DNA of 48,526 nucleotides, taken from positions 1 to 48,526 of the forward strand of contig JAFDAS010000012.1 in NCBI GenBank assembly GCA_019313695.1. Reading direction: 5' to 3'. The notes under the pieces are model-generated. The model was not told where the DNA came from and did no database searches. It worked only from the letters and a program-made list of their open reading frames with translations. A program made the position numbers and the translations under genes. Positions 1 to 48,526 of the stretch are shown here, in pieces. The stretch's first letter is position 1. Each line of letters opens with the position of its first letter. This stretch comes from Deltaproteobacteria bacterium (GTDB lineage: Bacteria; Desulfobacterota; Syntrophia; Syntrophales; UBA2210).

Positions 1-1
1 A

Positions 2-610
2 ATAGAAGCTCCTGACGGTAAAAAACGTGTAACAGATTGCAGTAATACAAAAGGCGTTTTTCGAATTATCCAATCCATCCCATCAAAAAAGGCGGAACCC
101 TTTAAACAGTGGCTTGCTCAGCTTGGAAAAGAACGGCTGGATGAAATAGAAAATCCCGAACTTGCCCAACAGAGAATGAAAGAAATCTATGAGAAAAAGG
201 GCTATCCCAAAGACTGGATTGATAAAAGATTAAGGGGCATCGCCATACGGCAGAATCTGACCGATGAATGGAAAGAGCGTGGAATTGAAGAACAAAAAGA
301 CTTTGCCATTTTAACTGCCGAGATTTCCAAAGCCACATTTGGAATGACACCGGGTGACTATAAGAAATATAAGAATCTGCCTGAAAAATCAAAAGCCAAT
401 TTACGCGACCATATGGATGATTTGGAACTGATTTTTACGATGTTAGGAGAGCGCGTCACCACAGAGATTTCCAAAAAAGAGAAACCGGATACGTTTCCTC
501 AAAATAAAAAGGTTGCCAGTCGTGGGGGTAAAGTTGCCGGAAATGCCAGAAAAGAAACCGAAAAAGAACTGGGCAGAAGCGTTATTTCGAAAAAGAAATT
601 TGTAAATTAA
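2..610 (+). CDS. dinD: DNA-damage-inducible protein D (DinD-like), 5' end outside window
   Basis: The open frame enters the window at base 2 without a start and ends at 610, so only the C-terminal ~200 residues are present. DinD of E. coli is an SOS-induced protein that inhibits RecA filament activity; many relatives sit in accessory DNA. The visible part includes the conserved block KRLRGIAIRQNLTDEW, followed by GIEEQKDFAILTAEI, ATFGMTPGDYKKYK and a lysine-rich tail with NKKVASRGGKVAGNAR, all characteristic of DinD C-terminal regions. The N-terminal BRO-like part is only partly visible. It lies just upstream of hipBA, so this edge may be an accessory or stress island. No LexA box can be judged because the promoter is outside the window. 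Family assignment is confident; function in this organism is inferred. Confidence 0.85.
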   Translation: MEAPDGKKRVTDCSNTKGVFRIIQSIPSKKAEPFKQWLAQLGKERLDEIENPELAQQRMKEIYEKKGYPKDWIDKRLRGIAIRQNLTDEWKERGIEEQKDFAILTAEISKATFGMTPGDYKKYKNLPEKSKANLRDHMDDLELIFTMLGERVTTEISKKEKPDTFPQNKKVASRGGKVAGNARKETEKELGRSVISKKKFVN

Positions 611-660
611 TATGGAAAGCGTCCCTTTAATACATGTGTGGGATTTCTTAGCCATCAATG

Positions 661-773
661 TTCCCGATCGGTAATATTCATGCCAAAAACACTCGCATAC
701 GGCCAAACATTACCGAACGGTAATATTTTTTGTTGACAGGCCCTCGATAATATGAGATATTCCCGATCGGTAA
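661..773 (+). promoter_or_regulatory. hipBA promoter region with three palindromic operator boxes
   Basis: Three related boxes are spaced 48-51 bp apart: TTCCCGATCGGTAA at 661-674, ATTACCGAACGGTAAT at 709-724 and TTCCCGATCGGTAA again at 760-773, ending two bases before the hipB ATG. Their shared core is CCGANCGG with TTA/TAA flanks. A -35-like TTGACA lies at 733-738, with a weak -10 (GATATT, 756-761) at 17-bp spacing, between boxes 2 and 3. Such spaced operators fit HipB autoregulation. The promoter would give a very short leader and there is no Shine-Dalgarno sequence. Operator identity is inferred from position and symmetry. Confidence 0.7.
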
Positions 774-774
774 C

Positions 775-1014
775 ATGAATACTCAAAATCCAGAACAGAT
801 TGGCGCCGCTATTCGCGCAAGGCGTAAACAGTTGAAGGTCACCCAAAAGGATCTGGCGATGACCTGTGGTACGGGTCTGCGCTTTATTGTTGATCTTGAG
901 AAGGGAAAGCCAACCTGCCAAATCGGAAAGATCCTGCAGGTTCTCCAGGCCCTGGGGATCAAACTCCAGGTCAGCAGTCCTGGTACTGACGCTGGTCAAG
1001 GCGAAAAGTTATGA
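775..1014 (+). CDS. hipB: HipB-family antitoxin, Xre-type helix-turn-helix
   Basis: A 79-residue protein made almost entirely of a Cro/C1-type helix-turn-helix: IGAAIRARRKQLKVTQKDLA, then a recognition helix with GTGLRFIVDLEKGK, and LGIKLQV at the C-terminus, as in HipB antitoxins. It should dimerise, repress its own operon through the upstream boxes and neutralise HipA. The stop overlaps the hipA start (ATGA at 1011-1014), indicating translational coupling. The ATG follows the third operator directly and lacks a Shine-Dalgarno sequence, so initiation may be on a nearly leaderless mRNA. An alternative reading as a solitary Xre regulator is unlikely given the adjacent full-length hipA. Confidence 0.9.
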   Translation: MNTQNPEQIGAAIRARRKQLKVTQKDLAMTCGTGLRFIVDLEKGKPTCQIGKILQVLQALGIKLQVSSPGTDAGQGEKL

Positions 1015-2270
1015 ATAGCTTGATCGTTTATCTGAACGCCGAGAGAGTCGGAATCCTCGATCAAGACGATAGCGGCTTGCTGCAATTCTCCTGCGATCAG
1101 GCATGGCTTGAAAAGCCGAGCGCCATGCCCCTTTCCCGCTCACTTCCTCTCCAAAGCGAGGCATTCCCGGGAAAGAAGGCCAGGCCTTTCTTTGCGGGCA
1201 TACTGCCTGAAGAGCGACCACGAAAAAGGATAGCGGAGATCCTCGGGATCAGTGACACCAACGACTTCGCAATGCTGGAGAGGATAGGAGGCGAGTGCGC
1301 CGGCGCAGTCAGCCTGCTTCCTGAAGGTGATGCTCCGACAGATCCGAAGGACATCCGGCACCGCGAATTGACTGAACCGGAGTTGCAAAAACTCATAGCC
1401 GAGTTACCCGGTCGTCCCCTAATGGCTGGCACGGATGGACTGCGACTCTCCCTCGCAGGTGCGCAGGACAAACTACCCGTTATCGTCCATAACAACGGAA
1501 TATGTCTCCCTCTTGACAATAGTCCAAGCACTCACATACTGAAACCAGAGCCGGATCATTTTCCGGGGCTGGCCGCCAACGAGATCTTCTGCATGACTCT
1601 GGCGCAGGCTGTTGGTTTGAACGCGCCTGATACAGAATACCGTCTGATCGGGAATAAACCCTGCATTTTAGTTCAAAGATATGACCGAGCGACTGATGAA
1701 GAAGGCAGTACGACCCGACTCCACCAAGAGGACTTCTGCCAGGGATTGGGATTCCCGCCGGAGCGAAAGTACCAGGCAGAGGGAGGTCCAACGCTTAGCG
1801 ATTGCATTTTGCTGCTTCGGGACTGGTCCACTGCACCCGTTCTTGATATTCCCAGTTTTATCAACGGCCTGATCTTCAATGTGTTGATCGGCAACGCCGA
1901 TGCTCATGGTAAAAACTACTCGTTTTTGTATTCTGGTGGCGAACGAAGGCTATCTCCCTATTATGATCTTGTCTCCACTATTGCCTGGCCTGGCCTCTCC
2001 AGGAATCTCGCGATGAAGATTGGCAGCTGTAAATCAGTCGACGCATTTACGATTGGTGACTGGAAGAAGATGGCAAAAAAGACCGGTCTTGGCTGGCCGA
2101 TGATACGAGAACGAATGGCCAAGAGCTGCCATAGTATTTTGAAGGAGCTTGGCGAGGTCCAGGCACAAACCAGAGAATACAATGAAGCTATTGGCACGCT
2201 ACTCCATGAAACCATCGGAGGTCGCGTGGCCAGAATGCTTGAAGCGCTTTCCAGGCAAGGCAAAAGATGA
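1011..2270 (+). CDS. hipA: HipA-family serine/threonine kinase toxin
   Basis: A 419-residue HipA kinase, the usual full length. HipA toxins phosphorylate a translation factor or aminoacyl-tRNA synthetase (GltX for E. coli HipA) and cause growth arrest and persistence. Visible landmarks are the N-terminal couple_hipA domain (about 1-105), the Ser-loop SLAGAQDK (147-154), the ATP lysine in HILKPE (K178), the catalytic loop NADAHGKN (295-302) and the metal Asp in YDLVST (D319). All key residues are intact, so the toxin looks active. It overlaps hipB by four bases. The target in this organism cannot be read from sequence. Confidence 0.93.
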   Translation: MNSLIVYLNAERVGILDQDDSGLLQFSCDQAWLEKPSAMPLSRSLPLQSEAFPGKKARPFFAGILPEERPRKRIAEILGISDTNDFAMLERIGGECAGAVSLLPEGDAPTDPKDIRHRELTEPELQKLIAELPGRPLMAGTDGLRLSLAGAQDKLPVIVHNNGICLPLDNSPSTHILKPEPDHFPGLAANEIFCMTLAQAVGLNAPDTEYRLIGNKPCILVQRYDRATDEEGSTTRLHQEDFCQGLGFPPERKYQAEGGPTLSDCILLLRDWSTAPVLDIPSFINGLIFNVLIGNADAHGKNYSFLYSGGERRLSPYYDLVSTIAWPGLSRNLAMKIGSCKSVDAFTIGDWKKMAKKTGLGWPMIRERMAKSCHSILKELGEVQAQTREYNEAIGTLLHETIGGRVARMLEALSRQGKR

Positions 2271-2288
2271 GTTCGGAAAAATGGAGAA

Positions 2289-2471
2289 AAACAGGGACAT
2301 CAACATGGAACGACCTATGACAAACAAAACCTTTATTTCTTTTCACGGAGCTGGCGGATATTATGTTGCGGGATCTCGATGCTGAAGATATCGATGATCT
2401 TTGCCCTCAATGCAGGGAAAAAACGGGTGTGATGGATCTGCAAGATCAATTCCATCCTGCTGTCCCTGTTT
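2289..2471. repeat. 183-bp element with AAACAGGGACA inverted ends (repeat family 2)
   Basis: AAACAGGGACA at 2289-2299 is matched perfectly by TGTCCCTGTTT at 2461-2471. The same ends form the palindrome at 4461-4484 and, with one base changed, the element at 6407-6471. Between the arms lies an 18-bp stretch (2317-2334) identical to the first 18 bases of the acyltransferase gene at 4498. A short frame (about 2319-2472) also crosses it, with CPQC, but no gene is recognised there. It looks like a small non-autonomous hairpin element or the remnant of one. Confidence 0.6.
2317..2334 (+). repeat. 18-bp direct repeat of the acyltransferase start region
   Basis: ATGACAAACAAAACCTTT occurs here and again at 4498-4515, where it is the start of the acyltransferase gene. 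Both copies sit shortly downstream of an AAACAGGGACA arm. Here the frame runs only 22 codons from the ATG and stops at 2383-2385. It is probably a partial duplication of the leader, or sequence carried by the repeat element. Confidence 0.6.
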
Positions 2472-2555
2472 AACAACCTTTACCATTTGCCTTCCCCCCA
2501 TTATTTTGATAATCACCCCTCTGATTTCTGTATGGAAAAAGGACGGCATTGTAGC

Positions 2556-3437
2556 ATGAGATATGAAGGAAACATTTTCAGACCCTTCAGCGAGGCGAAC
2601 AGCTATCTCCTCCAGTGCACCATAGGTTGCTCGCACAACCAGTGCACCTTTTGCGGGATGTACAAGGACAGGAAATTCCGTATACGCACCCTCGATGAAA
2701 TAAAAACTGACATTCAAATGGCAAAGGAACACTACGGCGATGTCGAAAAGGTATTCCTCTGTGACGGGGATGCCGTTGCGATCGAAACGGACATCCTTCT
2801 GGAGATTTTAGAGGAACTGCGAAACGCCTTTCCCTCACTACGCCATGTGGGTTCCTATGTCGGTCCGCGGAGTACCCTGGAAAAGAGTATGGAGGAACTC
2901 ACCGCCCTTCGCGCCGCCGGTCTCAGGAAGGCCTATCTCGGCGTGGAAACCGGTGACGACACGCTTTTGGGGGAAATAAAAAAGGGTGTCACTGCCGAAG
3001 AGATGCTCCAGGCCGGTAAAAATCTCGTCGCTGCCGGAATGAATCTTTCATCCATGGTCCTTCTGGGCCTTGCCGGGAAGGACAGTCGCCGTTCATACGA
3101 ACACGCTATCGCCACTGCAAAGATCACCAACGAGATGAAACCGCACTACCTTGCGGCCCTCACGGTTACACCCGTCCCCAATACGATCCTTTTCAATCAG
3201 GTCCAGTCGGGAGGATTTGAAGTCATGTCCGCCTTTGAGACTCTGGAAGAGATGAAGGTACTCTTTGAGAATCTAACGATTGATAACCTGAGATTTGTGG
3301 GGATTCACGCATCCAACTACCTGCCCATAAACGGCACACTCCAGAGGGACAAAGAACAGATGCTGGCAACGATAAACTCGGTCCTGGAAAAACGGGACCG
3401 GAGCAAGCTGAGAGACGAACAGATGCGAGGCCTGTAA
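2556..3437 (+). CDS. Radical SAM protein of unknown substrate (Elp3/MiaB-like fold group)
   Basis: A 293-residue radical SAM enzyme. The cluster segment near the N-terminus reads LQCTIGCSHNQCTFCGMYK, with cysteines at 21, 25, 30 and 33. The spacing of the last three is C-x4-C-x2-C, while C21 and C25 have three residues between them, so which three bind the [4Fe-4S] cluster is not certain from sequence. Further support is LCDGDAVAI, GSYVGPRST, AYLGVETGDD (SAM-contacting Glu) and MVLLGLAGKD. The ATG at 2556 is preferred over upstream ATGs at 2487 and 2532 because AAAAGGACGG precedes it and the family homology begins there. It is short, with no SPASM or B12 domain visible. Neighbours do not reveal a pathway. 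The family call is firm and the substrate unknown. Confidence 0.85.
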   Translation: MRYEGNIFRPFSEANSYLLQCTIGCSHNQCTFCGMYKDRKFRIRTLDEIKTDIQMAKEHYGDVEKVFLCDGDAVAIETDILLEILEELRNAFPSLRHVGSYVGPRSTLEKSMEELTALRAAGLRKAYLGVETGDDTLLGEIKKGVTAEEMLQAGKNLVAAGMNLSSMVLLGLAGKDSRRSYEHAIATAKITNEMKPHYLAALTVTPVPNTILFNQVQSGGFEVMSAFETLEEMKVLFENLTIDNLRFVGIHASNYLPINGTLQRDKEQMLATINSVLEKRDRSKLRDEQMRGL

Positions 3438-3549
3438 ATTCTCAATTTATAATGACAAATCGCGGCATACAGACGCAGTTTGACATTAACAGTAAGAAGG
3501 CACCAAGAGCAGTTGCTACGTCACACAAGAGAGAGGAACACCGCAGGAG

Positions 3550-4395
3550 ATGGAATCTGAAGCACTGGCACTTATCTGCGGTCTCGCGGCTGCGGCGAGT
3601 TTTGGCACTGGTGATTTCTGCGGCGGATTCGCGACCAAAAGGAGCAGAGTTTACAGTGTCATTGTCATATCGCAATTCATCGGTCTTGCTCTACTGGTCG
3701 GGCTGGCCGTGGCGCTGGGGGAACCGATACCCTCTTGGAATAATCTGGGATTTGGCGGTCTGGCTGGTTTTTTCGGGACACTTGGTCTCGTGGCGCTCTA
3801 CAGCGGTCTCGCTCGGGGGCGCATGGGGATTGTGGCTTCGCTCAGCGCCGTTGTCGGGGCCGTTTTACCCGTCATAGTCGGGACGTTCATGGAAGGGACG
3901 CCAGAGGCAAGTCAGTTCTTCGGACTGCTGCTGGGACTCTGTGCGATCTGGTACCTTGCCGGCGGGGGCACTGCCGCATTGGTTCACTCGCGTGAACTTG
4001 GCCTGCCGATTCTGGCCGGGGTGGGATTCGGCTTTTTCTTTATCTTCATTGATCAGGTCAGCGAAATCTCGATTTTCTGGCCGCTTGCCACTGCAAGGGT
4101 CGTGTCGATTACGATGATACTGGCATTCATTATGACGCGCCGGCGAAAGGTACGAGTCCCCTGGAACAGTCAGTTGCTTATCATTGTCCTGGCGGGTATC
4201 TTCGACGCCGCGGGCAACATTTTTTTCGCCCTGGCATCCAGCATGGGAAGGCTCGACATATCGACGATGCTCACCTCACTATACCCAGCCGGGACCGTTT
4301 TCCTGGCCTGGTTCATTCTCAGGGAGTGCCTGGCCCCGCGGCAGTGGTTTGGCGTTGCGGTTGCTCTCGTCGCGCTTGTCCTGATCGCGTTGTGA
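3550..4395 (+). CDS. EamA/DMT-family membrane transporter
   Basis: A 281-residue inner-membrane protein with about ten hydrophobic segments in two homologous halves, the pattern of EamA (RhaT/DMT superfamily) exporters of metabolites or amino acids. Features include a conserved small-residue start (AAAASFGTGDFCGGFA), a GLARGRMGIVASLSAVVGAVLPV motif region in the first half and SSMGRLDISTMLTSLYPAGTVFLAWF in the second, each with the usual proline-containing helix. GCAGGAG lies directly before the ATG. A TTGACA-like -35 lies at about 3480. It stands alone between a radical SAM gene and the acyltransferase. The substrate cannot be deduced. Confidence 0.88.
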   Translation: MESEALALICGLAAAASFGTGDFCGGFATKRSRVYSVIVISQFIGLALLVGLAVALGEPIPSWNNLGFGGLAGFFGTLGLVALYSGLARGRMGIVASLSAVVGAVLPVIVGTFMEGTPEASQFFGLLLGLCAIWYLAGGGTAALVHSRELGLPILAGVGFGFFFIFIDQVSEISIFWPLATARVVSITMILAFIMTRRRKVRVPWNSQLLIIVLAGIFDAAGNIFFALASSMGRLDISTMLTSLYPAGTVFLAWFILRECLAPRQWFGVAVALVALVLIAL

Positions 4396-4460
4396 GGAAG
4401 AACACGCCCCCGTTGCTGTTTCGAGGCCGGGGAATAAAAACCGCCGGGAGACCAATCTAA

Positions 4461-4484
4461 AAACAGGGACAGCTGTCCCTGTTT
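4461..4484. repeat. Perfect 24-bp palindrome (repeat family 2) upstream of the acyltransferase
   Basis: AAACAGGGACAG followed immediately by its exact reverse complement. It lies 13 bp upstream of the acyltransferase ATG and overlaps or abuts its ribosome-binding site (AGGAG at 4485-4489). It shares its arm with the elements at 2289-2471 and 6407-6471. It could act as a hairpin at the mRNA 5' end or as a protein-binding site. Confidence 0.75.
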
Positions 4485-4497
4485 AGGAGACGAAAGT

Positions 4498-6294
4498 ATG
4501 ACAAACAAAACCTTTGATTTACAGAAAGCATTACCTTCACTGCCGATTCCAGATCTTGACAATACATGTGAAAAGTTTTTGACATGGGTTAACCCGATGC
4601 TCAATGAAGAGGACTTTAAACAAACCAGACAGATTGTTGATGATTTCAGGCGGGAGGGAGGAGACGGACAAAAATTGCAACAGAAGCTTCTTGCATGGGC
4701 TGAAAAAGAGGATGTATCTAACTGGCTGGAATCATTCTGGAGTGATACTTATCTATCATATCGAAAACCTCTTTGCATTAATAATAATGTTTTTTATCTT
4801 TTTGACGATATCCCGGAATTTAAAAGCCTCACCTCTATTGAACAAGCGGCTTTATATATAAATTCAATTCTTAAATTCAAGAAACTCATTGATAGTGAAC
4901 AATTGGAAATAGATATGGAGCGGGACACGCCCTTATGTATGAATCAATACCGAAAACTGTTTGCTGCTACACGTATACCCCAAAAATCTACTGATACAAC
5001 AAGAAGTCCGTTTTCAGAACAAGATACCGGTTCAGGTGATGCAAAGCATATAGTTGTTTTCTATAAAGGGCAGATATTTAAACTAAATGTGATTTCTCAG
5101 ACAGGGGGGATGAGAGTACAGGAAGAGATTTTAAAAGATCTCCAATTGATTGTTGATACAGTAGAAAACAACAACTCAAATCAGAAACCCATAGGCATTT
5201 TAACAACTCTTCCTCGTGATGAATGGGCAAATGCCCGCAATCTTTTGATTGAAGCACATCCACAAAACAGTTCCATGCTTGATATTATTGAAACGGCACT
5301 TTTTTCAGTTTGTATGGATGATGCTCTGCCGGAAGATTTAACTGAAATTGCAAGAACAATGATGCATGGTAATGGTCTGAACAGGTGGTTTGACAAATCT
5401 TTTCAGCTTATAATCTGCAAAAATGGTAAAACAGGCATAAATTCTGAACATTCCGGTCTTGACGGTTCGGTTATTGGAAGATTGTTAAAATTTATTGCTA
5501 ATGACAGACACAACTTAGAATGGCGGCAGGATATCAATATTGATAATCAGATAACGAGCCTTAGATTTCAACTGAATAAAGAGCTGGAGGAATTTATTGT
5601 ACATGCAAAAAAACTTTTTGATTCTGCGGTTGAGAATACTCATGTAAATATTTTGCAATTCAAAAATTTTGGTAAAAGCGAAATAAAAACCATGAGAATC
5701 AGTCCGGACGCGTTTGTTCAGCTATCAATTCAGCTTGCCCAATACAAATTTTTCAAAAGATGCTTTAATACGTATGAACCTGTTATGACGAGAAAATTTC
5801 TTCATGGTCGAACCGAAGCTGTACGTACAATGACAGAAGCTTCTATTGCCTTTGTCAAGAACATATCTTTAGATTCTGATGACAGCCATTCCGTGAAACT
5901 ACTCAGAGAAGCTGCAAAAGAACATATATCAAGGTTGGCTGACTGTAAGTCCGGTATGGGAATTCAGAGACATATGCTTGGCCTGATAAATATGTATAAG
6001 CTTTTTGGAAAAGACCTGAATATTAACTCAATGCCCGAAATATTTACAGACACAGGCTGGGCTACAATAACTCACGATACATTCTCAACCAGCACTTCTG
6101 ATGCTGCAGGCCTTGCAATGGCTGGTTATGGACCTGTTGTGGACGATGGTTTCGGAATCAGATATGTTACTAAAAATGATTTTATAATGTTTTGTCTCTC
6201 CAGTAGAAGTAAAAACAAAGATCAACTGAAAGCAATTTCAAAATGTTTAAATGAATCTCTTCTTGAAATATCTTCACTACTTAAGAACAAATAG
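4498..6294 (+). CDS. Choline/carnitine O-acyltransferase family protein
   Basis: A 598-residue protein with the hallmarks of the choline/carnitine acyltransferase family, which moves acyl groups between CoA and carnitine or choline and is mainly eukaryotic. Visible are the catalytic His in NSEHSGLDGSV (H318), RTEAVRT after FLHG (438-444), the RHMLGL helix (491-496), the STS-type motif in TFSTSTSDA (528-536) and GYGPVVDDGFGIRY (543-556). The length matches carnitine acetyltransferase and there is no targeting signal or membrane segment, so a cytoplasmic enzyme is expected. AGGAGACGAAAGT precedes the ATG. The gene is clearly A/T-richer than its neighbours and bracketed by family 2 palindromes (4461-4484, 6407-6471), which suggests transfer. 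Carnitine versus choline or another alcohol acceptor cannot be decided. Confidence 0.9.
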   Translation: MTNKTFDLQKALPSLPIPDLDNTCEKFLTWVNPMLNEEDFKQTRQIVDDFRREGGDGQKLQQKLLAWAEKEDVSNWLESFWSDTYLSYRKPLCINNNVFYLFDDIPEFKSLTSIEQAALYINSILKFKKLIDSEQLEIDMERDTPLCMNQYRKLFAATRIPQKSTDTTRSPFSEQDTGSGDAKHIVVFYKGQIFKLNVISQTGGMRVQEEILKDLQLIVDTVENNNSNQKPIGILTTLPRDEWANARNLLIEAHPQNSSMLDIIETALFSVCMDDALPEDLTEIARTMMHGNGLNRWFDKSFQLIICKNGKTGINSEHSGLDGSVIGRLLKFIANDRHNLEWRQDINIDNQITSLRFQLNKELEEFIVHAKKLFDSAVENTHVNILQFKNFGKSEIKTMRISPDAFVQLSIQLAQYKFFKRCFNTYEPVMTRKFLHGRTEAVRTMTEASIAFVKNISLDSDDSHSVKLLREAAKEHISRLADCKSGMGIQRHMLGLINMYKLFGKDLNINSMPEIFTDTGWATITHDTFSTSTSDAAGLAMAGYGPVVDDGFGIRYVTKNDFIMFCLSSRSKNKDQLKAISKCLNESLLEISSLLKNK

Positions 6295-6314
6295 GAACAA
6301 ATAGGAACAAATAG
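6285..6314 (+). repeat. Tandem 10-bp repeat (three copies) at the acyltransferase stop codon
   Basis: GAACAAATAG is repeated three times head to tail, the first copy carrying the TAG stop. A similar two-copy 10-bp repeat, CATCAAATAG, lies at 6393-6412 next to the family 2 element. These look like slippage or element-junction duplications. Confidence 0.8.
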
Positions 6315-6321
6315 GATGCTT

Positions 6322-6389
6322 TCGTAAAAAGTCTGTCATTCCCGTTTCCACGGGAATGACAAGATTGTGTGTATTTCGACTTTTTACGA
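6322..6389. repeat. Family 1 hairpin repeat, short copy
   Basis: Outer ends TCGTAAAAAGTC (6322-6333) and GACTTTTTACGA (6378-6389) are perfect inverted repeats. Inside them TGTCATTCCCG (6334-6344) pairs with CGGGAATGACA (6351-6361) around a 6-nt loop. It is the simplest copy in the window, with a single inner hairpin, and lies in the 315-bp gap between the acyltransferase and the FecR-domain gene. Confidence 0.85.
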
Positions 6390-6406
6390 GTCCATCAAAT
6401 AGCATC

Positions 6407-6471
6407 AAATAGGGACGCCCTTTTTTATTAAAGGATATTGGGGATGGGAATAAAGGGCGATGTCCCTATTT
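6407..6471. repeat. Family 2 palindromic element, 65 bp
   Basis: AAATAGGGAC (6407-6416) pairs with GTCCCTATTT (6462-6471). Immediately inside, GCCCTTT (6417-6423) pairs with AAAGGGC (6452-6458), leaving a 3-nt bulge. With the copy at 4461-4484 it brackets the acyltransferase gene. Confidence 0.75.
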
Positions 6472-6544
6472 TAAGCTCAATTATTTGGCCATCTTCTTGG
6501 CAGCGCCGGAGCTTTGTGTTATACAATCGCGTAAGCTGTCAAGT

Positions 6545-6569
6545 AAAGTGATCTATGCAATATCACTTT
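6545..6569. promoter_or_regulatory. Inverted repeat upstream of the FecR-domain gene
   Basis: AAAGTGAT (6545-6552) pairs with ATCACTTT (6562-6569) across 9 nt, 40 bp before the ATG at 6610. It could be an operator or a hairpin in the leader. A strong ribosome-binding site (AAGGAGG) follows at about 6599-6605. Its function is unproven. Confidence 0.4.
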
Positions 6570-6609
6570 TTATGAATCTCTCATTATTTGTATAGGTCAA
6601 GGAGGAAAC

Positions 6610-7452
6610 ATGAAAAAGTATCTTGCAATTACAGCCTGTTTTATTGTTCTGGGCGCACTGTTTCCCCTGGTGGCTCAGGCGGCGCCGGTGGGGAAGTTCA
6701 CCTATATTGCAGGCAAGGTGGATATTATAAGCTCCGGTAAGGCAGTCAAGTCCGCCAAGATGCAGGAAGATGTGCATAAGGGCGATGTTATCCAGGTAAA
6801 GAAAGAGTCAAAGGCGGAGATCACCTTTCTGGATGATAGCGTCCTGCGCATTGCTCCAGACACCCGGGTCGAAATTTCCGAGTATTTTGTGGGAGAGGGG
6901 CGAGTCGTTGGAATTCTCAATCTGGCCGCGGGGAAAATTCAGAGTACGGTAAGAAAAACGTTCGGGATGGTGTTTGGACTCAAGAATCAGAGCCGGTTTG
7001 AGATCCATACGCCAACCGCGGTTATCGGAGTAAGGGGAACTGATTTTTTTACCTCTTTTCTGGCAGGAATAACAGAAGCGGTATTTAAAAAAGAGAAGGG
7101 ATATATCTTCAGCCTGAATCTGCCCGACATTGTCGAATATATCAATACGGGAGAGAAGGGAAGGGTTGTAAGTCCTGATCGGGCTCCCTCGGTATCAGAG
7201 GCTACCGCTGCTGAAATCAACGCGCTTACGCAGGAACTCGCTCCGTGGGGAAAGAGTGAAGAAGATAAGATAAAAGATATAATCAAAGACATAAAAAGCG
7301 AAATTTTAAATCACCCTGCACATTACGGGCATCTGGATAAAAATACAATATTACACTACTTCGGACTGACTTCCCAACTCGAAAAAGCGGAAGGGGATCT
7401 TGGTGATGCTGAGGCCGAAACCAGGGGTAGAGGAGACGGAGGAGGCGGGTGA
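6610..7452 (+). CDS. Secreted FecR-domain protein
   Basis: A 280-residue exported protein. Residues 1-25 form a Sec signal peptide ending in VAQAA. A FecR domain follows (about 27-150): KFTYIAGKVDI, a VHKGDVIQVKKESKAEITF strand pair, SVLRIAPDTRVEI, and the hallmark HTPTAVIGVRGTDF (133-146). The C-terminal part is charged and helical and ends in a glycine/acidic tail. Stand-alone FecR-domain proteins of this type are periplasmic or surface-associated; they are not the inner-membrane anti-sigma factor FecR, and no sigma factor or TonB receptor gene is nearby. AAGGAGG gives a strong start. The role is unknown. Confidence 0.85.
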   Translation: MKKYLAITACFIVLGALFPLVAQAAPVGKFTYIAGKVDIISSGKAVKSAKMQEDVHKGDVIQVKKESKAEITFLDDSVLRIAPDTRVEISEYFVGEGRVVGILNLAAGKIQSTVRKTFGMVFGLKNQSRFEIHTPTAVIGVRGTDFFTSFLAGITEAVFKKEKGYIFSLNLPDIVEYINTGEKGRVVSPDRAPSVSEATAAEINALTQELAPWGKSEEDKIKDIIKDIKSEILNHPAHYGHLDKNTILHYFGLTSQLEKAEGDLGDAEAETRGRGDGGGG

Positions 7453-7579
7453 CAATAGTACGGCGCTTCCCAGGGTTGGGAAGAGAAGGGCACTTTGTTA
7501 CTCCAGATACACATATTTTGATGGCTGATAATATCTTCAAACATATCATCGATATGGAAATTAAAAAGAGGTATGAGCT

Positions 7580-8164
7580 ATGAGACATATTTTTAAAACG
7601 GGTGCATTTGTTATTACTGTGGCCTTGATTTTCGCGGGGATTTTTCAAATATCGGGTTGCAGCGCGATAAAAGGTCATGTAGCGCTGAATATGGGAAAAA
7701 TGGCGTATGATAAGAAGGATTATGTAACTGCGGTGAAGAAGTATCAGGAAAGTGCCGCAGGGGGCAATATCGCGGCCCAGTATCGCCTTGCCTGCATGTA
7801 TTCTGCCGGGCAGGGTATCTCCAGTGACCAGGCCATAGCCGAAAAGTGGATGAGGTCTTCTGCCGGGCAGGGTTATCCTCCTGCCCAGTTTGTCCTCGGC
7901 CTCTGGTATCTGGCTGGAATCGGCGTCGATCGGAACGAAGTAAAAGCGGTTGAGTGGCTCAGGAAAGCCGCTGATCAAAAGGAGAAATTTGCCCAGTATC
8001 ACCTGGGTCTGGTGTATGCCACAGGCAGGGGTGTTCCCAAAAATCCCGACGAAGCCCTGAAGTGGTTCCGTCTTGCTTCAGCAAATGGTTGCCCCGTGCC
8101 GAAGGACTTCCTGACTAAAGAAGGTATTTCCAGGCTTGGCGAGGCAAAGGTTACAGAGCCGTAA
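7580..8164 (+). CDS. Sel1-repeat lipoprotein
   Basis: A 194-residue protein with a lipoprotein signal peptide (lipobox ISGC, Cys27) followed by Sel1/TPR-like repeats of about 36 residues. AAQYRLACMYSAGQGI, PPAQFVLGLWYLAGIGV and FAQYHLGLVYATGRGV mark three units, with a preceding partial unit (KKDYVTAVKKYQESA). Sel1 repeats are alpha-alpha solenoids used in protein-protein contacts. AAAGAGG precedes the ATG. It follows the FecR-domain gene by 127 bp on the same strand, so both may form one envelope-associated unit. Its partner is unknown. Confidence 0.88.
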   Translation: MRHIFKTGAFVITVALIFAGIFQISGCSAIKGHVALNMGKMAYDKKDYVTAVKKYQESAAGGNIAAQYRLACMYSAGQGISSDQAIAEKWMRSSAGQGYPPAQFVLGLWYLAGIGVDRNEVKAVEWLRKAADQKEKFAQYHLGLVYATGRGVPKNPDEALKWFRLASANGCPVPKDFLTKEGISRLGEAKVTEP

Positions 8165-8265
8165 AAAACCCTTCGCTTAAGTGTCAAATGCTCAATTTTG
8201 AACTGATCTTGACAAATCGGGGAGACGCCATACCTGTTCAACGATTGTTAAAGACCGCGCATAAA

Positions 8266-8577
8266 TCATTTCCCTGTCAGGTAATGCGCACTCGACAGGA
8301 CAGGATGCCGGTAAAGCATGCGTGGGCCGGCATATTTCATTGCTGCCCTGATCTTTTTCCTCATATCCGGTTTGTAACAGTGTACAGTGCATTTGGCGCA
8401 CTTCGGTTTGTTCTCCTGGAAGGGGCACTTTTCAAGGCGTTGCACAACGTAGTCCAGAAGCTCCCGGCACTCGGAACAGAGGCCTTCTTTATTACCATGT
8501 TGTCCATGGCAGAAGATCTCAATCATCGCCTCAGCTGTTCTGCTTTCCAACTCCATTTTTGAATGATCGTCAGACAT
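8266..8577 (-). CDS. YgbA-like protein of the nitrosative-stress-associated family
   Basis: A 103-residue cysteine-rich protein matching the family of E. coli YgbA, whose promoter responds to nitric oxide. The conserved core is clear: MIEIFCHGQHG, LCSECRELLDYV, RLEKCPFQENKPKCAKCTVHCYKP, MRKKIRAAMKYAGPRML and HP. Seven or more cysteines suggest metal or Fe-S binding. The ATG at 8577 is used; an in-frame GTG at 8601 would add eight residues, and neither has a good ribosome-binding site. The gene sits at the end of a minus-strand group with hcp and a double ferredoxin, which strengthens a nitrosative-stress role. The biochemical function of the family is not established to my knowledge. Confidence 0.85.
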   Translation of the reverse strand: MSDDHSKMELESRTAEAMIEIFCHGQHGNKEGLCSECRELLDYVVQRLEKCPFQENKPKCAKCTVHCYKPDMRKKIRAAMKYAGPRMLYRHPVLSSAHYLTGK

Positions 8578-8602
8578 AATATGATAACCGCAAAAATTCA
8601 CC

Positions 8603-8616
8603 TGACATCTTTGTCA
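8603..8616. promoter_or_regulatory. Candidate operator palindrome upstream of the ygbA-like gene
   Basis: TGACA-tctt-TGTCA is a perfect 5-4-5 palindrome 25 bp upstream of the ATG at 8577. The spacing matches Crp/Fnr-family boxes, although the half-site is shifted relative to TTGAC. It might be read by the Crp/Fnr regulator at 12105. Low certainty. Confidence 0.3.
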
Positions 8617-8669
8617 TCAAGTTTGCCTGCGTTACCCTTTTTATCCGCCAACTGGCAGGATTGTTTGAG

Positions 8670-8759
8670 TCATGTGGATATCCCCATCCGGGGTAGGATA
8701 TAGGCCTGGAGCGCATACCAGACGGCAACGATCCCAAGCAGGATTAATATCTCCTTCAT
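8670..8759 (-). CDS. 29-residue single-span membrane peptide
   Basis: This short gene encodes 29 residues with an excellent ribosome-binding site (GGAGGT, 8 nt before the ATG at 8759). The protein starts MKE, has one hydrophobic segment, ILILLGIVAVWYALQAYILP, and ends RMGIST. The strong initiation signal and clean transmembrane profile argue that it is real. It lies between the ygbA-like gene and the double ferredoxin-hcp genes on the same strand, so it may belong to the same stress response. I do not recognise a named family. Confidence 0.6.
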   Translation of the reverse strand: MKEILILLGIVAVWYALQAYILPRMGIST

Positions 8760-8784
8760 AACGTAAGTACCTCCATAACGATCT

Positions 8785-8912
8785 TTGATGCATTCGTAAA
8801 AAGTTAAAAGTCGAGTCACTCCCGCGAAGGCGGGAGTCCATAACCACTTGAAAGAACTGGATTCCCGCTTCCGCGGGAATGACAAAAAGGGTATAAATTT
8901 GACTTCTTACGA
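8785..8912. repeat. Family 1 repeat, two-hairpin copy
   Basis: It begins TTGATGCATTCGTAAAAAGT (8785-8804) and ends GACTTCTTACGA (8901-8912), a slightly diverged copy of the ends. Two inner hairpins are present: ACTCCCGCG...CGGGAGT (8818-8837) and ATTCCCGC...GCGGGAAT (8861-8880). It separates the small membrane peptide gene from the upstream ferredoxin gene. Confidence 0.8.
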
Positions 8913-8973
8913 ACTTGCTGTCTTTGTGTCGGGGAAGAATAAGTTTGTCCTTTCTTCCCTTCTCCCTGATTTC

Positions 8974-9723
8974 TTATGAGCGTGTCAAGATCTTTCCTCT
9001 TGTGCTTAACACCACCTCTTCCATTGGTATTTCCCTGTCTGCTGCCTCCATTCCTTTTTTCACTATCATGGGAAGGCCGGAACAGCAGGGAACCTCCATG
9101 ACAACAGTAGTAACGCTCTTAATGTCCGCGGTTCTGAAAATATCCGCGAATCTGTTTATGTAATCCTGGACGTCGTCGAATTTCGGGCATCCCATCATGA
9201 CCACTTTCCCTTTCAGCAGATCCCGGTGAAGAGTGGGAAAGGCGACTGCCGTGCAGTCCGCAAGCACAAGGAGGTCGGCGTTCTTGAGAAAAGGGGCGCT
9301 CGCTGGTACAAGTCTTATCTGGACAGGCCAGTGAGTGAGAAATGATTCGCCGCCGCTTTCCACGATATCCGCAGGCCTGTTTGCCTCCTGGCAGGATGCG
9401 AATGTTTCAAAGGTCTGGATATTAGTTGACGGGCATCCGCATGGCAGGGTGTTTATTTTGTCACCCGGATCGCTTCCTCTTTCGGTAAGATGTTTATTGA
9501 CCTGCTCTTTGTCAAATTCTTCCGCTTCCCGTTCAATTATCCTGAGCGCCCCGGTGGGGCATTCTCCCACGCAGTCACCAAGACCGTCGCAATATCTGTC
9601 CGCGACGACCCGCGCCTTGCCGTCAATGATCTGCAAGGCGCCCTCGGCGCACCCGGGCACGCATTGCCCGCACCCGTCACACAGTTCTTCATCAATCTCA
9701 ATTATTTTACGTAATATTTTCAT
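8974..9723 (-). CDS. Double [4Fe-4S] ferredoxin-domain protein linked to hcp
   Basis: A 249-residue iron-sulfur protein. The N-terminal ~60 residues hold two ferredoxin-type motifs, CDGCGQCVPGC and CDGLGDCVGECP, for two [4Fe-4S] clusters. The remainder (about 90-249) has conserved cysteines in LPCGCPS, FASCQEA, MMGCPKFDD and VPCCSGLP, suggesting another cofactor or a thiol-active site. AAGGTGAT precedes the ATG. It lies 19 bp downstream of hcp, so it is probably co-transcribed and supplies electrons to the hybrid-cluster protein, the role played by Hcr in enterobacteria. The partner assignment is inferred from position. Confidence 0.85.
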   Translation of the reverse strand: MKILRKIIEIDEELCDGCGQCVPGCAEGALQIIDGKARVVADRYCDGLGDCVGECPTGALRIIEREAEEFDKEQVNKHLTERGSDPGDKINTLPCGCPSTNIQTFETFASCQEANRPADIVESGGESFLTHWPVQIRLVPASAPFLKNADLLVLADCTAVAFPTLHRDLLKGKVVMMGCPKFDDVQDYINRFADIFRTADIKSVTTVVMEVPCCSGLPMIVKKGMEAADREIPMEEVVLSTRGKILTRS

Positions 9724-9742
9724 AGAATCACCTTATTGCTGA

Positions 9743-11377
9743 TTATTCTCCTTTCATCATCGCTTCAATATCCGCCTTGACATCTCCGATTGGTTTGATA
9801 TCAAAATTTTCCACGAGAACCTTTAGAACAGCCGGAGATACAAATGCCGGCAGTGTCGGTCCAAGGCGGATTCCCTTAACCCCGAGGAAGAGGAGAGCCA
9901 GCAGCACTGCCACGGCCTTCTGCTCATACCATGAGATGTCATAAGAGATGGGAAGGTCATTGATATCCTCAAGACCGAAGACCTCTTTCAGTTTCAGGGC
10001 GATAACGACCAGGGAATAGGAATCATTGCATTGGCCCGCGTCGAGCATCCTCGGGATGCCGCCGATATCGCCGAGATCAAGCTTGTTGTAACGATATTTG
10101 GCGCAGCCGGCGGTAAGGATGATGGTATCTTTGGGGAGTTCCTGCGCGACTTCGGTGTAATAGCTTCTGCCTTTCTGACGTCCGTCACAGCCCGCCATTA
10201 CGACAAAGCGCTTGATTGCGCCCGATTTTACCGCGTCCACAATCTTGTCGGCCAGCTCAAGGACCTGACTATGGGCAAATCCGCCGACAATTTCACCTGT
10301 TTCAATCTCAACGGGCGGATCGTATCTCTTAGCCAGTTTTATGATCTCCGAAAAATCCTTTGCCCCGCCTTCCGGTCTGTCGGGAATATGCTTTACACCC
10401 GGATAGCCGGTCATTCCAGTTGTGAAGATCCTGTCTTTGTATGAATCCTTGACCGGGATAATACAGTTGGTTGTCATGAGTATCGGGCCGTTGAAAGACT
10501 CGAATTCTTCCTTCTGCTTCCACCAGGCATTTCCGTAATTGCCCACGAAATGGGTGTATTTTTTGAATGTGGGATAATAATTTGCCGGCAGCATCTCGCC
10601 GTGGGTATAGACATCCACGCCTGTTCCTTCCGTCTGCTTCAGGAGTTCCTCCATATCCTTCAGGTCATGGCCGGAGATGAGGATCCCCGGGTTGTTCCGG
10701 ACACCGATACTGACCTTTGAGATTTCAGGATTTCCATAGGTGGATGTGTTTGCCTTGTCGAGGAGGGCCATTCCTGTGACTGCGCATTCTCCGGCTTTCA
10801 TGACCATTGCCACCATCTCGTCGACGGTCAGATCTTTTGTTGTGGAGACAAGGGCTTCCATCAGGAAATCATAAATCTTGTCATCCTCATGACCGAGAAT
10901 AGCGGCGTGATCGGCATAGGCGGCAACACCTTTTAATCCAATAATGAGCAGCTCTCTGAGCGAGCGGACATCTTCATTGTCAGTGACAAGAACGCCCACC
11001 CCGGCAGCCTTTTGAGAGAACTCATCAACATCATCTGAAAACCAGACAGCCGAGTCATGCAATTCTCCCGAAATATTGCCTCCACATTTTTTCTTTAATT
11101 CGTCCCTGAGTTTCAGCCCTTCTCTGATGAGTGCGATAATTCTGCCGTTGTCAAAGTTTGCGTTCGTAATGGTTGCAAAAAGTGCCTGTGCTATAAACAG
11201 TCCATACTTCCTGTCCAACTTTCCTGTCTCTTTCGCCTTCTCGCCATAGACCGAGATACCCCTTAAGACATAGATCAGCAGATCCTGAAGGTTTGCCGTC
11301 TCTTCCGTCTTGCCGCAGACGCCCTTTACGCTGCAGCCTGTGTTCTTTGCCGTTTCCTGACATTGATAACAGAACAT
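9743..11377 (-). CDS. hcp: Hybrid-cluster protein (hydroxylamine reductase / NO-responsive Hcp)
   Basis: A 544-residue Hcp. The N-terminal cluster motif is [21 protein letters not shown], with cysteines at 3, 6, 15 and 21. This C-x2-C-x8-C-x5-C spacing is the strict-anaerobe type rather than the enterobacterial one. Further hybrid-cluster ligand regions are seen as [40 protein letters not shown] and [11 protein letters not shown]. Hcp reduces hydroxylamine in vitro and acts as a nitric oxide reductase or S-nitrosylation factor in vivo. AAGGAGGAATATC precedes the ATG. It is downstream of a VOC gene (17-bp gap) and upstream of the double ferredoxin, with a divergent Crp/Fnr regulator beyond. 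Confidence 0.96.
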
Positions 11378-11394
11378 GATATTCCTCCTTGTAA

Positions 11395-11769
11395 TTATTT
11401 AATCTCAAAAAGATTTCCGTCATAATCCTTTACGAAAATGAGCGACCCATCTCCCCTTGATATCCTTTTTGTTTCCAGACCTTTCGCCTGACAATTTTCT
11501 GCTAATTTTTCTTTGTTTTCCACCTCTATGCAAAGATGAACAAAGGGATTCACTTTTTCTGGATGAACAGACGTTACGAAAACTTCAACGGCAAAGTTTT
11601 CGTTCCCATAGAGAGTCATTTGACATTCACAATTAACGTCAAATATCTGATCCACCAACTCTCTGTTAAGGGTAAAACTTTTAATCTGTTTCAATCCCAA
11701 AAGTTCCCCGTAGAATCGATCTGCATTCTCCAGGGAACGACAAACTACGGCAACGTGATGCAGCTTCAT
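11395..11769 (-). CDS. Glyoxalase/VOC-fold protein
   Basis: A 124-residue vicinal-oxygen-chelate protein with the paired beta-alpha-beta-beta-beta units: [27 protein letters not shown] at the start and [23 protein letters not shown] in the second half, ending in [13 protein letters not shown]. Candidate metal ligands are the N-terminal His, the Glu in FAVEVF, the His in FVHLCIEV and the C-terminal Glu in LFEIK. A strong AAGGAG precedes the ATG. It is the first gene of the VOC-hcp-ferredoxin group. It could be a lyase, dioxygenase-like or thiol-transfer enzyme (FosA/GloA-like); the substrate is unknown. Its place at the head of a nitrosative-stress operon is unusual. Confidence 0.85.
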
Positions 11770-11848
11770 GGTTTCTCCTTCGACAATATTTCATCTTTTT
11801 CTATTTTTCATCCTAACCCGGACAAACCGGAACCAAACAAGATTTATA

Positions 11849-11926
11849 TCACGAAAACACGAAAGTACGAAAACACGAAAAAGCAAATGTGATTTCGAGC
11901 TTTCTTTTTTTCCGTGGTTTCGTGAT
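11849..11926. repeat. Imperfect inverted repeat with an internal 14-bp direct repeat
   Basis: ATCACGAAAACACG (11849-11862) pairs with CGTGGTTTCGTGAT (11913-11926) with one mismatch. ACGAAAACACGAAA occurs twice (11851-11864 and 11867-11880). The right arm overlaps the palindrome at 11922. It may be a further dispersed hairpin family. Confidence 0.65.
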
Positions 11927-11939
11927 TGTTCTTAATCAC
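11922..11939. promoter_or_regulatory. Palindrome GTGATT-n6-AATCAC upstream of the VOC-hcp genes
   Basis: GTGATTgttcttAATCAC is an 18-bp palindrome 153 bp upstream of the VOC start. Its half-sites resemble Crp/Fnr-type contacts, but the GTGA-TCAC spacing is 10 rather than 6, and it overlaps a hairpin repeat arm. Only a candidate. Confidence 0.3.
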
Positions 11940-12056
11940 CGTGTTGCAACCGAATATAAGAATAACGCATACAAGTAAGAATAAAACACGGTAAGTATTT
12001 TCCAACATACAAATCCGCATTTTTTTCGAATCTATCTTAAAGAACAGTACATTGCC

Positions 12057-12070
12057 TTGACTTATGTTAA
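12057..12070. promoter_or_regulatory. Candidate Fnr/HcpR-type box before the regulator gene
   Basis: TTGAC-ttat-GTTAA has the 5-4-5 layout of Fnr-family sites (TTGAT-n4-ATCAA) with one mismatch to perfect symmetry. It lies 35 bp before the Crp/Fnr-type gene and would suit autoregulation by an HcpR-like protein. Inferred only. Confidence 0.45.
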
Positions 12071-12104
12071 AAGGGGGTGATATTTATCAGGAAAGGATAA
12101 AGTT

Positions 12105-12794
12105 ATGATAGATAGCATGGATCTTCTGTCAAAGAGCCAGTTCTTCGGCGGGTTATCGGAAGATCACCTGAAAGAAATTTCTCGCGTATCCCTCGATCGA
12201 CACTTCGACAAGGGAGCGATGATATTCTTTGATGGGGATGAAGGCAACGGATTCTATCTCGTCATAACGGGAATCGTCAAGGTCTACAAGATATCTCCCG
12301 AAGGAAAAGAGCAGATCCTTCACATTGTTAAAGAAGGGGAGACTATCGGCGCGGTTCCCGTCTTTTCAGGAAAATCATTTCCAGCCAATGCTCAGGCAAT
12401 TTCAAAAAGCCACCTTTTATTCTTCTCAAGAACCGAGTTTATTAATCTTATAACAAACAACCCCTCTTTAACAATGAATATCCTGGCGGTTCTCTCGATG
12501 AGACTTCGCGAATTTACCGTCCAGATAGAGAATTTATCCTTGAAGGAAATCCCCGGGAGACTGGCCGCGTATCTGCTTTACCGGGCGGAGGAACAGGGTA
12601 ACGAAGAACTTGTTGAACTGAATATTTCAAAACTGCAGCTTGCAAACATCCTGGGTACCGGTCCGGAATCACTGTCAAGAGCCCTGGGGAACATGAAAAA
12701 CAGAAAACTTATAGAGGTGGATGGGTCCAATATCAGATTGGTTGACCGCGGCGCGTTGGAAACACTCGCTGAGGATGGTAAAAATCCCGAGTGA
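12105..12794 (+). CDS. Crp/Fnr-family transcription regulator, HcpR-like
   Basis: A 229-residue regulator. Residues about 5-125 form a cyclic-nucleotide-binding-type beta-roll (FDKGAMIFFDGDEGNGFYLVITG, GKEQILHIVKEGETIG). A long dimerisation helix follows, then a winged helix-turn-helix (ISKLQLANILGTGPESLSRALGNMKNRKLIEV). There is no cysteine anywhere, so it cannot bind an Fe-S cluster as Fnr does; a heme or small-ligand sensor is more plausible. Position opposite hcp suggests an HcpR-type regulator of nitrosative stress genes. AGGATAAAGTT precedes the ATG. The family call is firm and the HcpR role inferred from context. Confidence 0.85.
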   Translation: MIDSMDLLSKSQFFGGLSEDHLKEISRVSLDRHFDKGAMIFFDGDEGNGFYLVITGIVKVYKISPEGKEQILHIVKEGETIGAVPVFSGKSFPANAQAISKSHLLFFSRTEFINLITNNPSLTMNILAVLSMRLREFTVQIENLSLKEIPGRLAAYLLYRAEEQGNEELVELNISKLQLANILGTGPESLSRALGNMKNRKLIEVDGSNIRLVDRGALETLAEDGKNPE

Positions 12795-12842
12795 AAGGTC
12801 TTCAGGGAATTACATAATTCGGAAGGGCGATGGCAGGTTCTT

Positions 12843-13616
12843 ATGAAGAAATACAGTATGGCAAAAAAGATAATACTTTCTCTGTGGCTGGTTCTATTTC
12901 TTTGTGGTCTGGGTGCGGATGCAAAGGCTCAAGACGCTCAGGCTCTGGTGAAGGCCAGTTTCAATTACATGCGGGGCAAAACCTCTATTTCTACGGTGGT
13001 AATGACCATTCATCGCCCTGACTGGCAGAGGACCATGACAATCAAGGCATGGACTAAGGGACAGGAAGACAGCATTTTCCGGATCATTGCGCCGGCCAGG
13101 GATAGTGGAAACGGCACGCTCAAGAGAGGCAGGGAGATGTGGACGTATAATCCCAAGATCAACCGGGTGATCAAGATTCCACCCTCAATGATGTCCCAGG
13201 CCTGGATGGGATCGGATTTTTCCAATAACGATCTGTCCAAGTCCGAAAGCCTGATCAATGATTATACCCATACAATCACCGGTACCGAGACACATGAAGG
13301 GAAAAAAGTATATGTAATCAAATCTATGCCGAAACCCGAAGCGCCGGTAGTGTGGGGCATGCAGAAACTCAAGCTTCGGGAGGACCATATCTTTTTAGTG
13401 CAGGAATTTTATGATGAGGATTTCCAGCCGGTTAAGATAATGACCACGCTGCAGATTCGAATGCTGGGCGGCAAGCTGTTTCCCGGGGTGTGGAAAATGC
13501 AAAAGTCTGATGTGAAAGATGAATATACCATGCTGGAATACAAGGAACTTGTTTTTGATAAAGATCTGCCGGACAGATTATTAACGCTGTCTTCTCTGAA
13601 GACCCCCACAAGGTAG
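12843..13616 (+). CDS. Periplasmic LolA-like outer-membrane lipoprotein-sorting protein
   Basis: A 257-residue secreted protein with a Sec signal peptide (about 1-29, ending DAKA). The mature part fits the LolA-like group often named outer membrane lipoprotein-sorting protein, an open beta-barrel half that carries a lipid or lipoprotein: TIHRPDWQRTMTIKAWTKGQ, DSIFRIIAPARDSGNGTLKRG, MWTYNPKINRVIKIPPSMMSQAWMGSDFSNND and DRLLTLSSL. It is immediately followed by two LolC/E-type permeases and a LolD-type ATPase, so it is the likely periplasmic carrier of that exporter. An in-frame ATG at 12858 is an alternative start. The cargo is unknown. Confidence 0.85.
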   Translation: MKKYSMAKKIILSLWLVLFLCGLGADAKAQDAQALVKASFNYMRGKTSISTVVMTIHRPDWQRTMTIKAWTKGQEDSIFRIIAPARDSGNGTLKRGREMWTYNPKINRVIKIPPSMMSQAWMGSDFSNNDLSKSESLINDYTHTITGTETHEGKKVYVIKSMPKPEAPVVWGMQKLKLREDHIFLVQEFYDEDFQPVKIMTTLQIRMLGGKLFPGVWKMQKSDVKDEYTMLEYKELVFDKDLPDRLLTLSSLKTPTR

Positions 13617-13622
13617 GAAATC

Positions 13623-14861
13623 ATGTCCATAGATATCAAAATGGCCTGGCGCAATATCTGGCGCAATCCAAGGCGGTCCATTCTAACAATATCCGCCATC
13701 GCGTTTGCCAGCGTGTTGCTGGTCTTTATGTTGTCCTGGCAATTTGGATCCTATGACACCATGATTAATTCCGCGGTGAAAATACATACCGGGCACCTGC
13801 AGGTTCAGGCCAGAGGATATAATGACAAGAAAAGCATCCGTTTGGTGGTGTCCGATCCTGCCGCTGTAGGAAATGTTTTGGATGATACTCCGGAAGTGGC
13901 TGCTCACACCTGCAGAGCCACCGCCTTTTCTCTGGTGTCCTCCAGTGAACGAACCTATGGTGTCATGGTGGTCGGGATTGACCCGGTCAGGGAAGCCGGT
14001 GTGTCTACCCTTAAAAAAATGATTCGTCAGGGAAGCTATCTGTCCGAAGACGACACCGATCAGGCCCTGGTGGGAGAGCTTTTGGCAAGAAACCTTAAAG
14101 TCGGCCTGGGTGATGAACTGGTTGTGCTGGGCCAGGGGCGTGATGGTTCCGTTGCGGCCACCGTGGTTAAGGTAAAAGGGATTTACCGTTCAGGCATGGA
14201 CGAATTCGATCGTTCCTCTATTAATATACCATTGAAAAACTTTCAGGATGTTTATGCCATGCGCGGGGCGGTTCATGAAGTTGTGGCGCTTGGCAAATCC
14301 CTGGAATACGTGCCGGAGATAAAGAAGGCTGTGGCAGCCGGCATCGAAGATATCGGGAATGAAGGTCATCTTGTGGTTTTGGATTGGATGGAACTGATGC
14401 CCGGTTTGATTGAGGCCATTCAGATGGATCTGTACAGCGGGTTTATCTTCTATCTCATTCTAATCGTCGTCGTTGCATTCAGTATTTTGAATACGTTTCT
14501 CATGGCTATCTTTGAGCGTACGAGAGAGTTCGGCGTTCTTCTGGCCATCGGAACGACTCCCGGCCGGTTGAGCAAACTGCTCCTGATTGAATCCACGATA
14601 ATGACTATAGCGGGTATTGTCGTCGGTATCATCGCAGGAAGCCTGGTCACCGGGTACTTCCAGGTTCACGGGATTGTCATTTCGGGTACATCCGAGTTGA
14701 TGAGACAGTTTGGTCTGCCGGAGCGCATGTATCCACAGCTTTCAATGCTTTCCGCTTCAATCGGACCGGCCGCGGTGCTTGTTATTACCTTTTTGACCGC
14801 TCTTTATCCGGCCCTTAAGGTCCGGCGCCTCCGCCCGGTAGAAGCGATGGCGGGAATTTAG
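13623..14861 (+). CDS. FtsX/LolC-type ABC transporter permease (first)
   Basis: A 412-residue inner-membrane protein with one N-terminal membrane segment, a large periplasmic domain (about 45-270) and three C-terminal membrane segments, the LolC/LolE/MacB type-VII fold. Family marks are AWRNIWRNPRRS at the start, the coupling region FERTREFGVLLAIGTTPGRL and the final ALYPALKVRRLRPVEAM. It starts 6 bp after the LolA-like gene (AGGTAGGAAATC before ATG) and 9 bp before the second permease. With its partner and the ATPase it should extract a lipid-linked substrate from the inner membrane rather than pump across it. It is equally close to LolC and LolE. Confidence 0.9.
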   Translation: MSIDIKMAWRNIWRNPRRSILTISAIAFASVLLVFMLSWQFGSYDTMINSAVKIHTGHLQVQARGYNDKKSIRLVVSDPAAVGNVLDDTPEVAAHTCRATAFSLVSSSERTYGVMVVGIDPVREAGVSTLKKMIRQGSYLSEDDTDQALVGELLARNLKVGLGDELVVLGQGRDGSVAATVVKVKGIYRSGMDEFDRSSINIPLKNFQDVYAMRGAVHEVVALGKSLEYVPEIKKAVAAGIEDIGNEGHLVVLDWMELMPGLIEAIQMDLYSGFIFYLILIVVVAFSILNTFLMAIFERTREFGVLLAIGTTPGRLSKLLLIESTIMTIAGIVVGIIAGSLVTGYFQVHGIVISGTSELMRQFGLPERMYPQLSMLSASIGPAAVLVITFLTALYPALKVRRLRPVEAMAGI

Positions 14862-14870
14862 GGGGACACC

Positions 14871-16094
14871 ATGCACTTCCAATTAGCCTGGCGAAATATC
14901 TGGCGAAACCCGAAGCGGACTGTGGTTATCATGACCGCGATTATTATCGGAGTTTGGAGCATGATTTTTCTGGGTGCACTTATGAGAGGAATCTCCGATG
15001 GGATGGTCCGAAACGGTATCGCCACCCTCACCGGACATATCCAGGTTCACCATAAAGGTTATCGAAACGACCCTGTTGTTGAAAACAGTATGATCGATCC
15101 GGAGGTAGTGAAGACGGCCATGGAAAGGGTTCTTCCTGCCGGCGCTCAGTGGGCCTCCAGAGTCAGGGTCAATGCCGTCGCGAATAACGCCAGGCACACG
15201 GCAGGTGTCACCTTCGTGGGAATTGACCCGGCGCGGGAGGCCAGGATCTCGTTCATCGGAAAGGCGGTCACAGAAGGACGTTACCTCAGAGATGATGACA
15301 AATACGGAATTGTGGCAGGCAAGGCGCTGGTGGACAAGTTTGAGACCAAATTGGGTCGCAAGATTATTATGATGTCACAGGATACCGACCGGGAAATAGC
15401 CTCCCGGGCCTTTCGTATTGTCGGAATTTTCGAGGCTGAAATGCAGTCCACGGAAAAGCAGTTTATCTTTGTGACCAAGACGGCTGCTCAGCACATGCTG
15501 AAGTTGGAAAACGGTATTTCCGAGATATCCATTATCCTTCCTGATCAAGAGGGAGTCAAACAGGTGGCCGATAATTTGCGGGCCGCTGTGCCCTCTGCCG
15601 ATTATGAGGTTCAGACATGGCGGGAGTTGTTACCATTAATCACTGCATATCTGGCCATCTATGACGGGTTTATGTACATATGGTTTATAGTGGTTTTTAT
15701 TGCCATGGGCTTCGGCATCGTCAACACCACGCTGATGGCCGTGTTTGAAAGGATACGGGAGTTTGGCCTGTTTAAAGCATTGGGTATGAAACCGCGGTGG
15801 ATTATCAAGGAGGTTTTAGCGGAGTCGTTTTTTATCCTTCTTATCGGTACGGCTATTGGAAATGTCCTGAGCTTTTTAAGCGTGTTTGCCCTGTCCGGCA
15901 ACGGCATCGATCTTTCTGCCCTCGCCTCCGGTTTGGAATTTGCCGGCATGTCCAGGATAATTTATCCTGCTATCTACAGCCATGATGTAATCGTCGCCAA
16001 CCTGGTGGTATTCATCCTGGGTCTTCTGGTGAGCGTTTACCCGGCTGTTAAAGCGGCAAGATTTACGCCGGTGGAGGCCCTGACACACACCTGA
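14871..16094 (+). CDS. FtsX/LolC-type ABC transporter permease (second)
   Basis: A 407-residue paralogue of the preceding permease, with the same plan: AWRNIWRNPKRT, a periplasmic domain with VTFVGIDPAREARISFIGKAV (the first permease has the related VVGIDPVREAGV), FERIREFGLFKALGMKPRW and a closing VYPAVKAARFTPVEAL. The two probably form a LolC-LolE-like heterodimer. GGGGGACACC precedes the ATG. The next gene, the ATPase, is 100 bp downstream across a hairpin. Confidence 0.9.
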   Translation: MHFQLAWRNIWRNPKRTVVIMTAIIIGVWSMIFLGALMRGISDGMVRNGIATLTGHIQVHHKGYRNDPVVENSMIDPEVVKTAMERVLPAGAQWASRVRVNAVANNARHTAGVTFVGIDPAREARISFIGKAVTEGRYLRDDDKYGIVAGKALVDKFETKLGRKIIMMSQDTDREIASRAFRIVGIFEAEMQSTEKQFIFVTKTAAQHMLKLENGISEISIILPDQEGVKQVADNLRAAVPSADYEVQTWRELLPLITAYLAIYDGFMYIWFIVVFIAMGFGIVNTTLMAVFERIREFGLFKALGMKPRWIIKEVLAESFFILLIGTAIGNVLSFLSVFALSGNGIDLSALASGLEFAGMSRIIYPAIYSHDVIVANLVVFILGLLVSVYPAVKAARFTPVEALTHT

Positions 16095-16111
16095 AATTTT
16101 GCGGGTTGCGA

Positions 16112-16177
16112 GTTTCGTGTTGCGAGTTGAAAAAATCATTACCCGTAACTCGAAATACGCAACTCGTAGCACGAAAC
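16112..16177. repeat. Hairpin between the permease and ATPase genes
   Basis: GTTTCGTGTTGCGAGTT (16112-16128) pairs with AACTCGTAGCACGAAAC (16161-16177) with two mismatches across 32 nt. GTTGCGAGTT also occurs at 16105-16114. It sits in the only sizeable gap of the exporter operon and could attenuate or stabilise the mRNA, or be another dispersed repeat. Confidence 0.7.
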
Positions 16178-16194
16178 ACTTTTGGAGATATAAT

Positions 16195-16878
16195 ATGAAC
16201 ATCGTGGAATGCGCCGACGTTAAAAAGACCTATCAGCAGGGAAAGATTGTAGTCACCGCCCTTGGCGGTGTGAGTCTGTCCATAGAGAAAGGGGGTTTTG
16301 TGGCCCTGGCCGGGCCCTCGGGATCAGGCAAAACCACCATGCTGAATATTATCGGTGGTCTGGATTCGGCTGATTCCGGGCGTGTCACCGTGAATGGAAG
16401 CACTCTGGGTAAAATGAACCAGTCGGAACTGGCCAGCTTACGTTTACACAATATAGGGTTTGTATTCCAGGCCTATAACCTTATCCCGGTTCTGTCGGCG
16501 CTGGAAAACGTGGAGTTTGTCATGCTTCTCCAGGGTGTTCCTCCGGCTGAACGACGTGAAAGAGCAAAAAACATACTGGATGACGTTGGTTTGGAAGATA
16601 CATACAACAGGCGTCCGGCAGAGATGTCAGGCGGGCAGCAGCAGAGGGTGGCCGTTGCGCGGGCCATCGTGTCCGACCCGGCCATCGTGCTGGCGGATGA
16701 ACCCACGGCCAACCTGGATTCCAAAACAGGTCAGGGCCTTCTGGAAATGATGAAGGAAATGAACGAGAAGAAAAAAGTCACATTTATCTTCTCCACCCAT
16801 GATAAAATGGTCATGGATTATGCCCGCCGACTTGTCCTGATCAGGGACGGACTGGTGGCGGGTGACGAGATCCGGTAA
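16195..16878 (+). CDS. LolD/MacB-type ABC transporter ATP-binding protein
   Basis: A 227-residue ATPase with Walker A GPSGSGKT (40-47), Q-loop FVFQAYNLIPVLSALENVEF, signature MSGGQQQR (144-151), Walker B IVLADEP (164-170) and a switch His in FSTHD. The AENV-like region after the Q-loop and the short length place it with LolD/MacB/FtsE-type subunits that pair with FtsX-fold permeases. The ATG at 16195 is chosen because GGAGATATA precedes it and homology starts there; an upstream in-frame ATG at 16099 would only add the hairpin sequence. It should energise the two permeases upstream. Confidence 0.93.
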   Translation: MNIVECADVKKTYQQGKIVVTALGGVSLSIEKGGFVALAGPSGSGKTTMLNIIGGLDSADSGRVTVNGSTLGKMNQSELASLRLHNIGFVFQAYNLIPVLSALENVEFVMLLQGVPPAERRERAKNILDDVGLEDTYNRRPAEMSGGQQQRVAVARAIVSDPAIVLADEPTANLDSKTGQGLLEMMKEMNEKKKVTFIFSTHDKMVMDYARRLVLIRDGLVAGDEIR

Positions 16879-16890
16879 CTCCTTTTAATC

Positions 16891-17280
16891 TGTCATTCCC
16901 GCGAAGGCGGGAATCCATACGCTATCCCCGCGAAAGCGGGGAGACATGACGTGACGTGCGTTAATGAAACATTTATATTCTTGCGAGCAGAAAAAACGGA
17001 ACTTTGTATGTCGGTGTGACCAGTGATTTACTCAAGAGGATTTATGAGCACAAACAGAATCTTATAGATGGATTTACGAAAAAATATAATGTGCATACTC
17101 TTGTGTATTATGAGACACATAACGATATACGGGAAGCTATTACAAGAGAAAAGCAGATAAAGAAATGGAACAGGAAGTGGAAAATGAGGCTTATTGAAGA
17201 AATGAATTCTGAATGGAGAGATTTATATTACTGAGATAGTTTGAACATGTTTCTGGATTCCCGCCTTCGCGGGAATGACA
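16891..17280 (+). mobile_element. 390-bp unit: GIY-YIG gene inside perfect 27-bp inverted repeats
   Basis: The left arm 16891-16917 and right arm 17254-17280 are exact reverse complements over 27 bp; each starts (reading inward) TGTCATTCCCGCGAAGG and is itself a hairpin. A second hairpin, ATCCCCGCGAAAGCGGGGA, follows the left arm at about 16923-16941. Between the arms is only the GIY-YIG nuclease frame. The arms are the same sequence as the inner hairpins of the family 1 repeats elsewhere in the window. The layout resembles a minimal autonomous element with its non-autonomous derivatives. No target-site duplication could be assigned. Mobility is inferred. Confidence 0.6.
16964..17234 (+). pseudogene. 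Small GIY-YIG endonuclease with an apparent one-base frameshift near its start
   Basis: The main frame gives TLYVGVTSDLLKRIYEHK, VYYETHNDIREAITREKQIK and WKMRLIEEMN-SEWRDLYY, a typical ~90-residue stand-alone GIY-YIG nuclease. The expected start, ATGAAACAT at 16964-16972, is one base out of frame; dropping one T of 16972-16974 yields MKHYILASRKNGTLYVG, exactly the family N-terminus with both the YIL and YVG strands. As it stands, the only in-frame initiation codon is a TTG at 17004, which would lose the first motif half. It is either a recently broken gene or a sequencing error in a T run. These proteins are presumed DNA nucleases. It lies inside inverted repeats. Confidence 0.75.
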
Positions 17281-17348
17281 ATAATGATGGCGCATTCGAG
17301 GGAATGACATCATTAGTAAATTTTCAGAAAGACCGGTTCTTGTGCGTT

Positions 17349-18746
17349 ATGATCCAGCTTTTTTACGAAAGAACCAAAATTTTTATCCTCCTTTCATTCC
17401 TCCTCGCAGTTGTTTTGTTAACCTGCATCGGCTCGTCATCTTCATGGGCATCATCGTCTTTCCCGAATGAATCACCTCCTGCTGCATCAAAAAATAAAAC
17501 CACCACTCCCGATCCCTGGTATAAGGATATTGATGACCAGTGGGGTGGCCACGCGAAGGTCAGGGGCTCCGTTTTATGGCCTGACGGCGAGTCATATTTC
17601 CAGCCGGTGGGCACTGATCCCTGCTATGACGGGTCCTCTGAGATGCGGCTCAAAAACAAGCTTTTCTTCGGGAATCGGGGAATTTTCGAAACCCACTACG
17701 AAGCTGTTTTTTCAGGTGGAGATACACGGCGTAAGGAAAAGGAGCTGGAGCGGCTTTACCCGGGTCTTTCCAGCGCCGGTTTGGTGGCCGGAGGTCCTCC
17801 GAGTGATAAACGGCGCTTGATGGACTTGACGAAGACGATTGATGAAAATGATAACCAGATCCTCTATCACCGTCTGGATCGACTCTCTCTGACACTGATG
17901 CCGGAGTGGGGTGTTGTCCGCATCGGTCGTCAGGCAGTTACCTGGGGAAACGGCTTTCTCTTTAACCCGATAGACCTTTTTAATCCATTTTCGCCATCGG
18001 ATATTGAACGGGAGTATAAGATCGGAGATGATATGATATACACCCAATTTCCCGTGAATAAAGTGGGTGACTTTCAATTCCTCTATGTGCCAAGACGTGA
18101 ATTGACGAGTGGAGATGTGAAATGGGACCAGTCCTCCCTGGCGGGAAAGCTGCATTTCGCCCGGGGTTCAACAGAGTTCGACGTAATGGCAGCCATGCAC
18201 TATCGGGATACGGTGGTGGGATTAGGCAGTACCGGATACCTTGGAAATACTGCCTGGCGTCTGGATTGTACATGGACTTTCCTTGACGAAGATCACGGCG
18301 CGGGTGATTACCTGTCGGTGGTGGCAAATATTGATTACTCCTGGGCATGGTGGAAAAAGAATTTTTACGGATATCTGGAATACTACTTTAATGGTCTCTG
18401 CCACGACCGGTACGCGGAGGCATGGACTGATCCCGATATTGCCGGGCGTATCGGCCGGGGAGAACTGTTTACTCTGGGGCGAAATTATCTGAGCGGTCAT
18501 ATCAGAATGGAACTTCACCCGCTGTTCAACGTCTATTTGACTGCAATCAGCAACCTGGGTGATCTTTCGGGATTATTACAGCCTCGCGCTGCGTGGGATA
18601 TGACTCAGAACACACAGATCACCCTGACGGGCAATATCTATTATGGCGGTAGAGACACAGAGTACGGCGGGTATAAAATAAGTGGTGTCAGCTTTCTCAA
18701 CAAGCCCTCAGACAGCGCTTATCTCTGCCTCACATATTATTTTTAG
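17349..18746 (+). CDS. Outer-membrane beta-barrel protein of the exporter cluster
   Basis: A 465-residue protein with an N-terminal signal segment (FILLSFLLAVVLLTCIGSSSSWA) and a long region of alternating aromatic and polar residues ending in LCLTYYF, the C-terminal aromatic signature of outer-membrane barrels. WGVVRIGRQAVTWGNGFLFNPIDLFNPFSP resembles a block in DUF1302-like and related barrel proteins of deltaproteobacteria. The ATG at 17349 is chosen; upstream in-frame codons only translate the flanking repeat (DSRLRGND). No clear ribosome-binding site precedes it. It follows the LolA-like/permease/ATPase genes and may be the outer-membrane end of that pathway. Its function is inferred from context. 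Confidence 0.75.
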   Translation: MIQLFYERTKIFILLSFLLAVVLLTCIGSSSSWASSSFPNESPPAASKNKTTTPDPWYKDIDDQWGGHAKVRGSVLWPDGESYFQPVGTDPCYDGSSEMRLKNKLFFGNRGIFETHYEAVFSGGDTRRKEKELERLYPGLSSAGLVAGGPPSDKRRLMDLTKTIDENDNQILYHRLDRLSLTLMPEWGVVRIGRQAVTWGNGFLFNPIDLFNPFSPSDIEREYKIGDDMIYTQFPVNKVGDFQFLYVPRRELTSGDVKWDQSSLAGKLHFARGSTEFDVMAAMHYRDTVVGLGSTGYLGNTAWRLDCTWTFLDEDHGAGDYLSVVANIDYSWAWWKKNFYGYLEYYFNGLCHDRYAEAWTDPDIAGRIGRGELFTLGRNYLSGHIRMELHPLFNVYLTAISNLGDLSGLLQPRAAWDMTQNTQITLTGNIYYGGRDTEYGGYKISGVSFLNKPSDSAYLCLTYYF

Positions 18747-18752
18747 AAGGAA

Positions 18753-18868
18753 TCGTAAAAAGTCAAAATATGCACAATTTTGTCATTCCCGTGAAAACGG
18801 GAATCCAGTTTTTCGGTGCTTAGCCCTCCATGGATTCCCGCCTACGCGGGAATGACAGACTTTTACGA
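18753..18868. repeat. Family 1 repeat, two-hairpin copy
   Basis: It runs from TCGTAAAAAGTC (18753-18764) to GACTTTTACGA (18858-18868, one T short). The first inner hairpin has arms TTCCCGT and ACGGGAA (about 18786-18802); the second arm pair is TTCCCGCC/GCGGGAA (about 18834-18852). It is followed by TCAAACTTTGAC (18874-18885), which recurs after the next copy (19014-19025). Confidence 0.85.
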
Positions 18869-18889
18869 GTGTATCAAACTTTGACGAAC

Positions 18890-19007
18890 TCGTAAAAAGT
18901 CCCAAAAACGTCATGCCGGACTTGATCCGGCATCCAGAACATATTGAAATTACTGGATTCCGACTTCCGCCGGAATGACAAAAAATGGTGTTTTCTGACT
19001 TTTTACT
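18890..19007. repeat. Family 1 repeat, variant with GTCATGCCGGA arm
   Basis: It begins TCGTAAAAAGTC (18890-18901) and ends GACTTTTTACT (18997-19007), in tandem with the previous copy. Its interior (GTCATGCCGGAC...GATCCGGCATCC, then AACATATTGAAATTACTGGA) is nearly the same as the copy at 25056-25197. These two copies fill most of the 409-bp gap before the CoA-disulfide reductase gene. Confidence 0.85.
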
Positions 19008-19155
19008 GCTTTGTCAAACTTTGACTCTTCTCTATTTATCTTTTTTCCTGTTCCGGTTACTGTTCGCGCTTGCGGACAAGCCGGTTTGACAGTTTAGATT
19101 GAATGATTATAATTACACGCAATGTTTTAATATAAAACTGAGGAAGGATATGATT

Positions 19156-20856
19156 ATGGCACAGAAAAAAAGAATTATTGTAATCGGCGGTTCCGCCGCG
19201 GGACCAAAGGCTGCAGCGAAAGCGCGCAGGTTGGATTATGATGCGGATATAGTGATACTACAAAAGGATCCGGATCTGTCCATGGCCTCCTGCGGATATC
19301 CATACTATGTCGGAGGCTATTTTGATGACAGGAATATGCTTTTGTGCACAGCGACAGGTGTGACAAGAGATCCTGTGTTTTATCTCAACGCAAAGGGAAT
19401 AGAGGCGAGAACAAACACCGAAGTAACAGCGATAGACAGGAAAAACAAAACAGTGGCATACACGAATCTGCTGACGGGTGAGGCAGGCACGCTCGAGTAT
19501 GACAAACTTATTATTGCCACGGGTGCTGTTCCCAGAATACCTCCCATTCCCGGTACTGATTTTGAAGGTATTACTACGTTACAGTCCATGAAAGATGCCG
19601 ATTTTCTGCGGGGAGTAAGGGAGGAACAGAAAATCAAGAAAGCGGTGATCATTGGTGGAGGATTGATAGGAATTGAAACCTGTGAAGCGCTCCAGCTGGC
19701 GGGCATTGATATTACAGTAGTCGAGCTGCTGCCACAGCTCCTGACATTCCTTGACTGGGAGCTTGCAAAACTTGTTGAGAATCATGTCAGAAGCAAAGGA
19801 GCAAATGTTATTACCGACAACGGTATTGTCGAATTTCAGGGTGAAGATGGCAGGCTGACCGGCATAAAGCTTCAAAATGGCGCTGAATTGCCCTGCGAGC
19901 TGGCGGTAGTGGCTATTGGCGTAATTCCAAATACACGACTTGCAAGGGAAGCAGGTTTAAAGGCAGGTGAGACAGGCGGTATTGAAGTTAATGAATATAT
20001 GCAGACCTCCGACCCCGATATTTATGCAGTGGGTGACTGTGTTGAATCATACAACATTATCACGGGGAGAAAGGTGCACGCACCGTTTGGCGACCTTGCC
20101 AATCTGCAGGGACGTGTGGCGGGAGAGAATGCGGCATCGGGCAACAACGTTACTTTCCCCGGGACCATTCAGACGGGAATATGCAAGGTGTTTGATTTTT
20201 CGGCAGGTTCAACAGGATTGTCTGAAACTGTAGCAGGAAAACTGGATTATGATGACATTATAACTGTAATAAATGCAAGTCCGGATAAACCCGGTTTCAT
20301 GGAAGGGGAACTCCTTGTAACTAAAATGGTTGCAGACAGAAAAACGGGCAAGGTTCTCGGAGCCCAGTGTGTCGGTCCGGGTGATGTAAGCAGGCAGATT
20401 TCCCAGTGGGCGATGGCTATTAAAGGTGATTTTACCGTTGAGGATCTTGTTAATGCCGACCTGCCGTATGCACCCCCTTTTTCACTTGCGATAGATCATT
20501 TTATAGCCACAGTCCACATTATGCAGAATAAGATGAAGGGCAGGATGAATGGTATCTCTGCAATAGAGGTTAAAAAGAAACTGGACAACAATAAAACTCC
20601 TTTTATCCTTGACACAAGAGGACCCGACGAATACGAAGAGATGCGCCTGGGTATTGGTGAGACCGTCATTCCACTCGGTGCACTGCGAAAGAGACTCAAT
20701 GAGCTGCCTGAGGACAAGGATAAAGAGATCATCTGTTTCTGCAAGATATCATTGAGAGGATACGAATCTGCCCTTGTCCTGGAAGCCAATGGCTGGAAGA
20801 ATGTAAAGGTTATGGAAGGCGGCATTATGGCCTGGCCGTATGGGCGCGAGAAATAA
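19156..20856 (+). CDS. CoA-disulfide reductase-like flavoprotein fused to a rhodanese domain
   Basis: A 566-residue protein. Residues 1-450 form a FAD/NAD(P)H disulfide oxidoreductase: FAD motif VIGGSAAGPKAA, active Cys46 in MASCGYPYYVGG, NAD motif IIGGGLIGIETCEAL, second FAD motif DIYAVGDCVE and a dimerisation domain. Residues about 470-566 are a rhodanese domain with catalytic Cys529 in CFCKISLRGY. This fusion is known from CoA-disulfide/polysulfide reductases (CoADR-Rhd, Npsr type), which reduce CoA persulfide or polysulfide. The ATG at 19156 has AGGAAGG eight bases upstream; the ATG at 19150 would be too close. Adjacent ArsR, thioredoxin and CcdA/TlpA genes support a thiol/sulfane-sulfur role. 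Confidence 0.92.
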   Translation: MAQKKRIIVIGGSAAGPKAAAKARRLDYDADIVILQKDPDLSMASCGYPYYVGGYFDDRNMLLCTATGVTRDPVFYLNAKGIEARTNTEVTAIDRKNKTVAYTNLLTGEAGTLEYDKLIIATGAVPRIPPIPGTDFEGITTLQSMKDADFLRGVREEQKIKKAVIIGGGLIGIETCEALQLAGIDITVVELLPQLLTFLDWELAKLVENHVRSKGANVITDNGIVEFQGEDGRLTGIKLQNGAELPCELAVVAIGVIPNTRLAREAGLKAGETGGIEVNEYMQTSDPDIYAVGDCVESYNIITGRKVHAPFGDLANLQGRVAGENAASGNNVTFPGTIQTGICKVFDFSAGSTGLSETVAGKLDYDDIITVINASPDKPGFMEGELLVTKMVADRKTGKVLGAQCVGPGDVSRQISQWAMAIKGDFTVEDLVNADLPYAPPFSLAIDHFIATVHIMQNKMKGRMNGISAIEVKKKLDNNKTPFILDTRGPDEYEEMRLGIGETVIPLGALRKRLNELPEDKDKEIICFCKISLRGYESALVLEANGWKNVKVMEGGIMAWPYGREK

Positions 20857-20897
20857 AAAATAACGGGCAGGCCCGGAAAATGTTTATGTTCATCCAC

Positions 20898-20943
20898 TTG
20901 ACAATCCGCGATAGAATGAGTATATATTGAAAGTAGAATATAT
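20898..20943 (+). promoter_or_regulatory. Promoter and operator palindrome of the arsR-type gene
   Basis: TTGACA (20898-20903), 17-bp spacer and TATATA (20921-20926) form a near-consensus sigma-70 promoter. Overlapping its -10 is an interrupted palindrome: ATATATT (20922-20928) and AATATAT (20937-20943) separated by 8 bp. An ArsR/SmtB dimer binding here would block RNA polymerase, so autorepression is likely. The sequence is clear and the regulatory role inferred. Confidence 0.65.
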
Positions 20944-20968
20944 CATAGTTTTTATATAGAGGTGATAT

Positions 20969-21259
20969 GTGGGTAACGTGGATTATGAGAAGATGTCGGA
21001 GTTTTTCAAGACACTGGGAAATGCCACCAGATTGAGAATAGTAAAGAAACTTGCGGAGGGTGAAAAGTGCGTGGGGGCTGTGGAAGACTGTGTGCATGCA
21101 AGCCAGGCGAATATCTCACAGCACCTTACAATACTTAAAGGACAGGGTATTGTCGATTGCCGCAAGGAAAAGAATATGAGATGTTACTATCTCAAGAGGC
21201 CTGAATTCATAAAGGGTATTCTGAGCCTGATAGAAGAAGAGGAACATGACAGGCATTGA
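20969..21259 (+). CDS. ArsR/SmtB-family repressor with four cysteines
   Basis: A 96-residue winged-helix repressor. FFKTLGNATRLRIVKKLAEGEKCVGAV is the ArsR start, and ASQANISQHLTILKGQGIVDCRKEKNMRCYYL gives the recognition helix and wing. Cysteines lie at 34, 41, 64 and 72. Persulfide sensors of this family (SqrR, BigR) use one Cys near 41 and another in the C-terminal part; here the second conserved position is not obvious, so metal sensing (the CxxD-like KCVGAVEDC region) is also possible. Start is GTG at 20969 after GAGGTG. The gene sits between CoADR-rhodanese and thioredoxin genes, favouring sulfur or redox control. Confidence 0.85.
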   Translation: MGNVDYEKMSEFFKTLGNATRLRIVKKLAEGEKCVGAVEDCVHASQANISQHLTILKGQGIVDCRKEKNMRCYYLKRPEFIKGILSLIEEEEHDRH

Positions 21260-21321
21260 GTCCATGTTTCACGATACCATTAATAAAAAACAACGTAATA
21301 ACGTAATCAGGAGGCAAAGAA

Positions 21322-21663
21322 ATGGAAAAATTTATGGATAATCCGGATAGTCCGGTTGTTGTGACCGATGACAACATCAGTGAAGCGATAGCGAAGTACC
21401 CGTTTCTGGTTGTCGATTGCTGGGCCGAGTGGTGCGGTCCGTGCAAGATGATGGGTCCAGTCCTTGATAAACTCGCGAAAGACCATCAGGGAGATATCGT
21501 GTTTGCCAAGCTTGATGTGGACGGCAATAATGAAACCGCGTCAAAGTTTGGTATCCGTTCCATACCCGATCTTCTGGTCTTCAAGGACGGGGAGAAGGTG
21601 GGAGATATCATCGGCGCCATGCCGGAAAATGTACTGCTGGAAAAGATCAACGCGTACAAGTAA
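21322..21663 (+). CDS. Thioredoxin
   Basis: A 113-residue cytoplasmic thioredoxin with the active site WCGPC (Cys38, Cys41), the cis-proline loop GIRSIPDLLVF and the usual FKDGEKVGDIIGA strand. The residue after the cis-Pro is Asp instead of the common Thr. GGAGGCAAAGAA precedes the ATG. It is followed within 40 bp by a CcdA-type membrane protein and a TlpA-like protein, an arrangement that would pass electrons from thioredoxin through CcdA to the periplasm. Confidence 0.93.
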   Translation: MEKFMDNPDSPVVVTDDNISEAIAKYPFLVVDCWAEWCGPCKMMGPVLDKLAKDHQGDIVFAKLDVDGNNETASKFGIRSIPDLLVFKDGEKVGDIIGAMPENVLLEKINAYK

Positions 21664-21698
21664 AAAACGGGGGCGGGGTCAGTTGGGAGACTCTACCA

Positions 21699-22418
21699 AT
21701 GATTGAGAATCTTCTCGGAAATCCGGATGCTTACATTCATGGCGCGTTTTACATGGCCGTTCTTGCCGCTTATCTTGGGGGAGTATTGACCAGTTTTACG
21801 CCCTGCGTCTATCCGGTGATTCCTATCACTGTCGCTTATATAGGGGCACGCAGCAGCTCTTCCAGGACAAAGGGTTTTTTGCTTTCCATAGTTTATGTTC
21901 TCGGTATGGCCGCGGTATATACAGCCCTGGGTGGTTTCACCGCCCTGACCGGAAAATTATTCGGGCAGATCCAGACAAGCCCCTGGATATACCTTATAGT
22001 AGCCAATATATGTATCCTCATGGGACTTTCCATGTTGGGGGTATTTATGTTTTCTATTCCCATGCCTCAGTTTCTGGCCGGATTCCGGCCGAAGGAGAAA
22101 AGAGGGGGGGTTGTAGGGAGTTTTCTTGTGGGAGCGGTATCGGGACTTATAATAGGTCCCTGTACCACGCCGATATTAGCTGTTTTGCTGAGCCTCATTG
22201 CTGCCAGGCAGAGCGCGGTTTTCGGTATGAGCCTCATGTTTGTATTTGCTATAGGCATGGGAACGTTGCTTATTATTGTGGGGACTTTTTCCAGTCTCCT
22301 TTCAAATATCCCCAAATCAGGGTTGTGGATGACGAGGATTAATAAAATATTTGGCTGGATACTGATAGGTATGGGGGAATATTTTTTGCTCAAGGCGGGA
22401 GGAATGTTATGGCTTTAA
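21699..22418 (+). CDS. ccdA: CcdA/DsbD-type transmembrane electron carrier
   Basis: A 239-residue polytopic protein with six predicted membrane helices. The two redox cysteines are in TSFTPCVYPVIPIT (Cys36) and IGPCTTPIL (Cys155), each in the symmetric TM1/TM4 positions of CcdA and the DsbD membrane domain. It moves reducing equivalents from cytoplasmic thioredoxin to periplasmic thiol proteins used in cytochrome c maturation or disulfide repair. It overlaps the downstream TlpA-like gene by 10 bp and follows thioredoxin by 35 bp, so source and recipient are encoded on either side. Confidence 0.92.
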   Translation: MIENLLGNPDAYIHGAFYMAVLAAYLGGVLTSFTPCVYPVIPITVAYIGARSSSSRTKGFLLSIVYVLGMAAVYTALGGFTALTGKLFGQIQTSPWIYLIVANICILMGLSMLGVFMFSIPMPQFLAGFRPKEKRGGVVGSFLVGAVSGLIIGPCTTPILAVLLSLIAARQSAVFGMSLMFVFAIGMGTLLIIVGTFSSLLSNIPKSGLWMTRINKIFGWILIGMGEYFLLKAGGMLWL

Positions 22419-22945
22419 GGGATAGGCGTGGATATGAGATCCAGCTTCTTTTAATTGTGATGCTTCTGGCATCTATTTTGATGATTGTGCCTTTCCCGGC
22501 CTTCTCTTCGCAGGGGGAGGACGTATGGAAATCGAGCATTGAAGAACTGGCGCCCGATTTTGTCTTGAAAGATCTGGATGGAAAAGAGATCAGACTTGCC
22601 GATTATCGAGGAAAGGTTGTTCTCCTTGCCTTCAGTACGACGTGGTGTCCGCATTGTCGGAAGATGCCGCCTTACCTGAACGAGTTGCGTAGTAAGTATG
22701 GTGACAGTGGACTTGTGATATTCAATATAGACATCCAGGAACCCCTTAAGAAGGTGCGTTCCTACGCGGCCAAGCATGACATCAAATACAGGGTATTGCT
22801 TGATGAAAAGGCGACGGTTGCGAAGGCTTATAATGTAAGGGGTGTTCCTTCCCTTATCCTGGTTGACAAAGACGGAACCATTGTCTGCAGGCAGTGTCGG
22901 TTACTTGATGTGCTGTTGGAGACGTTGCTGCCGGCGACTCAATGA
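22409..22945 (+). CDS. Membrane-anchored TlpA/ResA-like thiol-disulfide protein
   Basis: A 178-residue protein with an N-terminal membrane segment (about 11-30) and a periplasmic thioredoxin fold: LAPDFVLKDLDGKEIRLADYRGKVVLL, active site WCPHC (Cys80, Cys83), FNIDIQEPLKKVRSYAAKH and the cis-Pro loop VRGVPSLILVDKDG. The AhpC/TSA-like start LAPDFVL places it with TlpA/ResA. It likely receives electrons from the overlapping CcdA gene product. An extra CxxC-like pair (VCRQC) occurs near the C-terminus. Confidence 0.9.
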   Translation: MALRDRRGYEIQLLLIVMLLASILMIVPFPAFSSQGEDVWKSSIEELAPDFVLKDLDGKEIRLADYRGKVVLLAFSTTWCPHCRKMPPYLNELRSKYGDSGLVIFNIDIQEPLKKVRSYAAKHDIKYRVLLDEKATVAKAYNVRGVPSLILVDKDGTIVCRQCRLLDVLLETLLPATQ

Positions 22946-23288
22946 TCGTATACGGAAGACGTCTCAATAAGGCCTTTGACAATATGATTCTTCGATGCTC
23001 AAAACATTTTTTCGACAATTCTAAATCTCGCTTCACTGCAAATCCAAAACTCTCCCGCTTTCAGTGGGGTCAAATAGTTGAATTTGCGGTCGTTTCGCTG
23101 CGATTTGAATTGTTACCGAAAAAAGCTTGATTCGCATTCAGAATCATATTCCCAAAACTCTGTGCAGCTTTTGGGTAATTCTGCAAAGCTCTCTCAACAT
23201 GACGTGGACATGTGTAAAGGTGGATTTGTCTTGATATCCTGTTTTCCGGGGTATATATAACGCGGAAAATAAGGTGGAGGTTGACAGG
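22946..23288. other. Intergenic gap with a promoter for the phenylacetate-CoA ligase gene
   Basis: No convincing gene is present. TTGATA (23231-23236), 17-bp spacer and TATATA (23254-23259) form a good promoter 30 bp before the ligase start. Upstream, CCCAAAAC...GCTTTTGGG (about 23152-23176) can form a small hairpin, and GATTC/GAATC arms lie just before it. The remainder looks like decayed or non-coding sequence. Confidence 0.55.
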
Positions 23289-24587
23289 ATGTACTGGGAA
23301 AAAGAGACCGAAACAATGCCGGGGAACAGGCTGGAAGAGCTTCAGCTTGCGAGGCTGAAGAAAAGCGTAGAGAAGGCCTCCGCCTCTGTTTTTTATGGGG
23401 GATTATTCAAAAAAACAAATCTTGATTCGAACGGGATAAAGTCTCTGGAAGATATAAAAAAGATTCCCCTTACGACAAAGGATGATCTCAGAGAACACTG
23501 GCCCTATGGATTCCTTGCTGTTTCCAGAGATGAACTGGTGAGGATGCATTCATCTTCCGGGACAACCGGCAGGGCGACAGTTATCTTTCATACAATTGAC
23601 GACATAAAGGAATGGACAAATATCGTGGCCCGTTCCATGTATATGACGGGTATGCGCAAAAGTGACGTGTTCCAGAACATGATGACCTATGGTCTCTTTA
23701 CCGGTGGACTGGGATTTCACTATGGTGCGGAAAAACTGGGTGCACTGGTTATCCCCGCAGGCGCGGGTAACAGCAAACGACAGATACAACTTATGCAGGA
23801 TTTTGGGACAACTGCGATACACATCATCCCGAGTTACGCCCTTCACCTTTTGTCGGTCTTTGAAGAGATGGGAGTTGACCCGAGGAGTGACACGCAGCTT
23901 CAGATCGCCTTTCTGGGCGCGGAGCCTCATTCGGAGAAGACAAGGGAAAAGATAGAAGAATTTTACGGTATCAAGGCATACAATTCATACGGGCTGTCTG
24001 AGATGGATGGTCCGGGTGTGGCCTTTGAATGCCGGCGCCAGAATGGGATGCATATCTGGGAAGATAATTTCATCGTGGAGATAATTAATCCGGACACGCT
24101 TGAACCCGTTCCGGATGGTGAGGAGGGGGAGCTTGTGCTGACAACCCTCTTGAGAGATGGGATGCCCATACTGCGGTACAGAACGAAAGACCTCACGCGA
24201 ATTATTCCGGGGCCCTGCGAATGCGGCAGGACACATGTTCGGATAGAGAGAATAAAAGGAAGAACCGATGACATGCTGATTCTGAAGGGTGTCAATATAT
24301 TCCCGATTCAGATAGAGAAAAAACTGATGGATGTGCCTGGTGTCGGGACCAATTTTCTGATTATCCTGGAGAGAAAGGGTTTCAATGATCACATGACAGT
24401 CAGGGTTGAGGTGCAGAAGGAGTTTTTCTCCGGAGATCTGAAGCAGCTTGAGAACCTGAGACGCAGGATTGTTGAAGAATTGAAGGGTGATATTCTGATA
24501 ACCCCGAAAGTGGAACTTGTTGAGCCCGGCAGTCTTCCCAAGAGCGAGGGAAAGGCGGTAAGGGTTATTGACAATAGAGAGGAGTAA
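23289..24587 (+). CDS. paaK: Phenylacetate-CoA ligase family protein
   Basis: A 432-residue adenylate-forming ligase of the PaaK family, which makes an acyl-CoA from an aryl-acetic acid, ATP and CoA. Visible are the P-loop-like HSSSGTTGRATVIFHT, MMTYGLFTGGLGFHYGAEKLG, AYNSYGLSEMDGPGVAFEC (aromatic/adenine motif), DGEEGELVLTTLLRDGMP, YRTKDLT and the hinge region GRTDDMLILKGVNIFP. Length fits the family (about 430). GGAGG lies 8 bp before the ATG at 23289. An ACT-domain gene follows within 6 bp. In anaerobes this pair is often associated with aromatic amino acid breakdown through arylpyruvates. Substrate range beyond phenylacetate is open. Confidence 0.93.
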   Translation: MYWEKETETMPGNRLEELQLARLKKSVEKASASVFYGGLFKKTNLDSNGIKSLEDIKKIPLTTKDDLREHWPYGFLAVSRDELVRMHSSSGTTGRATVIFHTIDDIKEWTNIVARSMYMTGMRKSDVFQNMMTYGLFTGGLGFHYGAEKLGALVIPAGAGNSKRQIQLMQDFGTTAIHIIPSYALHLLSVFEEMGVDPRSDTQLQIAFLGAEPHSEKTREKIEEFYGIKAYNSYGLSEMDGPGVAFECRRQNGMHIWEDNFIVEIINPDTLEPVPDGEEGELVLTTLLRDGMPILRYRTKDLTRIIPGPCECGRTHVRIERIKGRTDDMLILKGVNIFPIQIEKKLMDVPGVGTNFLIILERKGFNDHMTVRVEVQKEFFSGDLKQLENLRRRIVEELKGDILITPKVELVEPGSLPKSEGKAVRVIDNREE

Positions 24588-24593
24588 GAAATA

Positions 24594-25049
24594 ATGGTGG
24601 CCTATCAACTTTCTGTATTCGCGGAAAACAAGCCGGGCAGGTTGGCGAAGGTTACCGGCATTCTGAAAAAAGGCAAAATCAACATACGCGCCATTACGAT
24701 ATCCACCTCCGATGGTTTCGGGGTGATCAATTTGATTGTGGATGATCCGGAGAGAGCGCGCTCCATTCTGGAGGATGAAGGCCTGACTGTGAGCATGAAA
24801 GAGGTTGTCGCGGTCGTGATTGAAGACAAGCCGGGAGGGCTCGACAAACTGATTCAGCTTCTTTTTGATGAGGACATCAATGTTGAGAACGCCTATGGTT
24901 TTGTTCTGGAAAGCCGCGAAAAGGCGGTCTTTGTGGTCGATGTGAATCAGCTGGAGAAGACCCAGAAGGTACTGGAAGATGCAGGACTTAAAACATTAGA
25001 TGCTCAGGCTCTTTCCGCTATTGAGCCCTTTCACTATATGAAATATTGA
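24594..25049 (+). CDS. Tandem ACT-domain protein
   Basis: A 151-residue protein made of two ACT domains. The first starts YQLSVFAENKPGRLAKVTGILKKGKINIRAITISTSDGFGVINLIVDD; the second VVAVVIEDKPGGLDKLIQLLFDEDINVENAYGFV. ACT pairs bind amino acids and signal their level. It has no catalytic or DNA-binding part and follows the phenylacetate-CoA ligase gene closely, so it may sense an aromatic amino acid and modulate the ligase. That link is an inference from gene order. Confidence 0.9.
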   Translation: MVAYQLSVFAENKPGRLAKVTGILKKGKINIRAITISTSDGFGVINLIVDDPERARSILEDEGLTVSMKEVVAVVIEDKPGGLDKLIQLLFDEDINVENAYGFVLESREKAVFVVDVNQLEKTQKVLEDAGLKTLDAQALSAIEPFHYMKY

Positions 25050-25055
25050 ATGGCG

Positions 25056-25197
25056 TCGTAAAAAGTCCCAAAAACGTCATGCCGGATCCCGTACCCGGTA
25101 CGGGGCAGGCCCGATCCGGCATCCGGAACATATTGAAATTACTGGATTCCGGCTTCCGCCGGAATGACAAAAAATGGTGTTTTCTGACTTTTTACGA
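25056..25197. repeat. Family 1 repeat, variant with GTCATGCCGGA arm and inner insertion
   Basis: TCGTAAAAAGTC (25056-25067) and GACTTTTTACGA (25186-25197) are perfect inverted ends. The interior nearly duplicates 18890-19007, but an extra palindromic segment around CCCGTACCCGGTACGGG lies in the first hairpin loop. It separates the ACT gene from the gene at 25228. Confidence 0.88.
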
Positions 25198-25227
25198 GTT
25201 CATCAATATTAAAAATTGGGGAATTAT

Positions 25228-25662
25228 ATGACACACGAAGATGCGGGACATTATGCCGCCAAGCATGCCGCGGGGACCCGGACGGACCCCGGTGTTGAGG
25301 AAGCGGTAAGGGATAAAATTAAAGATGGCCATATTACATGCGCTTCTGCGCACAAAATTGCGCTCGATTTGGAAGTGACGCCTGCCGAGGTGGGGGTTGC
25401 TGTGGATCTCATGGAAGCGCGTTTGAGCAGATGTCAGTTGGGATTGTTTGGATATACCCCCGACAGAAGGATCGTGAAACCGGCTAACGAAGTATCGCCT
25501 GAACTGGAAAAGGCTATAGGAAAATCACTGGTTGACGGCAGGATAACGTGTCTTTCATGCTGGGAGATTGCGAAAGAGTTCGGAATCGCCAGGATGGATA
25601 TGGCTTCAGCCTGCGAAGCGCTGCATATCAGGATATTTTCCTGCCAGCTTGGAGCCTTTTAG
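25228..25662 (+). CDS. Unrecognised protein with two copies of a CQLGxF module
   Basis: A 144-residue protein I do not recognise. Residues about 21-74 and 91-144 are clear repeats, offset by 70: GHITCASAHKIA aligns with GRITCLSCWEIA, and ARLSRCQLGLF with IRIFSCQLGAF. Each module has a conserved Cys near its start (38, 108) and another in CQLG (69, 139). The pattern of helices between them (a helix, turn, helix, then a strand) could be a compact winged helix-turn-helix, but no DNA-binding signature is certain. Extra cysteines (111, 129) occur in the second module. GGGGA precedes the ATG at 25228. It might bind a metal or Fe-S cluster; that is speculation. Confidence 0.75.
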   Translation: MTHEDAGHYAAKHAAGTRTDPGVEEAVRDKIKDGHITCASAHKIALDLEVTPAEVGVAVDLMEARLSRCQLGLFGYTPDRRIVKPANEVSPELEKAIGKSLVDGRITCLSCWEIAKEFGIARMDMASACEALHIRIFSCQLGAF

Positions 25663-25667
25663 TTTTC

Positions 25668-26372
25668 TTATTCCTTTACATATCTGCCTATAATCTCCAG
25701 CATATTGCGCGCATTTTTCCGCGCGCCTTTTCTGATTTCATCCGGTACAAGTGGCTTTTCGACAATACCGTGGGCATAATTATCTACAGAACAGATTGCG
25801 GCGTATGAAAGCCCTAATTCCACCGCGATTGTCGCCTCGCTTGCCATGGTCATTCCAATAATATCGGCGAATTGGGACATCATTCTTATTTCGGCCCGTG
25901 TTTCCAATCTTGGTCCCGGAGTCTGCCAGTAAACACCGTTTTCTACCACGTTTATTCCGAGCCCTTTAGCTGCGTGAATCAGCCTTTTTCTGGTTCCCTC
26001 ATCGAGGACCGGTATTATATGGACGGCACTGTTGTGAAATATAGTGGGAGTTCCAGAGGTGGAAATATAATCGTCCGGTATGATGATTGTTCCAGGTTCC
26101 AGCGCTCTCTTCAGGGAACCTGTGGAGTTTATTCCTATTATTTCCTTCACACCCATGTCCTGCAGCGCTTTGAGATTTGCATGGTGATTGATCATGTGTG
26201 GGGGTATGCTGCTTTTCGCGTCCATGCCGTGCCTCGGTATGAACGCGACCATTCCCGAGAGAAGGACCAGCGCGCTGCCGAATTCGTTTTCCACCACTGT
26301 CTTCTCCAGGTCTTTGAATATATCTTCTTCATGCAGGGGGATTGTGCCGGAGATTATGCCAACCGGTTTCAT
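25668..26372 (-). CDS. MTA/purine nucleoside phosphorylase family protein
   Basis: A 234-residue phosphorylase of the MtnP/PNP family, which cleaves 5'-methylthioadenosine or a 6-oxopurine nucleoside with phosphate. Motifs are FIPRHG, GINSTGSLKRALEPG, VYWQTPGPRLETRAEIRMM, DIIGMTMASEATIAVELGLSYAAICSVDNYAHG. It is somewhat shorter than typical 260-290-residue MtnP. The usual base-selecting Asp pair region reads SVDNYAHG, with Asn in place of a second Asp, more like 6-oxopurine-type enzymes. AAAAGGAGCCCGTC precedes the ATG. It is convergent with the CQLGxF gene (6-bp gap between stops). Confidence 0.88.
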   Translation of the reverse strand: MKPVGIISGTIPLHEEDIFKDLEKTVVENEFGSALVLLSGMVAFIPRHGMDAKSSIPPHMINHHANLKALQDMGVKEIIGINSTGSLKRALEPGTIIIPDDYISTSGTPTIFHNSAVHIIPVLDEGTRKRLIHAAKGLGINVVENGVYWQTPGPRLETRAEIRMMSQFADIIGMTMASEATIAVELGLSYAAICSVDNYAHGIVEKPLVPDEIRKGARKNARNMLEIIGRYVKE

Positions 26373-26605
26373 GACGGGCTCCTTTTGTTGATGCGATAAT
26401 GACGTTGATCATCCTTCTGAGCTGCTTGTATTTGTATCAAATTCCATGATGCCTGTCAAAGCACTTGAAGGGCGGCATTGAAATAGTGTTTGACATTATG
26501 AGACTGTCATGAAATGGTAACTGGCTTGGTTTATGGGAGCGGAGGGCCATCTGTGGCATTTAGTTTATGCTCCTTTGAATTCGGGTAGTTACAAGGAAGA
26601 TGGAC
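26373..26605. other. Intergenic sequence between the phosphorylase and a family 1 repeat
   Basis: With the repeat that follows, this forms a 395-bp gap before bamD. TTGACA occurs at 26490-26495 but no good -10 is at the right distance. No gene or stable hairpin was recognised in this part. Confidence 0.5.
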
Positions 26606-26742
26606 TCGTAAAAAGTCGAAATATACACAATTTTGTCATTCCCGTGAAAACGGGAATCCAGTGTTTTTAAGTAGTTATGCGCTTCTGGATTCCCGCCTGC
26701 GCGGGAATGACAGCCTGCGCGGGAATGACAGACTTTTTACGA
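26606..26742. repeat. Family 1 repeat, two-hairpin copy with an 18-bp tandem duplication
   Basis: TCGTAAAAAGTC (26606-26617) and GACTTTTTACGA (26731-26742) bound the element, with AAGCATCA just outside. The interior resembles 18753-18868. CCTGCGCGGGAATGACAG occurs twice head to tail (26696-26713, 26714-26731), so one hairpin arm is duplicated. It ends 25 bp before the bamD start. Confidence 0.88.
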
Positions 26743-26767
26743 AAGCATCAAGGAAGGTGCTATCGAT

Positions 26768-27448
26768 ATGAAGCTTGCAAAAATGTTCCTTATAATTGTT
26801 CTTATGTTTTCTGTTACCGGTTGCCTGGAGTGGTGGGATGGACCTTCAGGTCCCAACACGCCCGATGCCCTTTACAGGAGGGGGCAGGAAGCGTATCAGG
26901 AAGGGGATTACAAAGATGCTATTGAAATATTCCAGAGAGTGACCGGAGAATATCCCCTCAGCGACTATGCGATTCCCGCCGAACTGGGGGTGGCGGATTC
27001 ATATTTCAGCGACGGGGATTATGTCTCCGCCGAGGTGAACTACAGCGATTTCATGGAATTTCATCCAACCAGCAAGAATCTTCCATACGTGATGCACCAG
27101 ATAGGAATATGTCACTACAGGCAAACACTGGGGATAGATCGTGATCAGACAGAAGCACATCTGGCGGAGAAAGCATTTGAGAGGCTTATTTCCCGTTTTC
27201 CCAGCAGCAAGTTTTCCTTTTCAGCCGAAAAGAAGTTAAAGGAATGCAGAAAGAAACTCGGCGAGCATGAATTTTATGTGGGGCGGTTCTATTTTAATAT
27301 CGGGCAATATCATGCCGCGCTGAGAAGGTTCAAAACCATTGAGGATGAATATGCCCGGTTAGGTATGGACTATAAGATCGGTTACTTTATACGTGAGACG
27401 GAAAGACGCCTCGCGGAAGAGGAGAGAAAGAAAAGAGAAACAGAATGA
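26768..27448 (+). CDS. bamD: Outer-membrane assembly lipoprotein BamD
   Basis: A 226-residue lipoprotein with signal peptide and lipobox VTGC (Cys19), followed by TPR-like repeats: ALYRRGQEAYQEGDYKDAIEIFQRVTGEYPLSDYA, ELGVADSYFSDGDYVSAEVNYSDFMEFHPTSKNLPYVMHQIGICHY and FYVGRFYFNIGQYHAALRRFKTIEDEY. The order and the final TPR motif are characteristic of BamD, the essential partner of BamA in outer-membrane protein insertion. It ends with a charged tail and overlaps the next gene by four bases (ATGA). AGGAAGGTG precedes the ATG. Confidence 0.92.
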   Translation: MKLAKMFLIIVLMFSVTGCLEWWDGPSGPNTPDALYRRGQEAYQEGDYKDAIEIFQRVTGEYPLSDYAIPAELGVADSYFSDGDYVSAEVNYSDFMEFHPTSKNLPYVMHQIGICHYRQTLGIDRDQTEAHLAEKAFERLISRFPSSKFSFSAEKKLKECRKKLGEHEFYVGRFYFNIGQYHAALRRFKTIEDEYARLGMDYKIGYFIRETERRLAEEERKKRETE

Positions 27449-28461
27449 ACCATCCCAATCTTGTCGAATCGATGTTGAAGCCTGAGTTTTATCCCCACAG
27501 ACCAGATACAGTAGAACTCATCCAGACTCATATTTCCTTTATTTTCATCGCCGGTGATCTCGTATACAAGGTCAAGAAAGCCGTCGATTTCGGTTTTCTC
27601 GATTTCACTACCCTTGAAAAAAGAAAATATTACTGCGACGAAGAAGTTTTATTAAATCGAAGATTTGCCCCCGATGTATATAACAATGTTGTTGGAATCA
27701 TCGAAAATAAGGAAGGAAGTCTCCTGTTAGGCAGTGGAGGTACTATCATCGAGTATGCCGTGGAGATGAAGAAGATTCCCGAAGAGAGAATGCTCTACAG
27801 GCTCATGGAGGCTGGCAAAGTAACAGAAGATGACGTGAAACGTGTTGGAAAATATCTTGCTCATGCTTACGGAAATATACCGAGTGATGAAAAAGCAAGA
27901 ACATTCGGGACGTTTGATGTTATCTCTACTAATGTGATAGAAAATTTCGATCAAACGAGAAAATATGCAGGCAGTCCTGTGAGTGAAAAGGCGTTCAATG
28001 CCATAGAGTCATGGAGCAGGTCGTTCATGGACGAAAATTCGGCCCTGTTCGATATAAGAATAGGGCAGGGCCATATTAAAGACTGTCACGGCGATCTCCA
28101 TCTCCAGCATATATGCATTGAAGATGATGCTATCTCCATATTTGACTGCATCGAGTTCAATGAAAGATTTCGTTTCGGAGATGTGGCATCGGATGTGGCG
28201 TTTTTATCTATGGACTTTGATTTCAACGGCAGGAACGATCTCGGAGACATCTTTGTAAATACCTATATAGACGAATCGAGCGATACGGCGCTGCATGATG
28301 TCCTGCGGTTCTACAAGGTGTACAGGGCCATGGTCAGGGCAAAGGTTACATCGTTCATGCTGGATGACGGCGGCCTCGATGATGTCTCCCGGCATGAGGC
28401 TTTCCAGAAAGCGAAACGATACTATGATCTTGCCTATGAGTACGTGACACATGAAGATTGA
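27445..28461 (+). CDS. APH-like (aminoglycoside phosphotransferase fold) kinase
   Basis: A 338-residue protein with an APH-type kinase domain: GDLVYKVKKAVDFGFLDFTTLEKRKYYCDEEVLLNRRFAPDVY (substrate/ATP lobe), catalytic loop CHGDLHLQH (214-222) and metal motif IFDCIEF (D234). This group usually occurs as the N-terminal half of a two-domain protein whose C-terminal half is a P-loop kinase (AAA_33 type). Here the two halves are separate genes (27445 and 29335) with a PHP gene between. It overlaps bamD at its start and the PHP gene at its end by 11 bp. The substrate is unknown; antibiotic resistance is not implied. Confidence 0.82.
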   Translation: MNHPNLVESMLKPEFYPHRPDTVELIQTHISFIFIAGDLVYKVKKAVDFGFLDFTTLEKRKYYCDEEVLLNRRFAPDVYNNVVGIIENKEGSLLLGSGGTIIEYAVEMKKIPEERMLYRLMEAGKVTEDDVKRVGKYLAHAYGNIPSDEKARTFGTFDVISTNVIENFDQTRKYAGSPVSEKAFNAIESWSRSFMDENSALFDIRIGQGHIKDCHGDLHLQHICIEDDAISIFDCIEFNERFRFGDVASDVAFLSMDFDFNGRNDLGDIFVNTYIDESSDTALHDVLRFYKVYRAMVRAKVTSFMLDDGGLDDVSRHEAFQKAKRYYDLAYEYVTHED

Positions 28462-29338
28462 TCTCCATGTTCACTCAAAAAACGGATCGGACGGCAAGTG
28501 GACGCTGGAGGAGATCTTTGCCGAGGCCTCCAGAAGAAATGTTCAGGTTATGTCAATCACCGATCACGACTCAATCAACTGTCAGGATGAGGCGATAGCC
28601 CTTGCCGACCGGTACGGAATCGGTTATATCCCCGGCGTTGAGCTGAACATAACCTTTTCTCACCCGGCATACAAAGACGGCAAGGGAGTGGCGCTTGATT
28701 TTCTCGGCTATGGGTATGATATTCATAATGAACCTCTTACGATCAAGCTTTATGAGCTGCGAAATTTCAGAGAGAAGAGGGCGAAAGAGATACTGAAGAA
28801 CATAAATCGGGAATTCGGGAAAGAGGGCAGGCGGAGCTTTTCGGATCACGATATGGAAGAAATACAGGCAAGTGTTGACGGGTCATTCGGCCGTCCGCAC
28901 ATTGCGGATTACATGATAAAAAAGAGTATAGTCAGCAGCAGGAAGGAGGCATTTTCCAAATATCTTGTGAAGTGTGATGTGCCGAAAATGCCGCTGGGCC
29001 TGGAAGAGGCCTCCAATCTGATGCGGGGCGCCGGTGGAAAACTGGTGCTCGCCCACCCCAATGATCCCAATGGGACATCTCTCGTGTCGTTCACGGCTTC
29101 TGTGGCCCGGCAGCATGCCATTATTCGCGAGACCATGTTGCAGTACATAGATGGTATTGAATGCTGGCATTCGAGACACAGCGGAAGAACAATCGAGTCA
29201 TACCTTGCGTTCGCCCGCAAAGAAGACCTGCTAATGACAGGTGGATCTGACTGCCATCAACAGCCCGCGATTATGGGCACTATCGAAATCCCCGATTATG
29301 TGGCGGGACAGTTTGATTTTGTGAAACCGGCGGGTTGA
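28451..29338 (+). CDS. PHP-domain phosphoesterase
   Basis: A 295-residue PHP protein. The four PHP metal motifs are visible: DLHVHSKNGSDG (His6, His8), SITDHDS (Asp38, His39), PGVELN (Glu), and, nearer the end, VLAHPND, WHSRHSG and GGSDCHQ. It resembles YciV/RNase AM-type and related phosphoesterases that hydrolyse phosphodiesters or nucleotide 3',5'-bisphosphates. It overlaps the upstream kinase gene by 11 bp and the downstream P-loop gene by 4 bp, so the three are one transcript and probably function together. Confidence 0.88.
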   Translation: MKIDLHVHSKNGSDGKWTLEEIFAEASRRNVQVMSITDHDSINCQDEAIALADRYGIGYIPGVELNITFSHPAYKDGKGVALDFLGYGYDIHNEPLTIKLYELRNFREKRAKEILKNINREFGKEGRRSFSDHDMEEIQASVDGSFGRPHIADYMIKKSIVSSRKEAFSKYLVKCDVPKMPLGLEEASNLMRGAGGKLVLAHPNDPNGTSLVSFTASVARQHAIIRETMLQYIDGIECWHSRHSGRTIESYLAFARKEDLLMTGGSDCHQQPAIMGTIEIPDYVAGQFDFVKPAG

Positions 29339-29985
29339 GTGATATAAAGTTGAAGTCAGTCATTTATGAAGGAGCCATTCCATTGAAAATACCTTTTAAG
29401 GAATTTGTCGAAAAGGAAATCGTGGACGATGCGGTGTTGATTGCCTGCGGACTTCCGGCAACGAACAAGACCGAAACCACCGAAATTATAGCGCGTTTAA
29501 AGGGCTATAAGATGTTGCGGACAGACGTGATACGCCGCGAAGTCCTGAAAGGCGAGGATATATTTGATGAAAAAATAGCGTCCGATATGGACAAGAGGAC
29601 GCTTGTGTATGATACAATGTTTTCCATGGCCGATGAGCTTTCCTCGCAGGGGAGGGGGGTCATCCTCGATGCCACATTCGTTACCCAGTCTCTCAGGAAG
29701 AGGGCCGCCGGGGTGGCCGCGAAGAATAGGAAGACATTCATTATACAGCAGACACAGTGCCCGCAGGATTATTCACTGGACAAGATTTCCAGAAGAACCA
29801 GAGAAAATTACGAGTCCAATGCCCTGACGGGGCAGGCCTACCTGAACAACAAGAACAAATTCGAGCCTGTGGACCTTGACGATCTCAAACAACTGTATCC
29901 CGAACTGCGCATCATACATCTCCTGGTTGACACTGCCTCCGATTCGGACGATGGATGGTTCGTGATTGAAAAAGTTGAACGATAA
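29335..29985 (+). CDS. P-loop kinase (AAA_33/zeta-toxin-like), likely partner of the APH-like protein
   Basis: A 216-residue nucleotide-binding protein with the P-loop ACGLPATNKTETTE (G39-T46), an unusual variant lacking the second glycine of GxxGxGKS/T. The LRTDVIRREVLKGE segment (substrate Asp-Arg) and GVILDATFVTQSLRKRA (Walker-B-like) match AAA_33/zeta-toxin-type small-molecule kinases. The start is a TTG inside TTGA overlapping the PHP stop; another TTG at 29350 is possible. In other bacteria this domain is commonly fused behind an APH-like domain. Activity is uncertain because of the altered P-loop. Confidence 0.78.
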   Translation: MSDIKLKSVIYEGAIPLKIPFKEFVEKEIVDDAVLIACGLPATNKTETTEIIARLKGYKMLRTDVIRREVLKGEDIFDEKIASDMDKRTLVYDTMFSMADELSSQGRGVILDATFVTQSLRKRAAGVAAKNRKTFIIQQTQCPQDYSLDKISRRTRENYESNALTGQAYLNNKNKFEPVDLDDLKQLYPELRIIHLLVDTASDSDDGWFVIEKVER

Positions 29986-30155
29986 CTACTCTCAAGCGGA
30001 CAGGCTGTCCCGGCGAGTCGGGATTAGTTCCTTATCCTTCAGACCGATAACCTGGTTACCAATCAATCGTAAACGTCAATCTCTACTCGGCTGTTATTGT
30101 TTTTTATCAAGAATATCACAAGGATGTGAAGGGGGCAAGGGATTTACCGGCTGGT

Positions 30156-31259
30156 TCACAGGTGATGGGGGTTCCCGTGGTTACGGCCGCTCAACTGTCC
30201 GCACGCGGCCGATATGTCGGTCCCTTTACTTGAGCGGATCATGGCTGTGTAATGGTGTTTTATAAGTATATCCTGGAATGCTCTCACTTTTTTATCCGGA
30301 GGGCTCTTGAATTCTGATCCCGGAAATTCGTTGAAGGGTATGAGGTTAAATTTGCAGTGCACCCCCCTGAGGAGCGATGTGAGCATCTTCGCGTCTTCTT
30401 CTGAGTCGTTGATGCCGTCCATCAGGATGTATTCAAAGGTGATCCTTCTTCTTCTCGGCATGGGATATGTCCGACACGCATCGATGAGTTCTTTGAGGGG
30501 GAACTTTTTGTTTACAGGCATCAGGGATGTCCTCCTCGCATCGTCCGGGGCGTTCAGTGACACCGCGAGGTTGACGGAAATATCCTTGCCCAGTCTGTGT
30601 ATCATTGGTGTTATTCCACAGGTGGAAACGGTTATTCTCCTCTTTGAAAAACAGGGCCCCTCGTCGGAAGTGATAATCCTGATTGCCTTTAGTGTGCTTT
30701 CGTAGTTGGCAAGCGGTTCTCCCATACCCATCATCACGATATTCTTTATGTCCCTGCCTTCGGGTGTATTGAAGCGAAGGGCTGTTATCTGTCCGACGAT
30801 TTCTGAGGGAGAGAGGTTCCTCTTCAGGCCATATCTGCCGGTAAGGCAGAATCTGCAGCCCATGGCGCACCCGGCCTGTGTGGATACACACTGGGTCCAG
30901 TGACTTTTTTCGCGTATCAATACACTTTCTATGAGACAGTCATCTTCCAGCCTGAGGAGCGCTTTTTTCGTGCCGTCTTTTGATTCCTGGATTTCTTCTA
31001 TCAGAGGAAATGTTATACGGGCCAGTTCTTTGATCTCTTTTCTGAAGACCTTTGAAAGATTGGTCATTTCATCAAAGGACGAGACACCCGACTGGTGTAT
31101 CCACTTCATTATCTGACGCGCCCTGTATTTCTCTTTTCCAAGGTGGGAAATAAAGCCTTCGATTTCTTCAAAAGACATGTTGTTCAGGTCGGGTTTATCC
31201 ATGTAGTTTTTCATGCGGTCTTTTTGCATAGTGTCCATGAACTGTGCGGGGTTGTCCAT
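30156..31259 (-). CDS. rlmN: 23S rRNA/tRNA adenine-C2 methyltransferase RlmN
   Basis: A 367-residue radical SAM methyltransferase that methylates A2503 of 23S rRNA and A37 of some tRNAs. The cluster motif is CAMGCRFC (Cys131, 135, 138), followed by GMGEPLANY, RRITVSTCGITP, LAVSLNAPDDARRTSLMPVN and, near the C-terminus, KGTDISAACGQL with the methyl-carrying Cys353. FEYILMDGIND is also typical. ATG at 31259 is the first start; internal ATGs in the first 28 codons are possible, as no clear ribosome-binding site marks one. It diverges from mutS. Confidence 0.95.
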   Translation of the reverse strand: MDNPAQFMDTMQKDRMKNYMDKPDLNNMSFEEIEGFISHLGKEKYRARQIMKWIHQSGVSSFDEMTNLSKVFRKEIKELARITFPLIEEIQESKDGTKKALLRLEDDCLIESVLIREKSHWTQCVSTQAGCAMGCRFCLTGRYGLKRNLSPSEIVGQITALRFNTPEGRDIKNIVMMGMGEPLANYESTLKAIRIITSDEGPCFSKRRITVSTCGITPMIHRLGKDISVNLAVSLNAPDDARRTSLMPVNKKFPLKELIDACRTYPMPRRRRITFEYILMDGINDSEEDAKMLTSLLRGVHCKFNLIPFNEFPGSEFKSPPDKKVRAFQDILIKHHYTAMIRSSKGTDISAACGQLSGRNHGNPHHL

Positions 31260-31438
31260 CGCAATATAAGGTTGATTACGGTTATAAAATAGTCGATAAA
31301 AATAATGATATAAATGATACCACTAAGCGAGAGAACTCGCAAGGATTACTCATAATTATTCAAGTCAGGTTGTTAAAGGAAGCCCTTTTGTGATAGTAAG
31401 AATAGTGGAATTGCACAGGTAAAGGAAAGGAGTAACGG

Positions 31439-34063
31439 GTGAAAAATCTTACGCCGGCAATGAGGCAGTATCTCGAGATAAAGGAAGCTCACAGGGACTG
31501 TATCATCTTTTTCAGGATGGGAGATTTCTATGAGATGTTCTTCGAAGATGCCGAGATTGCTTCCAGGGTGTTGGAAATTACGCTGACATCCAGGAACAAG
31601 GGTAAAGAAAACGCGATCCCTCTGTGCGGGGTGCCCTGGCATGCGGCCTCCGCTTATATATCAAAGCTCATCGAGAATGGTCACAAAGTCGCGATATGCG
31701 AACAGATGGAGGATCCCAAGGATGCGAAGGGAATAGTGAAAAGAGAGGTCGTGCGCATTGTAACGCCTGGACTGGTTGTCGATTCCGACAATCTCTCCGC
31801 CAAGGAGAATAACTTTCTGGCGGGGATTTCCGCGCTGGACGGCTCCTTCGGACTGGCGTTTGTGGATATTTCGACGGGCGAGTTTCGTGTCACGGAGTCC
31901 GATGACAGGGAGGCCTTTCTCGATGAGATAGCGGGGCTTGAGTTCAGAGAGGTGGTTGTGCGCGAAGATCTGAAGGAAAGCGATCTTATGGAGGCATTTG
32001 CAATACGGTCCGGCGACTGCAGCATAAGCTTTCTCCCCTCCGATTATTTCTCGGTGGAGGGGGCATCGGATCTTATAGATGAATTTTTCAGTGAAAAGAG
32101 AGAAGTTGATTTTGACGGACATCCGGCGATGACAGGCGCGGCGGGAGCGGTTTTGCGGTATGTGAAGGAGACACAGAAGGACAGGCTTAATCATATAAAT
32201 GACGTCTTATGGTACGATATAACTAATTATCTGGTATTGGATGACACGGCAAAGAAAAACCTTGAACTGTTTGCCACCATACAGGGGGGCAGAAAACGGG
32301 GCTCTCTGTTCCATGTCCTCGACGAGACAACCACTGCCATGGGGGGAAGAAAACTGCGCTGGTGGCTTAATTATCCCCTTGTGGATCCAGACAGAATCAG
32401 GATAAGACTCGCCGCCGTTTCGGAAATTAAGGAAGAGCACCTTCTGAGAGAAAACCTGCGAGCGTCTCTTGCGGGCATTTATGATCTCGAGCGTCTGGGC
32501 AGCCGGGTTTCCATGGGCGTCGCGAATGGGAGAGATCTGCTCGCCCTTGGGAGATCTCTCAGGCTGATACCTGCCATAAAGGATACCATCTCGGAACTGG
32601 AATCCTCTCTGATATCCTCTATCTGTGGTGAACTCGATGATATGCCGGATGTGGCGGACCTGATAGGGGTCGCGATAGTGGACGATCCTCCGGTGACTAT
32701 TCGTGACGGTTACGTGATCAAAAAGGGGTATGACGATGAACTGGACAAGCTCATATCACTTTGCACGGACGGTAAAAAATGGATCGCCGCCATGGAGGGC
32801 AGGGAGCGGAAGCGGACAGGCATAGGCGGTCTCAAGGTGGGCTTCAATAATGTGTTCGGGTATTACATAGAGGTGACCAAGGCGAACAGCGATATGGTTC
32901 CCGAAGACTATGTCAGGAAGCAGACACTGGTCAACGCGGAACGGTATATCAATCAGGAACTGAAGGAATATGAAGTCCTTGTCCTGGGTGCGGAGGAACG
33001 CAGGAAGAAAAGGGAATACGAACTATTTGTGGATATCAGAGAGAGGATAGCGCGCGAGATAATGAGGATACAACGGACGGCCTCGCGCCTTGCCGATCTT
33101 GATGCCATAGCCTCTCTGGCCGAGGTGGCGGAGATGTATAACTACTGCTGTCCGCGTGTGAATGATGAGGATATGATAAAGATAAAAGGCGGGCGACACC
33201 CCGTTGTGGAGAGGATGAATCCGAATGGAGGTTTTGTACCAAACGACACGCTGCTGGACCGCTCCGGCAACCGTTTTCTCATTATCACAGGACCCAATAT
33301 GGCAGGTAAATCAACCTACATACGCCAGACGGCGGTAATCGTTCTGATGGCGCAGATGGGAAGCTTTGTTCCGGCTGACGAGGCGGAAATAGGCATAGTC
33401 GACAGGATCTTCACAAGGGTCGGGGCCGGGGACAGTCTGTCAGGTGGACAAAGCACCTTTATGGTGGAGATGACAGAGGTGGCCGGCATTCTGAAAAACG
33501 CCTCTTTAAGAAGTCTGATACTTCTCGATGAAGTGGGACGGGGCACGAGCACATTTGACGGCCTCAGTATAGCCTGGGCGGTGTCAGAGCATATACATGA
33601 TCCGGATAAGCTCGGGGCTCGAACACTCTTCGCGACGCACTATCACGAGCTGACGGATCTCGCGAGAACCATGGACGGAGTCAGGAATCTGAGTATCGCG
33701 GTCAAGGAATGGGGCGACAGAGTTATCTTCCTGCGCACCATTGTTGAAGGAGGGACTAACAGGAGTTATGGTATTGAAGTCGCCCGTCTCGCGGGAGTTC
33801 ATGAAGATGTCATATCAAGGGCCAGAGAGGTGCTGGGAAATCTGGAAAAGGGTGAGCTGGACGAGATCGGCATGCCGAGAATTGCCCGGGGGAAGCCATC
33901 GCGGAAGGGTGGCAATGTCGGGCAGCTGGACCTCTTTGCCGGTGAAGAGAATCCCGACATGTCGGGCCTGATTAATGAACTGAAGGGCCTTGATGTGCTG
34001 AATATGACCCCCATGGAAGCCCTCGGCAAAATAAGCGAATGGCAGAAGATGGTGAAGGACTGA
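31439..34063 (+). CDS. mutS: DNA mismatch repair protein MutS
   Basis: An 874-residue MutS, full length. The mismatch-reading Phe-x-Glu is in MGDFYEMF (F30, E32), followed by [21 protein letters not shown]. The ATPase has Walker [14 protein letters not shown], the [11 protein letters not shown] segment, Walker [17 protein letters not shown] and the His switch LFATHYHEL. The C-terminal tail ends with a helix pair. Start is GTG at 31439, after AAAGGAAAGGAG. It binds mispaired bases and recruits MutL; no mutL is in the window. Confidence 0.97.
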
Positions 34064-34065
34064 TT

Positions 34066-34090
34066 GTTGGGTTTCGTACCTCAACCCAAC
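34066..34090. terminator. Hairpin between convergent mutS and the GspE-like gene
   Basis: GTTGGGTT (34066-34073) pairs with AACCCAAC (34083-34090) around a 9-nt loop, between the mutS stop and the opposing gene. There is no clear T-run on either side, so it is at best a weak bidirectional terminator. Confidence 0.4.
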
Positions 34091-34109
34091 CTACTCCTGA
34101 ACCCTGAAC

Positions 34110-36425
34110 CTATTTTATACACACCCTGCGTACCTGGATGAAGTCCGTGTGACCCTGTATAGCCTTCATGATCCCGTCCTGCAGAAGGGTTGACATCCCC
34201 TGGGAAATCGCCATATTCCGTATGGTCTCCACACTTTCACGTTTCTGTATGAGCCGCTTGATTTCATCCGTCGCGACAAGGAGTTCGTGAACTCCCATTC
34301 TTCCCTTGTATCCCGTTTTGCCGCACGCGCTGCAGCCTTTGGCCCTGTGCAGCTTGAAGCTTTCATCATATGGGATGTTCAGGCCGGCAAACAGCTCTTC
34401 CCCGTAGCTTGCGGCCAGTTCATCGTATTCTTCTCTCGTTGGATGGTATTCCTCCCTGCATTTCTTGCACAATGTCCGTACCAGCCTCTGGGCCAGTATG
34501 CCCAGGAGAGAATCCGCGAAATTAAGGGGGTCGATGCCCATATCAAGCAGGCGCACGATCGTCTCAGGGGCGCTGTTCGTGTGGAGGGTGCTTAATACCA
34601 GGTGCCCGGTGAGCGACGCCTCTACCCCTATCTTTGCGGTTTCGTAGTCCCTCATTTCCCCCACCATGATGACATCCGGGTCAGCCCTGAGAAATGCACG
34701 CATGGCGTGGGCAAAATCGAAGCCGATCTTTGGGTTGACCTGTACCTGCCTGAGACCGTATTGCGAGATTTCCACGGGATCTTCCGCTGTCCAGATCTTG
34801 GTTTCCGGCTTGTTTATGTGGTGCAGGGCGGAGTGAAGCGCCGTCGTCTTTCCGGACCCTGTCGGACCTACGGCGAGGATCATACCGTATGGTTTTTTGA
34901 GGATTTCTAAGAGGTTTTTGTAGTTATAGGGGGCCAGGGTCATCTCCTCCAGACTCATAATTTCCCCTCCGCTGGCCAGGATACGCATAACCACGTCTTC
35001 ACACCCCCCCTGTGTGGGAATTGTGGCCACACGCAGTTCAATTTCATTCTTTTTCGAATGTCTGAATTTTATCTTTCCATCCTGCGGGATTCTCCGCTCC
35101 GTGATGTCAAGATTCGACATGATTTTGATTCGTGAAACCAGGGCCGACCGGTAATTGAAGGGGACCGTCTGGTACGTTGCCAGATCTCCGTCCACCCGGT
35201 ATCGTATCTCGACGTTTTTCTTTTTTACATTTGGTTCTATGTGAATATCCGAGGCGTTGCGCATGTATGCGTCGTTGATTACCCGGTTGACCAGTTGCAT
35301 GATAGCGCTGTCGGATTCGGTAATTTCGTTCTCTTCGGTTTCAAACTCGTCTTCAGCATCAAGCTTTCCTATGATATCGGTGATCGAATCAGTGGTGCCT
35401 TCCGCCTGATAGAAATGGTCGATGAATTTCAGTATATCGCCATACAGAGCGACATCATATTCCACGGCCCTTGTCCTCAGTAGATTTTCGATCATGTCCT
35501 GTTTCAGGACGTTATTCGGATCATCTATTATGACTTTTACCTTGCCGTCTTTTTTCTCCAGAGGGACCCACAGCTCACGGCGCAGGTATTCTTCCTTCAG
35601 GTTTTTCAGAAGATCGAAAGGGATCGGATATTTGTTGCTGAAAGAGACGAAGCGGCAGTTATAGAATTCTTCCAGTGATCTGCCCATATCGTCCTTCGAT
35701 ATCTTGAAATCTCTCATCAGATAGGCTTCGACTGTTTCCCTGTTCTTTTTCGTATCCACCCAGGCTTTTTCCAGATCTTCTTCCGTGATCAAACCGTGGG
35801 TCAGCAGATAATTAAACTTGGACTTTCTCCTTAGACCGATCCTTTCCTGATTGTAAAAAGCGGTTCCAAGGACATTGGCCATTTCCTTGAGAAAATCTTG
35901 GTCCTCTCCGGTGAATTTTCCCCCATCCGTTCTGTTCAATATCTGGACAACACCCATCAGAACGTCTTCGTACAGGATCGGTGCGGCCAGAACCTGGGTG
36001 GTCTTGAATCCTGATTTTTTGTCCCAGCTGGAGTCAAAATGAAGCTCAGGGGATATGTCTTGCAGCTCGCTGCTATCGTAAGCGTCGGATATGTTCGCAA
36101 TTTTTTTGTTGCTGGCCACGTATCCCGCTATGCTCCTGTTGTCTATGGGCAGTCTGATTTCCTTCAATTCGGAACCTGCCAGGAACATCGAGTAGATTTC
36201 GTTTTTTGTTCTGTCTGCCACGTAGACGGTAATGGAGTGGGCGTTGAAGAGGGCGAGCATGTCGTCCCTCAGGTCGATAAGAATCTGTCTCAGATTGGTG
36301 GTGGCATAGATACGAATGGTTATATCCTGCAAGGCCTTGCTGAGATTGAGTTTTTCTTCAAGCTCTGTTATCTGGGCCGTTGCCGTTTTGCTGTCCGGAT
36401 TTACCTTTGATTGAAAGATGCTCAT
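34110..36425 (-). CDS. GAF-domain GspE/PilB-type secretion or pilus ATPase
   Basis: A 771-residue protein: an N-terminal GAF domain (about 30-195, with RSIAGYVASNKKIAN and VLAAPILYEDVLMGVVQILNR), an MshEN-type domain (about 205-340), and a GspE/PilB hexameric ATPase domain (about 370-771). The ATPase has Walker A GPTGSGKT (520-527), the Asp box AEDPVE, Walker B DPDVIMVGEMRD, the His box LVLSTLHTN and a zinc tetracysteine (C653, C656, C698, C701). It powers type IV pilus or type II secretion assembly. No pilin, platform or secretin genes are adjacent, so it is an orphan here. The GAF domain suggests control by a small ligand. Confidence 0.92.
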   Translation of the reverse strand: MSIFQSKVNPDSKTATAQITELEEKLNLSKALQDITIRIYATTNLRQILIDLRDDMLALFNAHSITVYVADRTKNEIYSMFLAGSELKEIRLPIDNRSIAGYVASNKKIANISDAYDSSELQDISPELHFDSSWDKKSGFKTTQVLAAPILYEDVLMGVVQILNRTDGGKFTGEDQDFLKEMANVLGTAFYNQERIGLRRKSKFNYLLTHGLITEEDLEKAWVDTKKNRETVEAYLMRDFKISKDDMGRSLEEFYNCRFVSFSNKYPIPFDLLKNLKEEYLRRELWVPLEKKDGKVKVIIDDPNNVLKQDMIENLLRTRAVEYDVALYGDILKFIDHFYQAEGTTDSITDIIGKLDAEDEFETEENEITESDSAIMQLVNRVINDAYMRNASDIHIEPNVKKKNVEIRYRVDGDLATYQTVPFNYRSALVSRIKIMSNLDITERRIPQDGKIKFRHSKKNEIELRVATIPTQGGCEDVVMRILASGGEIMSLEEMTLAPYNYKNLLEILKKPYGMILAVGPTGSGKTTALHSALHHINKPETKIWTAEDPVEISQYGLRQVQVNPKIGFDFAHAMRAFLRADPDVIMVGEMRDYETAKIGVEASLTGHLVLSTLHTNSAPETIVRLLDMGIDPLNFADSLLGILAQRLVRTLCKKCREEYHPTREEYDELAASYGEELFAGLNIPYDESFKLHRAKGCSACGKTGYKGRMGVHELLVATDEIKRLIQKRESVETIRNMAISQGMSTLLQDGIMKAIQGHTDFIQVRRVCIK

Positions 36426-36704
36426 ATATTCTGCCTTGCGGTGCGCTTTTTATTTCTGTGATAATAAAAACTTAATATAAACCATCTTTTCAAGAATTTC
36501 AAGACCCAACCGGTTGCCGAAGTCTGTTTTATTCTTGACAAATCCCGACAGTGCAACTACCAACAATTATTGAACGGAATAGCGAGCGCATAAAACCAAA
36601 AATTTCCCCTGACAGTCGAAGATTTCCCTCGGCCTGTCGGAGCCTATACAGGGCTGTGGGGATCTTCAGATATAGACTTTGAGAAGGTTTTTAGAGGTTT
36701 CGAA

Positions 36705-37319
36705 ATGGAACGGGAGATCAAGCCTGCAGGCACGATAGAAAAACTTCTGTCGGGTGCCCCTCTTACCATGGTGGCTCTGGGCGATTCGCTTACATACGGA
36801 TGGATGGTGGATAAAGGATACCTGGATTTTCTGGATGAGATGATCAGTGAAGAATTTCCGGATGCCAGGTTCAGTTTGATAAATTGCGGAATGCCGGCAG
36901 GCACCGCGCAGGATGGACTGCACAGGTTGCAGAGAGACGTTCTGGACCGCAATCCTGATTGTGTCTTTGTGCAATTCGGTCTTAACGATGCATTCTCCGG
37001 ATACACGCCGGAAGAGTTTAGAAGCAACATCGAAATGATTATAAAGAGAACAGGGGAAAATACAGCCTCCGAGATCGTCCTTGTGACTTCGGTATGTCTT
37101 GAGAACAGGAAGGATAATACACACGTGAAAAAGTATTATGACCAGCTTGAAGAACTGGCCGACCTGCACAGATTGCCTCTGGTAAAGGTGCACGTGTACT
37201 GGGAGGATAGAATATCAGAAGGTTCCCGGTTTGATGACCTGGTTCAGGCTGATCGGGTGCACCCGGTTTCTCAGGGATACAGGTTTATGGCGGAGGCGAT
37301 CATGGAACTGCTTCTGTGA
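36705..37319 (+). CDS. SGNH/GDSL hydrolase
   Basis: A 204-residue cytoplasmic-looking SGNH-fold hydrolase: block I VALGDSLTYGW (catalytic Ser), block II with NCGMPAGTA, block III QFGLNDAF (Gly/Asn of the oxyanion hole) and block V DRVHPVSQGY (catalytic Asp-His). This matches the lysophospholipase L1/arylesterase-like group. There is no signal peptide. The ATG at 36705 lies after AGAGGTTTCGAA. The neighbours (pilus-like ATPase and adenylate cyclase) do not define a substrate. Confidence 0.85.
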   Translation: MEREIKPAGTIEKLLSGAPLTMVALGDSLTYGWMVDKGYLDFLDEMISEEFPDARFSLINCGMPAGTAQDGLHRLQRDVLDRNPDCVFVQFGLNDAFSGYTPEEFRSNIEMIIKRTGENTASEIVLVTSVCLENRKDNTHVKKYYDQLEELADLHRLPLVKVHVYWEDRISEGSRFDDLVQADRVHPVSQGYRFMAEAIMELLL

Positions 37320-37551
37320 CCCAGTATCGATGACCCAGTATCGATGGTTGCATTGCCATGGGGTTTAATGTATCGTGAGGGATAAGGAGCTGTTATATTT
37401 ATGATAACTGTTCACGGTTTATCCCAACTTGCCGGGATTTACGGTTGAAAAACAGAGATTTATCAAGAATGCTTCAATCGTTGTGCCTCGCTCATCGTTG
37501 CGTAGCTTATTGGAAAAACTGTGAACTGTGAACCGACAACCGTGAACTGTT
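37318..37551. repeat. Tandem 14-bp duplication and a wide inverted repeat
   Basis: GACCCAGTATCGAT is repeated twice head to tail (37318-37331, 37332-37345), beginning in the SGNH gene stop. Further on, AACTGTTCACGGTT (37406-37419) pairs with AACCGTGAACTGTT (37538-37551) with one mismatch. No gene was seen in this 278-bp gap. Confidence 0.65.
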
Positions 37552-37597
37552 ACTATTTATCATTTATCAAACAAATTCTCCTTGAGAGGATAGAGAG

Positions 37598-40183
37598 ATG
37601 AATTTCGCGGAATATATGCATAGGTTATTTTCAGGGGACAGAGGTTTGTATTACTGGATGAATATTATTTTCGCCCTCTTTTTCCTGTTTCCTGTAGGGG
37701 GATTTATTATCTTCGGCGTCAAATATGACATTTTGGCGGACAAGGATATTCCTCTCTTTTTTGCCTTCTTCCTGCTTTTTTCGCTGTTAGGTTTCATCAT
37801 ACTCCGCAGGATATTTGACAGGATAGCAATGATATCCAAAGAGGTTTCGGAGAGGGTTACGTCGGAGTTCTTTGTCGATCAATCGCAGAAGGGCAATGAT
37901 GAAATCAACAATATTGTTCAGACCTTCAGCGCCATGGAGAATCAGTTTGGAGCGACATTCGGACAGCTGCAGCAAAAGCTCTCGGAGATATCAGTCATTA
38001 AAGAGCTTTCAGATCTCTGCTATGTGACCTTTGATTCCGAGGAGATCCTGTATATCACCCTGGAGCGAGCCCTGAAACTGGCGAATGCGGATATTGGTTC
38101 CGTATTGATCCTGGAACGTCCGCACCGGAAGACGTTTGTTGTAAAGGCCACCATCGGTCTTGGAGAACACATCAAACTGGGTGACAGAATAGATTTTGCT
38201 GACAGCATTGCCAAGTATGCGGTTATCAACAAGTCGCCCCTTATCGTTGAGGATATTGAGAAAGACAGCCGTTTTGGCAGGAAAAACCGCCGGCAGTACG
38301 GGACAAAGTCCTTTGTATGCATGCCATTTAAGACTATCAGAGATGTCGCTGGAGTGTTTACGATTTCCAGGAAAAACAATCCCGCTCCTTTTGCCAGCGA
38401 AGACGTGGATATTCTGGTGCCCCTTCTGGGTAACGCGGCATTCACCTATGAGAATCTGCGTCTCCTGAATGAGAAAAAGGAAAGCGCAGCTCATCTCAGA
38501 TCCATGCAGAAGGTTATCCAGACTGTCAATTCCAGTCTCAAGGGTGAAGAGATTTTGCGCGCTATCCTGGATGAGGTACAATCGGTGTCTTCGTTTGACC
38601 TCGCGATTATTCTGATGAAGGATGATACCAGGCCTGATGATATAAGGATCCTTGATTTTATGTCTGCCAGTCCTGTTCACCTGTCAAAGGGCGCCTATTA
38701 TCCCTGTAAGGGGTCAACTTTTGACAAGGTTTTGAGGCAGGGGATTACGCTAATCGTGGAGGATGCCTCATCCCTTGTGCATGCGAGCGAAAAGGAATTT
38801 TTTGCCGGGAGCAACACCTGCGCGATCCTTCCTTTGAAGATAGATGCGGGCGTTGCGGGAATCCTGGTTTTGTGCGCAGGGGGTGGACCCGATCTCTTTT
38901 ATGAACAACAGGAACTTATAGAGAGAATGGCGGATACTCTTTCCCTCGCGATAGAGAAGAACCGGCTCAGCGATTATGTCGTCAAACGTGATCGGGAACT
39001 GGACACGTTGAAACAGATCGGAGGCGCCCTTGCATCTTCCACTTTTGATATAGACAAGGTTCTCGGGTACACCATGGACATGATCAGTGCGGTTATGAAT
39101 GTGGAGGCAGGTTCTCTGCTTCTCATGCGTGAGGATGGACTTGAGTTTACTGTTGCGCTGAATATTGACATAAAGGCTCTGAAGGATTTCAGGATAAAAA
39201 TAGGCCAGGGAGTTGCCGGTTACGTTGCAGCTCGGGGTGATGCGGTGATAGTTAATGATGTCCACAAATCTTCCCTCTTTTATCCCGATATGGATAAGAT
39301 TACCAACTTTCATACAAAGGCTGTCCTGTGTGTGCCCATGATATCGCAGGGCAAGGTTGTAGGGGTTATCGAGGTACTCAACAAGATGGACGGCGACTTT
39401 GATTCCAGCGACAAGCAATTGTTGCAATCTATTGCATCTTCGGTCAGTGTAGCCATAGAGAATGCAAACCTTTACAATGAAACCCTGTCTATGGCGGAGA
39501 GTGAGCGGGAGGTACGGCATATCTTCCAGAAATTTGTTCCCGAAGAGGTGGTGGAGAGGATTATCCATGGCGCCGAAACGGAACAACTTGTGGTTGAGGA
39601 ATTCAGGATGCTCACGCTTATCAATATCGATATAAGAGGGTTTTCACTCCTTGCCCGGAAGGTAGGACCGCAGAAGACAGTCCGTATGCTTAACCATTTC
39701 TTTTCTATTATGGGAGGAATCGTGTTCAAACACCACGGTATCGTTGATAAATATCTCGGCGACGGTTTTCTGGCGGTCTTTGGCGCTCCGGTTTCAGACA
39801 CGCAGGATGCTGATAATGCTATTGCCGCGGCGGTCGAGATGAAGGAATCCATCCCGACTTGTCGGGACTACTGGCTGAAAGAGACAGGTGATCCGGTGGC
39901 CGTCGGTATCAGTGTTCATACAGGAGAAGTTGTTGTGGGAAATATAGGCTTTGACAAAAAGATGGACTATACCGTTATCGGTGATTCGGTCAATACGGTA
40001 TTCAGACTGCAGGAACTCACAAAATCTTATCCCGACAGCATCCTGATCAGCGACAGAACCCTGGACGCGGTCAGTGACCATCTGGATCTGGATGTACGGG
40101 AAATAGACATAAGTGACCGTGGCGCAATCGGGGCTCTGAAGGTTTATGAACTGGCAGGTATAAATGCAGGGGATAGCCTGTAG
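37598..40183 (+). CDS. Membrane-bound class III adenylate cyclase with GAF domains
   Basis: An 861-residue signalling protein: two N-terminal membrane segments (about 20-75), a HAMP-like linker, three GAF-type domains (about 125-290, 310-460 and 475-630) and a class III cyclase domain (about 669-845). Cyclase residues are present: metal Asp678 (NIDIRGFS) and Asp722 (YLGDGF), adenine-selecting Lys718 and Asp790 (KMDYTVIGD), and transition-state Arg803 (NTVFRLQ). It should make cAMP in response to a ligand bound by GAF domains. The third GAF domain (GQGVAGYVAARGDAVIVND) resembles that of the GspE-like protein. The Crp/Fnr-type protein at 12105 is not obviously its effector. Confidence 0.92.
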   Translation: MNFAEYMHRLFSGDRGLYYWMNIIFALFFLFPVGGFIIFGVKYDILADKDIPLFFAFFLLFSLLGFIILRRIFDRIAMISKEVSERVTSEFFVDQSQKGNDEINNIVQTFSAMENQFGATFGQLQQKLSEISVIKELSDLCYVTFDSEEILYITLERALKLANADIGSVLILERPHRKTFVVKATIGLGEHIKLGDRIDFADSIAKYAVINKSPLIVEDIEKDSRFGRKNRRQYGTKSFVCMPFKTIRDVAGVFTISRKNNPAPFASEDVDILVPLLGNAAFTYENLRLLNEKKESAAHLRSMQKVIQTVNSSLKGEEILRAILDEVQSVSSFDLAIILMKDDTRPDDIRILDFMSASPVHLSKGAYYPCKGSTFDKVLRQGITLIVEDASSLVHASEKEFFAGSNTCAILPLKIDAGVAGILVLCAGGGPDLFYEQQELIERMADTLSLAIEKNRLSDYVVKRDRELDTLKQIGGALASSTFDIDKVLGYTMDMISAVMNVEAGSLLLMREDGLEFTVALNIDIKALKDFRIKIGQGVAGYVAARGDAVIVNDVHKSSLFYPDMDKITNFHTKAVLCVPMISQGKVVGVIEVLNKMDGDFDSSDKQLLQSIASSVSVAIENANLYNETLSMAESEREVRHIFQKFVPEEVVERIIHGAETEQLVVEEFRMLTLINIDIRGFSLLARKVGPQKTVRMLNHFFSIMGGIVFKHHGIVDKYLGDGFLAVFGAPVSDTQDADNAIAAAVEMKESIPTCRDYWLKETGDPVAVGISVHTGEVVVGNIGFDKKMDYTVIGDSVNTVFRLQELTKSYPDSILISDRTLDAVSDHLDLDVREIDISDRGAIGALKVYELAGINAGDSL
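39852..39867. repeat. In-frame hairpin inside the cyclase gene
   Basis: TCCCGAC-TT-GTCGGGA is a perfect 7-bp hairpin inside the coding sequence, encoding part of IPTCRDY in a variable loop of the cyclase domain. Such GTCGGGA/TCCCGAC hairpins are common dispersed repeats in related genomes, so it may be an inserted repeat tolerated in a loop. Confidence 0.5.
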
Positions 40184-40223
40184 GCTGTAGGCCGATAGTG
40201 ATAGAACGAAGATTAAAGAGCCT

Positions 40224-40997
40224 TTAGCCTTCAGCCTTTTCTATATAGGCATAGGCATTGTGATTGTGTATGCTTTCCATGTTTTCCGCTTCTATGCTGT
40301 ACCATATGAAGTTATGATTTTTGTTGATCTTCACCGCGACGGCCCGTACAACATCTTCCACGAACATCGGATTCTCATAGGCCTTCTCTGTTACATATTT
40401 TTCATCCGCCCTTTTGAGGAGTGAAAAAATCTCGCTGCTCGCCGATTCTTCCACCAGCCGGATGATGTCTTCTATCCAGAAAAATTTTTTAAATCTCAGT
40501 TTGAGCCTTACGACACTTCTCTGATTGTGTGCGCCCATGTTGCTTATTTCCTTTGAACAGGGGCACACCGTTGTGACCGGGACGGTAATGCCGACGAGAA
40601 AGTCATTCTTTTCGCCGTTATTTTCACCGCATAAAGAACATCGGTATTCCATAAGGCTTTTTGCATTCGAGACAGGCGCGGTCTTTTCCACGAAGTATGG
40701 AAAGCTTATCTCGATATGGGCGGATTCGGCGTTGAGTTTTTCCTTCATCTTGCACAGGATCTTCTGAAAGGTCTTTATGTTGATCTGGCCTCTGTATTCA
40801 TTCAAGATCTCGACAAAGCGGCTCATGTGTGTTCCCTTGAAACGGTGCGGGAGATTGACGTACATATTTATGGTGGCATTGACGTGCTGTGTCCCGTTTG
40901 CCTTGTCGAGGACTATGATGGGGTATTTTATCCCTTTTACACCCACCTTCTGTATGTCTATGTTCCTGTGATCTTTCAGGTTTTGTATGTCTACCAT
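40224..40997 (-). CDS. folE2: GTP cyclohydrolase IB (FolE2)
   Basis: A 257-residue FolE2/MptA-family cyclohydrolase, converting GTP to 7,8-dihydroneopterin triphosphate, the first step of folate (and queuosine) synthesis. Family motifs are NLPHRFKGTHMSRFVEIL, the central ITVPVTTVCPCSKEIS with the catalytic Cys, GAHNQRSVV and the C-terminal NPMFVEDVVRAVA and NHNFIWYSIEAENMESIHNHNAYA. It lies 20 bp downstream of the PTPS-type gene on the same strand, so the two pterin steps are co-transcribed. Confidence 0.96.
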   Translation of the reverse strand: MVDIQNLKDHRNIDIQKVGVKGIKYPIIVLDKANGTQHVNATINMYVNLPHRFKGTHMSRFVEILNEYRGQINIKTFQKILCKMKEKLNAESAHIEISFPYFVEKTAPVSNAKSLMEYRCSLCGENNGEKNDFLVGITVPVTTVCPCSKEISNMGAHNQRSVVRLKLRFKKFFWIEDIIRLVEESASSEIFSLLKRADEKYVTEKAYENPMFVEDVVRAVAVKINKNHNFIWYSIEAENMESIHNHNAYAYIEKAEG

Positions 40998-41017
40998 TCT
41001 TATCTGTGCCTTTGCCG

Positions 41018-41398
41018 TTACGAACTCGAGCGACTTTTTGTATATACTGCCTTCGAACCTTCAGATTCCCATACCGCGATACGGGATATCTTCAACCCCA
41101 TTGCAGATGTATTTCCTTCCAGCCTGTCATATATAAATCTGGCGATGTTTTCCGATGTAGGCACTGTGTTTTTAAAAGCAGGAAGATTGTTGAGGAACGT
41201 ATGGTCCAGATCTTCAAGGATTTCATTCACCCATTTCTTCAATACCCTGAAATCCAGAACGAGACCATCCGCGTTCAGTTCTTCGGATGCGACGGTGGCC
41301 TCAACCTTGAAATTGTGTCCGTGGAGCTCCTCGCGTTCGCTACCGATGTCCAGAGTATGCGCGGCGGAAAATGTTTTTTTTACTGTAATTTCATACAT
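41018..41398 (-). CDS. 6-pyruvoyl-tetrahydropterin synthase homologue, PTPS-III type
   Basis: A 126-residue PTPS/QueD-fold enzyme. Zinc ligands are His14 (SAAHTL) and His26/His28 (LHGHNF). QueD has Cys four residues before the HGH; here the segment is REELHGH, with Arg22 at the Cys position and Glu23 next. The ExxHGH pattern is the mark of PTPS-III, which replaces dihydroneopterin aldolase (FolB) by releasing 6-hydroxymethyl-dihydropterin. It directly precedes folE2 in the operon, matching that role. LDHTFLN and WESEGSKAVY are also conserved. A QueD function is less likely because the catalytic Cys is missing. Confidence 0.85.
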   Translation of the reverse strand: MYEITVKKTFSAAHTLDIGSEREELHGHNFKVEATVASEELNADGLVLDFRVLKKWVNEILEDLDHTFLNNLPAFKNTVPTSENIARFIYDRLEGNTSAMGLKISRIAVWESEGSKAVYTKSRSSS

Positions 41399-41492
41399 AT
41401 TGCCATGTCCTGATAAATCCTTTGAAAAAATTAGACGGGATTAACAAGATATTCAGGATTGTAATCATCTGAATTTATTCTGTCAACATCTG

Positions 41493-42221
41493 CTACAGAA
41501 ACCGGGTTATATCCGCGGCCTTTTCAATAATCAGGTCCGCGCCCGCCTCGCGAAGAGCGGCGGCTTCTGAGTGTCCTGTCAATACGCCTATGGTGTACAC
41601 CCCGACATCCTTCCCCACAGTGATGTCCATGGGATGATCTCCCACCATTGCCGCAGATCTTGCGTCTGTGTCCAGCGCGTCAAGTGCAGTCAAAAGGTGA
41701 TCCGGATGCGGTTTTACCCTTGTGGTAAATTCCCTGGTGATCACGACGTCACAACAGGAATCTATATCGGGGAATATCTGTCTTATCGCGTCCATACAGT
41801 TTCTTGTCACAATGCCGATCTTTATGTGTCGTCTTCTCAGCTCATGCAGCATGTCTTCTGTTCCCGTGAACAGCTTACCCTCTTTCGATCCTTCGGTCTC
41901 TATATTGCTTATAAGCCTGTGCGACCTGTTGAAAAATTCGATTTCTCTGCCGGGGTTGTTCTCGGAGATGAGATTTTTCCCCGCTTCGATCATTTCCAGC
42001 ACATAGAGGACTTCCATGCCGTTCGAAGGTTTGCAATAATCGGCCATGAGGCCCAAGACGGCCCTGCGCATCTGGATGAAGTCTATGTTCAGTTCGGCCA
42101 ACGTGCCGTCAAAATCGAACAGGACGGCCTTTAGTAAGTTAGGGATTATTTTCTGCGTTTTTCTGGCAGAAAATAATTTTGTTAACGCACTTGTCCCGTT
42201 TATCGGGGACATGGGTCTCAT
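41493..42221 (-). CDS. HAD-family phosphatase (phosphoglycolate phosphatase-like)
   Basis: A HAD hydrolase with motif I LFDFDGTLAEL, motif II IVTRN, motif III lysine in TRVKPHPDHL and motif IV MVGDHPMD, with an alpha-helical cap between I and II. About 33 residues precede the motif I strand, and that stretch is encoded over a perfect 12-bp hairpin (42145-42177). The annotated ATG overlaps the upstream aminotransferase stop (TAATG), but the true start could be later; no other good start is obvious. Being next to folate genes, it might dephosphorylate a pterin or glycolate-type metabolite. The substrate is unknown. Confidence 0.82.
   Translation of the reverse strand: MRPMSPINGTSALTKLFSARKTQKIIPNLLKAVLFDFDGTLAELNIDFIQMRRAVLGLMADYCKPSNGMEVLYVLEMIEAGKNLISENNPGREIEFFNRSHRLISNIETEGSKEGKLFTGTEDMLHELRRRHIKIGIVTRNCMDAIRQIFPDIDSCCDVVITREFTTRVKPHPDHLLTALDALDTDARSAAMVGDHPMDITVGKDVGVYTIGVLTGHSEAAALREAGADLIIEKAADITRFL
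42145..42177. repeat. Perfect 12-bp hairpin in the HAD gene 5' region
   Basis: ATTATTTTCTGC (42145-42156) and GCAGAAAATAAT (42166-42177) flank a 9-nt loop. It lies within the first 33 codons of the HAD frame, where no homology exists. There is no T-run, so it is not a classical terminator. It may be leader structure or an inserted repeat. Confidence 0.7.
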
Positions 42222-43366
42222 TATGCAAAATCCTTCAGATATCGTTCTATCCTGTCGATGCCCTCCCCTATGTTTTCCATGGAGTTCGCGTATGAAAACC
42301 TGAGATACCCTTCGCAGTTCTTCCCGAAGTCGATGCCGGGTGTGACGCCGACATGGGCCTTTTCAAGGATATCGAAAGCCATTTCGTAGGAATTTGTGGA
42401 GAATGCCTTGATATTCCCCAGTATGTAAAACGCCCCTGTCGGTTCCACAGCAATGCCAAGCCCTATCTCACGGAGGCGCTTTATGATGAATTTTCTCCTT
42501 TCGTTGAAAATATCCCTCATACGAACCGCGTCGCTCTCCGCCTCCCGGAGAGCCGCTACCCCTCCCCACTGTACAAAGGAGTTTGCGGAGATAAAGAAGT
42601 TCTGCTGAATCTTCTGCATGGGCCTTATGTATTCTTTCGGCGCGATGAGATATCCCAGTCTCCATCCGGTCATGGCATACGCCTTGGAAAATCCATTCAG
42701 CACGAAGGCGTTATCGGTGAATTCAAGGATGGAATGTTCCTGATTTTCTTCGTAGGCAAGGCCGTGATATATCTCATCTGAGATTACGGGGATTCCGTGT
42801 GATGTTATCTCCGACATCATTTCGGGACTTAGGAGATTGCCGGTCGGGTTGGAAGGAGAATTGATCATGATCCCCTTTGTCCTGGGGGTTATCTTTTCCA
42901 TGATACCTTCCGGTGTATACTGAAAACCATTCTCTTCAAAGACGTTAACACGGGCAGGAACGCCTTCGAAAAAACTGATATAATTTGGGTAGCACGCATA
43001 ATGCGGGTCGGATATTATTACCTCGTCGCCCTTTTCGATGAGCGCGGAGAAGAGCAGAAACATGGCGGGCGAGGTTCCTGAGGTTACGATGATCTGATCC
43101 GGCGAGATATTCACACCATACTTCGTGAAATAATGTTCGCAGATGGCTTCCCTCAATTCTATCAGTCCGAGGCTGTGCGCGTAGTGTGTCTTTCCATCCC
43201 TGATGGCCCTGCAGCATGCTTCGTTTATGCACTCAGGCGTATCAAAGTCCGGTTCCCCGACCTCCATGTGAATAATATCCTTTCCACTTCTTTCCATTTC
43301 CTGGGCTTTTTCAAGGATATCCATAACAATAAAAGGGGGGATTTCAGATGCTCTCTTTGTAACCAT
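42221..43366 (-). CDS. Class I/II PLP-dependent aminotransferase
   Basis: A 381-residue aspartate-aminotransferase-fold enzyme. Key parts are MEVGEPDFDTPECI, YAHSLGLIELREAIC, TSGTSPAMFLLFSALI, SDPHYACYPNYI, MINSPSNPTGNLLSPE, SDEIYHGLAY, the PLP lysine in GFSKAYAMTGWRLGY and the substrate Arg in LRFSYANS. The ATG at 43366 with GGAGAGACCC is preferred over a TTG four codons earlier. It overlaps the HAD gene by one base. It could act on an aromatic or branched-chain amino acid; the sequence does not settle this. Confidence 0.9.
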   Translation of the reverse strand: MVTKRASEIPPFIVMDILEKAQEMERSGKDIIHMEVGEPDFDTPECINEACCRAIRDGKTHYAHSLGLIELREAICEHYFTKYGVNISPDQIIVTSGTSPAMFLLFSALIEKGDEVIISDPHYACYPNYISFFEGVPARVNVFEENGFQYTPEGIMEKITPRTKGIMINSPSNPTGNLLSPEMMSEITSHGIPVISDEIYHGLAYEENQEHSILEFTDNAFVLNGFSKAYAMTGWRLGYLIAPKEYIRPMQKIQQNFFISANSFVQWGGVAALREAESDAVRMRDIFNERRKFIIKRLREIGLGIAVEPTGAFYILGNIKAFSTNSYEMAFDILEKAHVGVTPGIDFGKNCEGYLRFSYANSMENIGEGIDRIERYLKDFA

Positions 43367-43402
43367 GGGTCTCTCCAATTCTTTGTTTTCAGGATGGGGA
43401 AG

Positions 43403-44260
43403 TTACCTGTCCTGTAGAATCTTGTCAAGGAGTTTAGAGCGCCTTTTGAGGTTTCCCGTAAGATAATCGGGGTGCAGCACTCTGGTGATGATTTTTTGTG
43501 GGTGTATCTGAGGAGGTTTAAAGTCAAAGACTATTTCGAGGAAAGACATGATGATGTTAAATGTGGCCCCCCACAGGATCTCTTCTTTTCCATCATTGTC
43601 TTCATGTATCAGACAGGGGAATTTCCACCCAGTTTCCGTTTCGTCCGCGGGAGAATAGATGGAAAAAAAACCATAATTATCTTCATTGCAAAACGCCTCC
43701 AGGGGTATCTCTACGATCTTGTCCACCTCCCGGTTGGGGTGAAAGTTCCATTTTTTTTCAACTAGTCCCACCACGGGAAAGATTGTTTTTGTAAACAGGC
43801 GAAGACTGTAAGGGGGGAGGGGACCCAGAAACCGGATATTGAAAGGACTGAGTCTAATCTCTTCCCATGATTCTCTCACAGCGTTGGCGAGGAAGAGGGT
43901 TATGCTGTCGAACGCCGCGTCCCCCCTTTTCCGGGCGTACATCAGGGCGTCTCCGTTCAGAATGGAGGGGCACAGGCGGACAATGAAAAATCTCAGGAAG
44001 CGATCCAGAAAGGGCTCCAGTTTTCCTCCCGGTCCGCTCAGATCTCCGGACTGCGAAACGGCGGCTGATCTCTTGCTCAACAGGAATACAAACTCACCCT
44101 TGTCCGTTGATTGACCTGTTTTAAAGAAAAGAGGGATTAATACTCCGGCTTCAAGCCATTTTTCATGTCTTCCATCCTGTCCGCCGGTCCTTTCATGGTA
44201 GTTGATTTCGGCTGTTCCCAGTCGCTCTACTATCTGTCTGATGATGGCATCTTTGTTCAT
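43403..44260 (-). CDS. Nudix hydrolase with an interrupted Nudix box
   Basis: A 285-residue protein with the two halves of a Nudix motif: SGPGGKLE (75-82) and REsWEE in NAVRESWEEIRLSP (about 127-139). In canonical boxes these are only about ten residues apart; here some 46 residues separate them, including DRFLRFFIVRLCPSILNGDALMYARKRGD. The core strands around (FVFLLSKRSAAVSQSGDLSGPGG) resemble CoA-pyrophosphatase (NudL)-type enzymes, whose substrate loop lies near this box. Start is ATG at 44260 rather than a GTG three codons earlier. Activity is plausible because both catalytic Glu residues are present. Confidence 0.75.
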   Translation of the reverse strand: MNKDAIIRQIVERLGTAEINYHERTGGQDGRHEKWLEAGVLIPLFFKTGQSTDKGEFVFLLSKRSAAVSQSGDLSGPGGKLEPFLDRFLRFFIVRLCPSILNGDALMYARKRGDAAFDSITLFLANAVRESWEEIRLSPFNIRFLGPLPPYSLRLFTKTIFPVVGLVEKKWNFHPNREVDKIVEIPLEAFCNEDNYGFFSIYSPADETETGWKFPCLIHEDNDGKEEILWGATFNIIMSFLEIVFDFKPPQIHPQKIITRVLHPDYLTGNLKRRSKLLDKILQDR

Positions 44261-44316
44261 GCAACACACTCAAAGGTTACAGGAAGGATCGCTTCCTTCG
44301 CTCAAGACGACTGAAT

Positions 44317-44586
44317 TCATTCCGAAGAGGTCTCTATTCCGTCATCTTCCTCTATGTCTATGCCTTCGTGATAGAGGGGCATTTTGCACCTGGCGCAGAG
44401 GGGAAGCTCCTGAAGTCTGTCCTCCGGTATGCGATTCTTGGCTCCGCAGAGGAGGCACTTCACTATGAGTTCATCCAGCAGGAACCCGCATCTGCCACAG
44501 GCAGGCCGGTCTTTCAGTCGATTACGGAATATACGGTTTTTTTGTCCGCATCTGAGACAACGGACAATAAAGCAGTTCTGGAGCAT
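44317..44586 (-). CDS. Twin zinc-ribbon protein
   Basis: An 89-residue protein with two copies of one zinc ribbon: VRCLRCGQKNRIFRNRLKDR-PACGRCG (Cys10, 13, 30, 33) and VKCLLCGAKNRIPEDRLQEL-PLCARCK (Cys44, 47, 64, 67), then an acidic tail. Each copy resembles the N-terminal zinc ribbon of thioredoxin 2 (CxxCGxxNRVP...CxxC), but no thioredoxin domain is attached. It probably binds protein or nucleic acid. It lies between kdsD and the Nudix gene on the same strand. Its function is unknown. Confidence 0.8.
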   Translation of the reverse strand: MLQNCFIVRCLRCGQKNRIFRNRLKDRPACGRCGFLLDELIVKCLLCGAKNRIPEDRLQELPLCARCKMPLYHEGIDIEEDDGIETSSE

Positions 44587-44653
44587 TCGGATTCATGTCC
44601 ATGTCTGTTGGTGAGCAGGATCTGTACCACACGCGGCTTCCATATCTGTTCTG

Positions 44654-45637
44654 TCAAGATATGGAAATCTTTATGGTGCCGCCTCTTCCCAATATATCAT
44701 GAAGATGGACATATCCTTCAAGGTGCCCATCCTTGTCTATTGTGGCCAATGTGGTGATCTCATCCTTTTGCATGATTTCTATGGTTTGCGCCAGAGATGC
44801 GCCGGGATCAACTGTCCTGGGCTTTATTGTCATCAGGTCATCCACGAGTTTTTCCTTGAACTCTGTTTTTTTCCTGATATGCCGCCTCAGATCCCCGTCG
44901 GTCAGGATACCCAGGAGGTGATTTTCTCTGTCCGTTATAAATATAAAACCAAAGTTCTTCCTGTCCATCTCTTCAATGGCTCTGAGCGCAGGCGTTCCAA
45001 AGAGTACCCTTGGGATGTTATCGCCCCCGATCATGGCATCCCTCACTTTTGCCATCAGTCTTTGTCCGAGGTGGCCGCCGGGATGAAATTTGTAGAAATC
45101 GCTTTTGGTAAACCCCATTTTTTTGACAAGGGCAACGGCCAGGGCATCTCCCATGGCCAGCGCGGCGGTAGTGCTTGATGTGGGTGCAAGACCGAAGGGG
45201 CATGCCTCCCTGTCCACGCTTACGTCTATAACCACGTCGCTGTTTTTGGCAAGGGTTGAGTCCATATTGCCGGTAAAGGCGATAAGGGACAGCCCAATGT
45301 CCTTCACACCCAGGATAAGTGTGTTCAACTCACTCGTTTCACCGCTGTTGGATATGGCCAGCATCACATCATCCCTGGTCACGATGCCGAGATCTCCATG
45401 TAATCCCTCTACCGGATGAAGGAAGATAGCGGGTGTCCCTGTGCTTGTCAGGGTCGCCACTATCTTCTTTCCCACGAGACCGGATTTTCCGATTCCCGTA
45501 ACGATTACACGGCCTTTAGCCTCATATATAATCTCGACGGCCCTGGAAAAACCGGCGCCAATTCTGTCGATAAGCTTCAAGATGCTTTCCGCCTCTATCC
45601 TGAGGACTTCTTTTGCCTGTTTTTCTGAATCTGTCAT
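44654..45637 (-). CDS. kdsD: Arabinose-5-phosphate isomerase (KdsD/KpsF)
   Basis: A 327-residue enzyme with a SIS domain (about 30-170: VIVTGIGKSGLVGKKIVATLTSTGTPAIFLHPVEGLHGDLG, ISNSGETSEL, PTSSTTAALAMGDALAVAL) and two CBS domains (about 200-325: VLFGTPALRAIEEMDRKNFGFIFI, LLGILTDGDLRRHI). It interconverts ribulose-5-phosphate and arabinose-5-phosphate for KDO, the core sugar of lipopolysaccharide. FHPGGHLGQRL is a KdsD signature. The HPVEGLHGDLG segment holds catalytic residues. Supports a Gram-negative envelope. Confidence 0.95.
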   Translation of the reverse strand: MTDSEKQAKEVLRIEAESILKLIDRIGAGFSRAVEIIYEAKGRVIVTGIGKSGLVGKKIVATLTSTGTPAIFLHPVEGLHGDLGIVTRDDVMLAISNSGETSELNTLILGVKDIGLSLIAFTGNMDSTLAKNSDVVIDVSVDREACPFGLAPTSSTTAALAMGDALAVALVKKMGFTKSDFYKFHPGGHLGQRLMAKVRDAMIGGDNIPRVLFGTPALRAIEEMDRKNFGFIFITDRENHLLGILTDGDLRRHIRKKTEFKEKLVDDLMTIKPRTVDPGASLAQTIEIMQKDEITTLATIDKDGHLEGYVHLHDILGRGGTIKISIS

Positions 45638-45658
45638 TTGAAAAATACCTTACGAAAA

Positions 45659-45681
45659 GACTTTTTACGAATGCATCAAGG
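45659..45681. repeat. Solo end of a family 1 repeat
   Basis: GACTTTTTACGA (45659-45670) plus ATGCATCAAGG matches the right end of full copies (for example 26731-26751), but no left end is found nearby, only the short ACGAAAAGAC just before it. It is a truncated or decayed copy. Confidence 0.6.
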
Positions 45682-45759
45682 ATTATCTCCTTACTCCCGC
45701 TCCCGCACTATATATCAACAAGCAAACAATCGCAAGATGCTGTGTCATGCCAACGACAC

Positions 45760-45832
45760 TCTGTCATTTCGAAGGAGTTTTCACGACTGAGAAATCCTGG
45801 ATTTCTCCCTGCGGTCGAAAGGACATTTCTTG
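45760..45832. repeat. Third hairpin repeat type downstream of nrdG
   Basis: GAGAAATC (45789-45796) pairs perfectly with GATTTCTC (45800-45807) across a 3-nt loop. The outer parts TGTCATTTCGA (about 45760-45770) and TCGAAAGGACA (about 45816-45826) are partly complementary. It is located between nrdG and kdsD and could also terminate nrdG transcripts, though there is no T-run. Confidence 0.6.
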
Positions 45833-45864
45833 ATTGACACGACAGTAGAGGCCTTTTGCAGACT

Positions 45865-46554
45865 CTATCGGATGATGACGGATTGCACCAGCTTTTCCAG
45901 TGTTTCCTTTATATTGTGGATTTTTTCATCGGTAAGGGTGCCTTCGCTCATGAACCCGGGGTCCAGGGTCTTTGAGGGCACAAATTTTTGCAGTACATGG
46001 CATCCGGCCCCACCCGTGAGCATTCCTACCTTTTCCATATCTCTTTCTGTCAGAAGGGATTTTACAAGGGTTGTCCTGAATTCATAGTCGATGCCGGAGT
46101 CCATTATCAGTTTTATGCTCGCCGCGATATCTTCAGTGGCTATGGAGGATCCGGTAACTTTTCCATATTTTACGAGGGGTGCCTTGACGTCCATGGCTAT
46201 ATAATCCAAAAGCTTATCATCGATCAGTTTCCTCAGGACCTCTGGAAACGATCCATTTGTATCAATCTTGACCATATAGTCCAGCGATCTTATCCGCTTT
46301 ATAAATTCAATAAGATCGGGTTGTAATGTGGGTTCACCTCCGGTGATGTTTACAGCGTCAAGCTTGCCCCTCCGCTTTTCGAGAAAGGCGAAGACTTCAT
46401 CATCTGTCAGGGTTTTTCTAAACAGAGAGGGATCCACAAGCTCCGGATTGTGACAGTACGGGCATCTGAAATTACATCCCTGTGTGAATACAGTGGCACA
46501 TATCCTGCCTGGATAATCGATGAGAGAGAACCGCTGTATGTCTCCGATCTTCAC
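45865..46554 (-). CDS. nrdG: Anaerobic ribonucleotide reductase-activating protein NrdG
   Basis: A 229-residue radical SAM activase. The cluster motif CNFRCPYCHNPELV (Cys27, 31, 34) is preceded by the typical FSLIDYPGRICATVFTQG, and INITGGEPTLQ-like VNITGGEPTL binds SAM. It generates the glycyl radical on NrdD. Start is GTG at 46554, four bases after the NrdD stop, so the two are tightly linked. It corresponds to the longer NrdG/PflA-like group found in many anaerobes. Confidence 0.93.
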   Translation of the reverse strand: MKIGDIQRFSLIDYPGRICATVFTQGCNFRCPYCHNPELVDPSLFRKTLTDDEVFAFLEKRRGKLDAVNITGGEPTLQPDLIEFIKRIRSLDYMVKIDTNGSFPEVLRKLIDDKLLDYIAMDVKAPLVKYGKVTGSSIATEDIAASIKLIMDSGIDYEFRTTLVKSLLTERDMEKVGMLTGGAGCHVLQKFVPSKTLDPGFMSEGTLTDEKIHNIKETLEKLVQSVIIR

Positions 46555-46558
46555 CAGA

Positions 46559-48526
46559 CTATACCCGGAATACCTTTCTGGTTTTGAACTCTTCCTGCTT
46601 CCCTTTGTTCCACTGTTTTACCGGGCGCAGATAACCAACCACGCGGGAAAAGACTTCGCAGGGTGCCTCACATGTCGGACATGTAGATTGCTCTCCATTG
46701 AGATAGCCGTGATTTGGACACACGCTGAAGGTAGGGGAAAAGGTGAAGTAGGGGAGGTGGTATTTGTCGCATACCTTGCGCACCAGCACCTTTACTGCGG
46801 AAGGATCCTCAATACGCTCACCCGCATAGATGTGGAAGACCGTTCCCCCCGTATATCTGGTCTGAATATCATCCTGGAGATCCAGCGCTTCGAAGATGTC
46901 ATCGGTGAAGTTTACGGGAAGCTGGGTAGAGTTGGTATAAAATTCCGACATGGCGGGACTGTCTCCGTTTTGGGGGGCGCAGATGATATCGGGGTATTTC
47001 TCTTTGTCTTTCCTGGCGAGGCTGTAAGATGTTCCTTCCGCCGGGGTCGCTTCAAGATTGTAGTTATTCCCGGTTTCCTCCTGGAATTCAAGCAGCCTGT
47101 TCCTCATGAAATCGAGTATTCTTTCTGTAAATTTCTGTCCTTTGGGATCGGCTATATTCTTTCCTATGAGATTGAGACACGCCTCATTCATTCCCACGAG
47201 ACCTATCGTGGAAAAATGGTTCTTCCAGTACTCACCGAAACGTTCCTTCACATCCCTGAGATAGTATTTTGTGTAGGGGTACAGATCCCTGTCAGTGAAT
47301 TTTTCGAGCACCTTCCGTTTTATTTCAAGACTTTCCTTTGCCAGGAGCATCAGGTGGTCAACCCGCTCAATAAATTCATCTTCCGTTTTTGAAAGATACC
47401 CGATTCTTGGCATGTTGATTGTTATTACGCCGATGGAACCGGTCAGGGGATTGGATCCGAAAAGACCGCCGCCTCTTTTCTCAAGCTCTCTGTTATCTAT
47501 CCTCAGTCTGCAGCACATGCTTCTTGCGTCTTCCGGATTCATGTCGGAATTGACAAAATTTGAGAAGTAGGGCACCCCGTATTTTGCCGTCATTTCCCAC
47601 AAATAGTCGAGATCGGGATTGTCCCAGTCGAAATCCGCAGTGATATTATATGTGGGAATCGGGAAAGTAAAAACACGTCCTTTGGCATCACCTTCGGCCA
47701 TTACCTGGAGAAAGGCCTTGTTGAACATGGCCATCTCTTCCTGAAATTCCTTATATGTTTCGTTCTGAGGTTCCCCCCCTATAATAACGCCCTGATCGGC
47801 ATAGTACTTCGGTACTTTTACATCCAGTGTGACATTGGTAAAGGGTGTCTGGAACCCCACACGTGTTGGAACATTTATATTGAAGATAAATTCCTGAAGG
47901 GCCTGTTTTACTTCCTTGAACCCGAGGTTGTCGTATCTTATGAAAGGAGCGAGGAGTGTGTCGAAATTTGAGAATGCCTGCGCGCCTGCTGCCTCCCCCT
48001 GCAGGGTATAGAAGAAATTGACTACCTGTCCAAGGGCGCTGCGGAGATGCTTTGCGGGCTTGCTTTCCACTTTTCCGGAAGCTCCCTGGAAGCCTTCTAT
48101 CAGGAGGTCATCACCATTCATCTGAGCGTTTTTGATTTCATCGGGATATATTTTGTTTAACCAGTAGACCTTGCTCACCTCGGAGGAGAGATAGTTGTTC
48201 AACCCCTGGAGGGAATAATCCATATTGCTGTTTTCATTTATCTTCCAGTCAAGCTTTCCCAGGTACTGGTCTACAAGATCAACCTCCATTTTGTTGGTAA
48301 TTTCTCTCAGTCTTGCGTGTTGATCCCTGTATATTATATATGACTTGGCAGTCTTGCGGTATGAAGAACCAAGGAGTACCTCTTCAACTATATCCTGTAT
48401 CTCTTCAACAGTCATGATCTTGTTGTCGAAAAGCTTCTCAGCCAGGTTCAGCGCCTTTATTGTAAGTTTTTTCGCTTCTCTTTCGCCGAATTCATCGGTT
48501 GCCATTCCCGCCTTTGCGATAGCGCT
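46559..48526 (-). CDS. nrdD: Anaerobic ribonucleoside-triphosphate reductase NrdD, 5' end outside window
   Basis: At least 655 residues; the frame continues past the window edge, so the ATG at 48505 is internal (upstream residues read AIAKAG, as expected in an ATP-cone). The N-terminal part is the ATP-cone regulatory domain (VEEVLLGSSYRKTAKSYIIYRDQHARLREI), and the barrel follows (FQTPFTNVTLDV, FTFPIPTYNIT, PYFSNFVNSDMNPEDARSMCCRLRID, GSIGVITINMPRIGYL). Near the end are FSVCPNHGYLNGEQSTCPTCE zinc ligands and the glycyl radical site RVVGYL, about 25 residues from the C-terminus. It makes deoxynucleotides anaerobically with NrdG. Confidence 0.95.
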   Translation of the reverse strand, partial: SAIAKAGMATDEFGEREAKKLTIKALNLAEKLFDNKIMTVEEIQDIVEEVLLGSSYRKTAKSYIIYRDQHARLREITNKMEVDLVDQYLGKLDWKINENSNMDYSLQGLNNYLSSEVSKVYWLNKIYPDEIKNAQMNGDDLLIEGFQGASGKVESKPAKHLRSALGQVVNFFYTLQGEAAGAQAFSNFDTLLAPFIRYDNLGFKEVKQALQEFIFNINVPTRVGFQTPFTNVTLDVKVPKYYADQGVIIGGEPQNETYKEFQEEMAMFNKAFLQVMAEGDAKGRVFTFPIPTYNITADFDWDNPDLDYLWEMTAKYGVPYFSNFVNSDMNPEDARSMCCRLRIDNRELEKRGGGLFGSNPLTGSIGVITINMPRIGYLSKTEDEFIERVDHLMLLAKESLEIKRKVLEKFTDRDLYPYTKYYLRDVKERFGEYWKNHFSTIGLVGMNEACLNLIGKNIADPKGQKFTERILDFMRNRLLEFQEETGNNYNLEATPAEGTSYSLARKDKEKYPDIICAPQNGDSPAMSEFYTNSTQLPVNFTDDIFEALDLQDDIQTRYTGGTVFHIYAGERIEDPSAVKVLVRKVCDKYHLPYFTFSPTFSVCPNHGYLNGEQSTCPTCEAPCEVFSRVVGYLRPVKQWNKGKQEEFKTRKVFRV

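Follow-up and report, generated by a model that had tools for sequence, protein, structure and literature searches.

Carnitine acyltransferases are textbook eukaryotic enzymes, and their family, PF00755, is best known from eukaryotes. The closest described systems are mammalian CrAT (PDB 1nm8, 1t7n), CPT2 (PDB 2h4t, 4eyw), and ChAT (PDB 2fy2), together with PF00755 enzymes of anaerobic bacteria. The window considered here, the whole stretch of 48,526 nucleotides analyzed from a deltaproteobacterium of the Syntrophales, carries an intact ORF at positions 4498-6294 of the forward strand, encoding 598 amino acids with zero internal stops and preceded by an AGGAG ribosome-binding site approximately 8 nt 5' of its ATG. 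The product is a member of the choline/carnitine acyltransferase family. The PF00755 profile spans residues 15-585 (E 5.2e-178; 593.6 bits against a curated cut-off of 22.3), and solved carnitine acetyltransferases match the protein at E ~1e-88; none of the NCBIfam models matched the enzyme at E 1e-10. An AlphaFold model built from an input of 25 bacterial sequences (pLDDT 93.2, pTM 0.92) predicts the two-domain acyltransferase fold and superimposes on CrAT with a TM of 0.92 (Z 47; 579 residues aligned; rmsd 1.7 Å). The enzyme is the single PF00755 copy in the host genome.

Comparison with described acyltransferases

The protein was aligned with human CrAT, human ChAT, rat CPT2, and mouse COT, with the last three rows representing the letters of the PDB chains themselves. 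The catalytic E-H motif, with His318 at the position of CrAT His343 (codon 5449-5451, forward strand), the RTE motif at residues 438-440, and the STST motif at residues 530-533 (6085-6096, same strand; CrAT Ser552-Thr553-Ser554) align with all four references, and the CoA-binding lysines of the FGKxxxK motif are retained as K393 and K397. A first-pass annotation of this DNA had described a 598-residue choline/carnitine acyltransferase with the catalytic His, RTE, and STS motifs of the family, a description that is borne out by the intact frame, the full-length profile match, the predicted fold, and the alignment.

Like CrAT, the window protein has the full-length fold, the catalytic His-Glu pair, the CoA lysines, the STS motif, and the three carnitine residues: Tyr426, Thr439, and Arg491 (codon 5968-5970, forward strand) occupy the positions of CrAT Tyr452, Thr465, and Arg518, which are established to hold the carnitine carboxylate, Arg518 by binding it. 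It differs from CrAT in sequence (33% identity), in a shorter loop before the NRWFDK motif, in the lack of an organelle setting, and in the acyl-pocket gate, where Met564-Phe565, with the bulky Met564 of acetyl-specific, short-chain CrAT, is replaced by Ala542-Gly543 (6121-6126, forward strand). This gate is nearly as small as the Gly-Gly of CPT2, an enzyme that also shares the short HGxGxNRWFDKS stretch (HGNGLNRWFDKS in the window protein, HGDGTNRWFDKS in CPT2), the RTE motif, and the STST motif, whereas overall identity to CPT2 is 32% and the CPT2 insert of approximately 30 residues ahead of the PLxMxQY motif is missing. Finally, ChAT resembles the window protein in fold and catalytic residues, but where the window protein has Thr439 and Arg491, matching CrAT Thr465 and Arg518, ChAT carries Val and Asn.

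The retained Tyr426, Thr439, and Arg491, taken with the CPT2-like features, point to carnitine as the most likely acceptor, and the small gate residues, Ala-Gly for Met-Phe, suggest that acyl chains longer than acetyl would be accepted. The first-pass annotation had left the acceptor as carnitine or choline; the residue pattern favors carnitine, and choline is disfavored by the three kept residues and by the absence of the ChAT Val/Asn pair.

The PF00755 enzymes of anaerobes fall in the same clade as the window protein at 35-44% identity. Those compared come from Desulfobacterales (L003), Anaerophilus nitritogenes (L004), Synergistaceae (L005), and Clostridia (L006, L009, and L011). Unlike the window copy, which stands alone between an EamA gene and a FecR gene, several of them have OpuAC-type uptake genes or 2-oxoacid oxidoreductases as linked neighbors, and, unlike the window protein, the Anaerophilus enzyme is missing the carnitine Arg.

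Origin of the gene and its surrounding repeats

The acyltransferase gene has a GC content of 36.6% and a GC3 of 30.9%, against approximately 48-53% GC in its flanks and a GC3 that, in almost every other gene of the window, lies at 46-65%. A change-point fit with two breaks delimits a low-GC block at 4480-6650 (36.8% GC, with flanks at 52.8% and 47.9%), the breaks ranging over 4430-4505 and 6595-6665 within 2 lnL, and confirms the A/T-richness that had been noticed earlier. The gene's codon-usage distance is among the two largest of the 35 window genes, the other being that of a 145-codon ORF. In most bacterial relatives, the composition of the gene is in line with that of its own flanks.

No match to the enzyme was found in the 59 other genomes of a 60-relative set (seven of the same genus, including the host) or in 296 other genomes of the phylum, so that none of the genomes from its own genus or family yielded it; it was also absent from plasmid and phage collections, and viral contigs yielded no confirmed match. 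When 84,980 species genomes were scanned once with two short conserved patterns as seeds, 42 bacterial loci were found, a count that is therefore a lower bound. The enzyme is thus rare in bacteria, as first proposed. Since its composition is foreign and its distribution sporadic (0/59 relatives and 0/296 phylum genomes), horizontal acquisition of the gene is the best reading, and the earlier suggestion that it “arrived” agrees with these data.

The same annotation had called the protein eukaryotic-type, a label that the comparisons do not support. Its nearest matches, at 43-44% identity, come from bacteria, while three mammalian paralogues reach 31-33%. In a tree whose eukaryote sampling consists of four mammalian paralogues, the window protein groups with L003, L004, and six more sequences from Synergistaceae, Syntrophomonadaceae, other Clostridia, and delta proteobacterium ML8_F1, with a support of 97/96 that falls to 87/95 after long branches are removed. 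The four mammalian paralogues are placed outside this clade, and forcing them together with the window protein alone as a clade is rejected (delta lnL 91, p-AU 4e-20). From these comparisons, the near relatives found for the window enzyme can be regarded as settled to be bacterial.

The palindromes around the gene had been read as the brackets of an imported unit. They do exist. A perfect 24-nt palindrome, AAACAGGGACAGCTGTCCCTGTTT, lies at 4461-4484, immediately 5' of the ribosome-binding site, with no second copy within the window. On the 3' side, a MITE-like inverted repeat, TCGTAAAAAGTC...GTCATTCCCG, occupies 6310-6400; it is a native repeat, and copies of its family occur near 8784-8912, 18753-18901, and 26599-26749. 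An imperfect palindrome with 29-nt arms, AAATAGGGACGCCC...GGGCGATGTCCCTATTT, follows at 6401-6477 and belongs to the same family as an element on another contig (G000:C197:15003-15101), with which it has a GCGCCCTTTTTT-type interior in common. The same AAACAGGGACA ends recur in another inverted pair at 2289-2471, which lies between hipA and a radical-SAM gene and thus outside the supposed bracket. Other pairs formed by the end motif, AAAYAGGGACR, occur on contigs C40 and C197, and the motif has 26 exact matches in the genome versus 14 for a reversed-pattern control.

A 19-nt direct repeat, TATGACAAACAAAACCTTT, runs across the start codon at 4497-4515 (forward strand), with its other copy at 2316-2334 and no exact third occurrence of its 18-nt core in the genome. 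The two copies flank the radical-SAM and EamA genes, not the enzyme gene. A second shared piece, GCTGTCCCTGTTTA, is found at 2459-2472 and 4472-4485, and the composition break at 4430-4505 adjoins the 4497-4515 copy. From its position, the 19-nt repeat may be the trace of a 2.2-kb stretch inserted ahead of the enzyme gene, or of a rearrangement. Taken as a whole, the AAAYAGGGACR pair outside the bracket, the 6310-6400 repeat family, and the 19-nt repeat argue against the palindromes as ends of an imported unit; the palindromes belong to multi-copy, native repeat families, and the idea of a bracketed unit is only partly supported.

The remnant inside 2335-2458 had no Pfam family match, and no empty site was found in a relative. 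The EamA gene has one clear homologue among 18 relatives (G009; 54-56% identity), where the enzyme does not adjoin it, and the FecR-Sel1 genes have a homologous pair in G008; neither locus offered a usable empty site. A REP/RAYT origin of the palindromes was also considered but is not claimed: the genome has nine Y1 transposase matches, but the motif does not consistently flank them. Two further observations may be recorded. A GGAACAAATA-type 10-mer occurs three times in tandem across the acyltransferase stop codon at 6282-6316, and positions 48047-48523 of the window, within an anaerobic ribonucleotide reductase gene, share 90-100% identity with the end of contig C49, reflecting either overlap in the assembly or duplication of the gene.

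Gene neighborhoods and the proposed role in the host

A profile search of the window found no uptake transporter of the betaine/carnitine/choline kind and no acyl-CoA gene adjoining the enzyme, which counts against the main reading given below. Among the 42 bacterial relatives, genes for betaine/carnitine/choline ABC uptake adjoin the enzyme gene in 10, spread over five phyla and in several cases arranged as operons (L004, L005, L006, L011, L014, L015, L019, L031, L037, and L038). L014/L015 and L037/L038 are near-identical pairs, leaving eight independent linked loci. The linked genes encode the binding protein, permease, and/or ATPase of OpuA/OpuC/ProX-type systems. For example, the binding-protein gene lies approximately 60 nt upstream of the enzyme gene in L004 and approximately 20 nt upstream in L031, whereas in L005 a permease gene lies approximately 7 nt upstream, with the binding-protein gene further up, all co-directional. 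In L011, a co-directional ATPase-permease-permease-binding protein operon has a second enzyme copy at its end, across a gap of approximately 60 nt. The L006 binding protein has OpuCC, a binder of L-carnitine and choline, as its nearest match in the PDB. Over the 495 kb that the loci cover, one would expect approximately 0.35 such uptake genes, a rough figure in that it uses the density in the host (2 in 2.82 Mb) and other genomes may hold more; the observed excess is large. This genomic link of a bacterial enzyme gene to quaternary-amine uptake genes is new here, and no account of it or of the branch was found in the partial collection of literature on bacterial carnitine acyltransferases that was searched.

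Two loci of the anaerobe clade, L009 and L012, instead have genes for the alpha and beta subunits of a 2-oxoacid:acceptor oxidoreductase beside the enzyme. As a separate observation, the alpha and beta genes follow the acyltransferase gene on the same strand (L009:5956-10439 and L012:5944-10318; 80-87% identical between the two loci). It may also be noted that L011 contains two different carnitine acyltransferase genes (5983-9531) in convergent orientation, the second of which closes the opu-type ABC operon.

The host itself has an OpuA-type ABC locus on contig C49 (an ATPase with a CBS domain, two permeases, and a binding protein) and, on contig C259, an unlinked choline/ProX-like binding protein that is 46% identical, gap-free over its length, to that of L004. 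The latter is present in 6/6 same-genus genomes searched and is therefore native and vertically inherited in the genus. Since these genomes hold the binding protein without the enzyme, any partnership between the two in the host would be one of genome content and not of linkage. No BCCT carnitine transporter was found in the host genome, which has 19 acyl-CoA-dehydrogenase matches.

The activity, considered alone, is likely that of a carnitine O-acyltransferase, transferring acyl groups reversibly from CoA to the carnitine hydroxyl and back, with His318 as the presumed general base. The gene would have come from an AT-rich bacterial source within the anaerobe-enzyme clade. A betaine/carnitine-type ABC system of the host would import acylcarnitines, which the enzyme would convert to acyl-CoA and free carnitine without ATP, and the resulting acyl-CoA could feed the host's many acyl-CoA dehydrogenases and so meet a large capacity for beta-oxidation; in the reverse direction, acyl groups would be parked on carnitine and CoA freed. 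We infer the acceptor, the chain length, the net direction, and the transporter partnership. The whole reading, that of an acquired, working carnitine acyltransferase whose task is to draw acyl-CoA from acylcarnitines taken up by the cell or to buffer CoA, appears reasonably probable. If true, a scattered branch of bacteria would also use carnitine as a carrier of acyl groups, whether these serve as food that arrives already activated or the exchange acts as a “valve” for CoA when ATP is in short supply.

Of these roles, imported acylcarnitines as ready-activated acyl donors are favored, and the main rival is that the enzyme only buffers or stores acyl groups, moving surplus acyl to carnitine taken up as an osmolyte, with no import of acylcarnitines as food; storage or buffering was also the use proposed in the first-pass annotation. 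Family members that have been studied run the reaction both ways, and plain osmolytes are among the imports of binding proteins of the linked type. In addition, the gene downstream of the enzyme in L009 and L012 encodes a 2-oxoacid:acceptor oxidoreductase, an acyl-CoA maker, a neighborhood that also fits the making of acylcarnitines or CoA buffering and so counts against the main reading. Against buffering alone, no acyl-CoA-producing gene adjoins the window copy, and we consider this rival rather unlikely. The main reading is also challenged by L004, the nearest relative, which lacks the Arg and Thr and indicates that acceptor use varies within the clade. In that locus, the neighbors are a binding protein of choline type and a CudC regulator, which could mean that the host enzyme, too, acts on choline or some other quaternary alcohol, but the window protein keeps Tyr426 as well as Thr439 and Arg491, the last two replaced in ChAT by Val and Asn, making such an acceptor improbable.

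Two further explanations concern the source and integrity of the gene. Its sharply different composition, in a draft genome split into 282 contigs and estimated to be 4.2% contaminated, might reflect a decaying or misbinned gene without function in the host; however, the frame is intact, all catalytic residues are retained, and the gene's 3' side bears repeat families found elsewhere in the contig and genome, rendering this explanation very unlikely. A recent transfer from a eukaryote is likewise very unlikely. The family is eukaryote-associated, and nearly the whole of the window protein can be aligned with the four mammalian paralogues, of which three reach 31-33% identity, but the closer bacterial sequences, the clade position, and the AU test all speak against such a transfer, and neither introns nor a targeting extension are seen in the gene.

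Acceptor variation among bacterial relatives

The favored reading, that of a carnitine enzyme in the host, need not extend to every relative. In the L004 enzyme (L004:4976-6745), Ile and Gly stand in for Thr465 and Arg518, and the following conserved Arg (RIEVMY) has been lost. Its gene lies on a plasmid-like 13-kb contig with a Rep3 initiator gene, and 3' of it is a gene for the choline regulator CudC (250.8 bits; cut-off 218). As an observation on the locus, L004:2309-7533 comprises the Rep3 initiator, a choline/ProX-type binding protein, the acyltransferase without the carnitine Arg and Thr, and CudC. The L004 enzyme is accordingly a candidate bacterial choline acyltransferase; with several conserved residues lost, it could instead have a relaxed function. 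More tentatively, and on balance doubtfully, the linked loci might represent a multi-phylum, mobile quaternary-amine ester module, found largely in anaerobes, in which a betaine/carnitine/choline ABC importer and an acyltransferase would together salvage acyl groups in pre-activated form from acylcarnitines or acylcholines, with the acceptor switched within the anaerobe clade and the Anaerophilus copy acting as a choline acyltransferase. The window copy and the L004 enzyme differ in their acceptor residues, and this switch allows a direct carnitine-versus-choline test and bears on which bacterial enzymes might make choline esters.

Other branches also depart from the carnitine pattern. Gln replaces the carnitine Arg (PEQH), with RTE and STS kept, in L013, L016-L019, L021-L023, L034, L036, L042 (Pseudonocardiaceae), and L008, and this Gln-bearing actinobacterial and related branch probably uses a different acceptor. 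Finally, an alphaproteobacterial branch (L020, L024-L026, and L029) has lost the carnitine Tyr/Thr/Arg and the CoA lysines and likely has another function; L020 is also without the catalytic His.
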